The notes under the pieces are model-generated. The model made no database searches and was not told the DNA's origin. It saw only the letters and a list, made by a program, of their open reading frames with translations. From Saprospiraceae bacterium (GTDB taxonomy: Bacteria; Bacteroidota; Bacteroidia; Chitinophagales; Saprospiraceae), in the NCBI GenBank assembly GCA_030728245.1, contig JANQZX010000097.1, positions 13,803 through 77,802 on the forward strand: 64,000 nucleotides of DNA. The letters run 5' to 3'. This document shows positions 1 through 64,000 of this stretch, piece after piece. Every line of letters begins with the position of its first letter. Within the stretch, counting starts at the first letter, position 1. The position numbers and the translations under genes are program-made.

Positions 1-5
1 ATTAA

Positions 6-185
6 TTAATTGAAAATACGGCTTAGTGAACGTGTAATATGGGCTATTAATAAAATAGCCGCAATGCCCATAGGCATGCCAATGACCATACTACCCAAGG
101 ATAAACCAACGGTAATACCTAGAATCATTCCAGCAGGAATCCATAACATCCATAAAGATTTGGGATTTAACATCATTTCCATCAT
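6..185 (-). CDS. small glycine-rich membrane protein (hypothetical)
   Basis: A 59-residue reading frame starting at the ATG at 185; a TTG directly upstream is a less likely start. After a Met-rich N-terminus (MMEMM) it has one or two hydrophobic stretches, roughly residues 11-33 and 36-50, rich in Gly and small residues (GMILGITVGLSLG), which suggests a glycine-zipper type packing of transmembrane helices. It ends in a short basic tail with two Arg. I recognise no family. A plus-strand frame over the same DNA lacks any protein-like composition, so the minus frame is preferred. Its function is unknown, and it may not be expressed. Confidence 0.45.
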   Translation of the reverse strand: MMEMMLNPKSLWMLWIPAGMILGITVGLSLGSMVIGMPMGIAAILLIAHITRSLSRIFN

Positions 186-486
186 CAAAATTCTTTTTAA
201 AGAAATATTTAGTGTATAATTATTAGTAATCTTTATTTTGCCAAATAAAATTAACCAAATAAAATAGATTAAAATTAATATTCGACAAAATAAGTTCGCA
301 AATATAGGTGTATTTTGTTGTTTAAACAGAATATTTATTATTTTTGAACACTTATTTGACGAGCAAAAAAGAATAAGTCACATTTTCCCAATAATTATTT
401 GGTAAAAAAAATATTTGATAGGAAAGGATTAATCTTATTTTTAGTTGCATTTTCAAAGCCATTTTTAATCCTAAATTTTTTATACG
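186..486. other. AT-rich intergenic region upstream of the decarboxylase
   Basis: About 300 bases of very AT-rich DNA between the divergent small membrane gene and the decarboxylase. The only organised element I can support is the Bacteroidota-type promoter at 314-346, listed separately. The remainder (347-486) would form a long, AT-rich leader of about 130 nt with no clear hairpin, riboswitch or small frame. Confidence 0.5.
314..346 (+). promoter_or_regulatory. Bacteroidota-type promoter (TTTG - 21 nt - TATTTTTG)
   Basis: TTTG at 314-317 and TATTTTTG at 339-346 match the -33/-7 consensus of the phylum (TTTG and TAnnTTTG) with a 21-nt spacer. Transcription would start near 353 and read into the decarboxylase gene at 487 through a leader of about 134 nt. 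This is a motif match only. Confidence 0.5.
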
Positions 487-1887
487 TTGAATAACAGATA
501 TGTTGACCTTATAGATCAGACATTTTACTTTCCACAGGAGGGTTTCGATATAGATTCCAATGGTTATTTAGAATTTAATGGCGTGCCATTAAAGTATCTT
601 ATAGAAAAGTATGGAACGCCATTCAAAGTTTTTTATCTACCCAAAATAGGAGAACAAATTAAGAAGGCAAAAAATCTTTTTACCAGGGCAATCAAAGCAT
701 CAGGTTACACGGGTAGGTATTATTATAGTTATTGTACTAAAAGTAATCATTTTAGCCATGTCTTAGAAGAGGTTCTTCAACATGATGTTCAACTGGAAAC
801 GTCTTCAGCTTTTGATTTGGATCTGATACAAAGGTTGGCAGCAAGAAATTTGATTAACCCCGATAATTATATTATTTGCAATGGGTTTAAACCAGAGCAT
901 TACAAAAGAAGGATTGTCGAACTCATTAACACTAGCTTCGATAATTTAATCCCCGTTTGTGATAATGTGGAAGAGTTATCCTATTATGCCAGTAACTTTA
1001 CAAAAAAATGTAAAATTGGATTACGTGTTGCCACTGAGGAAGAACCGAATTTTGAGTTTTATACCTCTCGATTGGGTATAAGAAATTCAGAGGTAATACC
1101 GCTGTACAAAGAAAAAATAGCAGATAATCCTCTCTTTGAACTTAAAATGCTTCATTTTTTCGTTGATACAGGCATTAAAGACACGCTGTATTATTGGGGT
1201 GAGCTGAAAAAGGCACTTAAAGTGTATTGTTCCCTTAGAAAGTTGTGCCCAACGCTGAATGCAATAAATATTGGGGGTGGACTGCCTATTAGAAATTCCC
1301 TCGGTTTCGAATTCGATTACAAATACATGATTAGGGAGATCGTTAATAATGTACAAAGTGCCTGCGCTTCGGAACAAGTTGAAATGCCTGATATTTTTAC
1401 TGAATTTGGAAAATATACCGTAGGTGAATCTGGAGCTAATGTGTTTGAAACTTTAGCCCAAAAACAACAGAATGATGCCGAAAAATGGTATATGATTGAT
1501 AATTCTTTAATGACCACGCTTCCCGATACCTGGGGAATTGGCGAAAGATTCATTCTGCTCCCGATTAATAAATGGAAAAATGAATACCAAAGAGTAAATA
1601 TTGGTGGATTAAGTTGTGATAACTCCGATTATTATAACGCGGAAGTTAACCAGGCTCAGGTTTATCTTCCTGTCATTGATCCCGATGATACAGAACCCCT
1701 TTATTTAGGGTTCTTTCATACAGGCGCTTACCAAGATTCTATAAGTGGTTATGGTGGAATAAAACACTGCTTGATTCCTTCCCCAAAACAAATATTGATT
1801 TATCGGGATGAATTGGGTAACTTAGTGGACATTATGGTAAGACCAGAACAAACTTCAGATGAAATGCTGAAAATATTAGGGTATTAA
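487..1887 (+). CDS. PLP-dependent decarboxylase, alanine-racemase fold (probable arginine decarboxylase)
   Basis: A 466-residue protein of the fold-type III ornithine/diaminopimelate/arginine decarboxylase superfamily. The N-terminal TIM-barrel carries the PLP lysine, K85, in YCTKSNH; a glycine-rich phosphate loop follows at INIGGG; and the C-terminal beta domain holds the Cys-Asp pair (C377-D378 in GLSCDNS), placed like the catalytic Cys of the family. Length and motifs fit the short Bacteroidota proteins annotated as arginine decarboxylase, which would make agmatine for polyamine synthesis. Ornithine, diaminopimelate or carboxynorspermidine as substrate cannot be excluded. The start is TTG at 487: an in-frame TAA at 472-474 blocks extension and no ATG occurs in the first 200 codons. 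It converges on glgP across a shared terminator. Confidence 0.8.
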   Translation: MNNRYVDLIDQTFYFPQEGFDIDSNGYLEFNGVPLKYLIEKYGTPFKVFYLPKIGEQIKKAKNLFTRAIKASGYTGRYYYSYCTKSNHFSHVLEEVLQHDVQLETSSAFDLDLIQRLAARNLINPDNYIICNGFKPEHYKRRIVELINTSFDNLIPVCDNVEELSYYASNFTKKCKIGLRVATEEEPNFEFYTSRLGIRNSEVIPLYKEKIADNPLFELKMLHFFVDTGIKDTLYYWGELKKALKVYCSLRKLCPTLNAINIGGGLPIRNSLGFEFDYKYMIREIVNNVQSACASEQVEMPDIFTEFGKYTVGESGANVFETLAQKQQNDAEKWYMIDNSLMTTLPDTWGIGERFILLPINKWKNEYQRVNIGGLSCDNSDYYNAEVNQAQVYLPVIDPDDTEPLYLGFFHTGAYQDSISGYGGIKHCLIPSPKQILIYRDELGNLVDIMVRPEQTSDEMLKILGY

Positions 1888-1920
1888 GTTTTTCAGATAA
1901 GTAGATAGTTGCTATTATTT

Positions 1921-1951
1921 AGCCTGCCGGCTTTTACCGGCAGGCTCTTTA
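1921..1951. terminator. bidirectional intrinsic terminator
   Basis: A perfect 10-bp GC-rich stem (1921-1930 with 1937-1946, arms AGCCTGCCGG / CCGGCAGGCT) with a 6-nt loop, followed by a T-rich tract. It lies between the convergent decarboxylase and glgP genes; the AT-rich DNA on its other side lets it serve both strands. Confidence 0.85.
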
Positions 1952-1954
1952 TTT

Positions 1955-4510
1955 TTACAACCATTTTACCCACTCATAAGAGCGATTCCTGGAAAGTAAA
2001 CTATGTCGTGGGAATAGGCGGAAGCCATATTCAAATACTCCTGGATTTGGAAGTACTATCCTTCCCTTATAGGTACTTTGATCTCCATCATTTCCAGTGA
2101 GTTCCAAACTTTGTGTCAATCTGATTTCTAATTTTGATTCACTCATTCTTTTGTATAGAATAAATTCTAATCCGAGGGAGTCTGCAGAAAGACCATTTCT
2201 ATAAATTTGAATATCGATATTCAGGCTTTCTCCTAAAGGCAGGGCATGATTATCAGTATCCATAATGGATTTTGATATTACATGAACCCCTTCCCAACAA
2301 CGTGAAACGTGGTTTTTCCAGGAACATAGATCTGCCATATTCTGGTTGTCCGACAACAACTTTTGCCCTTGTTGAATTAATGGAGAATAAAATAATCGGA
2401 AATAATCATCCATCATTCGCTTGGTTGTAAAATCAGGACCAACCTTTGCTATGATATTTCGGATAAATTGTATCCACTCTTCAGAAATTCCTTGTTCATT
2501 CCTTTTAAAATAAACAGGTATAATTTCCATTTCCAGAATATTATATAAAGTTTCTGCGTCGAGTTCGTCCTGTAAATTGGCCTCGACGTAGGTATTTTCC
2601 AGTGGTAGTGACCAACCAGCATCAGGACGGTATCCTTCAGCCCACCAACCATCGAGCACACTGAAATTGATTACCCCATTGATGGCTGCTTTCATTCCAC
2701 TGGTTCCAGACGCTTCTTTAGGTCTTGTAGGCGTATTCAACCAGATATCAACACCTTGGACCATCAATTTGGCCAATTCCATATTATAACCTTCAAGAAA
2801 AATAACTTTCCCTAAAAATTCGGGCGATTTTGAAATTTGAACAATCTCTTTGATTAATTTTTGCCCCGGTGCATCTGCAGGGTGAGCTTTTCCCGCGTAT
2901 AAAAAAATGATGGGCTTGTCTGACTGATTTATAATTTCAGCTAAACGGGCCTTATTTGAAAAAATGAGATGGGCTCTTTTATAGGTCGCAAACCGTCTTG
3001 CAAAGCCTAATATTAATGCATCATCCTTTATATTATTCAACGTCTCAAAAATAATGGCTGGTTTTTCCCCTCTTCTGGTGAGATCCTCCCTCAATTGTTT
3101 CTTTACGGCTTCCAGTAATTTACCCTTTAAGAAATTTCGCGTCTTTAATATCCTTTCGGAAGGAATCTTATAAACGCCTTCCCATCTTTCCTTATTGGAC
3201 AAATCGTCGAGGAACCCGGGTGCCAGGTATTCTTTAAACAAGTGATGCCATTCTGTGGCAATCCATGTTGGGTAATGTACCCCGTTGGTAACGTAACCAA
3301 TAGGCACTTCTGTCTCGGTGTAGCCCGGATAAAGCTCTTTGAACATTTCCCTGGAAACGGCTCCGTGTAATTCACTTACGCCATTTATTTCCTGACAATT
3401 ATGAATAGCTAAATGACTCATAGAGAAGGGTTCGCTACTGTCATCTCTGTGAATGCGACCTAGAGCCATAAATTCCCTCCAAGACAAGCCTATTTCAGGG
3501 ATATAGTCCTGGAAATAGGTGTAAAGTAAATCTTCTGGAAAATAATCGTGTCCCGCTGGAACTGGTGTATGCGTCGTAAATAATGAGGTGGCTCGCACAA
3601 GCTCTCGTGCTTCCTGATAAGTGTATCCAGATTGTCTTGCATTTCTGATTCTTTCCAAGGTCATGAATGCAGCGTGTCCTTCATTGCAATGATATACATT
3701 TCCATGAATACCCATGGCTTCCATTGCTCTTATACCCCCAATACCAAGTAAAATTTCCTGCTTTAACCGGTGCTCGTTGTCACCACCATATAATTGGTGC
3801 GTTAACGTTCTGTCTGCCCAGGAATTTTCAGCAATATCAGTATCTAATAAATACAGATTAATACGCCCAGCCTTTAATGCCCATATTTTAGCCCACACCG
3901 TTCGGCCTGGCAATGAAATTTGAATTTTTAGCCATTCGCCATGTGCATCCCTGACAGGTTCCATAGGCATTTTTGTATATTCCTGCGGAGGGTATTCATT
4001 AATTTGATCGCCATGCAAGGATATATGCTGCTGAAAATAGCCATATCGGTACAATAATCCAACGCCAGACAGGTTTACTCCCTGATCACTGGCTTCTTTT
4101 AAATAATCACCAGCCAAAACACCCAGACCACCAGAATAAAGGCGAACAGATATATGAAGGCCAAATTCCATACTAAAATAAACGATTTTAGGGTCTTTGA
4201 TGTCCGGTGTTTTATTCATGTAGGTCTTGAAGTCAGCATAAACTTGCTGTACTTTAGCCATAAATTGTGGATCATTGGCTAACGCTAACGCCTTTTCACT
4301 GCCTAACTGGTCTAATATGGTTAATGGGTTGCATTGACTTGCTTCCCAGGCCTCAGGTTGCAATGATTCAAATAAATCCATGGCCTCCCTGTGCCAGGAC
4401 CACCATAAATTTCCGGCAATTTCTTGCAGTGGCTTCAATGCATCGGGTAACCTGGAAGCTACAAATATTCTTTTTAAATGAGTAGCACTGGTTTGTATTT
4501 CCTCAGTCAT
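1955..4510 (-). CDS. glgP: alpha-glucan (glycogen) phosphorylase, GT35
   Basis: An 851-residue alpha-glucan phosphorylase of the compact bacterial type (the TIGR02094-like group). It releases glucose 1-phosphate from the non-reducing ends of glycogen or maltodextrin in the cytoplasm. Recognisable blocks are the N-terminal domain of unknown function common to this subgroup (NLWWSWH), MEFGLH and the glycine loop SGGLGVLAGD, the HCNEGHAAF block, and the C-terminal PLP/phosphate region with EASGTSGMKA and the following NGVINFSVLDGWW. The lysine in GTSGMK is part of the active site in the family. It lies 33 nt downstream of pdxJ, so the two are probably co-transcribed, which is attractive because the phosphorylase needs pyridoxal phosphate, the product of the PdxJ pathway. 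The length is full and no lesion is seen. Confidence 0.95.
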   Translation of the reverse strand: MTEEIQTSATHLKRIFVASRLPDALKPLQEIAGNLWWSWHREAMDLFESLQPEAWEASQCNPLTILDQLGSEKALALANDPQFMAKVQQVYADFKTYMNKTPDIKDPKIVYFSMEFGLHISVRLYSGGLGVLAGDYLKEASDQGVNLSGVGLLYRYGYFQQHISLHGDQINEYPPQEYTKMPMEPVRDAHGEWLKIQISLPGRTVWAKIWALKAGRINLYLLDTDIAENSWADRTLTHQLYGGDNEHRLKQEILLGIGGIRAMEAMGIHGNVYHCNEGHAAFMTLERIRNARQSGYTYQEARELVRATSLFTTHTPVPAGHDYFPEDLLYTYFQDYIPEIGLSWREFMALGRIHRDDSSEPFSMSHLAIHNCQEINGVSELHGAVSREMFKELYPGYTETEVPIGYVTNGVHYPTWIATEWHHLFKEYLAPGFLDDLSNKERWEGVYKIPSERILKTRNFLKGKLLEAVKKQLREDLTRRGEKPAIIFETLNNIKDDALILGFARRFATYKRAHLIFSNKARLAEIINQSDKPIIFLYAGKAHPADAPGQKLIKEIVQISKSPEFLGKVIFLEGYNMELAKLMVQGVDIWLNTPTRPKEASGTSGMKAAINGVINFSVLDGWWAEGYRPDAGWSLPLENTYVEANLQDELDAETLYNILEMEIIPVYFKRNEQGISEEWIQFIRNIIAKVGPDFTTKRMMDDYFRLFYSPLIQQGQKLLSDNQNMADLCSWKNHVSRCWEGVHVISKSIMDTDNHALPLGESLNIDIQIYRNGLSADSLGLEFILYKRMSESKLEIRLTQSLELTGNDGDQSTYKGRIVLPNPGVFEYGFRLFPRHSLLSRNRSYEWVKWL

Positions 4511-4543
4511 AATGTTTAATTTAAATTTATGGAGAATAAAATG

Positions 4544-5257
4544 TTATTTTAATGCAGCTTTATAGCGTTTTATCGTTTCCTCCAAACCAAGATATAAAGC
4601 GTCCGATATTAGGGCGTGTCCTATGGATACTTCATCTAAATGGGGTACTTTTTGCGCATAAAACGATAAATTATCCAAATTAAGATCGTGTCCGGCATTT
4701 ATTTTTAGTCCAAGAGAACGAGCTAACAATGCTGCCTGAACATGATTTTTAACCGCCTCTTCCGGATCAGTCGAAAAGTTTTTCGAAAAGGGGCCGGTAT
4801 AAAATTCAACACAATCAGCACCGCACTCTTTTGCTCCTTGTATCATTTCTGCTACAGGATCAACAAATAAGGAAACGCGAATCCCGGCCGCCTTTAAAAG
4901 ATTGCAAACGGAGATAAGAAAATCTTTATTTGTAAGGGTATTCCAGCCTGCATCGGAGGTAAGTGCCTCCGGAGCATCTGGTACTAAGGTGCATTGCGCA
5001 GGTCGGTGTTCAAGTACCAGTTCTATAAAATCGGTCGTTGGATTACCTTCAATATTTAGTTCTGTTTGAATGGTCTGTTTTAATGGACCGATATCATCGT
5101 ATCTTACATGGCGCTGATCTGGCCTTGGATGAACGGTAATTCCCTCTGCTCCAAATTTTTCACAATCTAAAGCTACCTGTAATAAGTTGGGAAGATTTCC
5201 TCCGCGAGCATTTCTTATGAGGGCTACTTTATTTAAATTAACGCTTAATCGAGTCAT
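4544..5257 (-). CDS. pdxJ: pyridoxine 5'-phosphate synthase
   Basis: A 237-residue protein matching PdxJ along its whole length. It condenses 1-deoxyxylulose 5-phosphate with 3-amino-2-oxopropyl phosphate to make pyridoxine phosphate, the last ring-forming step of the DXP-dependent vitamin B6 pathway. Typical signatures are the opening RLSVNLNKVALIRNARGG, GAEGITVHPRPDQRHV with the catalytic region, the ECGADCVEFYTGP block, and NAGHDLNLDNL near the C-terminus. The ATG at 5257 gives the canonical N-terminus. It is divergent from the CPBP protease gene (89 bp between starts) and upstream of glgP. Confidence 0.96.
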   Translation of the reverse strand: MTRLSVNLNKVALIRNARGGNLPNLLQVALDCEKFGAEGITVHPRPDQRHVRYDDIGPLKQTIQTELNIEGNPTTDFIELVLEHRPAQCTLVPDAPEALTSDAGWNTLTNKDFLISVCNLLKAAGIRVSLFVDPVAEMIQGAKECGADCVEFYTGPFSKNFSTDPEEAVKNHVQAALLARSLGLKINAGHDLNLDNLSFYAQKVPHLDEVSIGHALISDALYLGLEETIKRYKAALK

Positions 5258-5346
5258 AAAGAGGCTTTTTAAGACAAATGTGGGACAAAAATCAAAATTT
5301 AAGCTAATTTTACCAAATTAAATGAAAAATAGATTTAAAATCGCGC

Positions 5347-6225
5347 ATGTTTTCAAGAAAATTAGACTTGTTTTCCTTCTTTTTATTGCTCGTCGTCGTG
5401 GTGCTTTCTGGCGCTTTAATTGGCACTGGTGTAAGTACGGCTATAGCCAATTTTTTCGGCTTCACAGTAGCAGATCTTATAAAAGTACCTGCTTCCGGGT
5501 ATGATAAATTAGAAAGAGATGTTTTGAGATGGGTCAATATGGCCAGCCAGATATTTACTTTTTTGATTCCCGCCCTGGTGTATCGTATATATTATTTTAA
5601 AGAGGATAGGGTAGGCGCTTCCTTCGTTCCTTCAGCTACTTTTTTTTATTTTATTATAATTACCCCTTTGTGGATTATAGGTTCATTCCCTCTCGTTGAA
5701 TGGCTTTACCGACAAAATCTATTGCTTCCTTTGCCTGAATCTCTTTTAGCGCTTGAAAAAGGAGCTAATGAAACATTGACAGCTTTACTAAAAATGGAGG
5801 ATGGTTTTGAGTTTGTTCAAAATGTTATCGTCATGGCCGCTATTCCAGCCCTTTGCGAAGAATGGTTGTTTCGGGGAGTTATCCAGAAAAAATTGGTAAC
5901 ATCTCTTCCGAAACCCTGGATGGGCATTGTACTGACAGCAATTATTTTTAGTGCCATTCACTTTCAATTTGCTGGATTTATTCCAAGGATGTTTTTAGGC
6001 ATCCTGTTGGGTTATTTATATTTTTTTTCTGGTAATATTTGGATAGCCATCTGGGGGCATTTTGTTTTTAATGGGGTTCAGGTGTTATCTAAATTTCTTA
6101 ATATTCAAAGTGAGGAAGTCTTACCTGATAATTTAGTGCCGAATCCCGATGTAATTTGGGTAATCATTTCCGCACTGCTTACCACCGGCGTTTTCTTTTA
6201 TTTCAATAAATTAAAAGCTAAATAG
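5347..6225 (+). CDS. CPBP-family intramembrane metalloprotease (CAAX protease-like)
   Basis: A 292-residue polytopic membrane protein of the CAAX-protease / bacteriocin-processing (CPBP, Abi) family. The conserved motif 1 is EEWLFRG at about residues 171-177 (Glu-Glu-x3-Arg). Motif 2 contains a histidine in FSAIHFQF near residue 205, and motif 3 is GHFVFNG near residue 239; these supply the expected catalytic and metal-binding residues. About eight hydrophobic segments are visible. The substrate is unknown: bacterial members are linked to protein processing or immunity, but nothing nearby encodes a bacteriocin. Its stop codon abuts the cdsA start, so it heads a cdsA-psd membrane-lipid operon. 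Confidence 0.88.
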   Translation: MFSRKLDLFSFFLLLVVVVLSGALIGTGVSTAIANFFGFTVADLIKVPASGYDKLERDVLRWVNMASQIFTFLIPALVYRIYYFKEDRVGASFVPSATFFYFIIITPLWIIGSFPLVEWLYRQNLLLPLPESLLALEKGANETLTALLKMEDGFEFVQNVIVMAAIPALCEEWLFRGVIQKKLVTSLPKPWMGIVLTAIIFSAIHFQFAGFIPRMFLGILLGYLYFFSGNIWIAIWGHFVFNGVQVLSKFLNIQSEEVLPDNLVPNPDVIWVIISALLTTGVFFYFNKLKAK

Positions 6226-7035
6226 ATGAAAACAAGATTTTTTACCGGTCTGGTTTTTGTTTTGGTCACTTTAACTTGTGTTTTTAGTGGATTTGCTTAT
6301 TTTTCATTGCTTTTCTTTTTCATTACCGCCCTTTGTCTATTCGAGTTTTCTAAACTGGTAATGAATGATTCATCAATGAGCGCTAAACTAACCGTGGTCA
6401 TTTTAGGATTGTTTCCATTTATACTCATGGTGCTTTATCTTAATAATCATTTTCTGGAAAGGGATTTAATGCTATACCCAGCTTTATATTTCATCATTTT
6501 TACATTAGCCTTGTTTTTTGGCAAAGGTCATTCCATTGAAAATATGGGTTATTTCGCTATGGCTACCGTATATATAGGTGTTCCCTTTGCGATATTGTTG
6601 TGGGTAAGTATGGATAACCATGTCTATTTACCAGGAAGAGTAGCAGGTTTACTTTTCTTAACCTGGGCAAATGACACCGGCGCTTATATTTCTGGAAAAC
6701 TATTTGGAAAATATCCATTAATGAAGCGCATTTCTCCTAAAAAAACATGGGAAGGATTTATTGGTGGGTTGATTTTTGCTATTATTTTTGCTTTTGCTCT
6801 GACATATATGCCTTATACAGATCTTCAAATCACCCATTGGTGGATTTTAGCCATTATCGTCAGTGTGTTCGGACCCATAGGTGATCTTGTGGAGTCTTTA
6901 TTAAAGCGGGAAAAGCAAGCAAAAGATTCTGGAAGTTTGCTTCCAGGTCATGGCGGTTTTCTGGATAGGTTCGATGCCTTCATTTTCCATCTGCCATTTT
7001 GTGCCATCTATCTTTTTTGGTTTGTAAATAAATAA
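6226..7035 (+). CDS. cdsA: phosphatidate cytidylyltransferase
   Basis: A 269-residue integral membrane enzyme that makes CDP-diacylglycerol from phosphatidate and CTP, the branch-point of phospholipid synthesis. It has many transmembrane helices. The C-terminal family signature is clear: SPKKTWEGFIGG, then GDLVESLLKR and KDSGSLLPGHGGFLDRFD with the metal-binding Asp residues. It starts directly after the stop codon of the upstream CPBP protease gene, with zero spacing, and is followed after about 20 nt by psd. CdsA and Psd flank the phosphatidylserine synthase step, so the pair probably serves phosphatidylethanolamine synthesis. Confidence 0.95.
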   Translation: MKTRFFTGLVFVLVTLTCVFSGFAYFSLLFFFITALCLFEFSKLVMNDSSMSAKLTVVILGLFPFILMVLYLNNHFLERDLMLYPALYFIIFTLALFFGKGHSIENMGYFAMATVYIGVPFAILLWVSMDNHVYLPGRVAGLLFLTWANDTGAYISGKLFGKYPLMKRISPKKTWEGFIGGLIFAIIFAFALTYMPYTDLQITHWWILAIIVSVFGPIGDLVESLLKREKQAKDSGSLLPGHGGFLDRFDAFIFHLPFCAIYLFWFVNK

Positions 7036-7055
7036 TTATTTTTTAAAATATTAGA

Positions 7056-7715
7056 ATGATGATTTTTCATAAAGAAGGCTTTTTTTGGCTAACTATAGCC
7101 ACAGTAGATGTAATCTTTCTCTCTTTACTAACTTATTTTTTAAGTCCTGACTTTCTATGGTTAGGCATTTCTTTTGGCCTGGTAATTTTTATTTTAATTG
7201 CTCAGTTTTTCAGAAATCCGGTGAGAAAAATTAAAGAGTATAACGATCATCTGGTTTATGCCCCTGCCGATGGAAAAATTGTGGTCATAGAACCTGTTAT
7301 GGAGAATGAATTTTTCAAAGAAGAAAGAATTCAGGTATCTATTTTTATGTCGCCGTTGAATGTGCATGTTAACAGAAATCCTGTTGGGGGTAAAATTAAT
7401 TATTTTAAATATCACCCGGGAGAATTTTTAGTTGCCTGGCATCCAAAGTCCTCAACAGAGAATGAAAGGACTACTATTGTCTTTGGCGAAGGGAAAAATG
7501 CGTTATTAGTCAGACAAATTGCTGGTGCGGTGGCTCGTCGCATTTGCTGGTATGTAAAAGTGGGTCAGGAAGTTAAGCAAGGGGAAGATTTTGGATTCAT
7601 AAAATTTGGCTCCAGAGTGGATTTATTTTTACCGCTGGATGCAAAAATTAATGTTCAAATGGGAGAAGTATCCGTAGGCAATAAAACCATCATCGCCACC
7701 TTAAAAAAGGGTTAA
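7056..7715 (+). CDS. psd: phosphatidylserine decarboxylase, short (archaeal/Bacteroidota-type)
   Basis: A 219-residue proenzyme of the phosphatidylserine decarboxylase family. After two N-terminal hydrophobic segments (about residues 8-45) the domain begins at VYAPADGKIVV and carries MSPLNVHVNRNPVGG. The self-cleavage site is the Gly-Ser of KFGSRVDL, with Ser186 the expected pyruvoyl precursor, so processing would give a large beta chain and an alpha chain of about 34 residues. It makes phosphatidylethanolamine at the inner membrane. It follows cdsA and is probably in the same operon. The histidines RQIAGAVARR and VHVNR fit the short Psd class. Confidence 0.93.
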   Translation: MMIFHKEGFFWLTIATVDVIFLSLLTYFLSPDFLWLGISFGLVIFILIAQFFRNPVRKIKEYNDHLVYAPADGKIVVIEPVMENEFFKEERIQVSIFMSPLNVHVNRNPVGGKINYFKYHPGEFLVAWHPKSSTENERTTIVFGEGKNALLVRQIAGAVARRICWYVKVGQEVKQGEDFGFIKFGSRVDLFLPLDAKINVQMGEVSVGNKTIIATLKKG

Positions 7716-7802
7716 TTTATACATAAAGGCAGCATTTCAGCTCATTAACCGTTTAATGTAATAGTAATGCTTATTTTGGGTTTACATTTATTTGGTAAAC
7801 GA

Positions 7803-7810
7803 TAGATTTG
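7803..7810 (+). promoter_or_regulatory. candidate -7 element (TAGATTTG) of the first SusC operon
   Basis: TAGATTTG at 7803-7810 fits TAnnTTTG and would start transcription near 7817, about 43 nt before the susC ATG. The best TTTG upstream (7775-7778) is 24 nt away, slightly too far, so the -33 element is uncertain. A GTTTAC...GTAAAC inverted repeat (6-bp arms) lies just upstream. Confidence 0.35.
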
Positions 7811-7859
7811 TATTATTTTTACGTAAATTTTTTTACACATTAACAAAATTAAGATTGGT

Positions 7860-10800
7860 ATGAAAAAACACTTACTAGTGCTTTCACTAACTTTCTTTGG
7901 TGCGATTAGTGTATTTGCACAAAGAACGATTAGTGGTAAAGTAACCGATGCAGGTGGTGAGCCGCTCATCGGTGCCAGCGTGGTGGTTAAAGGAACCAGC
8001 TCTGGAACCGTAACGGATATCGATGGAGGATACAGCTTGTCTGTACCTTCTGATTCAAAAGTTTTGGTGTATTCTTACACTGGATATGAATCAAAAGATG
8101 TCGAATTGGGTGCGTCAAACACCATTGACGTTGTGCTTGCCGAAGGCGCGGAGCAACTTTCAGAAGTTGTGGTCACAGCACAGGGTCTTACTCGTGAAAA
8201 AAAGGCGTTGGGTTACGCCGTTTCGGGAGTTGACCAAAAAGATATTCAGGACAGACCGTTAGCGGACGTAGGTAGAGTGCTTCAGGGTAAGATTCCTGGT
8301 GTTTCTGTAACGTCAACTTCAGGTGTTTCTGGAACGGGTACAAATATCGTTATTAGAGGATATTCTTCTATTACCGGTTCTAATCAGCCATTATTCGTAG
8401 TGGATGGGGTGCCCTTTAACTCAAATACGAACCAAAGAGGTGGCTTTACACAAGGTGGACAGTCTTCTTCAAGTCGTTTCTTAGATCTTGATCCGAACAG
8501 TATCGAAAGTGTAACTGTACTGAAGGGTCTTGCCGCTACCGTTACTTACGGTGATCAGGGTCGTAACGGAGTAATTCTTGTAACTACCAAAAGTGGTTCA
8601 AAAAAAGCGAGAAAAGCCGAGTTTCAAGTAACTCAGTCAGTATTTACCAATACGGCTCACCTTCCAAGATACCAAAATGATTATGTAGGTGGTTTCCAGC
8701 AAAATCTAGGTTATTTCTTTAGTAACTGGGGTCCAACTATCGAGGAGGCTTTAATTTATCGTTCTCAAAATACAAATGCAGGTTTAACAAATCACCCTTA
8801 CGCATTTTTATCTAATCCAGCATTGAGAGCGGGGCAGGCTGATTATGTTGCCTCTGTAAGCCCTTATAAAATAGCTGTTTATCCAAATAACGTAAATGAT
8901 TTCTTCCGTCAGGGTAATGTTTTTAACACTAGCGTGAATGCTTCCGGTGGCGGTGATAATGTAAGTTATAATATTTCTGCTGGCTATTTAGATGAGCAAG
9001 GTTATATTCCTAACAACGGTTTAAAAAAATTAAATTTAGGATTAGGTTTGAATGCTAAATTATCGAACAAATTATCAGTAACTACCTCATTTAGCTATTC
9101 TAATACAGAACAGTATTCTCCTCCTTTAAGTGGTGGAGGTGGAAATAATGCCTATGATTTCCCTTCTGTTTTGGCCAACGTTATGTACACACCTCGCCAA
9201 GTTGATTTAATGGGTTGGCCTTATGAGGATCCAACGACTAAAAATTCAGTTTATTTCAGAAGTGGAAATGATATTCCCAATCCTCGTTGGATATTGGAGA
9301 ATTATAAAACGACAGGCGTTGTAAACAGAATTTTTTCTGCTACAAGTTTTAATTACCAGCTATCAAAAGATTTGACTTTACTATATAAAGTTGGATTAGA
9401 TACTTATAGTGAATCTCAGGAATTCAAATTTAACAAAGGAGGTGTTTCATTTGTAAATGGGTATTACAATACTTGGGATATCCAAAATACTATTTGGGAT
9501 AATACTGTAATTCTAGGTTATAGTAAGGTTCTTACCAAGAAGTTAAACCTGAATGCTCGTTTAGGTGGAAATATGCGTAATGATACTTACAGAAACGTGT
9601 TCGTACAAAGTCAAAATCAGTTGGCAAGAGATTTATTCCGCCACTCTAATTTCATTGATAACGTAGCTTCTGACGGTATTCAGGAAGAAACCAGAATGGG
9701 TATTTTCGGGGAAGTAACTGTAGATTACAATAACTATTTATTCTTGAATTTGGCAGGAAGAAATGACTGGACCTCAACCGTTGAAAAAGAGAATCGCCGT
9801 ATTCTTTATCCTTCTGCGAGTTTATCGTTCGTTCCAACTTCTGCTTTCCCTGGTTTATCCAGTGATTTCTTGAATTTCTTGAAAATCAGAGCGGGTGTAG
9901 GTACTTCTGCCGGTTTCCCAAGGCCTTATCAAACAAGAAATATTCTTGATCAAAGTGCTCGTGCTTGGTTATTGCCTTCTGGTGCTGCGGTTCAAAGTCA
10001 TGCAGTTAATAATTCATTGGGAAATCCAAATTTACGTCCTGAATTACACACAGAATATGAGTTTGGTATAGAAACTAAATTGTTAAAAGGTTTACTTGGC
10101 CTTGATCTTACGGTGTATCGTCGCGACACTCGTGATTTGATTACGAGTGCGCCGCTTGATTTTGCTACCGGTTATTCTGCAACTACCATAAATATTGGTA
10201 AAATCAGAAATGAAGGGGTGGAAATAGCTTTAACAGCTACGCCTATTTCAAGACCAAATTTTCAGTGGAATGTAACCTTAAATTATACAAGGAACACGCC
10301 AACAGTACTTGACCTTGGTGGTACATTACAGGAAGTACAGATAAGTGGTTTCGGTGGTGCTTTGGGTAACTACGCTATCGTTGGTAAACCTTTCAATATG
10401 ATCAAAGGCATCGGCTACCGCAGAAATGCAGAGGGAACGGTATTGGTTGATGGCGGCGGGTATTTAGTAAGTACGCCAAATGCTATCGAGTTGGGTGATC
10501 CAAATCCAGCTTTCCAAACCAGTTTAATCAATGGATTTAATTTCAAAGGATTCACCTTTGATTTCATGATTTCTTATCGTCACGGTGGTGCGCTTTACAG
10601 CAGTACAGCTGGTGCGTTGATGGGTAGAGGACTAACGCTTGATACAGGTAAAGAAGTGTATGACCGTGCACAAACTTTCATTTTCCCTGGTGTTTTACAA
10701 TCTGACGGTTCACCAAATAATAAACAGGTGACTGCATCTGATGTTGGTTTCAATAATCTTTATTTCTTCGGTGACGAAGGTCGTATGTATGACGGTACAA

Positions 10801-11048
10801 CCATCAGATTACAGGAAGTTTCCATAGGATACGCAATTCCTAAAAAATTAGTTGAAAAAACGCCATTCAAAGCTATTTCGTTAAGCGTCAGTGGTAATAA
10901 CTTGTGGTACAAAGCACTTTATTTACCCCCGGGACTCAATCTTGATACAGATAATCTTGGCTTAGGTGTTGGTAATGGTTTAGGTTTTGAACTACTTACA
11001 GGACCAAGTGCCCGTAGATTAGGTGGAACTTTAAAACTGACTTTCTAA
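7860..11048 (+). CDS. SusC/RagA-family TonB-dependent outer-membrane transporter (first copy)
   Basis: A 1062-residue SusC-type transporter. It has a signal peptide (about residues 1-20, ending VFAQ), a carboxypeptidase-D regulatory-like beta-sandwich at about 21-100 (ISGKVTDAGGEPLIGASV), a TonB-box/plug region from about 105 (EGAEQLSEVVVTAQG), a plug domain with QPLFVVDGVPF, and a 22-strand-type barrel ending in Phe (LKLTF). It works with the SusD lipoprotein downstream to import a ligand bound at the cell surface, energised by TonB. The plug end is unusual: LKGLAATVTYGDQGRNGVIL instead of the common LKGAAASALYGSRATNGVI seen in the second copy. Its N-terminus is nearly identical to that of the second SusC, pointing to duplication. 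The substrate cannot be deduced. Confidence 0.93.
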   Translation: MKKHLLVLSLTFFGAISVFAQRTISGKVTDAGGEPLIGASVVVKGTSSGTVTDIDGGYSLSVPSDSKVLVYSYTGYESKDVELGASNTIDVVLAEGAEQLSEVVVTAQGLTREKKALGYAVSGVDQKDIQDRPLADVGRVLQGKIPGVSVTSTSGVSGTGTNIVIRGYSSITGSNQPLFVVDGVPFNSNTNQRGGFTQGGQSSSSRFLDLDPNSIESVTVLKGLAATVTYGDQGRNGVILVTTKSGSKKARKAEFQVTQSVFTNTAHLPRYQNDYVGGFQQNLGYFFSNWGPTIEEALIYRSQNTNAGLTNHPYAFLSNPALRAGQADYVASVSPYKIAVYPNNVNDFFRQGNVFNTSVNASGGGDNVSYNISAGYLDEQGYIPNNGLKKLNLGLGLNAKLSNKLSVTTSFSYSNTEQYSPPLSGGGGNNAYDFPSVLANVMYTPRQVDLMGWPYEDPTTKNSVYFRSGNDIPNPRWILENYKTTGVVNRIFSATSFNYQLSKDLTLLYKVGLDTYSESQEFKFNKGGVSFVNGYYNTWDIQNTIWDNTVILGYSKVLTKKLNLNARLGGNMRNDTYRNVFVQSQNQLARDLFRHSNFIDNVASDGIQEETRMGIFGEVTVDYNNYLFLNLAGRNDWTSTVEKENRRILYPSASLSFVPTSAFPGLSSDFLNFLKIRAGVGTSAGFPRPYQTRNILDQSARAWLLPSGAAVQSHAVNNSLGNPNLRPELHTEYEFGIETKLLKGLLGLDLTVYRRDTRDLITSAPLDFATGYSATTINIGKIRNEGVEIALTATPISRPNFQWNVTLNYTRNTPTVLDLGGTLQEVQISGFGGALGNYAIVGKPFNMIKGIGYRRNAEGTVLVDGGGYLVSTPNAIELGDPNPAFQTSLINGFNFKGFTFDFMISYRHGGALYSSTAGALMGRGLTLDTGKEVYDRAQTFIFPGVLQSDGSPNNKQVTASDVGFNNLYFFGDEGRMYDGTTIRLQEVSIGYAIPKKLVEKTPFKAISLSVSGNNLWYKALYLPPGLNLDTDNLGLGVGNGLGFELLTGPSARRLGGTLKLTF

Positions 11049-11049
11049 T

Positions 11050-11072
11050 TGGCAGTTTTGCCACATTTTTTT
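11050..11072 (+). terminator. weak hairpin with T-run between susC and susD (first pair)
   Basis: A 5-bp stem TGGCA/TGCCA (11050-11054 and 11059-11063) with a 4-nt loop, followed by CATTTTTTT. It is too weak for efficient termination but could lower susD relative to susC or mark an mRNA processing end. Confidence 0.35.
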
Positions 11073-11095
11073 CGTCTTAATAAAAAAACAAAGAA

Positions 11096-12748
11096 ATGAT
11101 ACATAAAATCAAAATGTTGTTTTTGATGTTGGCGGTTACCGTGGTTAGTTCCTGCGAATTAGATTTGCTGGACAATCCCAATGCGGTAACAGTTAATAAT
11201 GCTGATATCAACTATCTCCTCAATTCAGTAACTACTGGATACGCGGGTAATTTTAATGCTTTTAGTGATCCTGGTATGCGTTTAACCAGAATGTTAAATC
11301 AAGGATCTGTTATTTATGATAATGCCGTTTCTCCAGGTAGTTCTGACGGTCGTTGGAGTAGCTCTTATGCCGGAATTTTAGCCGATGTATCAGCTACCAT
11401 TCCGATTGCTGAAAAAGGTGAATTATTTGTTCATGCTGGAATTTCAAGGGTAATTCGTGCCATGGTCCTTATGAATTTAGTAGATTACTTCGGTGACGTT
11501 CCTTTCAAAGAAGCCATCGACCCTGCTAATTTTAATCCTGGTATAGATAAAGCTGCCGATGTTTATGCTGCCGCTTTAGCTGATTTAAATAAGGCTATTG
11601 AAAATTTTAACGCTAAATCTAAATCTGGTGCTTCAAGTGATTTATACTATGGTGGTAATACAGATAGCTGGATTCGTGCTGCGAACTCATTGAAATTGAA
11701 GTATTATATGAATAGGCGTTTAATTGATGCAGCGGGTTCGACTTCTGCTATTAATGCATTGATAGCAGAAAATAAATTGATCTCTACCAATGCCCAGAAT
11801 TTAACCTTTAAATACGGTACCAATTTGGTAAACCCAGACACTCGTCATCCTCGTTATGCAGGTCAATATAGCCCAACGGGTGGAGGTGATTACCAGTCTA
11901 ATTCTTACATGGCGCAGTTATTCGATGGAGGACGTGGCTTTCAGGATCCAAGGATCCGCTACTATTTCTACCGTCAAACTACAGCAAACACCAAAGACGT
12001 GAACGAGCTTCGTTGTATTACTTTAGTTAAGCCAAATCATTATGGTGCTAAAGATGTATTTTGTGTAGCAACACCAAGCGCGGGTTACTGGGGTCGTGAT
12101 CATTTGAACAATGAAGGTATTCCACCAGACGGGCTGAAACGTACAGCCTGGGGTATTTATCCGGCAGGTGGATTATATGATAACGACGGCAATAGGGGTG
12201 TTTCTTTAGGTGCTGGTGCTGGTGGTGCTGGTATTCACCCAATCATGATGCGCTCTTTTGTTGACTTTATGTTGGCTGAATCGGCCCTTACCTTGAAAAC
12301 AACAGGTGATGCAAGAGCATTGTTGAAATCCGCTTTAGAGAAATCCTTTGCCGATGTCCGTTCTCTTGCTTTAGGTACTTCAGAGGCATCGAAAATTGCT
12401 GCTTTTGAAGCGGATAAAGGAATTAAATGGGCTGAAGATGTAACCAAATATGTTGATTATGTTCTAGCTCAGTATGATGCTGCTCCTTCTGCAGATGCAA
12501 AATTAGACATTGTAGCTACAGAATATTGGGTGGCATTACATGGTAATGGTATAGAATCTTATAATCTATATCGTCGTACAGGTAAGCCTTCTGGTCAACA
12601 GCCAGCGCTGGATCCAAATCCAGGTCCCTTCGCAAGATCACTTTACTACCCGTTATCTTATGTTACGCGTAATAAAAATGCAAAGCAAAAGGCTAATGCT
12701 GCTGTTCAGGTATTCTGGGATAATAATCCTGCTAACTTTATTAAATAA
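11096..12748 (+). CDS. SusD/RagB-family surface lipoprotein (first copy)
   Basis: A 550-residue SusD-like substrate-binding lipoprotein. The signal peptide ends in the lipobox VVSSC, with Cys20 as the lipidation site. The body has the tetratricopeptide-like helical repeats of the family (FVHAGISRVIRAMVLMNLVDYFGDVPF), GGNTDSWIRAANSLKLKYYMNRR, and the C-terminal YNLYRRTGKPSG block. The pattern resembles the SusD/RagB nutrient-binding subgroup (SusD-like 2) more than classical starch SusD. It lies 47 nt after its susC partner and would cap the barrel as a lid at the cell surface. The acidic residue after the Cys (CELDL) may matter for surface export in this phylum. Confidence 0.92.
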   Translation: MIHKIKMLFLMLAVTVVSSCELDLLDNPNAVTVNNADINYLLNSVTTGYAGNFNAFSDPGMRLTRMLNQGSVIYDNAVSPGSSDGRWSSSYAGILADVSATIPIAEKGELFVHAGISRVIRAMVLMNLVDYFGDVPFKEAIDPANFNPGIDKAADVYAAALADLNKAIENFNAKSKSGASSDLYYGGNTDSWIRAANSLKLKYYMNRRLIDAAGSTSAINALIAENKLISTNAQNLTFKYGTNLVNPDTRHPRYAGQYSPTGGGDYQSNSYMAQLFDGGRGFQDPRIRYYFYRQTTANTKDVNELRCITLVKPNHYGAKDVFCVATPSAGYWGRDHLNNEGIPPDGLKRTAWGIYPAGGLYDNDGNRGVSLGAGAGGAGIHPIMMRSFVDFMLAESALTLKTTGDARALLKSALEKSFADVRSLALGTSEASKIAAFEADKGIKWAEDVTKYVDYVLAQYDAAPSADAKLDIVATEYWVALHGNGIESYNLYRRTGKPSGQQPALDPNPGPFARSLYYPLSYVTRNKNAKQKANAAVQVFWDNNPANFIK

Positions 12749-12777
12749 TCCTTTCACGGATAAAAAAATTGATAAAT

Positions 12778-13344
12778 ATGAAAAATTTATTAAAAATCGG
12801 GATGTTGCTTTCTGCCTTCTTCTTGGTTTCCTGTGAAACGGAAATGGTTGAGCGTCTTGATGAGTTTAGTTTTGATCAAGGTGGTTATATGAGAACGGTA
12901 ACTCCTTTCCCAATTCCCATTTTTTCAGTAAGCAAGGCAAATATGTCTGGTACTAAAATGGAAATGGTTCTTGAAGCAGTAACACCAAATTTAGGAGCTA
13001 ATTTTGATACGTATGAAATGGTTATCAGATTTTTAGATAATACCCCTGCAAATGGTTCCAATGCTAAGACTGACGTGGCTTTAAAAACGCTTTCTGCCAG
13101 CAATTTTACTAAAGATGCTACTACTGGGTATCCTCGTACTACTTTATCTGTAACTGGTAAAGAAATGCAGGATGCTTTGAAGCTTACCGCAGATCAAATT
13201 GCTACCGGTGACCGTTTTGAAATTCGCGCTAAAATGAAATTAAAGGATGGAAAGGTATTTGACGCGTCAAATTCTTCTGGGGACATCCGCGGTGGAGCAT
13301 TCTATTCTTCTCCATTTTTATACAGAGCAAATGTTGTAAACTAA
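12778..13344 (+). CDS. uncharacterised lipoprotein, third gene of first SusCD cassette
   Basis: A 188-residue predicted lipoprotein. The ATG at 12778 is preferred over an upstream TTG because it gives a clean signal peptide with lipobox FLVSC (Cys19). The mature part is about 170 residues, beta-rich in appearance, without cysteines or recognisable catalytic motif. It begins 29 nt after the susD stop and is followed by two terminators, so it is the last gene of the first cassette. By position it may be an accessory surface ligand-binding protein (SusE/F-like in role), but that is inference from context and no family is recognised. Confidence 0.75.
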   Translation: MKNLLKIGMLLSAFFLVSCETEMVERLDEFSFDQGGYMRTVTPFPIPIFSVSKANMSGTKMEMVLEAVTPNLGANFDTYEMVIRFLDNTPANGSNAKTDVALKTLSASNFTKDATTGYPRTTLSVTGKEMQDALKLTADQIATGDRFEIRAKMKLKDGKVFDASNSSGDIRGGAFYSSPFLYRANVVN

Positions 13345-13347
13345 ATT

Positions 13348-13368
13348 CCAAATTCTATTTGGTTTTTT
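13348..13368 (+). terminator. intrinsic terminator 1 after first SusCD cassette
   Basis: Six-bp stem CCAAAT/ATTTGG (13348-13353, 13357-13362), 3-nt loop, followed by six T. It begins four bases after the lipoprotein stop codon and precedes a stronger terminator. Confidence 0.6.
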
Positions 13369-13374
13369 ATACCT

Positions 13375-13409
13375 GGCGGTGGATTTTAACTAAATCCACC
13401 GCCTTTTTT
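13375..13409 (+). terminator. intrinsic terminator 2 after first SusCD cassette
   Basis: A perfect 12-bp stem (13375-13386 with 13392-13403; GGCGGTGGATTT and its complement), 5-nt loop, then six T. This strong terminator separates the two SusCD cassettes, so the second should have its own promoter between 13410 and 13530; no perfect TAnnTTTG match is seen there. Confidence 0.9.
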
Positions 13410-13530
13410 ATATCATTTTGTATTTATTTTTTTGATTTAATAAAAATTTTACTTATTTATTGCGTCCTTTATTAACAATAAATTAATTTTACACTAACTA
13501 TTGTTTATTATTAACAAAAAATGGATTAGT

Positions 13531-16500
13531 ATGAAAAAACACTTACTAGCACTTTCGTTGGTTTTCTTTGCAGCTATAGGAGCTTTTGCGCAAAGAACAA
13601 TCACCGGTAAAGTGACTGATTCAGGTGGAGAACCACTTATCGGTGCCAGTATCCTTGCGAAAGGATTAAGCACGGGTACAGTTACGGATCTCGACGGTAC
13701 TTACAGCTTAGCTGTGCCAGCAAATGCCACAATATTGGTATTTTCTTACACAGGGTATGAGACAAAAGAGGTGACCTTGAGCGCTTCAAATGTTGTGGAT
13801 GCTACTTTGGAAGAAGGAGCAGAACAACTTTCGGAAGTTTTGGTTACTGCTATTGGCATTGAAAGGGACAAAAAAGCAATGGGTTATGCCGTTACTAATT
13901 TAAGTTCCAGCGATGTCCTCCAAAGATCTGAGGCTGACCCGCTAAGGGCAGTAGCAGGTAAAATTCCTGGCGTTACTATTACCGGGTCAGGTGGTGGACC
14001 AGGTACTTCAACTAAAATTAACATCAGAGGTTTTTCTTCCCTTACAGGAAATACTCAGCCTTTGTTTGTTGTAGATGGGGTTCCTTTTGATAACTCGGTA
14101 AACGCAACAACGGGTGCTCAATCTGGTGCGCAGTTCTCGAATCGTGGTTTCGATATCGATCCTAATAATATTGAGTCTATGACCGTATTAAAAGGTGCAG
14201 CTGCGTCGGCTCTTTATGGCTCAAGAGCAACTAACGGTGTTATCGTTATTACTACTAAGTCTGGAAGTAAAGGTTCAAGAAAGGGATTAGAGGTTACTTA
14301 CAACTCTTCTTTCCAATCTGAACAGATTTCAGGTATTCCCGATTATCAGGATGTTTATGGTCAAGGTTCAAACCAGGTATATAACGGTGGTTTCATCGGT
14401 AACTGGGGTTCTCCTTTTGCAGAACATGTAGATCGCTTAAATTCCGCTTACGGAACTAGCTATTCTAAAGTTATCGTTCCTGGTTACCCAGAAGGTACTG
14501 TTCCGCATCCATTGGTTTCTGGTGGTTTTGCCGGTTCTCGTTTTCCTAATGTATTCCCTGAGTTAATGAAGGACGGAAAAGCGATGGCAGTTCCTTATCG
14601 CCCTTATGATATTATCGGACCTTTCTTCCGCGATGGTGGCTTATTTGAAAATTCTATCAATATTAATGGTGGAAATGAAAAGTCAGCTCTAAATGCTGTA
14701 GTAAGTAGAATGAATAATGAGGGTATCGTACCTAATAGCCATTCCGGCCGTACTTCTGTAAGTGTGGGTGGTAATGCTAAATTAGATAACGGCCTTTCTG
14801 TATCTGGAAACGTTACTTACGTAAACTCTGAACAGAAAACGCCTCCATCAGGTGGTTCAGTTTTCGGTGGTAACTTCGGTACCGCGGACGCTTCAATTTT
14901 TACGCGTTTATTCTATCTGCCAAGAAATTTTGACTTGAACGAAACGAATCCAGAAGGTATTCCTTACCCTTTTGAAAATCCAGTTACCGGCTCAAACGTT
15001 TTCTATCGTGCATTGGATAACCCTCGTTGGTTAACTAAGTATGATTATTTTAAATCAAACGTAAATCGTGTGTATGGTAATATTGCCTTAAACTATGACG
15101 TAACTCCCTGGTTGGCTTTAAGTGCCAGAGGTGGTATGAATACATATTCTGATTTTCAGAAAAACGTAAAAGTAGCTGGTGGTGTTGCTGATGCAAATGG
15201 TGAGGTTTGGACAAATGACGTTACGAATACCGAGATAGATTTAAACTATTTAGCTACCGTTACAACTAAATTCGGTGAAAACATCGATTTCAGATTAATT
15301 GCTGGTTTTAACTGGAATCAACGTTCTTATGGCACTCGCTATGTTGTGGGTGATGGTATTATTTCTAGAGGTTTATACAATACTGATGCTACAGTTACTC
15401 AGTTAAGTTCTGAATTTAATCGCTTACAGCGTTTTTATGCCGCTTACTCTGATATGCAACTTGGATACAAAAACTATTTGTATCTAGGTATTACCGCGCG
15501 TAATGACTTCTCTTCAACATTACCTGCAGCCAATAGAAGTTACTTCTATCCTGGGGTGAATGCCTCTTTCGTCCTAACAGATGCTTTTGATATTTCAAAT
15601 AACTTCTTAGGTTATGCTAAAATTAGAGGTGCCTGGACACAAGTAGGTAATGAAGCAACTCCTTACAGAACAGCCACGCCTTATTTCCTTTCAACACCAT
15701 TCACAACCGCTGGTGGTTCTAAATTCAATTTAGCTTCCTTAGGTAACACCTTAGGAAATGGTAATTTATTGTCAGAGTTAACGACTGAGATTGAGTTTGG
15801 TGCTGATGTAAGATTATTGAAAAATAAAGTTGCCTTAGAATTCACCTGGTTCAAAAGAAATTCTACAAACCAGATCACCTCTACGCAGGTACCAGCCTCT
15901 TCAGGCTTTACCCGTGCCGTAGTTAATGCAGGTGAAATTCAAAATAAAGGTTTTGAGGTTGCGTTGAACTTCTCACCTATCAAAACGAAGAACTTTACCT
16001 GGGATGCAACCGTTAACTTTACCCGTATTCGCTCTTTAGTAGTTGATGCTGGTGAAGGAGGTGATATCTATGTAGGTGGTTTATTCTCAAGTCTTGGTGT
16101 TATTCATAGAACAGGTTTACCTTATGGTCAAATATTTGGTTCTGCGAATGCTAGAACGCCTGAAGGTGATTTATTAATTGATAAATCATTGGGTTTGACC
16201 ATTCTGGAGCCAACCTCTGAAATTATTGGTGATCCAAATCCTGACTTTACGACAAGTTTAATCAATACTTTCTCGTTCAAAGGATTTTCATTAAATGCGA
16301 TGCTTGACTGGCGTCAGGGTGGTGACATGTATTTAACTACCGCAAGTTCTCTTTTACTAAGAGGCCAGATTAAAGTTACGGAAGACAGAGAAGCACTCAG
16401 AGTGATTCCCGGCGTTTATGGTAATACCCAGACGTTTGAACCTGTATTAGATGAAAAAGGAAATTATATCAGAAATACAACAGCCATCACTGCTTTTGAT

Positions 16501-16815
16501 TATTTCTTCTCTAACGGCTTTGGCGCTTACGGCGCAGATGAAACGAATATTTTTGATATTACTTCTATTCGTTTAAGAGAAATTTCTTTGGCTTATCAGT
16601 TCCCAAAACAGTTATTGTCAAAGACACCTTTCGGTTCAGCAAGATTATCACTTTCTGGTCGTAACCTTTGGTGGAGAGCTCCAAATATTCTTGAAGGGGT
16701 GAATAGTGATCCCGAGGTTTTGGCTGAATCTGCTTCTTCAAATGTTCAAGGTTTCGAATACGGTTCTTATCCAACAACGAGACGTTTTGGTGTGAACCTT
16801 TCCATAACCTTCTGA
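13531..16815 (+). CDS. SusC/RagA-family TonB-dependent outer-membrane transporter (second copy)
   Basis: A 1094-residue SusC-type transporter. The ATG at 13531 is chosen over a TTG ten codons upstream because it gives the same signal peptide as the first copy (MKKHLLALSL... ending AFAQ). Next come the carboxypeptidase-like N-terminal domain (ITGKVTDSGGEPLIGASI), the region EGAEQLSEVLVTA, a plug with QPLFVVDGVPF and the standard LKGAAASALYGSRATNGVIV motif, and a long beta-barrel ending in Phe (LSITF). It should import a ligand together with the SusD that follows. It is clearly paralogous to the first SusC at the N-terminus, while the barrels have diverged, which suggests different ligands. It is separated from the first cassette by two terminators. 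Confidence 0.94.
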   Translation: MKKHLLALSLVFFAAIGAFAQRTITGKVTDSGGEPLIGASILAKGLSTGTVTDLDGTYSLAVPANATILVFSYTGYETKEVTLSASNVVDATLEEGAEQLSEVLVTAIGIERDKKAMGYAVTNLSSSDVLQRSEADPLRAVAGKIPGVTITGSGGGPGTSTKINIRGFSSLTGNTQPLFVVDGVPFDNSVNATTGAQSGAQFSNRGFDIDPNNIESMTVLKGAAASALYGSRATNGVIVITTKSGSKGSRKGLEVTYNSSFQSEQISGIPDYQDVYGQGSNQVYNGGFIGNWGSPFAEHVDRLNSAYGTSYSKVIVPGYPEGTVPHPLVSGGFAGSRFPNVFPELMKDGKAMAVPYRPYDIIGPFFRDGGLFENSININGGNEKSALNAVVSRMNNEGIVPNSHSGRTSVSVGGNAKLDNGLSVSGNVTYVNSEQKTPPSGGSVFGGNFGTADASIFTRLFYLPRNFDLNETNPEGIPYPFENPVTGSNVFYRALDNPRWLTKYDYFKSNVNRVYGNIALNYDVTPWLALSARGGMNTYSDFQKNVKVAGGVADANGEVWTNDVTNTEIDLNYLATVTTKFGENIDFRLIAGFNWNQRSYGTRYVVGDGIISRGLYNTDATVTQLSSEFNRLQRFYAAYSDMQLGYKNYLYLGITARNDFSSTLPAANRSYFYPGVNASFVLTDAFDISNNFLGYAKIRGAWTQVGNEATPYRTATPYFLSTPFTTAGGSKFNLASLGNTLGNGNLLSELTTEIEFGADVRLLKNKVALEFTWFKRNSTNQITSTQVPASSGFTRAVVNAGEIQNKGFEVALNFSPIKTKNFTWDATVNFTRIRSLVVDAGEGGDIYVGGLFSSLGVIHRTGLPYGQIFGSANARTPEGDLLIDKSLGLTILEPTSEIIGDPNPDFTTSLINTFSFKGFSLNAMLDWRQGGDMYLTTASSLLLRGQIKVTEDREALRVIPGVYGNTQTFEPVLDEKGNYIRNTTAITAFDYFFSNGFGAYGADETNIFDITSIRLREISLAYQFPKQLLSKTPFGSARLSLSGRNLWWRAPNILEGVNSDPEVLAESASSNVQGFEYGSYPTTRRFGVNLSITF

Positions 16816-16874
16816 CGAATTATTGACATTTTTGTTCATCCTGGTTATTACAGTCCAGGGAAAAAAATTTACAA

Positions 16875-18581
16875 ATGAATAAATTAAAAAATACCGTCAG
16901 ATTTTTCGCCGCCACCCTTATGATTTTTGTTCTAAGTGGTTGTGGTGATATGTTTGACTTAGACATTAACCAAGATCCTAATAATCCTACGCAAGCAAGT
17001 TCGGATCTTCTACTTGCCCAGGCTCAATACAGTATGGTAAGCCTTATTGGTGGGGGTGTTAATAACGATCTCATGGGCTTCATGGGAATTATAGGTAGTT
17101 ATGATAACTGGAATATTGGCCAGACTGCCTACAACGGAACCTGGCGCTCACTTTATGCTGATGTGCTAAAGGACCTTGAAGGAATCATCAAATCAAATAC
17201 TGGTGATACAGGTTCACCTCAATATTTAGGTATTGCACAGCTGTTAAAGGCTTATGTAGTTTCTACTATGGTCGATCTTTTTGGCGATATTCCTTACACT
17301 GAAGCACTTAACGGTGACAGTGAAACGCCTATCGTCAATCCAAATTTTGAAGACGATGCCGCTATTTATGCTAAAATGCTCTTACTTGTTGACGAGGGTA
17401 TTAAAGGAGTAACCAATGCCCGTCGTCCGGTGGCCATTACAGGTGACCTTATCTACGCTGGAAATACAGCACGTTGGGAAAAATTTGGTCTTTCTCTAAA
17501 ATTGAAGATGTTAATGAATACGAGATTGGTGAACACTAACGCCAAATCTCAAATTGAAGCAGTAATCGCTTCTGGGAAATTAATTTCTACCACTGCGGAA
17601 GATTTTACTTTCCAATATTCAAAGACGGTTACACCAGATAATCGCCACCCTTGGTATCGTGCTTCTTACACAGCTGGTACTAACGGCTTTACTTACATTC
17701 TGCATCAGTTTATGTTAGAATCTTTAGAAGATGCTGACCCACGCTGGCCATACTATTTCCGTCGTATTCAGGGAACCGTTCTTGATCAGGCGGATCCATC
17801 TCAACGTAATACTTCTCCTTGTTCTCAAACGCCTTCCTGTACTTATGGATATTTTCCAATCAGTAATTTGGTAATTAAGCGTTTATATGAGAATAAGAAT
17901 CTTAAGTATGATGATAAAGCAGCAGCTTTCTTAGCTGGCTTATTTGGACGTGACAGAGCTGACCCGGCAGGTATTCCACTAGATGGTGACTTCAGGCTTA
18001 TTCCGGGTGTTTATCCTGCTGGTGGTTATTATGATATAGCAACACCCGCTATTCCTGCAGCAAATCGTGCGTCAGGTGGAGGAATTTTCCCAGCTTTAAC
18101 TTCTGTAAACGTTCTTTATCATCAAATAGAAGCTATCCTTTCTCTGGGAGTAGCAGGTGATGCTAAGGCTTTATTCAAAAAAGCAATCGAAGATCATATT
18201 GGTAAAGTAGTAACATTTAGTAGATCATCTGATGTGAATGCGCCAGCTCCACCAATTACTATGGTCGATGGACGTGTATTGGATACAAAGGCTTATGTTG
18301 ATCTATGGATGAGTCGTTATGACAATGCAGCCAATAACAACGCTAAATTAAACGTGGTTGGAAAACAACTTTGGTTTACTAGCTGGGGTAATGGTTTCGA
18401 GTTATATAACTTCTTCCGTCGTACTGGTTTCCCAAATACTATCCAGGATCCAATCCTTGCTCCTCGTAAATTCCCTGTTCGTTTACCTTATCCACAAGAG
18501 GAACTAACATTGAATCCTAATGCGAAAACAGCAAAGGATGTTATTTATGACAGAGATAGAATTTTCTGGGATCCGAACTAA
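16875..18581 (+). CDS. SusD/RagB-family surface lipoprotein (second copy)
   Basis: A 568-residue SusD-like lipoprotein with lipobox VLSGC (Cys23) and the typical early DINQDPNNPTQAS segment. Helical-repeat blocks include YLGIAQLLKAYVVSTMVDLFGDIPYTEAL, YAGNTARWEKFGLSLKLKMLMN and, near the end, YNFFRRTGFPN. It belongs to the same SusD-like 2 subgroup as the first copy but is well diverged. Two Cys (about residues 316 and 321, SPCSQTPSCTYG) form a possible disulfide loop that the first SusD lacks. It forms a transporter pair with the SusC 59 nt upstream. Its ligand is unknown: no polysaccharide-degrading enzyme lies nearby. Confidence 0.92.
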   Translation: MNKLKNTVRFFAATLMIFVLSGCGDMFDLDINQDPNNPTQASSDLLLAQAQYSMVSLIGGGVNNDLMGFMGIIGSYDNWNIGQTAYNGTWRSLYADVLKDLEGIIKSNTGDTGSPQYLGIAQLLKAYVVSTMVDLFGDIPYTEALNGDSETPIVNPNFEDDAAIYAKMLLLVDEGIKGVTNARRPVAITGDLIYAGNTARWEKFGLSLKLKMLMNTRLVNTNAKSQIEAVIASGKLISTTAEDFTFQYSKTVTPDNRHPWYRASYTAGTNGFTYILHQFMLESLEDADPRWPYYFRRIQGTVLDQADPSQRNTSPCSQTPSCTYGYFPISNLVIKRLYENKNLKYDDKAAAFLAGLFGRDRADPAGIPLDGDFRLIPGVYPAGGYYDIATPAIPAANRASGGGIFPALTSVNVLYHQIEAILSLGVAGDAKALFKKAIEDHIGKVVTFSRSSDVNAPAPPITMVDGRVLDTKAYVDLWMSRYDNAANNNAKLNVVGKQLWFTSWGNGFELYNFFRRTGFPNTIQDPILAPRKFPVRLPYPQEELTLNPNAKTAKDVIYDRDRIFWDPN

Positions 18582-18617
18582 TTATTTTCATTGATTGTTT
18601 TAATAAAAAAACACAAC

Positions 18618-19610
18618 ATGAAGCGATATAAAATTTTGCTTTATTCTCTAGCCGCCGCACTCTTGTTGCCGTTTTCTTCCTGCAAGGACGAATCGCTAAA
18701 TCCGGTTCTTGCGCCAGAAACTGCCGTTCATGGTTTTGCGCAAACAGCCGCTGGCTCAGCTACGAGTTTCTTCTATAAAGATATGACCACACCAATTAGT
18801 ATTGAATTGCAATGGATATCTATAGATAAAATAAATACAGTTACTAAAATGGACATTTTTGTCAATTTTAGAGAGTCCTACGTCGATGCGGAAGGAAATC
18901 CTCGCGTAGCTAATCATGGTACTAAAAAAGTGAAAACTTTGGAAGGTAGTGCCGTTCCTGCCAATAGAGCGAATGCTAAATTTAGCATCTCTCCAAATGA
19001 TGTTTATACCGCATTCAAAGATGCTACCTTTGATTATGGTGATGGCAAAGGAAAGGTTTCTGTATTTAGTAATACCTTTAAGAAAGACAGAACGTCATCT
19101 GTTCGTTTTACATCCGATGACGCATTTAGGATGACTTGGGCGTTCACCACCGCTGATGGTCGTTATTTTGACTCTTGGTCCGATTCTGTTTGTTCAGAAT
19201 TTCCCGGGGCTAATTGCGATATCAACTGGGCTGTGGTTTGTGACTCAAAAATCGAAGGTACTTACATAGCTACTACTTCAGGTACATCTACCGATGACTG
19301 TTGTAAAGGTGTTTTTACAGAAACAAAAGAAGTAAAACTTACCAAAACTGGTGATGGCAAATATTCTATTTCCGATTGGAGCGCCGGCCTTTATTTAAAA
19401 TGGTACGGAGTTTATGGTATTTCAGCTACGACAAAAATGGAGGCTACTTTGTTTGATGTTTGTGGAACCATTAAGTTTCCTGATTTTACAGAACCTTTCG
19501 GTGAAAAAACCACTGCTTCTGGTAAAGTGAATGATGATGGCACAATAAGTTATGCATGGGTAAATGGTTATGGTGACAAAGCCACCGTGCTACTTACACC
19601 CAAAAAATAA
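18618..19610 (+). CDS. uncharacterised Cys-containing lipoprotein, third gene of second SusCD cassette
   Basis: A 330-residue predicted lipoprotein; the ATG at 18618 gives a signal peptide with lipobox PFSSC (Cys22), better than a TTG nine codons upstream. The C-terminal part, from about residue 205, has six cysteines (in VCSE, NCD, VCD, a CC pair and VCG) and a beta-rich pattern with Tyr/Gly/Trp turns (GKYSISDWSAGLY, DGTISYAWVNGYGD). From memory it resembles a domain often found at the C-terminus of SusCD-linked lipoproteins in Bacteroidota, but I cannot name the family. It is not similar to the third gene of the first cassette. Accessory ligand binding at the surface is the likely role. Confidence 0.75.
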   Translation: MKRYKILLYSLAAALLLPFSSCKDESLNPVLAPETAVHGFAQTAAGSATSFFYKDMTTPISIELQWISIDKINTVTKMDIFVNFRESYVDAEGNPRVANHGTKKVKTLEGSAVPANRANAKFSISPNDVYTAFKDATFDYGDGKGKVSVFSNTFKKDRTSSVRFTSDDAFRMTWAFTTADGRYFDSWSDSVCSEFPGANCDINWAVVCDSKIEGTYIATTSGTSTDDCCKGVFTETKEVKLTKTGDGKYSISDWSAGLYLKWYGVYGISATTKMEATLFDVCGTIKFPDFTEPFGEKTTASGKVNDDGTISYAWVNGYGDKATVLLTPKK

Positions 19611-19632
19611 TATTATTCTTCTTTATTAGTTT

Positions 19633-19673
19633 AATTGCTCCCCGATACTTATTTTCGGGGAGCAATTTTTTTT
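19633..19673 (+). terminator. strong intrinsic terminator touching the next start codon
   Basis: A perfect 13-bp stem (19633-19645 with 19655-19667; core GCTCCCCGA) with a 9-nt loop and a T tract to 19673. It closes the second SusCD cassette 22 nt after its last stop. The T tract ends one base before the ATG (19674) of the redoxin gene, so that gene has no room for a separate leader after the terminator. Confidence 0.88.
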
Positions 19674-20240
19674 ATGAGGTATCTTATCCTTCTTTTTGTC
19701 TTCAGTGTTACATCAGCTACTCATTTATTTTCATTCAATGCAAATAAATCACTGCCCTTATCATTTGAAATGGATAGTTTAAAAGATTTAATATCAAGGG
19801 ACGTTATCCTAAGCACCAAAGGAAATGTTTTTATATGGATGAATTCGGAATGTCCGATTTGTAATAAGTATCCTAATATCTGGAAAAAATTAGCAATAGA
19901 ATTTCCCGAATTTACCTTTATTGGGGTATTCACTTCGTTTGAAGACAAAAAAATGGCAAAGGATTTTATAAAAAAATATAAAATCCCTTTCCAGTGGTTT
20001 ATAGATAAAAAGAATCATCTGGCAAATTATTTAAGCGTTAATGTTACTCCTGAGGTTTTGTTTTTTAATGCCGATGCTGAAATTGTTTACCGTGGTGCTA
20101 CAGATGATTGGTTTTATGCCTTGGGGAAAACAAAGACAGTATCACAGCATTTATATTTGAAGAATGCGTTAACGGCTCAATTGAATAATCAACCTATATT
20201 GATTTTTAAAACGGATCCTATCGGTTGTATTTTTAACTGA
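19674..20240 (+). CDS. exported thioredoxin-fold (redoxin) protein with CPIC motif
   Basis: A 188-residue secreted protein. A signal peptide covers about residues 1-20. The redoxin domain has the active-site-like SECPICNKY (Cys60 and Cys63), the TPEVLFFNADAEIVYRG strand-turn with the cis-Pro expected in thioredoxin folds, and a C-terminal PIGC motif. This pattern, with CPI near the start and PxxGC at the end, is known to me from redoxin domains that accompany or are fused to cytochrome c / PHM-like proteins in other phyla. It probably acts in the periplasm as a thiol-disulfide or peroxiredoxin-like partner of the monooxygenase encoded next. The ATG directly follows the T tract of a strong terminator. 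Confidence 0.8.
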   Translation: MRYLILLFVFSVTSATHLFSFNANKSLPLSFEMDSLKDLISRDVILSTKGNVFIWMNSECPICNKYPNIWKKLAIEFPEFTFIGVFTSFEDKKMAKDFIKKYKIPFQWFIDKKNHLANYLSVNVTPEVLFFNADAEIVYRGATDDWFYALGKTKTVSQHLYLKNALTAQLNNQPILIFKTDPIGCIFN

Positions 20241-20410
20241 TCCACTTCCTTTTTCTTTTAAAATGCCACAATACATTATTTCAAGGTTTCGTTGACTGTT
20301 TAAAATAAAAAAAATCAGAATAAATATTATTTAGTTAATTTTAAAAGAATAGTTCATTTTCCGTTAAATGGAAAAGTAACTTATAGCTTTTTGTAAATTA
20401 TTATTTCAAT

Positions 20411-21697
20411 ATGTCTGGGTCACTTCACTTAAATATTTTTTTGGTATTGGTATGTTTAATCGTTGGGAATGATGGGGTCTGCTCAGATTCGTTAACTTAT
20501 TTCATTGACATCAAGCCAATCATTGATGAACATTGCACCGGCTGCCATAGAAAAGGTCAAACGGCACCTTTTTCATTGGAAAGTTATGAAGATGTAAAAA
20601 AAAGAGCAAGCATGGTTGAAATGGTGGTTGAGTCTAAATATATGCCTCCCTGGCACGCCGATACATTATTCAGAACTTTCCATAATCAACGGGCCTTATC
20701 AGAAGAATCGTTAAATAAAATACTTACATGGATTAAAAGTGGGGCAGCGGAAGGTTTACCTCAAAAAAAGGGAGCGGTAAATAGTTTTAATTGGCCTTCT
20801 CCGGATAAAATTGTTGCTTTTCAAAAACCATTTATCATACCAGGAGATAACGAGGAACAATATAGATTTTTTGTTATTCCTGTGGATAATCCAACACCTA
20901 TATATTTACGGGGTGTAGGATTTGTACCCAAAAACAAGACGCTGGCACACCATAGCAGGATTATGATTGATACAACTAAAAGAATTCGACCTTTCGATGC
21001 TACTTCTGTTTGGCAAGCTGGGCCTCAACTGGAAAAAATGAATATTCCACTGGCCAATTCATTTTGGACAGGATGGGTTCCCGGTAATTTTCCTCTTTTT
21101 TACCCCGATGGTGTGGCAAAGGTACTTCCCGCTAATGCAGATTTAGTGGTTAATATGCATTATGCTCCTTCTGCAAAGGAAGAAACCGATCAATCAGAAA
21201 TTCATCTTTATTATGCCAAAGGAAAGCCAAGAAGAATTATTGAAACTTTAGTTTTTGATGAAACCTGGGTGACAAATAAGCCGTTTGAATTCCAACCTGA
21301 TACAGTTATTACCTTTTATATGAGGTCGCCTGTTTTACCAGTCGATTTATCATTATTAAGTGTTCTGCCCCACATGCATCTTCTTGGAAAATCATTTAAA
21401 TCGTTTGCCATTACGCCCGACGGTGATATGATACCGCTAATACATATTCCGGAATGGGATTTTAATTGGCAGCAAACCTACCAGTTCAATAATTTGCTCA
21501 AAATCCCTCGCGGTTCGGTTATTTATGCGGAGGCAACGTTTGATAACACTAAAAATAACCCTAAAAACCCCTATTTCCCACCAGCAAAAGTAAGGTATGG
21601 TTGGGGGACTAAAGATGAGATGATGAACCTGATTTTTGAATATCTTTTATATGAACCAGGTGATGAGTATCTGGATTTTTATGGCGCTGAAAATTAA
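20411..21697 (+). CDS. cytochrome c - copper type II (PHM-like) monooxygenase fusion
   Basis: A 428-residue exported protein. After a signal peptide (about 1-25) comes a short c-type cytochrome domain with one haem site CTGCH (Cys42, Cys45, His46) and a likely Met ligand in KYMPPWHA. From about residue 150 it resembles the two copper domains of peptidylglycine alpha-hydroxylating monooxygenase: a His-His pair in LAHHSRIM, NMHYAP, then LPHMHLLGKSF, which matches the HxH copper ligands, and a late Met in the KDEMMN segment. Such enzymes hydroxylate substrates with O2 and a one-electron donor; the fused haem domain could be that donor here. The substrate is unknown. It is followed 9 nt later by an exported protein of unknown function. 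Confidence 0.82.
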   Translation: MSGSLHLNIFLVLVCLIVGNDGVCSDSLTYFIDIKPIIDEHCTGCHRKGQTAPFSLESYEDVKKRASMVEMVVESKYMPPWHADTLFRTFHNQRALSEESLNKILTWIKSGAAEGLPQKKGAVNSFNWPSPDKIVAFQKPFIIPGDNEEQYRFFVIPVDNPTPIYLRGVGFVPKNKTLAHHSRIMIDTTKRIRPFDATSVWQAGPQLEKMNIPLANSFWTGWVPGNFPLFYPDGVAKVLPANADLVVNMHYAPSAKEETDQSEIHLYYAKGKPRRIIETLVFDETWVTNKPFEFQPDTVITFYMRSPVLPVDLSLLSVLPHMHLLGKSFKSFAITPDGDMIPLIHIPEWDFNWQQTYQFNNLLKIPRGSVIYAEATFDNTKNNPKNPYFPPAKVRYGWGTKDEMMNLIFEYLLYEPGDEYLDFYGAEN

Positions 21698-21706
21698 ATT
21701 TAAATC

Positions 21707-22465
21707 ATGAAAAAACTAATTTTTATTATTTGTTGCTTCATTCCTTTTATGATGTTTGCTCAAGAGGAGTTGTATCAAACAACGCGGGATGAATTTAATT
21801 ATGGTGAATTCAGACCTAATAATTCAGCACCCATTTATGGTATAGCAGAAAAACCAGGAAAATTAATGGGCAATATATATTTGGATTCGATTTTCAGAAG
21901 TTCAGCGGTGGTATTTTTCAAGGAAATAGTTAAGCGATATGATCCAAATGCATCTGATTCAATAGCAGGCTACAAACTACGAATTAATTTACTTGAAAAA
22001 TTAGTGGAGTTTAAAATGAATGGGGGTATTAAGGGAGTTGATAATAAGGCTATAAAAAAAATTCAAACGTTTGATCCGGCAGGCAATACTCTTAAAACAT
22101 ATATCAATGGCCAATCACTCGGTATTGATTCGGTAGGTGAAGATCACTTTTATGATTTGGTTTATGACGGTCTTTTTGTAAAGGTAGTATCTCTTTCAGT
22201 TCTTAAAAAAAAGGAACCTACGTATCACGTTGCTTTATCTATGGGAGATAAAAATGCTTATTACTACTTAAAAACAACCTATTTTGCCAAAATTGAGAAT
22301 GGAAAGTGGAGCGAAATACAGAATAATAAAAATACCTGGTTAGATTTAACTGGCTCGAGGGAAAAAGTAATGTCAAGCTATCTTCAACAAAATCAACTTA
22401 ATCTAAAATTAACATCAGATTTGAGACAATTCTTTCAATATTTTGATAAAATAATGGTCGAATAA
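21707..22465 (+). CDS. exported protein of unknown function
   Basis: A 252-residue protein with a clear signal peptide (about 1-18, ending MFAQ) and no further membrane segment. I recognise no family or catalytic motif. The composition is Lys- and Tyr-rich, with mixed helix and strand predicted by eye. It begins 9 nt after the copper monooxygenase stop, so it is almost certainly in the same transcript and may be a periplasmic or outer-membrane-associated partner. No lipobox, no T9SS C-terminal domain and only one short Cys pair inside the signal peptide. Confidence 0.75.
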   Translation: MKKLIFIICCFIPFMMFAQEELYQTTRDEFNYGEFRPNNSAPIYGIAEKPGKLMGNIYLDSIFRSSAVVFFKEIVKRYDPNASDSIAGYKLRINLLEKLVEFKMNGGIKGVDNKAIKKIQTFDPAGNTLKTYINGQSLGIDSVGEDHFYDLVYDGLFVKVVSLSVLKKKEPTYHVALSMGDKNAYYYLKTTYFAKIENGKWSEIQNNKNTWLDLTGSREKVMSSYLQQNQLNLKLTSDLRQFFQYFDKIMVE

Positions 22466-22523
22466 AAAGGAATAAACTTGACTGCATTCGTTTTTCTTTG
22501 TAAATTAAGTATTCATTCATTTA

Positions 22524-23456
22524 ATGAGTATGATAAACGGGCAAGACACTTACGCAGCTATGTTTCTGAATTATCTTGAAAGAGAAAGAAGAGTTCCTTT
22601 GGAAACTTTAAGGGGGTATGGTGATGATGTAGAATATTTCAAAGCATTTTTGGACCTTCAACCGGTAGAATATAGCTGGACCTCTGTAGATACTGAAATT
22701 ATAAGAGCCTGGATAGTGTCATTGGCGGGCAAAGGAAATAAACCTTCTGTAATCAGAAGAAGGGTTGCAGGTATAAGATCTTTTTATCGGTTTCTTCAAC
22801 GAATAGGAAAAGTGACTATGAACCCAGCTCTTCGCTTACCATTACCCAAAGTTCCCAAAAGGCTTCCGCGGTTTATATCTGTTGAAGGGATGGAAAAACT
22901 TGGTTCGGGGCATTTATTTCCATCTGATTTTAGTGGACTCCGTGATCGGTTGATACTAGAATTGCTATACGGAACTGGAATGAGAAGAGCGGAGGTAGCT
23001 AATCTTAAAGAAATTGATATTCAGTGGGATAGAAAAGAAATTAACGTGTTGGGGAAAGGAGGAAAAAGCAGAGTAATACCTGTGGTTAGCTCGTTATACA
23101 ATTTGTTGACAAAATATAGAGAGGAGCGAAACACCTTATTTGAGAAAGGAGCGGTTACATTTTTTGTAACTGATAAAGGTAGAGATATTTACACTCGATT
23201 TGTTTATGCGGTGAGTATTAGGTACTTAGGAATGGTAACGAGTATAGAGAACAAAGGGCCTCATTTGTTGCGACACACTTTTGCTACTCATTTAATGAGT
23301 AATGGAGCAGATATTCAAGCAGTAAAAGCACTGTTAGGGCATTCTAGTCTGGCTGCCACCCAGGTATATATGCATAACTCTGCAGAACGATTAAAAAAAA
23401 TATATAATCAGGCACATCCCAAAGCACAGCGTAAAAGGCCGGAAGATAACGGCTAG
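22524..23456 (+). CDS. xerC: tyrosine recombinase XerC/XerD family
   Basis: A 310-residue site-specific recombinase with the SAM-like N-terminal DNA-binding domain (about 8-95) and the catalytic domain (about 110-295). All catalytic residues are visible: R154 in TGMRRAEV, K178 in LGKGGKS, H247 and R250 in HLLRH, H273 in LGHSS and the nucleophile Y282 in VYMH. This fits the chromosome-dimer resolvase XerC/D. Its place directly before hpf and the tRNA-tuf block is the normal Bacteroidota arrangement, which argues against a phage or integron integrase. Confidence 0.92.
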   Translation: MSMINGQDTYAAMFLNYLERERRVPLETLRGYGDDVEYFKAFLDLQPVEYSWTSVDTEIIRAWIVSLAGKGNKPSVIRRRVAGIRSFYRFLQRIGKVTMNPALRLPLPKVPKRLPRFISVEGMEKLGSGHLFPSDFSGLRDRLILELLYGTGMRRAEVANLKEIDIQWDRKEINVLGKGGKSRVIPVVSSLYNLLTKYREERNTLFEKGAVTFFVTDKGRDIYTRFVYAVSIRYLGMVTSIENKGPHLLRHTFATHLMSNGADIQAVKALLGHSSLAATQVYMHNSAERLKKIYNQAHPKAQRKRPEDNG

Positions 23457-23494
23457 ACAAAAATCACTTTATTCATTTTTTAAAAAAAATCACT

Positions 23495-23788
23495 ATGAGC
23501 ATTGACATGCAAGCGGTTTCCTTTCGTGCGGACCAAAAATTAAAGTTGTTCATTGAGAATCGTGTTGAGAAATTGAATCTTTTTTTTGGCAGAATTATTC
23601 GTACTCAAGTTTTGTTGAAACTTGAAAATGCCGGACAGGTAAAAGAAAAAGTAGTCGAGGTAAGTGTACATGTGCCTGGAGAAGTGTTGTTTGTAAAATC
23701 GAGTAAGATGTCATTTGAGGCTGCCACTGATGAAGCTATTGATTCATTGAGACGTAAGATTGAGCGATATAAAAGCCGTAGAAAATAA
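23495..23788 (+). CDS. hpf: ribosome hibernation-promoting factor / RaiA family, short form
   Basis: A 97-residue protein of the HPF/YfiA family: beta-alpha-beta-beta-beta-alpha pattern, with the conserved ENRVEKLNLFFGRI segment, the VVEVSVHVPGEVLFVKSS strands and the C-terminal basic helix AIDSLRRKIERYKSRRK. It binds the 30S decoding region and silences ribosomes in starvation. It is the short form lacking the C-terminal dimerisation domain. It lies 38 nt after xerC and just before the tRNA cluster promoter. Confidence 0.92.
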   Translation: MSIDMQAVSFRADQKLKLFIENRVEKLNLFFGRIIRTQVLLKLENAGQVKEKVVEVSVHVPGEVLFVKSSKMSFEAATDEAIDSLRRKIERYKSRRK

Positions 23789-23810
23789 ATTGATATTTTT
23801 TTTGAAATCC

Positions 23811-23842
23811 TTTGGATTAGTTACAAAGACTATTTATCTTTG
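23811..23842 (+). promoter_or_regulatory. promoter of the tRNA-tuf operon (TTTG - 20 nt - TATCTTTG)
   Basis: TTTG at 23811-23814 and TATCTTTG at 23835-23842 match the Bacteroidota consensus with 20-nt spacing. Transcription should start about 23849 and read into the first tRNA at 23893. It is one of the best promoter matches in the window and fits a strongly expressed tRNA/tuf transcript. Confidence 0.7.
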
Positions 23843-23892
23843 CATCGCTTTCGGGAAAACCTTTAGAAGTAAAGTGTGAAAGTAAATAGTCA

Positions 23893-23965
23893 GCCAGCAT
23901 AGCTCAGTTGGTAGAGCAGCTGATTTGTAATCAGCTGGTCGGGGGTTCGAGTCCCTCTGCTGGCT
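23893..23965 (+). tRNA. tRNA-Thr (anticodon TGT)
   Basis: Cloverleaf with 7-bp acceptor GCCAGCA/TGCTGGC, D-arm GCTC..GAGC, anticodon stem GCTGA/TCAGC with loop TTTGTAA (anticodon TGT), T-loop TTCGAGT. Reads ACA codons. CCA is not encoded. Confidence 0.95.
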
Positions 23966-24025
23966 CTTATAAATTTACTTTAAAGAAGTAAGTTCATTTG
24001 AAATTTTCTTCTTAATTGGAGAATT

Positions 24026-24108
24026 GGGGGTGCGCCGGAGCTGGAGAGCCGGGCCAGACTGTAAATCTGGTGACTATGTCTGAATAGGTTCGATTCCTAT
24101 CACCCCCA
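24026..24108 (+). tRNA. tRNA-Tyr (anticodon GTA)
   Basis: An 83-nt class II tRNA with a long variable arm; acceptor GGGGGTG/CACCCCC with discriminator A, anticodon loop CTGTAAA (GTA), T-loop TTCGATT. The second gene of the cluster. Confidence 0.95.
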
Positions 24109-24150
24109 CAATTTAAATGTATCATTTTTGGTATATTTATTTTGTGTTAA

Positions 24151-24223
24151 GCGGGTGTAGCTCAGTTGGTAGAGCATCAGCCTTCCAAGCTGAGGGTCGA
24201 GGGTTCGAGTCTCTTCGCCCGCT
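24151..24223 (+). tRNA. tRNA-Gly (anticodon TCC)
   Basis: Acceptor GCGGGTG/CGCCCGC with discriminator T, D-arm GCTC..GAGC, anticodon stem CAGC..GCTG, loop CTTCCAA (anticodon TCC), T-loop TTCGAGT. Reads GGA and GGG codons. Confidence 0.95.
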
Positions 24224-24252
24224 CTTTATGTTTAATAACTCCGACAATAACA

Positions 24253-24324
<72 letters not shown>

Positions 24325-24381
24325 CTAGTATTCCGGAGATTTTTCTTGTTTAATGAATTAATATTTTAAAAATCAAAACTG

Positions 24382-25578
24382 ATGGCTAAAGGTACATTCG
24401 AAAGAACGAAACCACACGTTAACATTGGTACTATCGGTCACGTAGATCATGGCAAAACAACCTTGACTGCCGCGATAACTTATGTTCTTTCAAAAGAAGG
24501 TCTTGCGGAAAGAAAATCGTACGATTCAATCGATGCTGCTCCGGAAGAAAAGGAGCGTGGTATTACTATCAATACTGCTCACGTTGAGTATGAAACGACT
24601 AACAGACATTACGCTCACGTAGATTGTCCAGGTCACGCGGATTATGTAAAAAACATGGTTACGGGTGCTGCTCAAATGGATGGAGCTATTATCGTTGTTG
24701 CAGCTACGGATGGGCCTATGCCTCAAACGCGTGAACACATTCTTCTTGCTCGTCAGGTAGGTGTACCGAAATTAGTTGTTTTCATGAATAAGGTAGATAT
24801 CGTTGAGGATCCAGAGATGCTAGAATTAGTGGAGATGGAGGTTCGTGAGTTACTTGATACCTATGGTTTTGATGGTGATAATGCTTCTGTTATTCAAGGT
24901 TCTGCACTAAAGGCTTTGGAAGACGATCCTCATTACATTGGAAAAATCCAGGAGTTGATGGCGGCGGTAGATAATGATATTCCAAATCCTGTTCGTTTAA
25001 CTGATAAGCCATTCTTAATGCCTATTGAGGACGTGTTCTCTATCACAGGTCGTGGTACTGTAGCAACGGGTCGTATCGAAAGAGGAGTTATCAACGTTGG
25101 TAACCCTGTTGAAATTGTAGGTATGATGGACAAAGAGGATAAGCCTTTAACTTCAGTTTGTACTGGTGTTGAGATGTTCCGTAAATTACTGGATAGAGGT
25201 GAAGCAGGTGATAACGCCGGTTTGTTATTAAGAGGTATTGAAAAATCTCAGATTCGTCGTGGAATGGTTATCTGTGCCCCAGGTTCAGTAAAGCCACATA
25301 TTCGTTTCAAATGTGAGACTTATGTACTATCTAAAGATGAAGGTGGTCGTCATACACCATTCTTTAACGGATACCGCCCTCAGTTTTATTTCCGTACAAC
25401 AGACGTTACTGGTGATGTTAAATTACCAGAAAATGTTGAGATGGTAATGCCTGGTGATAACGTATCTTTAGAGGTTACCCTACTTAACCCAATCGCAATG
25501 GAAAAAGGATTACGTTTCGCTATCCGCGAAGGTGGTCGTACCGTTGGTGCAGGTCAGGTTACTGAAATATTAGAATAA
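24382..25578 (+). CDS. tuf: translation elongation factor Tu
   Basis: A 398-residue EF-Tu that delivers aminoacyl-tRNA to the ribosome as a GTP complex. G1 is GHVDHGKT (residues 19-26), the switch region is [15 protein letters not shown]3 is DCPGHADY, G4 is NKVD and G5 is GSALKAL. Domains II ([13 protein letters not shown]) and III ([26 protein letters not shown]) are complete. It is transcribed with the four upstream tRNAs and is followed by a hairpin and trnW. Confidence 0.98.
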
Positions 25579-25605
25579 ATATATTCCCTTTTGGGAAATC
25601 AATAT

Positions 25606-25641
25606 GAGTTAGGTTTCAGTATTGAAACCTAACTCTTGTTT
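25606..25641 (+). terminator. strong hairpin between tuf and trnW
   Basis: A perfect 13-bp stem (25606-25618 with 25623-25635; outer GAGTTAGG, GTAT tetraloop) followed by TTGTTTA. It has the shape of an intrinsic terminator but with a short T tract, so it may act as a partial terminator or as an RNA-processing site that separates tuf mRNA from trnW-secE-nusG. Confidence 0.65.
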
Positions 25642-25714
25642 ACGGGCGTAGCTCAACTGGTAGAGCGACGGTCTCCAAAACCGTAGGCTGGGGGTTCAAG
25701 TCCTCCCGCCCGTG
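25642..25714 (+). tRNA. tRNA-Trp (anticodon CCA)
   Basis: Acceptor ACGGGCG/CGCCCGT with the discriminator G typical of tRNA-Trp, D-arm GCTC..GAGC, anticodon loop CTCCAAA (CCA), T-loop TTCAAGT. Placed between tuf and secE as in many bacteria. Its 5' end follows the tuf hairpin by seven bases. Confidence 0.96.
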
Positions 25715-25734
25715 CTGCTTAAAATATTATTATT

Positions 25735-25923
25735 ATGGAATCATTGAAACTATATCTCAGAGAAAGTTACGACGAACTTGTTAATAAAGTTACGTGGCCT
25801 TCTTGGGTGAGCTTACAAGAAAATGCTATCCTCGTGGTGGTCGCTAGTCTCTTGTTGGCTCTCATCGTTTTTGTAATGGATGTTTTTTCGAGTACCTTAC
25901 TTGATTTGATTTACGGGCTGTAA
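25735..25923 (+). CDS. secE: preprotein translocase subunit SecE
   Basis: A 62-residue single-span SecE, the short form found in most bacteria. An amphipathic N-terminal helix with the conserved KVTWPSW motif precedes one transmembrane segment (about residues 31-55). It stabilises SecY in the translocation channel. Twenty nt after tRNA-Trp and 26 nt before nusG. Confidence 0.95.
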   Translation: MESLKLYLRESYDELVNKVTWPSWVSLQENAILVVVASLLLALIVFVMDVFSSTLLDLIYGL

Positions 25924-25949
25924 TTATCTGCTTTCCAATATACTGTTAA

Positions 25950-26498
25950 ATGTCCGAAGAAAAAAGGTGGTATTCTCTCCGCGTGATAAGTGGAAAAGAA
26001 CGAAAAATAAAGGAGCGTCTGGATACAGAAATTCAGCGTAATGACTGGTCTGGTTTTATTTTTCAAGTGGTTGTTCCTCTCGAAAAAGTTTATAAGATTA
26101 GGAATGGAAAAAAAGTGGTCTCGGAGAGAAATATTCTCCCAGGCTATATTCTTATTGAAGCCACAGAGGGTAAACTTTCAGGTGATGTAGTTACCGGTGT
26201 TCAAAATCTTCAAAATGTAATTCATTTCCTTGGTAAAAATACGCCTATCCCAATGCGGGAAGCAGAGGCAAATAGACTACTCGGAAAGGTAGATGAATCT
26301 CAAGAATCTGCAGAGGCACTTATTGAACCGTTCATAGTGGGAGAAACAATTAAAATTGTTGACGGACCTTTCACCGAGTTCGTTGGTGATATTCAAGAGA
26401 TAAACGAAGACAAAAAGAAGCTTAAAGTTATTGTCAAGATATTTGGCAGAGGAACTGAAGTTGAGTTGAATTTCATGCAGGTTGAAAAAACCAGTTGA
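25950..26498 (+). CDS. nusG: transcription termination/antitermination protein NusG
   Basis: A 182-residue NusG with an NGN domain (WYSLRVISGKERKIKERL at the start, then LPGYILIEA) and a C-terminal KOW domain (VDGPFTEFVGDIQEINEDKKKLKV). It binds RNA polymerase and links it to Rho or the ribosome. Located between secE and rplK as usual. No insertion between NGN and KOW, so it is NusG itself and not a long NusG-like paralogue such as those of polysaccharide operons. Confidence 0.95.
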   Translation: MSEEKRWYSLRVISGKERKIKERLDTEIQRNDWSGFIFQVVVPLEKVYKIRNGKKVVSERNILPGYILIEATEGKLSGDVVTGVQNLQNVIHFLGKNTPIPMREAEANRLLGKVDESQESAEALIEPFIVGETIKIVDGPFTEFVGDIQEINEDKKKLKVIVKIFGRGTEVELNFMQVEKTS

Positions 26499-26546
26499 TT
26501 TTTTTATATAAGTTCTAAATATTCAATTTTGTTCTTCCTGGTGTGT

Positions 26547-26584
26547 GAGCCTCGAAGACGCTTCCAAAAGGGGATATGAGGTTC
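26547..26584 (+). promoter_or_regulatory. structured leader before rplK (possible ribosomal-protein control site)
   Basis: The 101-nt nusG-rplK gap contains GAGCCTC (26547-26553) that can pair with GAGGTTC (26578-26584) with one G-U, enclosing a small GAAG/CTTC hairpin and a CCAAAAGG turn. In other bacteria ribosomal protein L1 represses rplK-rplA by binding a 23S-like structure here. Whether this fold mimics the L1 site is inference. Confidence 0.35.
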
Positions 26585-26599
26585 TAAAAATGTAGTGAT

Positions 26600-27052
26600 A
26601 TGGCAAAGGAAATAGGATTTTTGATTAAATTACAGGTAAAAGGTGGGCAAGCTAATCCAGCGCCTCCAATCGGTCCTGCCTTAGGTTCTAAGGGTGTAAA
26701 TATTATGGAGTTTTGCAAGCGTTTCAATGCTGCAACACAAGATAAAATGGGACAAATTCTTCCAACCGTTATTTCGGTGTATAAAGACAAGTCTTTTGAT
26801 TTTATCATCAAAACACCACCTGTGGCCATTCAATTGATTGAAGCTACTAAGGCGAAGAAGGGATCTGCCCAACCAAATAGAAATAAAATTGGTTCCGTTT
26901 CATGGGATCAAGTAAAAACTATTGCGGAAATCAAGATGCCTGATTTAAATTGCTTTGAGATTCATTCTGCAATGAAGATGGTTGCTGGAACAGCAAGAAG
27001 TATGGGTATTACCGTAAGTGGTGATGCTCCATGGTCCACAGTAGAAAATTAA
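26600..27052 (+). CDS. rplK: 50S ribosomal protein L11
   Basis: A 150-residue L11 with the N-terminal domain ([26 protein letters not shown]) and the C-terminal rRNA-binding domain ([21 protein letters not shown]). It forms the stalk base that binds 23S rRNA and contacts elongation factors. First gene of the rplK-rplA-rplJ-rplL set. Confidence 0.97.
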
Positions 27053-27113
27053 TTTTTAATGTAGGGAGTTTATGCCTAAGGGTATAAATGATATTACCTC
27101 AAAATTGTTCTAT

Positions 27114-27806
27114 ATGACTAAAATAGGAAAAAAAAGAGCTCTGGTAGATGCAAAGGTTAATCGCGAGAAGTTGTACACACTTGACGAAGCATTCGTGTTA
27201 GTGAAAGAAGTTAACACAACTAAATTCGATGCCTCGGTTGATATTCATGCTCGATTGGGTGTTGATCCCAGGAAACCAGATCAATCTCTGCGTGGTACAG
27301 TAAGTTTGCCTCACGGAACAGGTAAGACGAAGAAAGTAGCTGTTTTTTGTACGCCTGATAAGGTACAGGAGGCTCTTGATGCTGGAGCTGATTATGCAGG
27401 ATTGGAGGAACTTATCCAAAAAGTAATGGGTGGTTGGACCGATGTTGACGTGGTTATAGCAACGCCTCAGGTAATGGCACAGGTAGGTCGCTTAGGTAGA
27501 ATATTAGGTCCAAGAAACCTTATGCCTAATCCTAAAACTGGTACTGTTACTATGAATGTAGGTGAAGCAGTAGCTGATGTGAAATCAGGTAAGATCTCCT
27601 TTAGGGTAGATAAATATGGTATTATTCACGCATCTATTGGTAGAGTATCTTTTACCGCCGATAAGTTGACAGAAAACGCCAATGAGCTTCTTTCTACCTT
27701 ACTTCGTATGAAGCCTTCCAGTGCAAAAGGTATCTATATGAAATCAATCACCGTAGCGAGTACGATGAGCCCAGGTATAAAGGTTGACCCTAAAGTCGTT
27801 CGCTAA
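27114..27806 (+). CDS. rplA: 50S ribosomal protein L1
   Basis: A 230-residue L1. The ATG at 27114 is preferred over an ATG 14 codons upstream (27072) because it gives the standard length and N-terminus ([21 protein letters not shown]); the upstream one would add a 14-residue tail not usual in the family. The conserved blocks [21 protein letters not shown] and [16 protein letters not shown] are present. It forms the L1 stalk and often represses its own operon. Confidence 0.93.
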
Positions 27807-27825
27807 TCATTAAAGTTAATCGGAA

Positions 27826-28353
27826 ATGACCAAACAGGAAAAAACAGCGGTAATTGAAGAGTTAAAAGGTGTATTTGCTAATTTAGATTTTTTCTACATT
27901 ACAGACGCATCTACTTTATCCGTTGAAACAATTAATAATTTCAGAAGATTGTGTTTTGAAAGAGGAGTTAAAATGAGGGTTATAAAAAATACCCTCATCC
28001 GCAAAGCACTTGAATCTGCTGCCTCAGAAAAAAATTATGAGGCAATCTTTGGTGAATTAAAAGGACCAACAGCTGTTCTCTATGCCGAGGGCGCTGCAAA
28101 TATTCCAGCCAAAGTTTTAAAGGAATTTCGTGCTGGAAACGATAGACCACTTCTAAAAGCTGCCTATATTGATACTGCCGTGTTTATCGGTGATAGTCAA
28201 TTAGAAGCATTAATTAAGCTAAAGTCGAAAGAACAGTTGCTTGGAGAAGTTATTGGTCTGTTACAGTCACCAGCAAGAAATGTTATCAGTGCTCTTCAAT
28301 CTGGCGGTCAAACGATTGCCGGTTTGGTGAAAACACTGCAGGAGCGCGCTTAA
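27826..28353 (+). CDS. rplJ: 50S ribosomal protein L10
   Basis: A 175-residue L10, the base of the L7/L12 stalk. Recognisable are the N-terminal globular part (FYITDASTLSVETINNFRR, MRVIKNTLIRKAL), GPTAVLYAEG, and the C-terminal helix that binds L7/L12 dimers. Starts 19 nt after rplA. Confidence 0.95.
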   Translation: MTKQEKTAVIEELKGVFANLDFFYITDASTLSVETINNFRRLCFERGVKMRVIKNTLIRKALESAASEKNYEAIFGELKGPTAVLYAEGAANIPAKVLKEFRAGNDRPLLKAAYIDTAVFIGDSQLEALIKLKSKEQLLGEVIGLLQSPARNVISALQSGGQTIAGLVKTLQERA

Positions 28354-28431
28354 TTTAGCGCATTCCCCCTAGGTTAGGCTTCCAAGCTAACCCGCACATA
28401 AAATTATTATTTAATCTTAAAACGAAACACA

Positions 28432-28812
28432 ATGGCGGATTTGAAAGCTTTTGCGGAACAGCTTGTCAATCTGACGGTTAAAGAAGTCAATGAACTTGCT
28501 GCTATTTTAAAGGATGAATATGGTATAGAACCAGCAGCTGCTGCTGTAGCTATGGCTGCTCCTTCAGGTGGTGATTCAGGTGCTTCTGCTTCTGCAGAGC
28601 AAACTTCTTTTGACGTTATTTTAGCTTCCGGCGGAGCTGCGAAACTACAAGTAGTTAAAGAAGTTAAGACTTTACTTAATTTGGGCTTGAAAGAAGCGAA
28701 AGACCTGGTTGACGCTGCTCCTGCTCCTCTTAAAACTGGCGTTTCTAAAGAAGAGGCTGCTGAATTGAAAGAGAAACTTGAGGCCGCTGGTGCTCAGGTT
28801 GAAATTAAGTAA
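28432..28812 (+). CDS. rplL: 50S ribosomal protein L7/L12
   Basis: A 126-residue L7/L12: N-terminal dimerisation helices (about 1-35), an Ala/Gly/Ser-rich hinge (about 40-58) and the C-terminal factor-binding domain ([21 protein letters not shown] ... [13 protein letters not shown]). It recruits GTPase translation factors. A 6-bp hairpin (GGTTAG/CTAACC, near 28372-28392) lies between rplJ and rplL. The gene is followed by the rpoB attenuator-like hairpin. Confidence 0.97.
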
Positions 28813-28884
28813 TTATTTGCTCATTTGCGAATTTATTATGATCCAGACTTACAGTCTTGGCAATTAATGCGAAAGTGTCTTTGT

Positions 28885-28928
28885 GGCTTAGCGATGGTTT
28901 ATATCGCTAAGCCTCTAGGCATTTTTTT
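28885..28928 (+). terminator. attenuator-like hairpin between rplL and rpoB
   Basis: A perfect 11-bp stem (28885-28895 with 28903-28913; GGCTTAGCGAT and its complement), 7-nt loop, then after eight bases a run of seven T (28922-28928). Placed in the 227-nt rplL-rpoB gap, where E. coli also has a partial terminator that lowers beta/beta' synthesis relative to ribosomal proteins. The distance to the T run suggests partial termination. Confidence 0.7.
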
Positions 28929-29039
28929 GTAAAGGAAGTGTTTTACTGTTAATGGCCGTTTTAAACTTTATTGTCTCGAATTACATTTTATCTCGTGTTG
29001 ATCTAATGTTTCGTTCTTACCGAAAAATATTTTGTGCCG

Positions 29040-32000
29040 ATGATATCCAATGGAAATGAACTCGCCCTCGAGTCAAAAAGAATAAGTTTCGGGAAAACTA
29101 AATTTCCCGCTGAGTATCCTGACTTTCTGGAGATTCAGTTAAAATCTTTTCAGGAATTTTTTCAATTAGAAACTACTCCTGAAAATAGAATGAATGAAGG
29201 TCTTTATAAGGTCTTTAAAGAAAATTTTCCTATTTCTGACGCTAGGAGTATTTTCCAACTTGAATTCTTAGACTATTTTGTCGATCCACCCCGTTATAGC
29301 ATGGAAGAATGCGTTCAGCGCGGTCTAACTTTTCATGTGCCTCTCAAGGCTAAACTAAAACTGTCGTGTAATGATGTTGAACATGTTGATTTTCAAACGA
29401 TAGTACAAGATGTCTTTTTAGGTAATATTCCTTACATGACCCCTCGTGGTACCTTTGTTATCAATGGTGCTGAAAGGGTAGTTGTTTCACAATTACATAG
29501 GTCTCCAGGTGTGTTTTTTGGCCAAAGTGTTCACCCCAATGGAACAAAAATCTACTCAGCAAGAGTCATTCCATTTAAGGGTGCCTGGATGGAATTCGCA
29601 ACAGATATCAATACCGTCATGTATGCTTACATTGACAGAAAAAAGAAATTCCCTGTTACGACCCTACTAAGGGCAATTGGTTTTGATTCTGATAAGGCTA
29701 TTCTCGATATTTTTGACCTTGCTGATATTGTTCCAGCGAATAGGGAAGAATTACAAAAATCAATAGGTCGTAAATTGGCTGCCAGAGTGTTAAGGTCATG
29801 GACCGAAGATTTCGTCGATGAGGATACTGGTGAAGTAGTAACTATTGAAAGAAATGAAATTATTCTGGAAAGAGATTCTCTTCTGGATGATGATAATATA
29901 GATTTGATTTTGGAAGCGGCCTGCGATGTTGTTATTCTTCAAAAAGAAGACATCGATTTGGATTATTCTATTATTTATAACACGTTGCAGAAAGATCCAA
30001 CTTCTTCTGAAATGGAGGCGGTTCAGTATATTTATAGACAACTTAGAGGCACTGATCCTCCCGATGAGGAAACAGCGCGTGGAATCATTGATAAGTTGTT
30101 CTTTTCGGACAAAAGATACAATCTCGGGGAGGTTGGCAGATATAAAATTAACCGTAAACTTAATCTTAATGGTAGTTATGAAAGTCTGGTCCTTTCAAAG
30201 GAAGATATCATAAATATTGTTAAGTATTTAGTTAGCTTGATGAACCAGAAAGCTGAAATTGATGATATAGATCATTTAAGTAACAGAAGGGTTAGAAATG
30301 TTGGTGAGCAACTATATGCTCAGTTTGGTGTAGGTTTGGCTCGTATGGCGCGTACGATAAGAGAGCGTATGAATGTCAGAGATAATGAAGTGTTCACGCC
30401 TATTGATCTTATTAATGCCAGGACGCTTTCTTCCGTTATCAATTCTTTCTTCGGTACCAGTCAGCTTTCTCAGTTCTTGGATCAGACTAATCCTCTTTCT
30501 GAAATAACACATAAAAGAAGAATTTCGGCGCTTGGACCCGGAGGTCTGTCTCGTGAAAGAGCAGGTTTTGAGGTGCGTGATGTCCATTATTCTCATTATG
30601 GTAGATTGTGTACCATTGAAACTCCTGAAGGTCCAAACATTGGCTTGATATCTACCTTATGCGTTCATGCAAAGGTAAATAAAATGGGCTTTCTTGAGAC
30701 TCCTTACCGTGAAGTAGTAGATGGTAAGTTGAAAATTGAAGATCATCCTATTTATTTGTCGGCTGAGGGTGAAGATCTTAAACGTATTGCCCAGGCTAAT
30801 GCTCGCGTTGATAACGCGGGAGCATTTACAAGAGATAGGATCAAATGTAGGGAACAAGGAGAATTTCCTGTGCTTACACCTTCTGAAATTGAATTTATGG
30901 ACGTTGCACCAAACCAAATCGTTGGTGTCTCCGCTTCAATGATTCCTTTTCTTGAGAATGATGATGCTAACCGTGCCTTGATGGGATCTAACATGCAAAG
31001 ACAGGCGGTTCCTTTAGTTCGTCCAAGTTCTCCTATTGTCGGTACAGGATTGGAAGGCAAGGTAGCCAGAGATTCCCGCATGCTTATCAATGCAGAAGGG
31101 GATGGTGAAGTAGAATATGTAGATGCTGTTGAAGTGAAAGTTAGATATGATCGTTCTGATGATGATCAGTTGGTTTCATTTGAAGATAGCTTGAAGTCTT
31201 ATAAATTAACTAAATTCCTTCGTACAAATCAAGGTACTTGTATCAATCTTAGACCTATTGTCAGAAAAGGAGACAGGGTAACAAAAGGTCAGATTTTATG
31301 TGACGGTTATGCTACTGAAAAAGGTGAACTGGCTCTTGGTCAGAATCTCAAAGTGGCATTCATGCCTTGGAAAGGTTATAACTTCGAAGACGCCATTGTT
31401 ATTTCTGAGAAGGTCGTTAGGGAAGATATCTTTACTTCTTTACACATTGAGCATTTTGAACTGGAGGTTAGAGATACTAAACTCGGTGAAGAGGAATTAA
31501 CAAATGATATTCCGAACGTTAGTGAGGAAACAACAAGAGACTTAGATGAACATGGAGTCATTCGCGTAGGTGCCTGGGTGAAAGAAGGGGATATTCTTAT
31601 CGGTAAAATTACACCAAAAGGTGAATCTGATCCTACCCCTGAAGAAAAACTGTTGCGTGCCATTTTTGGAGATAAAGCAGGTGATGTAAAAGATGCTTCT
31701 TTAAAAGCACCTCCATCAACTAACGGCGTAATTATAGATAAGCAGTTGTTCGCCAGAGCTAAAAAAGATAAAGTTCAGAAATCATCTGAAAAAGATATGC
31801 TTTCTAAACTTGAAGATGAGCACAAAATTATATTGAACGAACTTATTACCAGGTTGGTCGATAAATTACTTCAATTGGTTAAAGGTAAGCAGTGTAAAGG
31901 GGTTCGCAGTGTTTACAATGATATTCTTATTCCTGCTGGTAGCAAATTCAGTCAACAGGTTCTTAGAAATATTGATTATGCTTCGGTAGATTATTCGAAT

Positions 32001-32861
32001 TGGACGGATGATTCCTCAATTAATAACTTGATTGCTAGACTTTTACATAATTATAGCATTAAAGTAAATGAGGAAGTAGGGCGTTTCAAGAGAGAAAAGT
32101 TCAATATTAGCATCGGTGACGAATTACCAGCAGGCGTTCTTAAGTTGGCTAAAGTTTACATGGCCAAAAAACGTAAACTTAAAGTTGGTGATAAACTTGC
32201 GGGAAGACACGGAAATAAGGGTATTGTATCTAAGATTGTTAGGATGGAAGATATGCCGTTCTTAGAAGACGGTACCGCTGTTGATGTCGTTCTTAATCCG
32301 CTGGGTGTGCCTTCTCGTATGAATTTAGGTCAAATTTTTGAAACGGTTCTCGGTTGGGCAGGCGAAAAAATGGGCGTTAAATTCTCAACACCTATCTTTG
32401 ACGGTGCAAGTAAAGAGGAAATTGACGGATTTATCCAAAAGGCGGGTTTACCTAGCCTGGGTCAAACTTACCTGTATGATGGTGAAACCGGTGAAAGATT
32501 CCACCAGCAGGCTACCGTGGGCGTCATCTATATGCTCAAATTATCACACATGGTTGATGATAAAATGCACGCGCGTTCTATCGGGCCCTATTCTCTTATC
32601 ACACAGCAACCTCTTGGCGGTAAAGCTCAGTTTGGTGGTCAAAGATTTGGTGAAATGGAGGTGTGGGCACTCGAAGCATTTGGTGCAGCAAATATCCTTC
32701 AGGAGTTACTTACTATTAAATCCGATGATATTAACGGTCGTGCTAAAGCTTATGAAGCTATCGTTAAAGGTGATAACCTTCCAGAACCAAATATTCCTGA
32801 GTCGTTTAACGTACTGATTCACGAATTACGTGGTTTAGCCCTTGATATCAAATTTGAATAA
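29040..32861 (+). CDS. rpoB: DNA-directed RNA polymerase subunit beta
   Basis: A 1273-residue beta subunit of usual Bacteroidota length. The ATG at 29040 is chosen; a GTG two codons upstream is possible. Conserved parts include the fork/rifampicin region ([45 protein letters not shown]), [11 protein letters not shown], the [12 protein letters not shown] motif, and the C-terminal [11 protein letters not shown] clamp anchor. The rifampicin-pocket residues visible (Q, D, H, R, S) are of the sensitive type. Separated from rplL by an attenuator-like hairpin; rpoC follows after 33 nt. Confidence 0.98.
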
Positions 32862-32894
32862 CGAGATCTCTCCGGAGATTAAATTGCTATAATT

Positions 32895-35800
32895 ATGTCT
32901 TTTAAGAAGAAAAATCAGATTCAGCAGCAAGAGTTCGAGAGTATTACTATCAGTCTCGCTTCACCAGATGATATCCTGGAGCGTTCATTTGGTGAGGTAC
33001 TCAAACCGGAAACGATTAACTATAGAAGTTATAAGCCGGAAAGAGATGGTCTGTTCTGTGAGCGTATCTTTGGGCCTGTGAAGGACTATGAATGCTATTG
33101 CGGTAAATATAAAAGAATTCGTTACAAAGGTATTGTTTGTGATAGATGTGGTGTTGAAGTTACAGAGAAAAAGGTGCGTAGAGAACGGATGGGCCATATA
33201 AAACTGGTTGTACCCGTAGTACATATATGGTTCTTTAAATCTTTACCAAATAAAATTGGATATTTACTCGGTCTTTCTTCTAAAAAACTAGAGACGATTG
33301 TTTATTACGAACGTTATATTGTTATTCAACCAGGTATCGCTGAGTCTGAAAAAGTTAAGGTACACGAACTTTTAACTGAGGAGGAGTATTTGGAAATCAT
33401 GGACAATATTCCGCATGAGAATAGTCAATTAGAGGATAATGATCCAAATAAGTTTGTGGCTAAAATGGGTGCGGAAGCCATAAAGGATATGTTAAATCGT
33501 CTTAAATTGGACGAGTTATCCTACGAACTTCGTAACCAGGCAGCAAACGAAACCTCGCAGCAACGTAAATCGGAAGCACTTAAACGCCTTCGTGTAGTAG
33601 AGGCTTTCCGTCAGGGAATGACACACATGGAGAATAGACCTGAGTGGACTATCATTCAATATTTACCTGTTATTCCACCAGAATTACGCCCGCTTGTTCC
33701 TCTTGATGGTGGTCGTTTCGCGTCTTCTGACCTTAATGATCTTTACCGTAGAGTAATTATCAGGAATAATCGTTTAAAAAGATTGTTGGAAATAAAGGCG
33801 CCGGAAGTCATTCTAAGAAATGAAAAGAGGATGCTACAGGAGGCAGTCGATTCATTATTTGATAACTCAAGGAAGTCAAATGCTGTTAAAGCTGAAGGTG
33901 GTCGTCCATTAAAATCTTTAAGTGATATTCTTAAAGGTAAACAAGGTCGTTTCCGTCAAAATTTATTAGGTAAAAGGGTAGATTACTCTGGTCGTTCTGT
34001 TATCGTGGTAGGCCCAACGCTCAAATTGCATGAGTGTGGTATTCCAAAAGCTATGGCGGCTGAATTATTCAAGCCTTTTGTTATTCGTAAATTGATAGAA
34101 AGAGGTATAGTAAAAACAGTTAAATCTGCTAAGAAATTGGTAGATAGAAAAGACCCGGTTATTTGGGAAATTCTTGAAAATATTCTTAAAGGTCACCCGG
34201 TTTTACTTAACCGTGCCCCAACCCTTCACCGTCTCTCTATTCAGTCCTTCCAACCCCGTTTAATCGAAGGTAAGGCCATTCAGCTGCACCCTTTAGTTTG
34301 TGGTTCGTTCAATGCTGACTTTGATGGTGATCAGATGGCCGTGCACGTGCCATTAAGTCATGCTTCTATTTTAGAAGCTCAAATGTTGATGCTTTCGTCA
34401 CATAATATGTTGAATCCGCAAAACGGAACGCCAGTAACTTTGCCTTCACAGGACATGGTACTTGGTTTATATTATATAACAAAAGAAAGGAAATCAACCC
34501 CTGAAATTAAGGTTAAAGGGGAAGGTATGAAGTTTTACTCTGCTGAAGAAGTGATTATTGCTCTAAACGAAGGTGTTATTGATCTTCATGCAGCCATTAA
34601 AGTTAGGGTGAAAACAGAAATGCCAAATGGTGAATGGGCTTATAAACTAATTGATACTACCACGGGTAGAGTTATTTTTAATCAACATGTTCCCGAAGGT
34701 GTACCTTTTGTGAATGACCTGATGACTAAGAAAAATATCAAAAAGGTTATTAGTGATGTTATCGAAAGAACTAATCTTGCGGTTACAGCTGGTTTCCTTG
34801 ATGATGTTAAGGATATGGGTTTTACCTGGGCGTTTAAGGGTGGTTTGTCCTTTAACTTAGGTGATTTGATTAATCCTACGATTAAGGAAGGTACCCTTGC
34901 TGAAGCTCAAGAAGAGGTTGATGAAGTTTGGGAAAATTACAATATGGGGCTTATTACAAATAATGAGCGCTACAACCAGATTATTGATAAATGGACCTAC
35001 GCAGATAATAAAATTACAGAGGCTTTAATGCGTGAACTTGCCTCTCATAAGCAAGGTTTCAACTCTGTATTCATGATGCTTGATTCCGGAGCGAGGGGTT
35101 CTAAACAGCAGATTAAACAGCTTTGTGGTCTAAGAGGACTTATGGCAAAACCAAGGAAATCAGGTGATACAGGTGGTGCCGTTATCGAGAATCCAATTCT
35201 TGCCAATTTCGTTGACGGACTGTCGGTTTTAGAGTATTTCATCTCTACCCACGGTGCCAGAAAGGGTTTGGCGGACACGGCGCTTAAAACAGCCGATGCT
35301 GGTTACCTTACCAGACGTTTGGTTGACGTTTCACAAGATGTAATTATTTCTGAAGTCGATTGTGCTACCCTAAGAGGTATTGAAACGTCTGCGCTAAAAG
35401 ATAATGAAAAAGTTATTGAGCAGCTTTCGTCTCGTATTGAAGGTCGTTATACCTTATACGATATCACATTACCAGGCTCAGATGAGATTCTCCTGCATGC
35501 CGGTGATTATATAGATGCTAGAATGGCTGTCCATATCGAAAAGATTGGTATTGATTCTATTACCATTCGTTCCGTATTGACCTGCGAATCTAAAAAAGGT
35601 GTTTGTGCCAAATGTTATGGTAAAAATCTTGCTTCTGGTAGAATCACTGAAAATGGAGATGCAGTAGGCATTATTGCGGCTCAGTCTATCGGTGAACCAG
35701 GTACGCAGCTTACTTTACGTACTTTCCACGTAGGTGGTGTGGCTTCTTTGTCAAAAACAGAATCGGAAATAGTTTCCCGTTTTAATGCTAAAGTTGAATT

Positions 35801-37184
35801 CGATGGCATTAAAACAACAGAAGCTACAGATGGATCAAAAAATACTATCGTCCTATCCAGAACAGGTGAATTAAGATTACATGATATTGAAACAAATAAA
35901 TTATTCGTTTCTCTTCATATTCCTTACGGTTCAAATCTATATTTCAAGGATGGGGAAAAGGTGACAAAAGGTCAAACTATTTGTGATTGGGATCCTTTCA
36001 ACGCTGTCATCATTTCTGAGTTTTCTGGTATCGTTCAATTCGATTCTATTGAAGAAGGAGTAACCTATCGTCTTGAAAGAGATGATCAGACGGGCTATTC
36101 TGAAAAGGTAATCATTGAATCAAAAAATAAAAAGAAAATTCCTTATATAACTATCTCTTCTAAAGATGGTGAGGTACTCAAAAACTATTCTCTTCCTGTA
36201 GGTTCTTACCTTTCTGTTGAAGATAACAGTTCGGTTGTTGCTGGTGATAAGGTGGCCAAAATCCCGAGGAGTTTAGGAAAAATCCAGGATATCACAGGTG
36301 GTTTACCCAGGGTAACTGAATTGTTTGAAGCAAGAAATCCTTCAAACCCTGCCGTGGTTTCTGAAATTGATGGTGTAGTTAGTTTCGGTAAAATCAAAAG
36401 GGGAAATAGAGAAATTGTAGTTACTTCAAAGGATGATCAAAATCATAAATATTTAATTGGACTTTCAAAACACGTGTTGGTTCAAGACGGTGATTTTGTA
36501 AGAGCTGGAACGCCTCTTTCTGACGGTGCTATTGCTCCAAGAGATATTTTGAATATTAAAGGTCCTTTTGCAGTGCAACAATATTTGGTGAATGGTGTAC
36601 AAGAGGTTTACCGATCTCAGGGTATCACTATCAATAATAAGCACATTGAGGTTATTGTAAGACAAATGATGCGTAGATTCCTCATTGAGGATTCTGGAGA
36701 TACTACTTTCCTTGAAGGAGAAACCGTTGAAAGAGGTGAATTTATCGAGCAAAATGATATCATTTTTGATAAAAAATTCATCACCGATCCAGGGGAATCT
36801 AATAAGCTTAAGGCGGGTCAACTTGTTTCGTTAAGACAAATCAGAGAGGAAAATTCTTTCCTAAAAAGGAATGACCGCAAATTAGTAGCCTTCCGTGATG
36901 CTGTTCCCGCAACTGCCAGTCCGCAGCTAATGGGTATCACTAAAGCCTCATTAGGTACTAATAGCTGGATTTCAGCAGCTTCCTTCCAGGAAACAACGAA
37001 AGTTTTAAGTACCGCAGCCATAGCAGCTCAAAAGGATGATTTGAGAGGTCTTAAAGAAAACGTAATTGTTGGTAAGAGAATTCCTGCAGGAACGGGCGCC
37101 AGAGAATTTGAACAAATTATCGTTGCTCATAAAGATAAAAGTTCTGAACTCGTAACCCAGGCGCAGTTTATTGATATGGAATAA
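32895..37184 (+). CDS. rpoC: DNA-directed RNA polymerase subunit beta'
   Basis: A 1429-residue beta' subunit. The N-terminal zinc ribbon has Cys67, Cys69, Cys82 and Cys85. The catalytic NADFDGDQM motif places the Mg-binding Asp at 475, 477 and 479. The second zinc site ([13 protein letters not shown]), the trigger-loop region ([16 protein letters not shown]) and the C-terminal block are all present. The frame is complete, and it ends the rplKAJL-rpoBC operon, followed by a clear terminator. Confidence 0.98.
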
Positions 37185-37220
37185 CTTATGTTGAGTTTTC
37201 TATTTTAATTTATTATATTG

Positions 37221-37258
37221 GCAAACCGGGATGTATTTATTTCCCGGTTTGCTCATTT
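37221..37258 (+). terminator. terminator of the rpoBC operon
   Basis: A perfect 10-bp stem (37221-37230 with 37243-37252; GCAAACCGGG and its complement), 12-nt loop, followed by TCATTTTTA. It begins 36 nt after the rpoC stop. Confidence 0.8.
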
Positions 37259-37301
37259 TTATACATTACTTTGTTCGTTCCTTATCCTTTTATTTAAAAT
37301 T

Positions 37302-39343
37302 ATGAATGAATACCTGATTGATTTATTTAGACAAATAGAACTTCCAGTCAGGAATCCTGTACTTATTTTATCCTTGTTATTTTTTGTTATTCTTTTAGTA
37401 CCCTTACTTTTTAGAAGATTTCATATACCAGGTATTCTCGGTCTTATTCTTTCCGGTGTACTCATTGGTCCAAATGGTCTTAACATATTAGAAAAATCAG
37501 AAGCTATAAATCTTTTTTCTACCATTGGTTTGTTATATATCATGTTTATGGCGGGTCTTGAACTCGACACGAATGAATTCAATAAGTATAAATACAAAAG
37601 TTTACTTTTCGGTCTGTTTACTTTTGCGATTCCGTTGCTTGTAGGTTTTCCGATTTGTTTTTACCTGCTTAAATTTGATTTTCAAGCGAGCTTCCTTGTG
37701 GCAAGCATGTTCCACCCACACCTTGATTTCGTATCCCATAGTTAGCCGGTGGGGTATAGTATCACAGCAGGCTGTTGCCATTACTGTTGGCGGTACTATT
37801 TTAACAGATACGGCCGTATTAATTATGTTAGCTGTAATATTAAAAACTAACAGCGAGGGAGTTAGCAATGCTTTTTGACTCCAACTCACGGTTTCTTTAT
37901 TTCTTTTTTCTGTTGTTATGTTTAAAGTTATTCCTCCTGTTTCCAGGTGGTTTTTTAGAAAAGTTGAAAGTGAAAAGCACTCTCATTATATTTTTGTCCT
38001 TTCTGTGATTTTTTTCGCCGCTTTCTTGTCTGAAATAGCTGGCGTAGAACCAATTATAGGTGCTTTCATGGCTGGATTGGCCTTGAATTCATTAATCTCC
38101 CATACATCGGCATTATTCAATAGAATTGAGTTTATTGGTAACGCCTTATTTATTCCATTCTTTTTAATTAGCGTGGGGGATGCTGGTTGATTTATCCGTT
38201 CTATTCAATGGAAAACATGCTGTAATTATTGCTATTGTTTTAACGTCGGTAGCTTTGTTGGGGAAATGGTTAGCTGCCTGGCTTACCCAAATGGTTTTTT
38301 CCTTTCAAGGTGTTCACCGACGATTAATATTTGGATTGAGTAGTTCTCATGCTGCGGCTACTCTTGCTATAATTTTAGTTGGCTTTGAAGCTGGGATTCT
38401 TGATGAAAATACGTTGAATGCAACCATTATACTCATTTTATTTACTTGCGTAATTTCATCCATAGCAACCGAACGAGCTGCCAGGGAATTACTTCTTAGA
38501 GAAGGTTTAATTGACCAAAATTTAAACCGTATTGACCAAAATGATGTGTCTGAAAAATACTTATTACCTATTTCGAATCAATGGAGTATAGATAGATTTT
38601 TAGAACTATCGGTTATATTTAGAAAAAATGTTAAACAAGTACCCCTTCATGTTTTACAGGTAGTTCCCGCTGATTACCCTGAAAATGAATTGGTTGTTGA
38701 GGATAATTTTACCCGCAGTTTACGTAAAACAGCCGCAGAACTTGATACAAAAATTATTTTCCAGCGTGAACCTGATTTTCACATAGCGAGTGGTATTACC
38801 AGGGTAGCTAATCAGATCGATGCGAATTATATTCTTTTGGGTTGGCCTCAAAAATCGGGCTTATTAGACAGAGTTTTTGGAGAAATACTGGATAATATTT
38901 TAGACACTGCGCCGCAACACATTTTCGTATGTAGATTACAACTGCCGCTTGTTGCGCACCAAAAGTTGATCATTGGACTGCCTCCATTAGCATTTACAGA
39001 GCCAGGTTTTACAGATTGCTTCAAAAAATGGATGCAATTATCGTTGGAACTGCACATGGATGTCATCATTTTTTGTTCGGAAGAAACTAAAGGGTATATT
39101 AAAAAATTGAACTCAAAAAATTATAATTTTAGAAACTGGAAATTCAGAGTGACTGATTTAAATCAAAACTGGTTCAAAAGTATTGATAACTATAAAATCA
39201 ATAAAGCCGATTTGTTAGTGTTCATGCCTGGGAGACCAACAAGCGCATCATTTTTAATGGAGCAAAATGAAATCCCCTCCTATATAGAGCATCGCTTTCC
39301 AAACAATAGTGTTATTTTATTTTATTCCGGAGCGGCTATTTGA
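37302..39343 (+). pseudogene. CPA2-type cation/proton antiporter with USP-like C-terminus, disrupted by three lesions
   Basis: Once repaired this would encode about 680 residues: a sodium/hydrogen exchanger-like membrane domain (RRFHIPGILGLILSGVLIGPNG, LYIMFMAGLELD, AGVEPIIGAFMAGLAL) and a cytosolic region resembling universal stress proteins. Three lesions break it. Near 37710-37713 the frame shifts where a Phe-Ser-Thr-His stretch is expected (two bases missing). At 37876-37878 an in-frame TGA stands where Trp fits. At 38175-38179 a run of five G has one extra base. Sequence after each lesion continues the family pattern without a gap. The fragments are 37302-37745, 37675-37878, 37918-38190 and 38180-39343; the last is a 387-codon frame with its own ATG. 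Sequencing error is possible for the G run, but three lesions favour gene decay. Confidence 0.85.
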
Positions 39344-39395
39344 CCTACTGGATTCAAGTCATGAATAACCTCTCCGGAACAAATAATAATTATTA

Positions 39396-42023
39396 TTAGG
39401 CAAACATATTTTTCGCATCAATCAAAACTTTTTCAAGTCCGGCGCTATTTTTTCCGCCTGCAGTAGCAAAAAAGGGCTGTCCACCTCCTCCGCCATCGAT
39501 ATTTTTGGCCAATGTTCTGACAATATTGCCCGCATTCAATTCTTTATCGTTGCAGATTGATTTACTAATTGAAACAAGAATTTGAGGCTTTTCCTGAATA
39601 GTGGCCGTTAAAACTAGGATAACCTTTTCAAGGGTATTATCAATCTGGAAGGCCAACTCTTTCAATAATGAGGCATCATTTAGTTCTACATTCTGGATGA
39701 TAAGCGTATAATTATCTTTTTTATCAGCACCTAGTATGAGTTGCTCCCGCAGATGGACAACCTCTAATTGTTGAAATTTCTCAAGTAACTTTTTTTGAGA
39801 TTTTACTTCTTCTTGTAATTGATGTATGGCCTTAGTCGGTGATGGATTACCTTTAAAAATTTGTCTGATGTCTTCTAATTCATTCATTTCCTGTTGAATA
39901 TACTTTAAGGCTTCAAATCCACAAACAGCCTCAATACGCCTGATTCCTGCGGCAATAGCACTTTCAGAAACAATCTTAAATAAGCCTATTTCACCTGTTG
40001 AAGAAACATGCGTTCCGCCACAAAGCTCCACAGAATAGTCTTTATCAAAAGTTATAATTCTAACCGATTCACCATATTTCTCTCCAAATAGCATCATGGC
40101 ACCTGATTCCTTTGCTTCGGCCATAGGAACATTTCTTTTTTCATCGAGAGCAATATTAGCCTGAATTTTTTCATTTACTAACTTTTCAATCGCCAAGATT
40201 TCCTCAGTACTCACTTTTTGAAAATGTGAGAAGTCGAACCTTAATTTTAATTCGTCAACATCTTGACCTTTCTGAAGCGCGTGTTTACCTATGATATTGT
40301 GAAAAGCTGCATGCATAAGGTGGGCAGCAGTATGGTTTTTTGAAATGGCAATTCTTCTGTTTTTATTTATTAATCCACGAACGATGGCAGCGGGATTATC
40401 AGGTAATTGATCCACAATATGAAGAATAAGATCATTTTCTTTTTGGGTATCCATTACTTGAATAGGCTGTTCTCCAATAAATAATATACCCTGATCACCT
40501 GCTTGTCCGCCACTTTGACCATAAAAGGGCGATTTATCAAGAACGATTTGATGTTGCAAGACTTTTTTTATCGAAACAGATCTGTATTTAATGATTTTTG
40601 CATCATGGACTTCATTTTCTGTGTAACCCGTAAACTCAACAGGTTGGTCGGGAAGTAAGTTAACCCAATCTCCAACTTCTTTTTGAGCATCGGCTCGAGA
40701 TCTGGATTTTTGTTCCAATAAGGCGGCGTCGAAAGCCAATTCATCGATTTTCCAACCTTTTTCTTCGGCAATAAGACGCGTCAAATCAATCGGGAATCCA
40801 AACGTATCGTATAGTTCAAAGGCATCCACACCTGAGATTACGCCTTCCTTAACATTAATATTTTCAAATCTTTTTAGGCCATTTTCCAGCGTGTTTAGGA
40901 ATGAAATTTCTTCCATTTCTATAATTTTTGCTACCTGAGCTGATTGAGCTATCAACTCGGGAAATACATCGTCAAATGCTTTAGCTAATGGGGCGACTAA
41001 CGTATGAAGAAAAGGAGTTTTAATATTTAAAAAGGAATAATAGTACCTAACGGCGCGACGTAAAATTCTTCTAATGACATAACCGGCACCAGAATTAGCG
41101 GGTAATTGACCGTCGGCTATGGTAAAACAAATAGCTCTTATATGGTCAGAAATTACCCTCATAGCTATATCTTGTTTAGCATCGCGGTCATAACTTCCCT
41201 TATATGTGAAACCAGAGGTTTTTTCTATGATAGAAATAAAGGGAGTAAAAATATCGGTATCATAAGTAGCTGTTTTACCTTGTAAAACCATACATAAACG
41301 CTCAAAACCCATACCAGTGTCAACATGCATGGCAGGAAGTTCAGCCAGGCTGCCATCTGCTTTTCGGTTGAATTGAATAAATACATTATTCCAGATTTCT
41401 ACCACGCCTGGATGATCCTTATTAACGAGTTGGCTACCGTGTAATTGCGCAATTTCTTCTTCCGTTCTTAAATCTACATGAATTTCAGAACATGGACCAC
41501 AAGGACCTGTGTCACCCATTTCCCAGAAATTATCTTTTTTATTACCAAATAAAATATGATTTTCTGGTAAGTATTTTAGCCAAAAATTTTTGGCTTCCAT
41601 ATCAGCTGGTATATTCTCACCTGCATCACCTTCGAAAACAGTGGCATACAATTTGGTAGGATCCATACCATAAACCTTGGTCAATAATTCCCAGGACCAG
41701 TCAATGGCCTCCTTCTTAAAATAATCACCAATAGACCAGTTTCCCAACATTTCAAACATGGTGTGGTGCGTTCCATCATATCCTACATCCTCTAAATCGT
41801 TGTGTTTACCGGAGACTCTTAAACATTTTTGGGTATCGGCAATTCTTGGATTGTCAGGAATTTTATTGCCTAGAAAGAAATCTTTGAATTGATTCATTCC
41901 CGCATTAGTAAACATCAATGTGGGATCTTCCCGATTTACTATTGGAGCAGAACCCACAATTTTGTGTTGCTTAGACGCAAAAAAGGTTAAAAAGTGACTC
42001 CTTATTTGTCGTGCGGTCATCAT
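39396..42023 (-). CDS. alaS: alanine--tRNA ligase
   Basis: An 875-residue alanyl-tRNA synthetase with all four parts: the class II catalytic domain (TFFASKQHKIVGSAPIVNRE, MFTNAGMNQFKDFFLG, FEMLGNWSIGDYFK), the tRNA-recognition helices, the editing domain (HTAAHLMHAAF with its HxxxH, and CGGTHVSSTGEIG) and the C-Ala domain with the Gly-rich DGGGGGQPFFATAGG. It charges tRNA-Ala and hydrolyses Ser/Gly mischarged product. Two adjacent ATGs can start it; the first is given. Divergent from the M23 peptidase gene. Confidence 0.97.
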   Translation of the reverse strand: MMTARQIRSHFLTFFASKQHKIVGSAPIVNREDPTLMFTNAGMNQFKDFFLGNKIPDNPRIADTQKCLRVSGKHNDLEDVGYDGTHHTMFEMLGNWSIGDYFKKEAIDWSWELLTKVYGMDPTKLYATVFEGDAGENIPADMEAKNFWLKYLPENHILFGNKKDNFWEMGDTGPCGPCSEIHVDLRTEEEIAQLHGSQLVNKDHPGVVEIWNNVFIQFNRKADGSLAELPAMHVDTGMGFERLCMVLQGKTATYDTDIFTPFISIIEKTSGFTYKGSYDRDAKQDIAMRVISDHIRAICFTIADGQLPANSGAGYVIRRILRRAVRYYYSFLNIKTPFLHTLVAPLAKAFDDVFPELIAQSAQVAKIIEMEEISFLNTLENGLKRFENINVKEGVISGVDAFELYDTFGFPIDLTRLIAEEKGWKIDELAFDAALLEQKSRSRADAQKEVGDWVNLLPDQPVEFTGYTENEVHDAKIIKYRSVSIKKVLQHQIVLDKSPFYGQSGGQAGDQGILFIGEQPIQVMDTQKENDLILHIVDQLPDNPAAIVRGLINKNRRIAISKNHTAAHLMHAAFHNIIGKHALQKGQDVDELKLRFDFSHFQKVSTEEILAIEKLVNEKIQANIALDEKRNVPMAEAKESGAMMLFGEKYGESVRIITFDKDYSVELCGGTHVSSTGEIGLFKIVSESAIAAGIRRIEAVCGFEALKYIQQEMNELEDIRQIFKGNPSPTKAIHQLQEEVKSQKKLLEKFQQLEVVHLREQLILGADKKDNYTLIIQNVELNDASLLKELAFQIDNTLEKVILVLTATIQEKPQILVSISKSICNDKELNAGNIVRTLAKNIDGGGGGQPFFATAGGKNSAGLEKVLIDAKNMFA

Positions 42024-42347
42024 ATTTTTAAATTTTTAAGGGAAAAAGGTTGATTATTTACGGAATGGTCTTATATTGTGAAGGAACGGTAATAATTTAG
42101 ATTTTACCGGTCGAGTTCAGGTATAAAAACAATCAAATATTGCTCAAAGTTATCATTTTTGCGATTATTTACGGTAGGAAATACTCGTAAGATTTAAAAA
42201 AATCCTAAGAAAATTAGGGCTTTTCAATCAGGATAGCTATTTTAGAGCCGAGCAATTTTTGAGAGACATCCGTTGAATCTAATACCCCCCATTAGGTGTT
42301 ATGTGTCTGTTTTATTTTTCAGGCACGATTTAACAACATACCAAATT
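42024..42347. other. intergenic region between divergent alaS and M23 peptidase genes
   Basis: About 324 bases holding the control regions of two divergent genes. On the minus strand TAACTTTG (42152 to 42145) is an exact TAnnTTTG match that would serve alaS with a leader of about 115 nt, but no TTTG lies at proper distance. A weak hairpin CCTAA/TTAGG (42204-42218) is seen on the plus strand. No perfect plus-strand promoter and no small gene is evident. Confidence 0.4.
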
Positions 42348-43328
42348 ATGAAAAAGGAAAAATTCTTCTTTGATGCCAATTTACTTCGTTATGTACGAAT
42401 AGAGGAATCTTTAAAGAGCAAGTTTGTGCGCTTCTTCTCCGTAGTAAGTGCTGTATTAACAACGGCGTTGTTGTTAACTATTTTTTTACATAAATATTTA
42501 CCCTCTCCTCAAGAGAAATCTCTCCTTTCTGAAATCGATGTGATGGAAGTTGAATATCAACGACTAGTGGATGAAATGGAGCGTATGGAAAAGGTTTTAG
42601 GTAATGTCCAAAAAAGAGATTCGTATACCTACAGAAGTTTATTTGGTCTCGATCCAATCGATAATAATGTTTGGAGAGGAGGTATTGGAGGTCATAATGA
42701 ATATGAAAATTTTGAGCAATATAAAAAAGTAGGAGGGACTATCATTGAAACTCAAAAGCGTTTAAGAAGACTAAAACACTCATTGGTTATCCAATCGAAA
42801 TCGTTAGATACCATTATGAATTATGCCAAAAAAGAAGAGAAGTTTCTCGCTTCTCGTCCATCCATAAAACCTGTCAGATCAGATAAATTAGCAAAAGGGG
42901 TTAATTTTTTATCGGGCTTCGGCTACAGAATTCATCCGATATTTAAAGTTAAAAAGATGCATTATGGTATTGATTTTACCGCTCCTAAAGGTACTGCTAT
43001 CCAGGCAACTGGTTCGGGTAGGGTTGTAAAAGCAACCAGGAATGCAGGATTTGGAAATCACATTGTTATAGATCATGGATTTGGTTACCAAACTATTTAT
43101 GCGCACTTGTCTAAAATTAATATCAGACAAGGTGATCAGGTTGTGAGAGGGCAATTGATTGGAACGGTTGGTAGTAGCGGTATTTCAACAGCGCCTCATT
43201 GCCATTATGAAGTCCATGTAAATGGAAAACCAGTAAATCCGATTTCTTATTGTCTGGATGGTCTCTCTGTCCAGGAATATAAAGAATTAGTTACTTTAGC
43301 TGGTCAGGTCGTTCAATCCTTAGATTAA
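42348..43328 (+). CDS. membrane-anchored M23 (LytM-type) peptidase
   Basis: A 326-residue protein with one N-terminal transmembrane helix (about 27-47), a coiled-coil part (about 55-90 and 125-165) and a C-terminal LytM/lysostaphin-type domain (about 180-305). The zinc and catalytic residues are intact: His205 and Asp209 in MHYGID, His253 in YAHLS, and His284/His286 in HCHYEV. This makes it a likely active endopeptidase on peptidoglycan cross-bridges, acting in the periplasm while anchored in the inner membrane. The ATG at 42348 is preferred over a TTG 25 codons upstream. The arrangement next to alaS is common in this phylum as far as I recall. Confidence 0.92.
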   Translation: MKKEKFFFDANLLRYVRIEESLKSKFVRFFSVVSAVLTTALLLTIFLHKYLPSPQEKSLLSEIDVMEVEYQRLVDEMERMEKVLGNVQKRDSYTYRSLFGLDPIDNNVWRGGIGGHNEYENFEQYKKVGGTIIETQKRLRRLKHSLVIQSKSLDTIMNYAKKEEKFLASRPSIKPVRSDKLAKGVNFLSGFGYRIHPIFKVKKMHYGIDFTAPKGTAIQATGSGRVVKATRNAGFGNHIVIDHGFGYQTIYAHLSKINIRQGDQVVRGQLIGTVGSSGISTAPHCHYEVHVNGKPVNPISYCLDGLSVQEYKELVTLAGQVVQSLD

Positions 43329-43347
43329 ATTTTCTTCTTTAGTGCTT

Positions 43348-44454
43348 ATGAATAGCAATAAGGAAATTGTTGATTGCCCAAACTGCGGAGTTTCGTCAGA
43401 TTCTTCTGTTAAGTTTTGTACAAATTGTGGACAAAAGGCTTCTTTACCCGGTTTATCATTATTATCTCTTGTTAAAGAATATATAGACATTGTATTCAAT
43501 TTTGAATACAGATTATGGATATCCTTTTTCCATTTATTCATTCCAGGTAAGCTTTCCACGCAATTCTTTGAAGGAAAGAGACAAAAATACCTGAGTCCTC
43601 TTAGAATTTTCCTCATTTTCGGATTAATACACTTTGCTTTATTTGGCAATTGGGTCAATAATAAGTTTGATAAGCAACTTACTTACCTTGAAAAAAATGT
43701 ACAGGAAAATGCATTCAAAGAACAGTTTTTTAATAAAGTAGATTCTCTTCCCAATCATATTTTTGAAGAGGAAGGTTTGGATACCAACCAAACAAAGGCT
43801 GTCAAAGCAAAATTATTTAATGTACTAACCATAGATTCTTTATATATCCCAAATCAAAGTAGTGTTAATATTGCTCCAGATACTCTTCCCAATAGTTATC
43901 AAATATTTGTTGTAGAGAATATCAATGGAAAATGGGAAGTCAAATCATTGCCATTAACTTTCACAGACATTTATAATCTGGATGATGAAAATATAATCAA
44001 GAAAGCAAATATTAAAACCAAATTTGGAAAATGGCAAGTAAAACAAGAAATTAAGCTACAGAAGGAAATTAAGAATTTTACTTTATTTGTAACCGGGCAA
44101 TTAATTTGGATGGTCATTTTTTCAATGGTACTTATTTCTTTTTTTCAAAAAATACTTTATTTCAGATTACCTTTCTTTTATGCTCATCACTTAATTTATA
44201 ATCTACATTTTCATGCCTTTTCATTTTTGACGATGAGTCTTTTTATGATGGGGAACAAGAATGAAATAATCCTTAAGAATTTTAATCTTTTTATATTAGT
44301 GATTTTACTTTATCAGCTATTCGCCATAAAGAACATATTCAAGCAAGGATGGCTTAAAACTATTTTTAAGGTACTGTTAATTGATGTTTTTTATTTGGTG
44401 ATATCTCTAAGTATATTGCTTATTACTGTAATCATAAGTATGTTGATGTTCTAA
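43348..44454 (+). CDS. DUF3667-like membrane protein with N-terminal zinc ribbon
   Basis: A 368-residue protein. An N-terminal zinc ribbon (CPNCG...CTNCGQK; Cys10, Cys13, Cys24, Cys27) is followed by a segment typical of DUF3667 proteins (FFHLFIPGKLSTQFFEGKRQ, KYLSPLRIFLIFGLIHF). A soluble, probably extracytoplasmic region of about 150 residues comes next, then four to five transmembrane helices at the C-terminus. Function is not known for the family. The ATG at 43348 is used; a GTG two codons earlier is possible. It starts 19 nt after the M23 peptidase, so a shared transcript is likely. Confidence 0.8.
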   Translation: MNSNKEIVDCPNCGVSSDSSVKFCTNCGQKASLPGLSLLSLVKEYIDIVFNFEYRLWISFFHLFIPGKLSTQFFEGKRQKYLSPLRIFLIFGLIHFALFGNWVNNKFDKQLTYLEKNVQENAFKEQFFNKVDSLPNHIFEEEGLDTNQTKAVKAKLFNVLTIDSLYIPNQSSVNIAPDTLPNSYQIFVVENINGKWEVKSLPLTFTDIYNLDDENIIKKANIKTKFGKWQVKQEIKLQKEIKNFTLFVTGQLIWMVIFSMVLISFFQKILYFRLPFFYAHHLIYNLHFHAFSFLTMSLFMMGNKNEIILKNFNLFILVILLYQLFAIKNIFKQGWLKTIFKVLLIDVFYLVISLSILLITVIISMLMF

Positions 44455-44484
44455 CAAAAAGGGTAATCAAAAAATTGATTACCC
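44455..44484 (-). terminator. terminator for the GNAT gene (minus strand)
   Basis: A perfect 10-bp stem (44461-44470 with 44475-44484; GGGTAATCAA and its complement), 4-nt loop. On the minus strand it is followed by TTTTTG, so it works for the GNAT gene, which ends about 97 nt before it. It abuts the stop codon of the DUF3667-like gene on the other strand. Confidence 0.7.
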
Positions 44485-44580
44485 CCCACACTATGAAACA
44501 CTAAAAAAAACTAATTTCGAAATTAATATCGCAAATTTAATGTGTTTGTTGCTATAATTCAACTATTTAAATAAAAAAAA

Positions 44581-45042
44581 TCAAAAATCCTTGCTTTTAT
44601 TAAAAAAAACTTTACAGTTCCACCAGTTTTTCTCTATAATAGCATTATTCTGCGTATAAAATTGAATAGCTGGTTCGTTCCAATCCAAAACTTGCCATTT
44701 TGCTAACATACAATTTTTATCTTTTGCGTCTTGTATAAATGCGTCATAAAGTGATTTACCGATGCCCCTGCCTCTAAATTTTTCATTGACAACGAAATCT
44801 TCTAAATACATCATTTTACCCTTCCATGTGGAATAGGTCAAATAATAGAGAACCATGCCAACAATTTCTCCATTTACATCGGCTACAATAGAATGAAATA
44901 CATTTTCAGCAAAATCATTTTCGTACATTGCTAAAGTCGCCGTAAATTCATTTTCCTCCTTTTCATAAATAGCCAATTCTCTGACCAGGTTATGAATAAA
45001 TGGAAGATCTTTGTGGGTTGCCGCTCTAATAATTACAGACAT
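44581..45042 (-). CDS. GNAT-family N-acetyltransferase (SSAT-like)
   Basis: A 153-residue acetyltransferase. Acetyl-CoA-binding motif A is RGRGIG (residues 90-95) after YLEDFVVNEKF, and motif B is VLDWNEPAIQFY. This layout, including the LEDFVV strand and the WNEPAIxFY segment, resembles the spermidine/spermine N-acetyltransferase-like group, which acetylates polyamines, thialysine or related amines. The substrate is not established. Convergent with the DUF3667-like gene; the amidohydrolase is divergent upstream. Confidence 0.9.
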   Translation of the reverse strand: MSVIIRAATHKDLPFIHNLVRELAIYEKEENEFTATLAMYENDFAENVFHSIVADVNGEIVGMVLYYLTYSTWKGKMMYLEDFVVNEKFRGRGIGKSLYDAFIQDAKDKNCMLAKWQVLDWNEPAIQFYTQNNAIIEKNWWNCKVFFNKSKDF

Positions 45043-45122
45043 AATGTTTTTTTTTATACTTTAGCTAATCTAATTTATTTTCCTGGTTTTAATCTGTTTA
45101 TTATTCCATTAATTTTCCAAAA

Positions 45123-46844
45123 ATGAGCGTTATGCGGACTTTAATCCATTTTTCGGTTTTTATATTTTTTTTCGTGTTCCTTTGGAGTTGCAAAAAAGAA
45201 AGTATTTATGCCGATGTTATTTTTGTTAATGGTAATATTTATACCGTTGATTCTTTGAAGCCATCAGCCTCAGTCATTGCTGTAAGCAATCAAAGAATCA
45301 TTGGATTGGGAGACAAAAATATAATTGATAAATTTAAAAATGCGGATACAAAGATTATTGATCTGGAAAATTCTTTTGTTATGCCTGGCTTTATTGAGGG
45401 GCATGGTCATTTTGGTGGATTTGGTGAAGGGCTTCAAAATCTTAATTTCTTACATTCAAAATCATGGGATGATGTGATTAAGTTGGTGGAGGATAAGGTA
45501 AAAACAGCTAAGCCGGGCGAATGGATTGTTGGTCGTGGCTGGCATCAGGAAAAATGGGATAAAATTCCATTGAATAATGTTCTTGGCTATCCTTTTCATG
45601 ATGAGTTAAGTGCTATTTCTCCAAATAATCCTGTTCTTTTGAGACATGCGAGCGGTCACGCAGTCTTCGCCAATGAAAGAGCAATGAAGGAAGCAGGTAT
45701 CTCAAAGGAATCACCGAATCCTTTAGGTGGAGAAATTGTCAGGGATTTGGAGGGTGAAGCTATTGGTGTTTTCGAAGAAAGGGCCATGAATCTGGTTTCT
45801 GCTTCTTACCAGGATTATTTAAAATCTTTAGAACCCGAACGTCAAAAGAAAATTTGGTTTGAAGGGCTGGATTTAGCGCAAAAGGAATGTTTGAAAAATG
45901 GGATTACTTCTTTTCAAGACGCAGGAACAAAATTTAAAGAGCTTCAATGGTTGAGAGAATGGGCCGAATCAGGAAATATGGACATTCGACTTTGGGCCAT
46001 GATCAGAGAGAGTTATGATGATATGGATGGAAAATTAAACGGTTTTCCCTGGTTAAACCTAGGCGATTATCATTTTACCGTTAGGGCCATTAAATCGGAA
46101 GTTGATGGCGCATTAGGCGCTTTTGGTGCCTGGTTGCTTAAACCTTATGCTGATAAGTATGGTTTTTCCGGTCAGAATACCACCCCACTGGAAGAGGTAG
46201 ATAAAATAGCCAATCTGGCCGCTAAACACCAATTACAATTTTGTGTTCACGCCATTGGAGATAGAGCAAATAAGGAAGTATTGGATATTTTTGAACAGAA
46301 AATTATTCAAATGAAGAGTAAAGAATCGCCCCGATGGAGAATGGAGCATGCACAACATCTCGATACATTAGATATACCACGATTTAAAAAATGGGGGATT
46401 ATTGCTTCCATGCAAGGTATACATTGTACCTCTGATGCTCCGTTTGTAGTAAAACGTCTTGGGGTGGAGCGTTCTCGAACCGGTGCCTATCCCTGGCGTT
46501 CCCTCATTGATAACGGTGCTTTAATTGCAAATGGTACCGATGTACCTGTTGAGGAGATTGACCCTATAGCTTGTTTTTATGCTTCAGTTACCAGGAAAAG
46601 AGCGGATACCGGATTTGAATTTTTTCCAGAACAGCGCATGACCAGAAAGGAAGCTATTTCTTCCTACACCCTTTGGAATGCCTTTGCCGCTTTTGAAGAA
46701 AATGACAAAGGTTCCTTATCTATTGGAAAATTGGCTGATATGGTAGTCCTTTCGAATAATTTACTCACCTGTTCTGATGAGGATATTCTTAATACTAAGG
46801 TTTTAATGACCATTGTTGGTGGGGAAATAAAATATCGTAAATAA
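45123..46844 (+). CDS. amidohydrolase family lipoprotein (YtcJ-like)
   Basis: A 573-residue metal-dependent amidohydrolase of the amidohydrolase-3 (YtcJ) type. The N-terminus is a lipoprotein signal with lipobox FLWSC (Cys23), so it should sit in a membrane facing the periplasm. Metal-site motifs are GHGHFGG after PGFIE, the His in FCVHAIGDRA, the HAQHLD segment and the C-terminal NGTDVPVEEIDP with the catalytic Asp. Substrate is unknown; members hydrolyse exocyclic amides or carbamates. Its TAA is directly followed by the bshB1 ATG, so the two are translated from one message. Confidence 0.9.
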   Translation: MSVMRTLIHFSVFIFFFVFLWSCKKESIYADVIFVNGNIYTVDSLKPSASVIAVSNQRIIGLGDKNIIDKFKNADTKIIDLENSFVMPGFIEGHGHFGGFGEGLQNLNFLHSKSWDDVIKLVEDKVKTAKPGEWIVGRGWHQEKWDKIPLNNVLGYPFHDELSAISPNNPVLLRHASGHAVFANERAMKEAGISKESPNPLGGEIVRDLEGEAIGVFEERAMNLVSASYQDYLKSLEPERQKKIWFEGLDLAQKECLKNGITSFQDAGTKFKELQWLREWAESGNMDIRLWAMIRESYDDMDGKLNGFPWLNLGDYHFTVRAIKSEVDGALGAFGAWLLKPYADKYGFSGQNTTPLEEVDKIANLAAKHQLQFCVHAIGDRANKEVLDIFEQKIIQMKSKESPRWRMEHAQHLDTLDIPRFKKWGIIASMQGIHCTSDAPFVVKRLGVERSRTGAYPWRSLIDNGALIANGTDVPVEEIDPIACFYASVTRKRADTGFEFFPEQRMTRKEAISSYTLWNAFAAFEENDKGSLSIGKLADMVVLSNNLLTCSDEDILNTKVLMTIVGGEIKYRK

Positions 46845-47576
46845 ATGGAAATGATTGATATTCTGGCTTTTGGTGTTCATCCCGATGATGTCGAACTCGG
46901 TTGTAGCGGGACTTTATTGAAACATATTGCCATGGGATTCAAAGTCGGTCTTGTGGATCTAACCCGTGGAGAACTGGGGACTAGAGGAACAGCTGATATC
47001 AGGACAGTGGAGGCGCTCAATGCTAAGAAAAAAATGGGGGCCCAATTCAGATATAACCTGGATATGGCCGATGGTTTTTTTCAGGATAATAAAGAAAATC
47101 AGCTGAAGTTAATTGAAGTTATTCGACGCTTCAGGCCCAAAATGGTTTTGCTAAATGCCGTACATGATAGACATCCTGATCATGGCAGGGCTGCAAAAAT
47201 GGTGGCTGATGCTTGTTTTTATTCCGGACTCGCTAAAATATCTACCTCCTTTGATGCTAAAGAACAACTAGCTTGGAGACCTTCCAATGTATATCACTAT
47301 ATCCAGGATCGAAATCTTACAGCTGACTTTGTCGTAGATATAAGTGACTTTATGGAGGAGAAATTAAATCTGGTGAAAACTTTTACTTCTCAGTTTTATT
47401 TGCCCGCATCGCTGGAATACAAAAAAGAGATGGAAACCCCCATTTCCGGTCCTGATTTTATGGAGTTTTTAACGGCAAAGGCCAGAAGTTATGGTCGCGA
47501 GGCTGGCTTTACTTTTGCAGAGGGTTTTACCTGTGTTAGAACCCCTGGTATTCAAAATCTATTTGATCTTAGATGA
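46845..47576 (+). CDS. bshB1: bacillithiol biosynthesis deacetylase BshB1
   Basis: A 243-residue PIG-L/LmbE-family zinc deacetylase. It removes acetate from GlcNAc-malate to give GlcN-malate, the second step of bacillithiol synthesis in the cytoplasm. The zinc motif HPDD is at residues 12-15, followed by LTRGELGTRG, and the second motif is RHPDHGRA; the C-terminal SYGREAGFTFAEGF is also typical of BshB1. BshA and BshC are not in the window. It is translationally coupled to the amidohydrolase (zero spacing). A GC-richer tandem repeat begins directly after its stop codon. Confidence 0.94.
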   Translation: MEMIDILAFGVHPDDVELGCSGTLLKHIAMGFKVGLVDLTRGELGTRGTADIRTVEALNAKKKMGAQFRYNLDMADGFFQDNKENQLKLIEVIRRFRPKMVLLNAVHDRHPDHGRAAKMVADACFYSGLAKISTSFDAKEQLAWRPSNVYHYIQDRNLTADFVVDISDFMEEKLNLVKTFTSQFYLPASLEYKKEMETPISGPDFMEFLTAKARSYGREAGFTFAEGFTCVRTPGIQNLFDLR

Positions 47577-47801
47577 TGCGCAGAACCCTGCAAACACCGC
47601 GTCAAAACCGGACCCGTTAGCACATCCCTGCTCGCCCCTGCGAAACACTGCGCAGAACACTGTAAACACTGCGTCAAAACCCTCCCTATTAGCAAATCCC
47701 TCCGTTTGCCCCTGCGAAACACTGCGGAGAACACTGCAAACACCGCGTCAAAAACCTCCCTATTAGCATATCCCCGCTAGTAACATACCCGTTTGCCCAT
47801 G
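47577..47801. repeat. three imperfect tandem copies of a ~73-bp GC-richer unit
   Basis: Copies at 47577-47648 (72 bp), 47649-47722 (74 bp) and 47723-47801 (last copy longer, with extra bases around GCTAGTAACATA). Each unit begins TGCG(C/G)AGAAC, goes on with TG(C/T)AAACAC(C/T)GCGTCAAAA, then (T/C)TAGCA.ATCCC and, in the first two copies, CCCCTGCGAAACAC. Inside each unit a shorter motif of the type GCRGTGTT (minus strand) recurs. GC content is near 50%, well above the flanking DNA. The block fills the gap between convergent bshB1 and the M42 peptidase gene. Frames across it have no protein-like character. Confidence 0.9.
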
Positions 47802-47857
47802 CTATCACTATGACTTATTGACCTAAAATAGTAGCATAAAAAAGAGGCTATCTTCTC

Positions 47858-48937
47858 CTAGAAATATTTAAAATTGTGGTTGTGTTCAATCTTGAGAAGA
47901 CTTTGATAAATGAGTAGAATGACATTTTCAACATCCTCAATATTTGCCATTTCAACAGTTGTATGCATATATCTTAGAGGCAAAGAAATAAGAGCAGAAG
48001 GAACCCCGCCATTGGAATAGGCAATGGCGTCCGTATCTGTACCAGTCACTCTGGATGAGGCCTGTCTTTGAATAGGAATGTTATTATCCTCTGCTGCTTG
48101 AATAATCAGTTTCAGTAATTTATTATGAACAGCTGGAGCATAAGTAACGGAAGGTCCTAAACCAGACTGAACATCCCCCAGTTTTTTCTTATTCATAAGA
48201 GGTGTATGGGTATCGTGAGTAACATCAGTGATAATGGCCACATGAGGTTTAATGGTATGCGCTATCATTTCCGCGCCCCTTAATCCAATTTCCTCTTGAA
48301 CGGAATTGACCACATAAAGAGAGAAAGGTAATTTTACATTATTTTCTTTCAGTAATCGGGCAACTTCTGCAATGCAAAATCCACCGATACGATTATCCAG
48401 GGCACGACCTACATAATAGCGGTTATTTAGAATGCTCATCTCATCCTCATAAGTGATTACACAACCTACGTGAATACCCATTTCAAGAACTTCCTCCTTG
48501 TTTTTAGCGCCAACGTCGATGAAAATATTATCTAATTTAGGGGAAAGATTAGCTTCTTCTCCGTGGCGGGTATGTATGGCAGGCCAGCCAAAAACGCCTT
48601 TCACATAACCTTTTTCAGTATGAATATTTACTTTTTTAGAAGGAGCTATAATATGATCTGAGCCACCATTTCGTATTACTTGAAGAAAACCTTCAGGAGA
48701 AATATAGTTAACGAACCATGAAATTTCATCAGCATGACCCTCAATCATAACTCTAAAATCGCTTCCAGGATTTATAACACCGTAAGCAGTTCCATAATTA
48801 TCTATAAAAGATTCATCGACGTAAGGCTCAATATATTTAAGCCATAACTTTTGACCTTCTGATTCAAAGCCTGTAGGAGATGCATTATTTAGATAATCTT
48901 TTAAAAATGCATTGGAGCTTTCCAAAATAATTGACAT
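47858..48937 (-). CDS. M42-family aminopeptidase (glutamyl/leucyl type)
   Basis: A 359-residue co-catalytic metallopeptidase of family M42 (FrvX/TET-like). The ATG at 48937 is preferred to a start 30 codons upstream, which would add an unconserved stretch running into the pyrE end. Visible metal or catalytic elements are EGHADEISWFV (His-x-Asp), RALDNRIGG, VQEEIGLRGA with the Glu-Glu pair, and TDVTHDTH; the terminal HTTVEM carries the last His. The family cuts N-terminal residues from peptides in the cytoplasm, often as dodecamers. Downstream of pyrE on the same strand, with a gap of 58 nt. Confidence 0.93.
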   Translation of the reverse strand: MSIILESSNAFLKDYLNNASPTGFESEGQKLWLKYIEPYVDESFIDNYGTAYGVINPGSDFRVMIEGHADEISWFVNYISPEGFLQVIRNGGSDHIIAPSKKVNIHTEKGYVKGVFGWPAIHTRHGEEANLSPKLDNIFIDVGAKNKEEVLEMGIHVGCVITYEDEMSILNNRYYVGRALDNRIGGFCIAEVARLLKENNVKLPFSLYVVNSVQEEIGLRGAEMIAHTIKPHVAIITDVTHDTHTPLMNKKKLGDVQSGLGPSVTYAPAVHNKLLKLIIQAAEDNNIPIQRQASSRVTGTDTDAIAYSNGGVPSALISLPLRYMHTTVEMANIEDVENVILLIYQSLLKIEHNHNFKYF

Positions 48938-48995
48938 GGTAATTAGGCAAAAAGGTGAACTAAAAAATGATTGGTAAAGGTAGGAAAATAAATTT

Positions 48996-49652
48996 TTAGT
49001 TTTGACTGTTTTTGGTAAATGTATCACTCCATTTTTGTGGATTATTTGACCAGTTTTCTAATACACCTGCTTCCTCTTCGGTTATATAGTTTAATCTTGT
49101 TGCTTCCTTCAATAAAACGGAATAATTACTCAAGGTGATTAAGGGACAGTTTTCTTTAGCAAATGCGTCGGCAGCTTCAGGGAATCCATAGCTGAAAAGC
49201 GCTAAAACGCCAACTACTTCCATTTTTGCCTCCCGTGCCGCTCTTACAGCCTGTAAACTACTTCCACCGGTTGAAATTAAATCTTCGATGAGCAATATTT
49301 TCGCTCCTTCTTTAACTTCTCCTTCAATTTGATTTTGCCTCCCGTGAGATTTGGGTTTTTCTCTTATATATAAAAAGGGTAAATCTAAAACATCGGCAAC
49401 CAACATTCCATGGGGAATACCAGCCGTGGCAACACCAGCTACCCGTTCAAATTCAGGAAATAATTTGGTTGCATCTACCAGACTTTTCTTTAGAAATGTT
49501 CTAACCTGAGGAAAAGATAAGCTTAACCTGTTATCGCAATAAATAGGGGATCTAAGACCCGAGGCCCAGGTAAATGGTTTTTGAGAATCCAATTTTATTG
49601 CGTTTATTTGCAATAAATAGGTGGCAACCTTTGCCGCTGTTTCCGTTTCCAT
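48996..49652 (-). CDS. pyrE: orotate phosphoribosyltransferase
   Basis: A 218-residue PyrE that makes orotidine 5'-monophosphate from orotate and PRPP. Signatures are PFTWASGLRSPIYCDNRLSLSFP at the start, YIREKPKSHGRQNQIEG (flexible catalytic loop with Lys and Arg) and the PRPP-binding LLIEDLISTGGSS. The start codon lies only 14 bp from that of the divergent Nudix gene. Confidence 0.96.
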   Translation of the reverse strand: METETAAKVATYLLQINAIKLDSQKPFTWASGLRSPIYCDNRLSLSFPQVRTFLKKSLVDATKLFPEFERVAGVATAGIPHGMLVADVLDLPFLYIREKPKSHGRQNQIEGEVKEGAKILLIEDLISTGGSSLQAVRAAREAKMEVVGVLALFSYGFPEAADAFAKENCPLITLSNYSVLLKEATRLNYITEEEAGVLENWSNNPQKWSDTFTKNSQN

Positions 49653-49666
49653 GTTAAATTAATTTT

Positions 49667-50299
49667 ATGCAAACTTACAAAATCTATATTAACGATCGTC
49701 CATTGATTTTAGCAGAAGGAAATAATATCTTAGATTTTCCAGCCGTTCCGGATGCTCATTTAATAGGTCTTTATCAAGGAAATAAGCGCTTTTTGTTGAA
49801 TTACGTAGATGCTTTAGAAAAGGGGGGGCGCTTTGATGCAATTACTCTATTCTATCCTGATTTTGAAAAAATGAAGGCTGATTTTCAATCCCTATTTATA
49901 ATAATCGAAGCAGCTGGTGGCTGTGTATTCAATCAAAAGGGTCAATTATTGGTTATTTACAGAAGAAATAGTTGGGATTTACCCAAGGGTAAGATTGATC
50001 AGGGGGAAACGCCCGATATCGCAGCAATAAGAGAAGTACAGGAGGAAACAGGTATTTTAAATCTGTCCATATCTCACGAAATTTCTCAAACCTGGCATAC
50101 TTACAAACAGAAAAATCGCATTTTAAAAAGAACTTATTGGTATGATATGCATTCCACAGATAGCCATTTGACGCCTCAATTGGAAGAAGATATAGAGGAG
50201 GCACGATGGGTAGATCCTCAGGAATTTCTGAACGAAGAATTATATCCTAAATATGGTAATATCAGAGATTTGGTAGTCGCCTGTTTAAAAATGAGATAA
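49667..50299 (+). CDS. Nudix hydrolase
   Basis: A 210-residue protein with an N-terminal region of about 70 residues (YKIYINDRPLIL) and a Nudix domain. The Nudix box starts at Gly108: G-x5-E-x7-REVQEETGI, complete with the metal-binding Glu residues. It cleaves a nucleoside diphosphate linked to another moiety; the exact substrate is not known. The SWDLPKGK lead-in is typical of the NTP pyrophosphohydrolase type. Divergent from pyrE with 14 bp between start codons, so promoters probably lie inside the neighbouring frames. Confidence 0.92.
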   Translation: MQTYKIYINDRPLILAEGNNILDFPAVPDAHLIGLYQGNKRFLLNYVDALEKGGRFDAITLFYPDFEKMKADFQSLFIIIEAAGGCVFNQKGQLLVIYRRNSWDLPKGKIDQGETPDIAAIREVQEETGILNLSISHEISQTWHTYKQKNRILKRTYWYDMHSTDSHLTPQLEEDIEEARWVDPQEFLNEELYPKYGNIRDLVVACLKMR

Positions 50300-50314
50300 A
50301 TAGTGGTATTATAT

Positions 50315-50322
50315 TATTTTTG
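50315..50322 (+). promoter_or_regulatory. candidate -7 element (TATTTTTG) of the ferredoxin gene
   Basis: TATTTTTG at 50315-50322 is an exact TAnnTTTG match 18 bp before the ferredoxin ATG, predicting a very short leader. No TTTG at the proper distance upstream was found. Confidence 0.35.
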
Positions 50323-50340
50323 TCTCTCAAAATGTGAATT

Positions 50341-50667
50341 ATGGAAAATAGTGTGAATATAACCCTGCTTGACAGGGAAGGCGGTGAACATCTATTGGAA
50401 GGACCGTTGGATATGAATATGAACTTAATGGAGTTATGTAAAGCTTATGAGCTACCAGTGCAAGGTACTTGCGGTGGAATGGCGCTTTGCTCAACCTGTC
50501 ATGTATATGTTTTGTCAGATACCGATCTTCCTGAAATGGGGGAGGACGAAGAAAATATGTTGGATCAGGCCTTTTTTGTGAAAGATAACTCAAGACTGGG
50601 ATGCCAACTGCCGTTAAGACCTGCAATGGAAGGACTAAAAGTACAGTTGGCACCCGAAGGAAATTAG
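50341..50667 (+). CDS. 2Fe-2S ferredoxin (adrenodoxin-like)
   Basis: A 108-residue ferredoxin with ligands Cys44, Cys50, Cys53 and Cys88 in the C-x5-C-x2-C...C pattern (GTCGGMALCSTCHVYV and RLGCQL). This spacing and the long loop fit the vertebrate-type/ISC (adrenodoxin, Fdx) group, with roles in Fe-S cluster assembly or electron transfer to cytochromes P450 or oxygenases; no partner is encoded nearby. The last four bases overlap the end of the convergent subtilase gene. Confidence 0.93.
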   Translation: MENSVNITLLDREGGEHLLEGPLDMNMNLMELCKAYELPVQGTCGGMALCSTCHVYVLSDTDLPEMGEDEENMLDQAFFVKDNSRLGCQLPLRPAMEGLKVQLAPEGN

Positions 50668-53600
50668 GGTTGCTGAATAATCATAGGTAAAGTAGCCAAC
50701 TTACCTTCTGAGGTGAAATACCAAAAGTAGGTTCCTGGGATTAGTTTTTGGTTCAGTTCTACTAAAAAGGGTTGATCCAGCACGTTGTCCCACTTAAAGC
50801 TACTTATTTCTTTACCTTCTGCACTGACAAGTCGCCCATATAGAGGAGTTCTTTTGCCGAAGTTTGGTTGAACATAAAAAACACCTTCATTAGGATTCGG
50901 ATAAATCTGAAGGGATCCCGACGGCATTTCTAATTCTCGGTTTGTCGTTGCCGTTCCCGTTATGTTTATATAGCCTAATGTCGTTATTTGACAACCTTCC
51001 TGTGTAGAGCCAGAGAAACTTACACCGTACTCACCAGGGGCTTTAAATTCATTTGTCGGATTTAATTCGCTGCTTAGATTACCGTCACCAAAATTCCAGT
51101 TTACCTGGGAGCTACCTACCGCAGTCCCTTTAAAGTTAATACTGGCTTTTCCATTTATTAACGGAAAGCTTCCAGAATTAGGTGTAAAATTTAACGTCAC
51201 ATTATTAGTGCTGTTAATGATTTTTGTACTAACAGGGGCTCTGCCACAGGCAGAAGCATATTCAATGACCCATTTATAGAAATAAGGATAAACTTTAGGA
51301 TTTGTATTGTCGGAATAAACGAGGTCAACAATGCCCGGAACCCTGTAAGGAAAAGTTGAAAGGGTAGAGGTGATGGCCAGTCCTTTTCCGAGAGATCGTT
51401 CTAACTTGTAGCCATTGCCTGGTGTCACCGAAAAATTTAACACCACAATATTTTCTCCAATTTTTGGAAGATTGATCACTTTTTGCTGAATTTTTCCGTC
51501 AGGGGACCTTAATATAAAGCCTCTTGGGCCTACCGATTCAGTATAAACAGTTACTTGTTTTAGTATAAAAGGAGCGAGGCAATTGAAAACTAATCCTCCA
51601 GATGTTTCTGAAAATGTTTTTTCACCTTGATCGGGGTCTTCCATTCCTAGTTTTTTTAAATAAACCAGTTCAGCAAAAAAAGTCGTATCCGACGTAAGTA
51701 GACCAGTTTGAAAAACCTTTCCTTTGGTTATTTGACTTCCTTCATATTCTCTATTGAACCAACGGATTTCTTCGTTTACATTTTCCTTTGCCCGAAGTAC
51801 TGCTTTGGTATTTTTACAAATGATGGAAGCATCTGCCGAGGCTAAGGGTAAATTCGGTTCAGGACTTACCAGAATGGGTAATTTCAGGTAGTTATCTAAA
51901 AACCGTAAATCTGGGGTTCCGTTAGGTAGTTCAATACCAAATTGAATATCGTATTTGCCGCTTGGTAAATCTATGGATGATACCACAATATCTATTCGTT
52001 GGTTAGGCAAAATAATTCCTGTCCATGGAATTGATTTCAACAAAGCGCCATTAATAGCATTTTTCAGCACAATATTGAACTTTGTCACAGGAACAGTACC
52101 TGAATGCTGTATCGTGAGGGTTCCTCTGAATTGATTTCCACAATTTTCTGTTCTTGTTTTTACATCGATTAAAGTGATGTTTTGTTGGCTACTTATGGGC
52201 TCTACGGGTACAAAACCTTGTGATATTAACAAATCAAAGGCCGCTTTAACGTCAATTAATCCTCTTCCATATTTATTATCCTCTCCCGCTGCACCCAAAT
52301 CGATAGCCGATTCATACAGTGCTTTGGCAAGTCTTACTGAAGAAACCTGTGGAAAAGCTTCTTTTAACAGAAGGATGGCACCACTTACATGAGGCGCAGC
52401 CATGGAAGTACCTGATAAAGAACCGTACCCATTACCATTTATGGCGCTTCTTATTTCTTGTCCTGGTGCAACAACTTCTGGCTTTATTCCTAAAGGTTCA
52501 TTGTTTGGTAAGCAAACGGAAGGTCCACTGCCTGAAAATGAGGTGACTGGAAAACTGCTAATTTTTGCATTGATAGCACCTACGGAAAATGGTACTACCA
52601 AATCGTTGGCCACTACGGCAGGAAAACTTATAGTAAGTGAATCAGGACCCTCATTTCCTGAGGAAAAAACGATGGCCACGCCTGCATTTTGTAGCGTAGT
52701 AAAAATATTAATGTATGCGGAGGTAAAACAACTGGAGACGTTAAATTTACCAGGCGGGCTTCCCCAGGAATTATTAATGACATCAGGGATATCCTGACTG
52801 GTACTATTATTTCTATCTGGATTTAATGCCCACTGCATACCGCCAATACCGTCGGACTGAGTAGCCGCTTTTAGCTTACATTCCGTCCCGTCTGCGTTTT
52901 TTAAAGACAGGGGAACACCCATCCAATTAGCATTGAATGCCACACCAATGGTGTCGCGGGTTAACCGGTCTAACCCAGCAACTATGCCAGCAACGTGGGT
53001 GCCATGCTCAGAACAATAATCTTCCGTTTCCAGGCTGGTATAGGCATGCGACAATGGAACATGGTTATACAAAAACTGATTTCTTAGGGCTGGATGGGTA
53101 TTATCCTGACCGTTGTCAATGACTAATACCTTTCTGCCATAACCAGTATAGCCCATTCTCCATAAAGCTGGAGCATTGATGGCTGTTAAACCAATTTCTT
53201 TTCCATTAGGTACAACGTTTGTTTTTTTGATATTTCCTTTATGGTGGGAAAATAATTCAGCATCCTTTTCAATACCAGCTATGTCAGGATTTTTAAGTAA
53301 TATATCAATAAGTGGAGCAGTTACTTCTAACGCAATAATATTGGCAATCCAAAATCGCTTTATACTATTTGGCGTATAAAAAGGAGACTGCTCTATGTCG
53401 GAAATTAATTTTTCCTGCGTCCTGTCTGCCTTAAGTTGAAGAGCATCCAGTAGCGTTTTGACTTGTAAATCTCTGGTAGGTAAAGTTCTTAGTACCTGTT
53501 CCTGCAACTTATTTACATCTACCTGATCCTTTAAAACAACAATAATTTTATATTTTTTGCCTTCCGGACCTTCATTAAGTTCCATAGAAAGCTCCTGGCT

Positions 53601-53696
53601 TAGCTTCCCTTCAATATCGGTTTGACCTAAAAGAGGAAAAAACACAAATAGTATGCCGGCAGATAAAAAGAATCTCAGGGCGGTATATATGGACAT
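50664..53696 (-). CDS. secreted S8 (subtilisin-like) peptidase with PKD domain and T9SS sorting domain
   Basis: A 1010-residue exported protease. Order: signal peptide (about 1-25), an inhibitor-I9-like propeptide (about 45-150), and a subtilase domain (about 165-490) with catalytic Asp194 (VIDNGQ), His231 (HGTHVAG) and Ser431 (GTSMAAPH). A beta-sandwich region follows, then a PKD domain near 860-920 (VNWNFGDGNLSSELNPTNEF) and a type A C-terminal sorting domain (QIYPNPNEG at about 930 to the end), which targets it to the type IX secretion system. It probably digests extracellular protein. Its 3' end overlaps the ferredoxin stop by four bases. It is in line with, and 66 nt after, the nuclease gene. 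Confidence 0.93.
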   Translation of the reverse strand: MSIYTALRFFLSAGILFVFFPLLGQTDIEGKLSQELSMELNEGPEGKKYKIIVVLKDQVDVNKLQEQVLRTLPTRDLQVKTLLDALQLKADRTQEKLISDIEQSPFYTPNSIKRFWIANIIALEVTAPLIDILLKNPDIAGIEKDAELFSHHKGNIKKTNVVPNGKEIGLTAINAPALWRMGYTGYGRKVLVIDNGQDNTHPALRNQFLYNHVPLSHAYTSLETEDYCSEHGTHVAGIVAGLDRLTRDTIGVAFNANWMGVPLSLKNADGTECKLKAATQSDGIGGMQWALNPDRNNSTSQDIPDVINNSWGSPPGKFNVSSCFTSAYINIFTTLQNAGVAIVFSSGNEGPDSLTISFPAVVANDLVVPFSVGAINAKISSFPVTSFSGSGPSVCLPNNEPLGIKPEVVAPGQEIRSAINGNGYGSLSGTSMAAPHVSGAILLLKEAFPQVSSVRLAKALYESAIDLGAAGEDNKYGRGLIDVKAAFDLLISQGFVPVEPISSQQNITLIDVKTRTENCGNQFRGTLTIQHSGTVPVTKFNIVLKNAINGALLKSIPWTGIILPNQRIDIVVSSIDLPSGKYDIQFGIELPNGTPDLRFLDNYLKLPILVSPEPNLPLASADASIICKNTKAVLRAKENVNEEIRWFNREYEGSQITKGKVFQTGLLTSDTTFFAELVYLKKLGMEDPDQGEKTFSETSGGLVFNCLAPFILKQVTVYTESVGPRGFILRSPDGKIQQKVINLPKIGENIVVLNFSVTPGNGYKLERSLGKGLAITSTLSTFPYRVPGIVDLVYSDNTNPKVYPYFYKWVIEYASACGRAPVSTKIINSTNNVTLNFTPNSGSFPLINGKASINFKGTAVGSSQVNWNFGDGNLSSELNPTNEFKAPGEYGVSFSGSTQEGCQITTLGYINITGTATTNRELEMPSGSLQIYPNPNEGVFYVQPNFGKRTPLYGRLVSAEGKEISSFKWDNVLDQPFLVELNQKLIPGTYFWYFTSEGKLATLPMIIQQP

Positions 53697-53762
53697 CAGA
53701 TAACTATTTATAAATTAAAATATTATTTTTTAAACGTAAAATTCAAAAATGTGTTGCAAAAA

Positions 53763-56462
53763 TCAATCGGGTAGATTCACCAAAGCTTTAAAATCATCAA
53801 ATATTGAATCTTCGCGTTTCATCTCCAGTAATTCTAATAACGAACCGTACTCTTCTTCTAAGAATGCACTGTTCTTTCCGTTTCTAATCTCAATTTGCGC
53901 CCTGGAAAGTTGCTCTTTTCTCCAATGAAAGGTGCTACTCATTTTGGATAAAATTTCTGCATACGTTCCTTTTGGATCCTCTATGGAAAAATTTGAAATC
54001 CCTTCATTAGCGATGCGCATATTTCTGGAGAGCAATTCTCCAGACTCAATGATATAAAAGGCAGTATAAACATTATCAAAGGAACCAGTTTGATGAAGAA
54101 GACTGTAATAAAGAGCAAGTTGTAAATCTTCTTTATTCTTTAAAAGGTCCATTCGATAATTTTTACCACTCCATTTTAAATCAATAATGGCTCTATCATT
54201 TCCCCTTTTCAATATTATATCGACAATACCTGAGACAGGTTTATCACAAAAAGTACCAGTTAACTTTGTTTCAACGGAATCGGGTTCCCATCCGTCGTTT
54301 TTCATTATTTTGACGAATTTTAATACGCCTTGCGTCAGTTTTCTTGATAAAACGCTTCTTTCCGGTTCTTTACCATATTGCAACATCGTAGCTCCTTCCT
54401 GTTCAAAAAGAACGGGAAGACTTTCTTCAATCCATTGTTGGATGATTATCTCTTCTCTATACCAAAAATCTGTGTCCTTGATTAGTTGTTCAAATAGTCG
54501 GTGAGCCAGATTTCCATACAACCTTTTTTCACCTATGATTTCCAGACTTTTTGCCTTATATAAACCTAGTTTATACTGAAAAACATATTTGTAGGGGTAG
54601 TAAAAAAGAGATTCGAGGCTAGTGAAGCTTTCATCTTTTCTTTCTGGTAATTCCAGGAGTGTATCAATATGTAAGAATAGAGGCACAGCTGTGGGAGGCG
54701 CTGGTATAATTGATTGAAGATTGGGCAGATTAAATGCTGCCAATATGGGGAAATCAGGATATTCGCTGGACAGGTGAAAGTCGAGAGATATTTTTAGGGC
54801 GTCAAGGTTATCAAAACAAGCATTTAGGTCGCCAAATAATGGGAAAGGTTGTATTTCCGCGCCTTCAACCCTTTCTGGAAGAAATAAAAAGAGGCGTTTC
54901 TTTGTCTTTAAAAACGCTTGTTTTCTGTACCAGGATAGTCTTTGATTATCCTTCATCGGAAGATCGGGTAATACTCCTTTTCCTTGAAGATAGTACAATT
55001 CATGAACATACCATTTTGCAAAGAAATAGTCAGGTTCCCTTTCTGTAAATGTCCACCAGATAAGGTCATCTATGGGTTCAAGTATAGCTGTTGCGTGATG
55101 AGTAACTCGAATATGATTTTTCTGCGCTTGTACAGGACTTCGGGCAATGGGTTCCAGAGCCGTTCGAATAATACGAACTATATCAAGATGTGAAAGATGA
55201 GTTTCTGGAAGATTATCAATTAAATTGATGAGTATTTGGGTTTGGCTGGAAATAGACATACTTGACTCATGGTCAGAAAGTACGGCTTGACTCCAGTTAT
55301 TTACTTGCGTAAAAAGTTCTAAAAGATCTGATTTGGGAACTAAATCTTTTTGAGAGTATCGTTTTCTGGTAAACCAAAAATCATATTCTTTTTTTCTGTC
55401 CTCCCATATTTCTGGCGACACACTTTCTTTAAACTTATTTAAATCCATTTGCCAGTCTTGTCCAAAGAGACCTGGCTTTGAAGCAAGGTTTGAAGCAAGA
55501 ATATTACTTAAATCCCAGGGTATAGGTTGTTGGGGTAGGGTTAAAAAAGCGAGTAATTTTACTGGATCTAAAGGCTGCCAAAGGAATTCCGGAACAAGTT
55601 TTAAGAGTTGTAAAGCGGGTCTGGCATCGGAGCGGGTTTGTAAACCCAGACTGGGCAGCCCCTCTAAAATCAGCGCATTATCCAGTGTTCTTGTTTTATC
55701 AGGAAGTAAAAGGATGGGTTCCCAGGACTGGTTTTCGTTTAACCATTTGGCTAACCATCCAGCGAGTTCGGTATCCCTTTTTCCTGTGAACAAGCATAAA
55801 GAGCCATCTCCTTTTGCTTTCAATTTTGGTGTATCACCAGATGGCAGAGTATGGATAAACCGTTGAAATTGGGATAGATCAGAGTCTTCACTGGCAGCGG
55901 GTTCAGATGATATTTGTTGTATCTGTGCTCCATTATTTTCAAGACCTGTTAAAACTTGTTGCCAATAAACGGGCAATAAATCGAAAGGTTCTACTAAGTA
56001 AATGACCAGTTGTCGAATAACTTTGAATGGTATTTTTTCAAGAATGTCCAATTGCCTATCTGTCCATCCTTTTGGCCAAAACTTGTTTTTATTAAGCTCG
56101 TCTTCAATGAGAGATAAAGTTCTTATTCTTGGAGGAGCGTCATCATTATCATCGCCTTTCCAACCTGCTTGCTTCAAGGCATCCCGCAAATTCAGCAAGG
56201 TTTGAGCCGTGGCAAAAGGGTCTGCAGAAAATGAATGTCGATAGAAAGCATCGGGATGTTCAGAAAGGTGACTGGATAAATGCTGTCGATAAACATCCGT
56301 TCGAATAGCTACCTGCTGGTCATCAGGTGGCTTTATTCCAAAACGTTTTTCCAGCAAAATAGTGAGTTGCTGTGGACCACAAAAATATTCAATATTATCT
56401 TCACCCATTCCGATAGGTGGGACTTTATTATCCAGTTGAAGACCAAAGACAATTTTTTTCAT
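53763..56462 (-). CDS. PD-(D/E)XK nuclease family protein, AddB/RexB-like
   Basis: An 899-residue protein resembling the Bacteroidota group of RecB-fold nucleases annotated as AddB-like. The nuclease core is near the C-terminus (about 735-775): GIVDIILK...AIIDLKWSG gives the Asp and the D-x-K pair, followed by a QLALYY helix motif (QxxxY). The N-terminal 700 residues look like an inactivated helicase scaffold: I see no Walker A motif. It would normally work with a UvrD/RecB-type helicase-nuclease in double-strand break repair, but none lies in this window. It is 7 nt downstream of the START-like gene and in line with the subtilase. Confidence 0.82.
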   Translation of the reverse strand: MKKIVFGLQLDNKVPPIGMGEDNIEYFCGPQQLTILLEKRFGIKPPDDQQVAIRTDVYRQHLSSHLSEHPDAFYRHSFSADPFATAQTLLNLRDALKQAGWKGDDNDDAPPRIRTLSLIEDELNKNKFWPKGWTDRQLDILEKIPFKVIRQLVIYLVEPFDLLPVYWQQVLTGLENNGAQIQQISSEPAASEDSDLSQFQRFIHTLPSGDTPKLKAKGDGSLCLFTGKRDTELAGWLAKWLNENQSWEPILLLPDKTRTLDNALILEGLPSLGLQTRSDARPALQLLKLVPEFLWQPLDPVKLLAFLTLPQQPIPWDLSNILASNLASKPGLFGQDWQMDLNKFKESVSPEIWEDRKKEYDFWFTRKRYSQKDLVPKSDLLELFTQVNNWSQAVLSDHESSMSISSQTQILINLIDNLPETHLSHLDIVRIIRTALEPIARSPVQAQKNHIRVTHHATAILEPIDDLIWWTFTEREPDYFFAKWYVHELYYLQGKGVLPDLPMKDNQRLSWYRKQAFLKTKKRLFLFLPERVEGAEIQPFPLFGDLNACFDNLDALKISLDFHLSSEYPDFPILAAFNLPNLQSIIPAPPTAVPLFLHIDTLLELPERKDESFTSLESLFYYPYKYVFQYKLGLYKAKSLEIIGEKRLYGNLAHRLFEQLIKDTDFWYREEIIIQQWIEESLPVLFEQEGATMLQYGKEPERSVLSRKLTQGVLKFVKIMKNDGWEPDSVETKLTGTFCDKPVSGIVDIILKRGNDRAIIDLKWSGKNYRMDLLKNKEDLQLALYYSLLHQTGSFDNVYTAFYIIESGELLSRNMRIANEGISNFSIEDPKGTYAEILSKMSSTFHWRKEQLSRAQIEIRNGKNSAFLEEEYGSLLELLEMKREDSIFDDFKALVNLPD

Positions 56463-56469
56463 TTAGTTG

Positions 56470-56850
56470 TTATCCACCACATTCTTTTTGTAAATTTTTT
56501 ATCTGCTGATTCCAATACTGTCTCGTATCATTCAATTCATTCTCGTCACAAAAATCAGTCAAATCCAAAATAGTTTCGCCAGTAACAGGAGATTCAGAAA
56601 TTTTAAATTCAAGATATTCAGAATCATAATCGGAATCTGCCCATTTTAAACGGAGCACTTCCTCTTCATGATCTGCGAGTATTAAAGCTACTTCTTCATT
56701 TCCGCTCCATGAATAGGTAATCTGATGTTCATCTACTTCCGCTTTATCACAAAACCATCTGACTATGCAGGCAGGGGTTGTGAGAAAAGTGTAGAGAATA
56801 TTAGGCGAGGCCTTAAATAAAAATTCCAGTTGGAGCTTGGTTCGTCCCAT
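56470..56850 (-). CDS. START-like domain protein
   Basis: A 126-residue protein of the SRPBCC/Bet v1 superfamily, close to the Bacteroidota START-like (AHSA1-like) group: LQLEFLFKASPNILYTFLTTPACIVRWFCD at the start (quoted as a pattern: hydrophobic strand, helix, Trp-Phe), a beta meander (ITYSWSGNEEVALIL) and a long C-terminal helix. Members bind small lipid-like ligands; the function here is unknown. It lies 7 nt upstream of the AddB-like nuclease, so the two are co-transcribed. Divergent from rpoD. Confidence 0.82.
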   Translation of the reverse strand: MGRTKLQLEFLFKASPNILYTFLTTPACIVRWFCDKAEVDEHQITYSWSGNEEVALILADHEEEVLRLKWADSDYDSEYLEFKISESPVTGETILDLTDFCDENELNDTRQYWNQQIKNLQKECGG

Positions 56851-56964
56851 AAGTTTGTAAAATTAGTAAAGTGCAATAAAAAATAAAAAATCGAAAAAAC
56901 CAAATGACTTTTACTTTTGTTTTCATTTTTTTTTTTGAAACTTAAAATAAGATTCCTTTATTTA

Positions 56965-56996
56965 CTTGATTAAGACCTATTAAACCACTATTTTTG
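56965..56996 (+). promoter_or_regulatory. candidate promoter of rpoD (CTTG - 20 nt - TATTTTTG)
   Basis: TATTTTTG at 56989-56996 fits the -7 consensus exactly. CTTG at 56965-56968, 20 nt upstream, differs from TTTG by one base. Transcription would start near 57003, about 64 nt before the rpoD ATG. A second -7-like TACTTTTG lies at 56912-56919 without a -33 partner. Confidence 0.5.
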
Positions 56997-57066
56997 TGCT
57001 TCTAAAAAAATAACCATACGGATACCCGTTTTTTAATAGGTACGTACACCCTCAAAATGTCGTTGA

Positions 57067-57936
57067 ATGAGACAACTTAAGATTACCAAATCTATTACAA
57101 ACAGAGAGAGTCAGTCGCTGGAAAAGTATTTACAGGAAATCGGTAAAGTAGATTTACTTACTCCGGAAGAAGAAGTTGATTTAGCAAAAACGATTAAGGA
57201 AGGGGATCAAGCCTCGCTCGAAAAGTTGACGAAGGCCAATCTTCGTTTCGTTGTCTCCGTTGCCAAGCAATACCAAAACCAAGGTTTATCCTTAAGTGAT
57301 CTCATTAATGAGGGTAATCTTGGTCTGATCAAAGCCGCCCAGCGCTTTGATGAAACCAGAGGTTTTAAATTTATTTCTTATGCTGTTTGGTGGATTCGTC
57401 AATCTATCCTTCAGGCTTTAGCTGAACAATCAAGAATTGTTCGTCTTCCCTTGAATAAGGTGGGTTCTCTAAATAAAATAAATAAAGCGTTTTCTGAATT
57501 GGAACAGGAGTTCGAAAGAGAACCTTCTCCCGAAGAATTAGCTACCCTGCTGGAAATTCCTACTGAGGAAGTAGAAACTACCCTCGGTGTTGCGGCCAGA
57601 CACGTTTCTATGGACGCTCCTTTTGTTGAAGGTGAGGATAATTCCCTGCTCGATGTTTTAGAAAATGCAGGAACGCCAGGTACCGACCAGGAACTGGATT
57701 ACTATGAGTCTTTACGCCGTGAAATTGAGCGCTCTTTGAGTACTTTAACGGACAGGCAATGTGATGTTATAAAGCTCTATTTTGGTATCGGTGTCGAACA
57801 TCCTATGTCCCTGGAAGATATAGGTGACAAATTTGGCTTGACGCGTGAACGCGTTAGACAAATAAAAGATAAAGCCATAAATAAACTTAGATCTGCTAAC
57901 AGAAGCCGTTTATTGAAAAATTATTTAGGAGCCTAA
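57067..57936 (+). CDS. rpoD: primary RNA polymerase sigma factor (RpoD, sigma-70 family)
   Basis: A 289-residue housekeeping sigma factor of the short Bacteroidota type. Region 1.1 is absent. Region 1.2 starts at about residue 18 ([19 protein letters not shown]), region 2 is strongly conserved ([30 protein letters not shown], then [13 protein letters not shown]), regions 3 and 4 follow with [14 protein letters not shown] as the DNA-recognition helix. It directs polymerase to the TTTG/TAnnTTTG promoters used as evidence in this annotation. A strong terminator follows directly. Confidence 0.97.
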
Positions 57937-57960
57937 ATTGGTTTCTCAAAAATATTAGAT

Positions 57961-58000
57961 ATCGGAGAAAAAGGTATAATTTTCTCCGATTCTTTTTTTT
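57961..58000 (+). terminator. terminator of rpoD
   Basis: A perfect 11-bp stem (57961-57971 with 57980-57990; ATCGGAGAAAA and its complement), 8-nt loop and a T run to 58000. The T run overlaps the stop codon of the convergent Lrp-type gene. Confidence 0.88.
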
Positions 58001-58520
58001 ATATAATATCCAGCGCATTAGTATCAAAAAAGGCATCATCTATCTCCCCGTTTTCTGAGGTGTCTAAAAAAAGATTCCTCTCTATGCCCGCCTCCAGTGA
58101 AATAAAAGTCTCCGTGCGCTGTATGCCAGGTATTTCTTGTATAGAATGTAAAACCTCTCGCAAATGATTGGTGTCCCGGCAAATAACCTTAGTGAAAATA
58201 TTGTACAATCCAGTGGTATAATGAGCCGACACAATCTCCGGAATATTTTCAAGGCCTTCTATGGCTGAAGTATAATGTGAACTCTTGTCTAAGTAAATGC
58301 CTAAAAAGGCCGTAACATCATACCCTAGTTTTTCCGGATTAACGCTTAGGTGGTACCCCTTAACTATGCCGCTTTCTTCCAGTTTTTTCATTCTAACATG
58401 AATAGTTCCGCCACTCACTTGAAGTTTTTTGGCAATCTCAGTATATGGAATCTTTACATTTCTCATTAAGATGGAAAGTATCTGATGGTCTAGTTTATCT
58501 ATGTCTGGAAGTTGTCCCAT
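57999..58520 (-). CDS. Lrp/AsnC-family transcriptional regulator
   Basis: A 173-residue regulator: winged-helix N-terminus (LDHQILSILMRNVKIPYTEIAKKL, VSGGTIHVRMKKLEESGIV) and an RAM ligand-binding domain (about 70-150; GYDVTAFLGIYLD, HYTTGLYNIFTKVIC). The C-terminal tail of about 20 residues, rich in acidic and Phe residues, goes beyond the usual Lrp length. The ATG at 58520 is chosen over a TTG two codons upstream. The nearest possible operator is the 9-bp inverted repeat in front of the divergent CtpA-type protease gene. The ligand is unknown, probably an amino acid. Confidence 0.9.
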   Translation of the reverse strand: MGQLPDIDKLDHQILSILMRNVKIPYTEIAKKLQVSGGTIHVRMKKLEESGIVKGYHLSVNPEKLGYDVTAFLGIYLDKSSHYTSAIEGLENIPEIVSAHYTTGLYNIFTKVICRDTNHLREVLHSIQEIPGIQRTETFISLEAGIERNLFLDTSENGEIDDAFFDTNALDII

Positions 58521-58575
58521 TTTCAATTTTTTTAAATAAATCGCTATTTTTTGCTAAAATAATAAATATGCCCTA

Positions 58576-58594
58576 CAAAATAAGGCTTATTTTG
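58576..58594. promoter_or_regulatory. perfect inverted repeat, candidate operator
   Basis: CAAAATAAG-G-CTTATTTTG: 9-bp arms around a single central base, in the 117-bp gap between the divergent Lrp-type regulator and the S41 protease genes. Its right arm includes TTTG (58591-58594), which could be the -33 element of the protease promoter. Lrp-type proteins bind AT-rich palindromes of about this length. Confidence 0.5.
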
Positions 58595-58617
58595 CTAATT
58601 TCTTTTAATTATCTTTG
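58591..58617 (+). promoter_or_regulatory. candidate promoter of the S41 protease gene
   Basis: TATCTTTG at 58610-58617 is an exact -7 match, 20 bp before the ATG at 58638. The nearest TTTG is at 58591-58594, giving a spacer of 15, shorter than the usual 19-21, so activation or another -33 is possible. Confidence 0.45.
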
Positions 58618-58637
58618 CTTTCCATAATCTTAAAGCC

Positions 58638-60137
58638 ATGTCTCAACACAAATCTGGAAGGGAAAACCTTCAACTTATTTTTCCTCTTATCGCCGCTTTG
58701 TTCTTAATCATTGGTTTTATACTAGGCAGTTTTTTTGCTCCTCTGGGACGTGTTAAAACCTTGTATCCTGAAAATTCTTCCGCGATAAGTACCCTAAATG
58801 ATGCTTTGGGATTTTTATCCTCTAAATATGTAGATTCCCTGGATAAGGATAGTCTAGCCGAAGAAGCAATTTCTTTTTGGATGAGTAATTTAGATCCTTT
58901 CTCTGCCTATATAAAGCCAAATGATCTGGCTTGGATGAATGAAAGATTATCTGGCTCTTATGTAGGTATTGGTATTGAATTTATGATTAAAAATGACTCT
59001 ATTCTGGTTGTTTCCGTGTTGGAAAATGGTCCGGCTGGTACAGCGGGAATGCAGGTAGGGGATATTTTATTAGCGGCAGGGTCGGCTATTCTAGATGAAA
59101 CAAGCCAGTCAAATCCGGAAAATATTATTAAAAATGTTCGTGGAAAGGAAGGTTCTTCTGTCGTTGTAAAATTATACAGGCCTTCTACCGGAAAATTTAT
59201 CTCCCTTAAATGTATAAGGAAAGGATTGGATATGCCTAGTGTTGGGCCCTTTCTAAACTATAATAAAAATATTGGTTACATAAAAATAAAAGAATTTAGT
59301 GCTACAACAGACCAGGAGTTTATGTTGGCGATGGATTCTCTTTTTGGTAAACAAGGGAGCAAGAAAGATTTAATTCTGGATCTTAGGGGTAATCCCGGGG
59401 GCTATCTGGAAAAAGCTACGCACATGTTAAATCAATTGATTCCCGAATCTGGCAAGGTTATGGTTTCAACAAAATCTAAGTCGGGAAAAGAAACGGTCTT
59501 CAAATCTTCAGGACGCCCCTTTTTTCCTACGGCAAATATTATCGTTCTAATAGACGAAAATGCTGCTTCGGCTAGTGAGATTGTCGCCGGGGCGCTTCAA
59601 GATCATAAAAGAGCTACTATTATTGGGCATCGTTCCTTTGGTAAAGGACTTGTGCAGGCACAATATAAGCTGTCAAATGGCGGAGCGCTGAAGTTAACCA
59701 TCGCAAAGTTCTACACTCCTTCAGGGAAACTTATTCAAAATCCTTACCAAAAAGGAGATACAAGTACCATCAAAAGAGGCATATTTCCGGATGTGCTCAT
59801 TCCCTTAGCATCGATGGATACGTCGGAATTATGGGTAAATGCGAAGCGATTAACCATTCCTTTTGTTATTAGAAATAAACCAAACGGATTTTTAGACTAC
59901 AGTCCTTCAAAGGGTAAGGTGGCTAACGTAAATTGGGCTGCTTTTTTACCCGAAAATAAAATAGTCTCTGCTTATTTAAAGGAGTTCAATTTGGGTGATG
60001 AAGTTAGATTATCTGCCTGGAAAAGATTAAAAGTAGCCTACGCGAAACAATATTTGGGTAACGAGGCGGCTATGAACATAGAATTTGAGGTGGACCCTTT
60101 TTTAAAGGAAGCAATTCGCAACTTAGAAAATAAGTAA
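58638..60137 (+). CDS. S41 family C-terminal processing peptidase (CtpA-like)
   Basis: A 499-residue protease. An N-terminal membrane anchor (about 12-35) is followed by a helical region, a PDZ domain (about 100-185; GIGIEFMIKNDSILVVSVLENGPA, split here as the canonical GIG start and the NGPA turn) and the S41 core. The catalytic Ser313 (ASASEIVAG) and Lys336 with Gln340 (FGKGLVQ) are present. It degrades or trims periplasmic proteins at the C-terminus. Divergent from the Lrp-type regulator; gcvP follows after 71 nt. Confidence 0.94.
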   Translation: MSQHKSGRENLQLIFPLIAALFLIIGFILGSFFAPLGRVKTLYPENSSAISTLNDALGFLSSKYVDSLDKDSLAEEAISFWMSNLDPFSAYIKPNDLAWMNERLSGSYVGIGIEFMIKNDSILVVSVLENGPAGTAGMQVGDILLAAGSAILDETSQSNPENIIKNVRGKEGSSVVVKLYRPSTGKFISLKCIRKGLDMPSVGPFLNYNKNIGYIKIKEFSATTDQEFMLAMDSLFGKQGSKKDLILDLRGNPGGYLEKATHMLNQLIPESGKVMVSTKSKSGKETVFKSSGRPFFPTANIIVLIDENAASASEIVAGALQDHKRATIIGHRSFGKGLVQAQYKLSNGGALKLTIAKFYTPSGKLIQNPYQKGDTSTIKRGIFPDVLIPLASMDTSELWVNAKRLTIPFVIRNKPNGFLDYSPSKGKVANVNWAAFLPENKIVSAYLKEFNLGDEVRLSAWKRLKVAYAKQYLGNEAAMNIEFEVDPFLKEAIRNLENK

Positions 60138-60208
60138 TTACTGATTTTTTGACAACCAACTTTGTGTTAATAATGTTTACCTTTTTTTCATTTTAAACTA
60201 TACATGAA

Positions 60209-63067
60209 ATGTCTAATTTTCGTATCACTGACCAGTTTGTAAATAGACATATTGGTCCAAATGAGATGGAACAACAAGAGATGCTGCATTTTATTTCCGC
60301 TGACTCTTTAGATGTATTGATGACTGATACGATTCCAGAGGCCATTCGTTTAAATCATGATTTACCTCTCCCCGAACCGATGTCTGAGTATGAATATCTA
60401 AGGGAATTAAGGGGGCTTGCCAGTAAAAATAAACTTTTTAAAACCTATATCGGTAGAGGGTATTACGGTACCTGGACGCCTTCTGTTATCAATAGGTCGA
60501 TATTTCAAAACCCAGGCTGGTACACTCAATATACACCTTATCAGGCGGAAATTGCGCAAGGAAGACTTGAAGCTATTTTGAATTTTCAGACAATGGTCTG
60601 TGATTTAACCGGTTTGCCAGTGGCCAATGCCTCTTTGCTCGACGAAGGGACCGCTGCAGCAGAAGCTATGACGCTTTTTTTTGGTGTGAAAAATAAAAAA
60701 AATAAATCGGTTCTAGCTAATCGGTTTTTAGTTTCTGACAGAGTTTTTCCACAAACTATTTCCGTCCTGAAAACAAGAGCAGAACCTTTGGGTATCGATA
60801 TTGTCATCATGCCTTTTGCTGATTTTGAGTTATCAGAATCTACCTTCGGTGTGCTCATTCAATATCCTGATTCAGAAGGTTCAGTAGAAGATTTTTCGGC
60901 GTTAACGGCTGATGCTAAATCCAAAGAAATTTATGTAACCGTTGCCTGTGATTTAATGAGTCTGGCTTTGTTGGAGGCTCCAGGTGTTTGGGGAGCTGAT
61001 TGTGCCGTAGGAAATGCCCAAAGATTTGGCGTACCCATGGGTTTCGGTGGGCCTCATGCGGCTTACTTTGCTATAAGTGAGGAATTTAAACGCTTAATTC
61101 CTGGAAGGATTATTGGGGTTTCTGTCGATAAGTTAGGAAAACCAGCCCTTAGAATGGCTCTTCAAACCAGAGAACAACATATTCGCAGAGAAAAAGCTAC
61201 CTCTAATATTTGTACCGCTCAAGCCTTGTTAGCAATTATGGCCAGTATGTACGCAGTATATCACGGGCCCAAGGGTATTTTTCAGATTTCAAAAAGAATA
61301 CATGATCTAACCTCTTTACTTGCCGCTAATTTACGCAAACTGGACATTTCATTCCCTCATTCATCCTTTTTTGACACGCTTACCATAGATTGTTCCCCGG
61401 GGTTTAAAATGTTGGTTCGCGAAGTAGCTGAAAAAAGGAATATTAATTTTTTCTACAATACCCAATCCATACAGATTTCTATAGACGAAACGGTTCTTTT
61501 AGAGGACATCAAAGAAATTTTTGAGGTTTTTTGTGCGGCAACAGGTCGAAATTTAGACTTTAATGAAAATGAAGTATTGGGAGTAAATATTGCTGAACCT
61601 CTTCAGAGAAAGTCATCTTTCCTAACACATCCGGTTTTCAATTCGTATCATACGGAGAGTAAAATGATGCGGTATATACGGAGATTGGAAAACAAGGACT
61701 TGTCTTTAGTTCATGGAATGATTGCTTTGGGTTCATGTACGATGAAACTAAATGCTGCCAGTGAATTGTTACCTGTTTCATGGCCTGAATTCGCTAATAT
61801 TCACCCGATGGTCCCCGAAAATCAGGCAGCTGGTTATCATGAGCTTTTTAATGATTTGGAAAACTGGCTTTGTGCCGTAACTGGTTTTACCGCTTGTTCG
61901 TTGCAGCCCAACTCTGGTGCTCAAGGTGAATATGCAGGTTTGTTGACCATTCGTAAATATTTTCAGTTTCATAAGCAAGATAATAGAAATATTGCCCTCA
62001 TTCCCTCTTCAGCCCATGGAACAAATCCGGCCAGTGCAGTAATGGCAGGTATGAAGGTGGTTGTGGTTGATTGTGACGCCAATGGAAATGTCGATTTTGA
62101 TGATTTAAAAATGAAGGCTGCTGCCCATGCCGAAAATTTAGCCGTTTTAATGGTTACCTATCCTTCGACTCACGGCGTTTTTGAAACCAGAATTAAGGAA
62201 ATTGTCGATGTAGTGCACCATTATGGTGGCAGAGTTTATCTTGACGGTGCCAATATGAATGCTCAGGTAGGTTTAACCAGCCCCGGATTTATTGGCGCGG
62301 ATGTTTGTCATTTGAATCTTCATAAAACTTTTGCCATTCCTCATGGTGGAGGTGGCCCTGGTATGGGTCCAATATGTGTAAATGACGATTTGGCTCCATT
62401 TTTACCGGGTAAAAAGAATGCAGATATTCCAGGGTATGATGTGTCTGCCAGTACTTATGGCAGTGCAAGTATATTGTTAATTAGTTATGCTTATATTAAA
62501 ATGTTAGGTGCAGAGGGAGTTACCCAGTCTACCAGAGTCGCCATTTTAAATGCTAATTACATAAAGAATAAACTTGAAAATGATTTTGATGTCCTTTATT
62601 TGGGGGAAAAGGGTAGAAGTGCCCACGAACTTATATTAGACCTCAGGCCTTTTAAGCAGTGGATTAGTGCCGAAGATGTTGCAAAACGACTCATTGATTA
62701 CGGATTTCATGCACCAACCCTTTCTTTTCCAGTGGCAGGTACCATTATGATTGAACCTACGGAAAGTGAGGATAAAGATGAGCTGGACAGATTTTGTTTG
62801 GCGATGTTGGAAATAAAAAAAGAAATAGTAGAGATAATGAATGGCGTGTATGATGCTGACAATAACGTGTTACATAATGCACCTCATACTCAAGCGCTTG
62901 TTTCTGCTAATGAATGGTCTTTTCCATATTCCAGAGAAAAGGCTGCTTTCCCACTTCCTTATCTACATCAGGGGTATAAATTCTGGCCAAGCGTAGCAAG
63001 AATTGACGGCGCCTACGGTGACAGAAATCTGGTATGTACTTGTCCTCCACTTTCATCGTATGAATAG
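60209..63067 (+). CDS. gcvP: glycine dehydrogenase (decarboxylating), glycine cleavage P-protein
   Basis: A 952-residue single-chain P-protein. It decarboxylates glycine with PLP and passes the aminomethyl group to lipoylated GcvH. The N-terminal half (residues about 1-450: RHIGPNEMEQQEML, YYGTWTPSVINRSIFQNPGWYTQYTPYQ as scattered landmarks) and the C-terminal half with the PLP lysine, Lys706 in HLNLHKTF, before the Gly-rich GGGGPGMGP loop. All of it is intact. GcvH and GcvT are not nearby. No glycine riboswitch is visible in the 71-nt leader region. Confidence 0.97.
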   Translation: MSNFRITDQFVNRHIGPNEMEQQEMLHFISADSLDVLMTDTIPEAIRLNHDLPLPEPMSEYEYLRELRGLASKNKLFKTYIGRGYYGTWTPSVINRSIFQNPGWYTQYTPYQAEIAQGRLEAILNFQTMVCDLTGLPVANASLLDEGTAAAEAMTLFFGVKNKKNKSVLANRFLVSDRVFPQTISVLKTRAEPLGIDIVIMPFADFELSESTFGVLIQYPDSEGSVEDFSALTADAKSKEIYVTVACDLMSLALLEAPGVWGADCAVGNAQRFGVPMGFGGPHAAYFAISEEFKRLIPGRIIGVSVDKLGKPALRMALQTREQHIRREKATSNICTAQALLAIMASMYAVYHGPKGIFQISKRIHDLTSLLAANLRKLDISFPHSSFFDTLTIDCSPGFKMLVREVAEKRNINFFYNTQSIQISIDETVLLEDIKEIFEVFCAATGRNLDFNENEVLGVNIAEPLQRKSSFLTHPVFNSYHTESKMMRYIRRLENKDLSLVHGMIALGSCTMKLNAASELLPVSWPEFANIHPMVPENQAAGYHELFNDLENWLCAVTGFTACSLQPNSGAQGEYAGLLTIRKYFQFHKQDNRNIALIPSSAHGTNPASAVMAGMKVVVVDCDANGNVDFDDLKMKAAAHAENLAVLMVTYPSTHGVFETRIKEIVDVVHHYGGRVYLDGANMNAQVGLTSPGFIGADVCHLNLHKTFAIPHGGGGPGMGPICVNDDLAPFLPGKKNADIPGYDVSASTYGSASILLISYAYIKMLGAEGVTQSTRVAILNANYIKNKLENDFDVLYLGEKGRSAHELILDLRPFKQWISAEDVAKRLIDYGFHAPTLSFPVAGTIMIEPTESEDKDELDRFCLAMLEIKKEIVEIMNGVYDADNNVLHNAPHTQALVSANEWSFPYSREKAAFPLPYLHQGYKFWPSVARIDGAYGDRNLVCTCPPLSSYE

Positions 63068-63088
63068 AGTTTAAGCTTACCTTTAGAC

Positions 63089-63130
63089 AAAAAATGCTTG
63101 GTCAGTTATATTGACCAAGCATTTTTTTTA
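63089..63130 (+). terminator. terminator of gcvP
   Basis: An 11-bp perfect stem (63094-63104 with 63112-63122; ATGCTTGGTCA and its complement), 7-nt loop, extended by A:T pairs and ending in a T run. Confidence 0.88.
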
Positions 63131-63172
63131 ATGTTTCATTTGAGTTACAAATTAAACTTTATAATTAAGCAT

Positions 63173-63211
63173 AAAAAAAGGAGGCTACCTTTTTAGACAA
63201 CCTCCTTTTTT
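63173..63211 (-). terminator. terminator of rplS
   Basis: AGGAGG/CCTCCT stem extended by A:T pairs (63173-63184 with 63201-63211), 16-nt loop. On the minus strand it ends in a T run, 18 nt after the rplS stop. Confidence 0.75.
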
Positions 63212-63228
63212 GGGGTTGGAAAACCGAA

Positions 63229-63582
63229 TTAACGATAAATTTTCTTTTCGCGAATACGTGCTTTCTTACCAACAAGATCACGTAGGTAGAACAATTTAGC
63301 TCTACGTACCTTACCGCGTTTCAATATTTCAACACTTTGAATATTTGGTGTAGCGAATGGAAAAATTCTTTCAACACCAACGCCGTTAGAAATTTTTCTT
63401 ACCGTAAAGGTTTTGGTTGGTCCTTGACCACTAATTTGAATGACATCGCCACGAAAAGCTTGAACCCTTTTCTTATCACCCTCAACGATTTCGTAGTTTA
63501 CTACTACGTTATCTCCTGGGCGAAAACTTGGGAAAGTGCTACTCGGTGTGAGTTGTTCGTGCACGTATTTTATTGCGTCCAT
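63229..63582 (-). CDS. rplS: 50S ribosomal protein L19
   Basis: A 117-residue L19. Landmarks are [46 protein letters not shown] and the basic C-terminus ([20 protein letters not shown]). It lies at the interface of the ribosomal subunits. It is not in the rpsP-rimM-trmD-rplS operon known from other bacteria: the neighbour upstream is a surface-protein gene. Confidence 0.97.
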
Positions 63583-63606
63583 CTTAACTTAATTTTTTTT
63601 GACGTG

Positions 63607-63637
63607 CAAAAATATATAAATAAACTGGTAAATACAA
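63607..63637 (-). promoter_or_regulatory. candidate promoter of rplS (TTG - 20 nt - TATTTTTG)
   Basis: On the minus strand TATTTTTG (63614 to 63607) matches the -7 consensus exactly, with TTG (63637 to 63635) 20 nt upstream. Transcription would start near 63600, about 18 nt before the rplS ATG. This gives rplS its own promoter after the surface-protein gene. Confidence 0.5.
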
Positions 63638-63670
63638 TTTTTACACATAAATACTTACAATCCTTATAAA

Positions 63671-64000
63671 TTAACGTAAAAGAGTTACAATTCCTTTGAT
63701 TTCCACTGGAACGCCCCGGGGATCTTTGTATGTAATCAAAGTAATATATACGCCTTCAGGGGATGCCGATCCGTTATTCAGGTGATTTCCGTTCCAACCC
63801 TCGTTAATATCATCGGTAGAAAAGACTCTTTCTCCCCATCGGTTCCATATTTGAAATTTAAAATTGGTGGCACCCGTCATTATGCCTACCCCCCTGAAAA
63901 TATCATTTTTACCATCATAATTTGGCGTAAAGGCATTGGGTAAAAAATATCTGACATCTGGCCTTACATCGAGTAGTGCCTGTGCGGTATCCAGGCAGCC
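63671..64000 (-). CDS. C-terminal end of a gliding motility-associated (CHU_C, T9SS type B) surface protein, partial
   Basis: Only the last 109 codons are in the window; the gene runs off the right edge in an open frame. The fragment begins in what looks like the end of a repeated extracellular domain (GCLDTAQALLDVRPDV). It continues with the gliding motility-associated C-terminal domain: FLPNAFTPNYDGKNDIF, FQIWNRWGERVF, WNG and EGVY, with the final VTLLR. Such C-terminal domains send large adhesins or surface enzymes through the type IX secretion system. The identity of the rest cannot be told. Confidence 0.9.
   Translation of the reverse strand, partial: GCLDTAQALLDVRPDVRYFLPNAFTPNYDGKNDIFRGVGIMTGATNFKFQIWNRWGERVFSTDDINEGWNGNHLNNGSASPEGVYITLITYKDPRGVPVEIKGIVTLLR

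Follow-up and report, generated by a model that had tools for sequence, protein, structure and literature searches.

Animals produce neuropeptides and noradrenaline with the help of two copper enzymes, peptidylglycine alpha-hydroxylating monooxygenase (PHM) and dopamine beta-hydroxylase (DBH), both of which are commonly regarded as eukaryotic. In animal PHM, ascorbate supplies one electron to each copper, and the CuH and CuM sites lie 11 A apart (PMC6123673); a 2020 metalloproteome review lists PHM and DBH under eukaryotes only (PMC7435645). Here we describe a PHM/DBH-type gene cassette in a Saprospiraceae bacterium, located in a stretch of 64,000 nucleotides that is referred to below as the window. 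As in other SusC/SusD uptake systems of Bacteroidota, the genes for a SusC-like transporter and a SusD-like_2 protein are adjacent in this locus; unlike the usual arrangement, they are followed by the lipoprotein gene c2 and a copper monooxygenase rather than by glycoside hydrolases.

The core of the locus consists of three genes, here named A, B, and C, which lie on the same strand with only 9 nt between B and C, and their coordinates (Table 1) agree with those in a first-pass annotation made from the DNA letters alone. The gene set reaches upstream into a SusC-SusD-lipoprotein unit (13501-19610). This uptake context was absent from the first-pass annotation, as were the non-conserved CXXC of A and the missing peptide-binding Arg of B.

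Table 1. Features of the cassette and its upstream unit in the window.
Feature	Position	Strand	Evidence or conservation
SusC-like TonB-dependent outer-membrane transporter	13501-16815	+	Pfam Plug E 1.3e-20, CarbopepD_reg_2
SusD-like surface lipoprotein	16875-18581	+	Pfam SusD-like_2, E 2.2e-49
c2, lipoprotein 3' of SusD, function unassigned	18618-19610	+	ten relatives aligned
Terminator-like hairpin and T tract, directly before ATG of A	19633-19673	+	13-bp stem, -26.3 kcal/mol, z -6
Gene A, exported redoxin, 188 aa	19674-20240	+	AhpC-TSA above cut-off
CPIC motif of A	19851-19862	+	Cys60 invariant, Cys63 variable
IGC with C-terminal Cys185 of A (PIGC)	20220-20228	+	Cys185 invariant
Gene B, exported cytochrome c-PHM protein, 428 aa	20411-21697	+	Pfam Cu2_monoox_C, model, DBH/PHM structural match
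Haem c attachment CTGCH (C42, C45, H46) of B	20534-20548	+	kept in 134-135/136
Distal haem ligand Met78 in YMPPW of B	20642-20644	+	kept in 135/136
CuH ligands H180, H181 of B	20948-20953	+	kept in 132/136, 133/136
CuH ligand H250 of B	21158-21160	+	kept in 134/136
CuM ligands H321, H323 (HMH) of B	21371-21379	+	kept in 132/136, 134/136
CuM ligand M404 in DEM motif of B	21620-21622	+	kept in 128/136
Gene C, exported protein, 252 aa, function unassigned	21707-22465	+	signal-peptide-like N-terminus

The first-pass annotation had read B as a fusion of a cytochrome c with PHM-like copper sites, and this identification is borne out by both profile and structural comparison. In the proposed HMM check, B scores 24.1 bits against Pfam Cu2_monoox_C (PF03712; cut-off 23), whereas the Cu2_monooxygen N domain (PF01082) gave no match at E <= 1, although the structural match covers this domain and a fused relative (L091) shows a weak match to it (E 0.014). 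When a profile built from 38 relatives of B was compared with the PDB, the top match by sequence was human DBH (E 4.8e-8), in an alignment that pairs the HH, HY, and HxH copper motifs. AlphaFold models B with a mean pLDDT of 88.6, and residues 131-415 of the model, comprising both copper domains, match human DBH best (PDB 4zel, Z 22.6), followed by rat PHM (PDB 1phm/1sdw, Z about 20-22) and, as the next structural family, PNGase F (Z about 8); structure prediction thus shows the PHM/DBH fold across both copper domains. The cytochrome c domain forms the N-terminal part of B and carries CTGCH and Met78, while the Pfam cytochrome c models Haem_bd and Cytochrome_CBB3 gave 17.3 and 16.3 bits, both below the cut-off of 27.

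Conservation was assessed in 136 relatives of B from Bacteroidota, Acidobacteriota, and Myxococcota. Because the haem ligands and all six copper ligands are near-invariant in this set, B has a complete, conserved active site and not a relic. Judged by sequence and model, B is a complete PHM/DBH-type two-copper monooxygenase behind a c-type cytochrome domain, and presumably a catalytically active one. With PHM it shares the two-domain fold and, by motif and invariance, the HH plus H and HxH plus Met copper ligands, at about 13% identity; it differs in its extra cytochrome c domain, and where DBH carries a DOMON domain, B carries the cytochrome c domain. The haem cysteines are the only two Cys in the mature region of B, which therefore lacks the disulfides of PHM, and the genome encodes cytochrome c assembly genes. 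A further difference concerns position 319, two residues before HxH, which we take to be the place of PHM Arg240, the residue that binds the substrate carboxylate. Among the 136 sequences, this position is occupied by Ala, Met, Leu (as in the window), Phe, Tyr, Trp, and others, and Arg is not among its ten commonest residues. Without the PHM-type peptide-binding Arg, and with a variable residue in its place, B is unlikely to have peptidylglycine as its substrate, and peptide amidation by B is disfavoured.

Gene A lies just above the Pfam AhpC-TSA cut-off (26.7 bits against 26) and gives weak matches to TlpA/StoA/ResA-type families. With these redoxins and those of the AhpC-TSA type it shares a thioredoxin-like fold, by sequence similarity, together with the position of the first Cys and a cis-Pro. 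The family to which A belongs departs from the TlpA/ResA/StoA type in that its CXXC is not conserved and an invariant C-terminal Cys185 is found instead. The CPIC and PIGC motifs noted in the first-pass annotation are both present in the window, but CPIC does not hold as a conserved pair: across 64 aligned A-type domains, Cys60 and Cys185 are invariant (64/64), whereas position 63 holds Cys in 30 domains, Ser in 26, and another residue in 8. CPIC as the catalytic CXXC of the family was accordingly rejected, and the working cysteine pair of A, as read from the alignment, is likely Cys60/Cys185. The residues before Cys60 also vary among relatives (NSEC, GHEC, SPEC, ATSC, EEDC).

The pairing of a redoxin with the PHM gene, likewise proposed from the window alone, proved to be deep in the neighbourhood survey of relatives; with this linkage, and with the PHM domain and the copper ligands present, none of the refuting outcomes named in the first-pass annotation was observed. 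Across 148 related genomes, a B gene is found no more than 2 kb from 43 of the 50 strong A matches, where a rough estimate would predict about 0.08, and B is also present in 46 of the 47 genomes with a strong A match. The placement of A varies, being upstream of B, downstream on the same strand, or, in Chitinophagaceae, convergent downstream. Overlapping A and B genes occur in Acidobacteriota (L173, L178), and fusions of A and B in one chain, mentioned for Acidobacteriota in the first-pass annotation, were found both there (L051/L161, L172) and in other Bacteroidota (L091, L092, L093, L128); in a Myxococcota relative (L048) the frame is long, yet no redoxin was detected within it. That A and B have been re-paired and fused repeatedly points to a functional couple. 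The reverse dependence is looser: among 107 B genes, 64 lack an adjacent strong A match, and a type IX secretion tail (Por_Secre_tail) is found on many of these, so that A is not required by all relatives of B, some of which must use another partner.

SusC homologues occupy the equivalent place in relatives of the window locus. In a tree of 100 B domains, with SusD scored within 7 kb, all loci with a nearby SusD are confined to a single clade (25 rows, support 96), where SusD accompanies B in 13/25 rows, compared with 0/37 among the remaining non-fused Bacteroidota rows (Fisher p about 6e-7 if relatedness is disregarded). Within the tree the linkage needs 4 changes, which indicates that it is not fixed in the clade, and it is missing in about half of it; as SusC/SusD genes are common in Bacteroidota, some of the adjacency arises by chance. 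The clade comprises two subclades. In that of the window, SusC-SusD-c2 adjoins A, B, or both, as seen in the window's genus, Chitinophagaceae, L122, and L124. Its sister (L125, L126, with variants in L123 and L085) combines a ROK regulator, SusC, SusD, A, B, an FG-GAP/ASPIC-UnbV protein, and a PAP2-family protein, and L125 is flanked by alpha-L-fucosidase (GH29), GH125, and GH20 genes; by a reading of the genes immediately beside the window locus, no glycan-active enzyme was recognised there. The c2 protein has no match in Pfam. Among 247 genomes drawn evenly from the class, strong c2 matches occur in three (G000, G192, G331), each directly beside B or about 4 kb away, and the remaining matches are weak. 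In G037, A comes next after SusC-SusD-c2, with B-C at a distance of 38 kb, and c2 therefore tracks A as well. The position of the cassette beside SusCD suggests that bacteria use PHM/DBH-type copper chemistry on something that is taken up.

The explanation that we consider best, and to which we would give about an even chance, is that B is a haem-fed exported copper hydroxylase with A as its dedicated dithiol redoxin, the two serving small-molecule uptake through SusCD and c2. Within it, the fold, the metal ligands, the pairing and fusion of A with B, and the linkage to SusCD and c2 can be regarded as established by sequence comparison and modelling. Catalysis, the direction of electron flow, the periplasmic location, and the substrate are what we infer. 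In the window's clade, SusC/SusD and c2 would capture and import a small molecule, which, because SusCD adjoins the cassette, is plausibly the substrate that B would hydroxylate or dealkylate in the periplasm. An electron source other than ascorbate is plausible for B: its haem domain would be the natural entry point, and would most likely replace ascorbate in feeding electrons to the copper sites. A would then act as a dedicated redox partner through Cys60 and the C-terminal Cys185, not through a CXXC, most likely supplying electrons to the haem or copper sites of B; alternatively, its two cysteines could keep these sites competent. In favour of this explanation we count the PHM/DBH fold with its ligands, the haem ligands, the adjacency of A and B and their fusions or overlaps in two phyla, as well as the presence of SusD beside one B clade, the strong occurrence of c2 only near B, and the cytochrome c assembly genes; against it stand the 64/107 B genes without an adjacent A, the patchiness of the SusCD linkage, and its chance component. 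Extending the same explanation to a whole bacterial class of PHM-type monooxygenase, for which a dithiol redoxin rather than ascorbate would supply electrons by way of the enzyme's own haem, and which would perform the first enzymatic step of TonB/SusCD nutrient uptake, is a tentative step that we hold to be somewhat doubtful.

The loose dependence of B on A could also be accommodated if A were a copper or haem assembly factor of Sco/TlpA-like type, whose Cys60 and Cys185 would bind Cu(I) and load CuH and CuM, or would keep the haem cysteines reduced. The many B genes without an adjacent A are expected if a general factor can substitute, and the two invariant cysteines and the thioredoxin-like fold, with its weak matches near TlpA/StoA/ResA-type families, would suit such a role; nevertheless, the family has neither a conserved CXXC nor, in the alignment, an invariant His, unlike Sco, and a stable one-chain fusion with B would be unusual for a catalytic assembly factor, so we judge this role rather unlikely. 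The same cysteines, distant from each other as in 2-Cys peroxiredoxins, together with the AhpC-TSA similarity, might instead mark A as a peroxiredoxin-like guard that removes the peroxide released when turnover of B is uncoupled, Cys60 being the peroxidatic and Cys185 the resolving cysteine, but the absence of the peroxiredoxin motif PxxxT/SxxC and the invariant Arg from the A alignment makes this very improbable. A different role can also be considered for the uptake genes, namely that what SusC/SusD/c2 import for B is copper, or a chelate of it, and not the substrate. Consistent with this are the tight association of c2 with B and the lack of recognised degradative enzymes beside the window locus; however, the sister subclade lies beside glycosidase genes and a ROK-type regulator, typical of carbon uptake, and we know of no SusD-like_2 protein that binds copper, which leaves copper supply an improbable function.

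As for novelty, bacterial PHM-type proteins are a known kind insofar as they are visible to Pfam. No report of bacterial cytochrome c-PHM proteins was found in the literature searched, with most subscription papers outside its scope, and the form of PHM that combines haem, redoxin, and SusCD appears to be undescribed in that literature. This bacterial branch keeps all copper ligands and carries what would be its own electron entry point. B allows a direct test of PHM-type copper reduction without ascorbate. The branch may also be informative about how the animal enzymes arose, and the cassette would tie copper C-H hydroxylation to TonB-dependent nutrient uptake.

The first-pass annotation treated A, B, and C as one set, and here the neighbourhoods give a narrower picture: C accompanies B in the window's own subclade only, directly following it in four lineages (the window's genus, G037, L039, and L040), and is 28-34% identical outside the window's genus. 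It has no match in Pfam or NCBIfam; profile searches place it as a branch of a broad exported Bacteroidota family, and none of the members scanned scores above the cut-off of any Pfam family. On this ground, the view that C belongs to the cassette everywhere was rejected, and C is an accessory exported protein of the window's subclade, peripheral to the cassette. Its model (pLDDT 83) has no match in the PDB at E <= 0.001, a result that does not by itself show a new fold.

The hairpin between c2 and A is kept in the window's genus and would fit high expression of SusCD-c2 with lower expression of A-B. Hairpins of unrelated sequence lie at a similar place in L118 and L126. Two tandem SusC/SusD pairs (7860-13344 and 13501-19610), each followed by a different lipoprotein, are present in the window, and in L118 a second SusD and lipoprotein likewise precede the SusCD unit.

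Further cytochrome c-PHM genes were observed elsewhere. The window's genome encodes a second PHM-like protein of 444 aa (L001:1513-2844; G000:C138, minus strand) whose haem motif, CALSGCH, has the CX4CH form and which also contains PHM-type ligand motifs; the short flanks examined around its gene showed no redoxin. One Acidobacteriota genome (G662) has about 18 cytochrome c-PHM matches, some in a tandem array (L166 and others), and among the Acidobacteriota genes (L166, other G662 loci, and L167-L171) TPR tails are found in some, and several are neighbours of CRTAC1-like genes. In L108:6428-9517 and L109:6791-9871, the cytochrome c-PHM region lies within frames of about 1030 aa, and further domains therefore seem to be attached to it.
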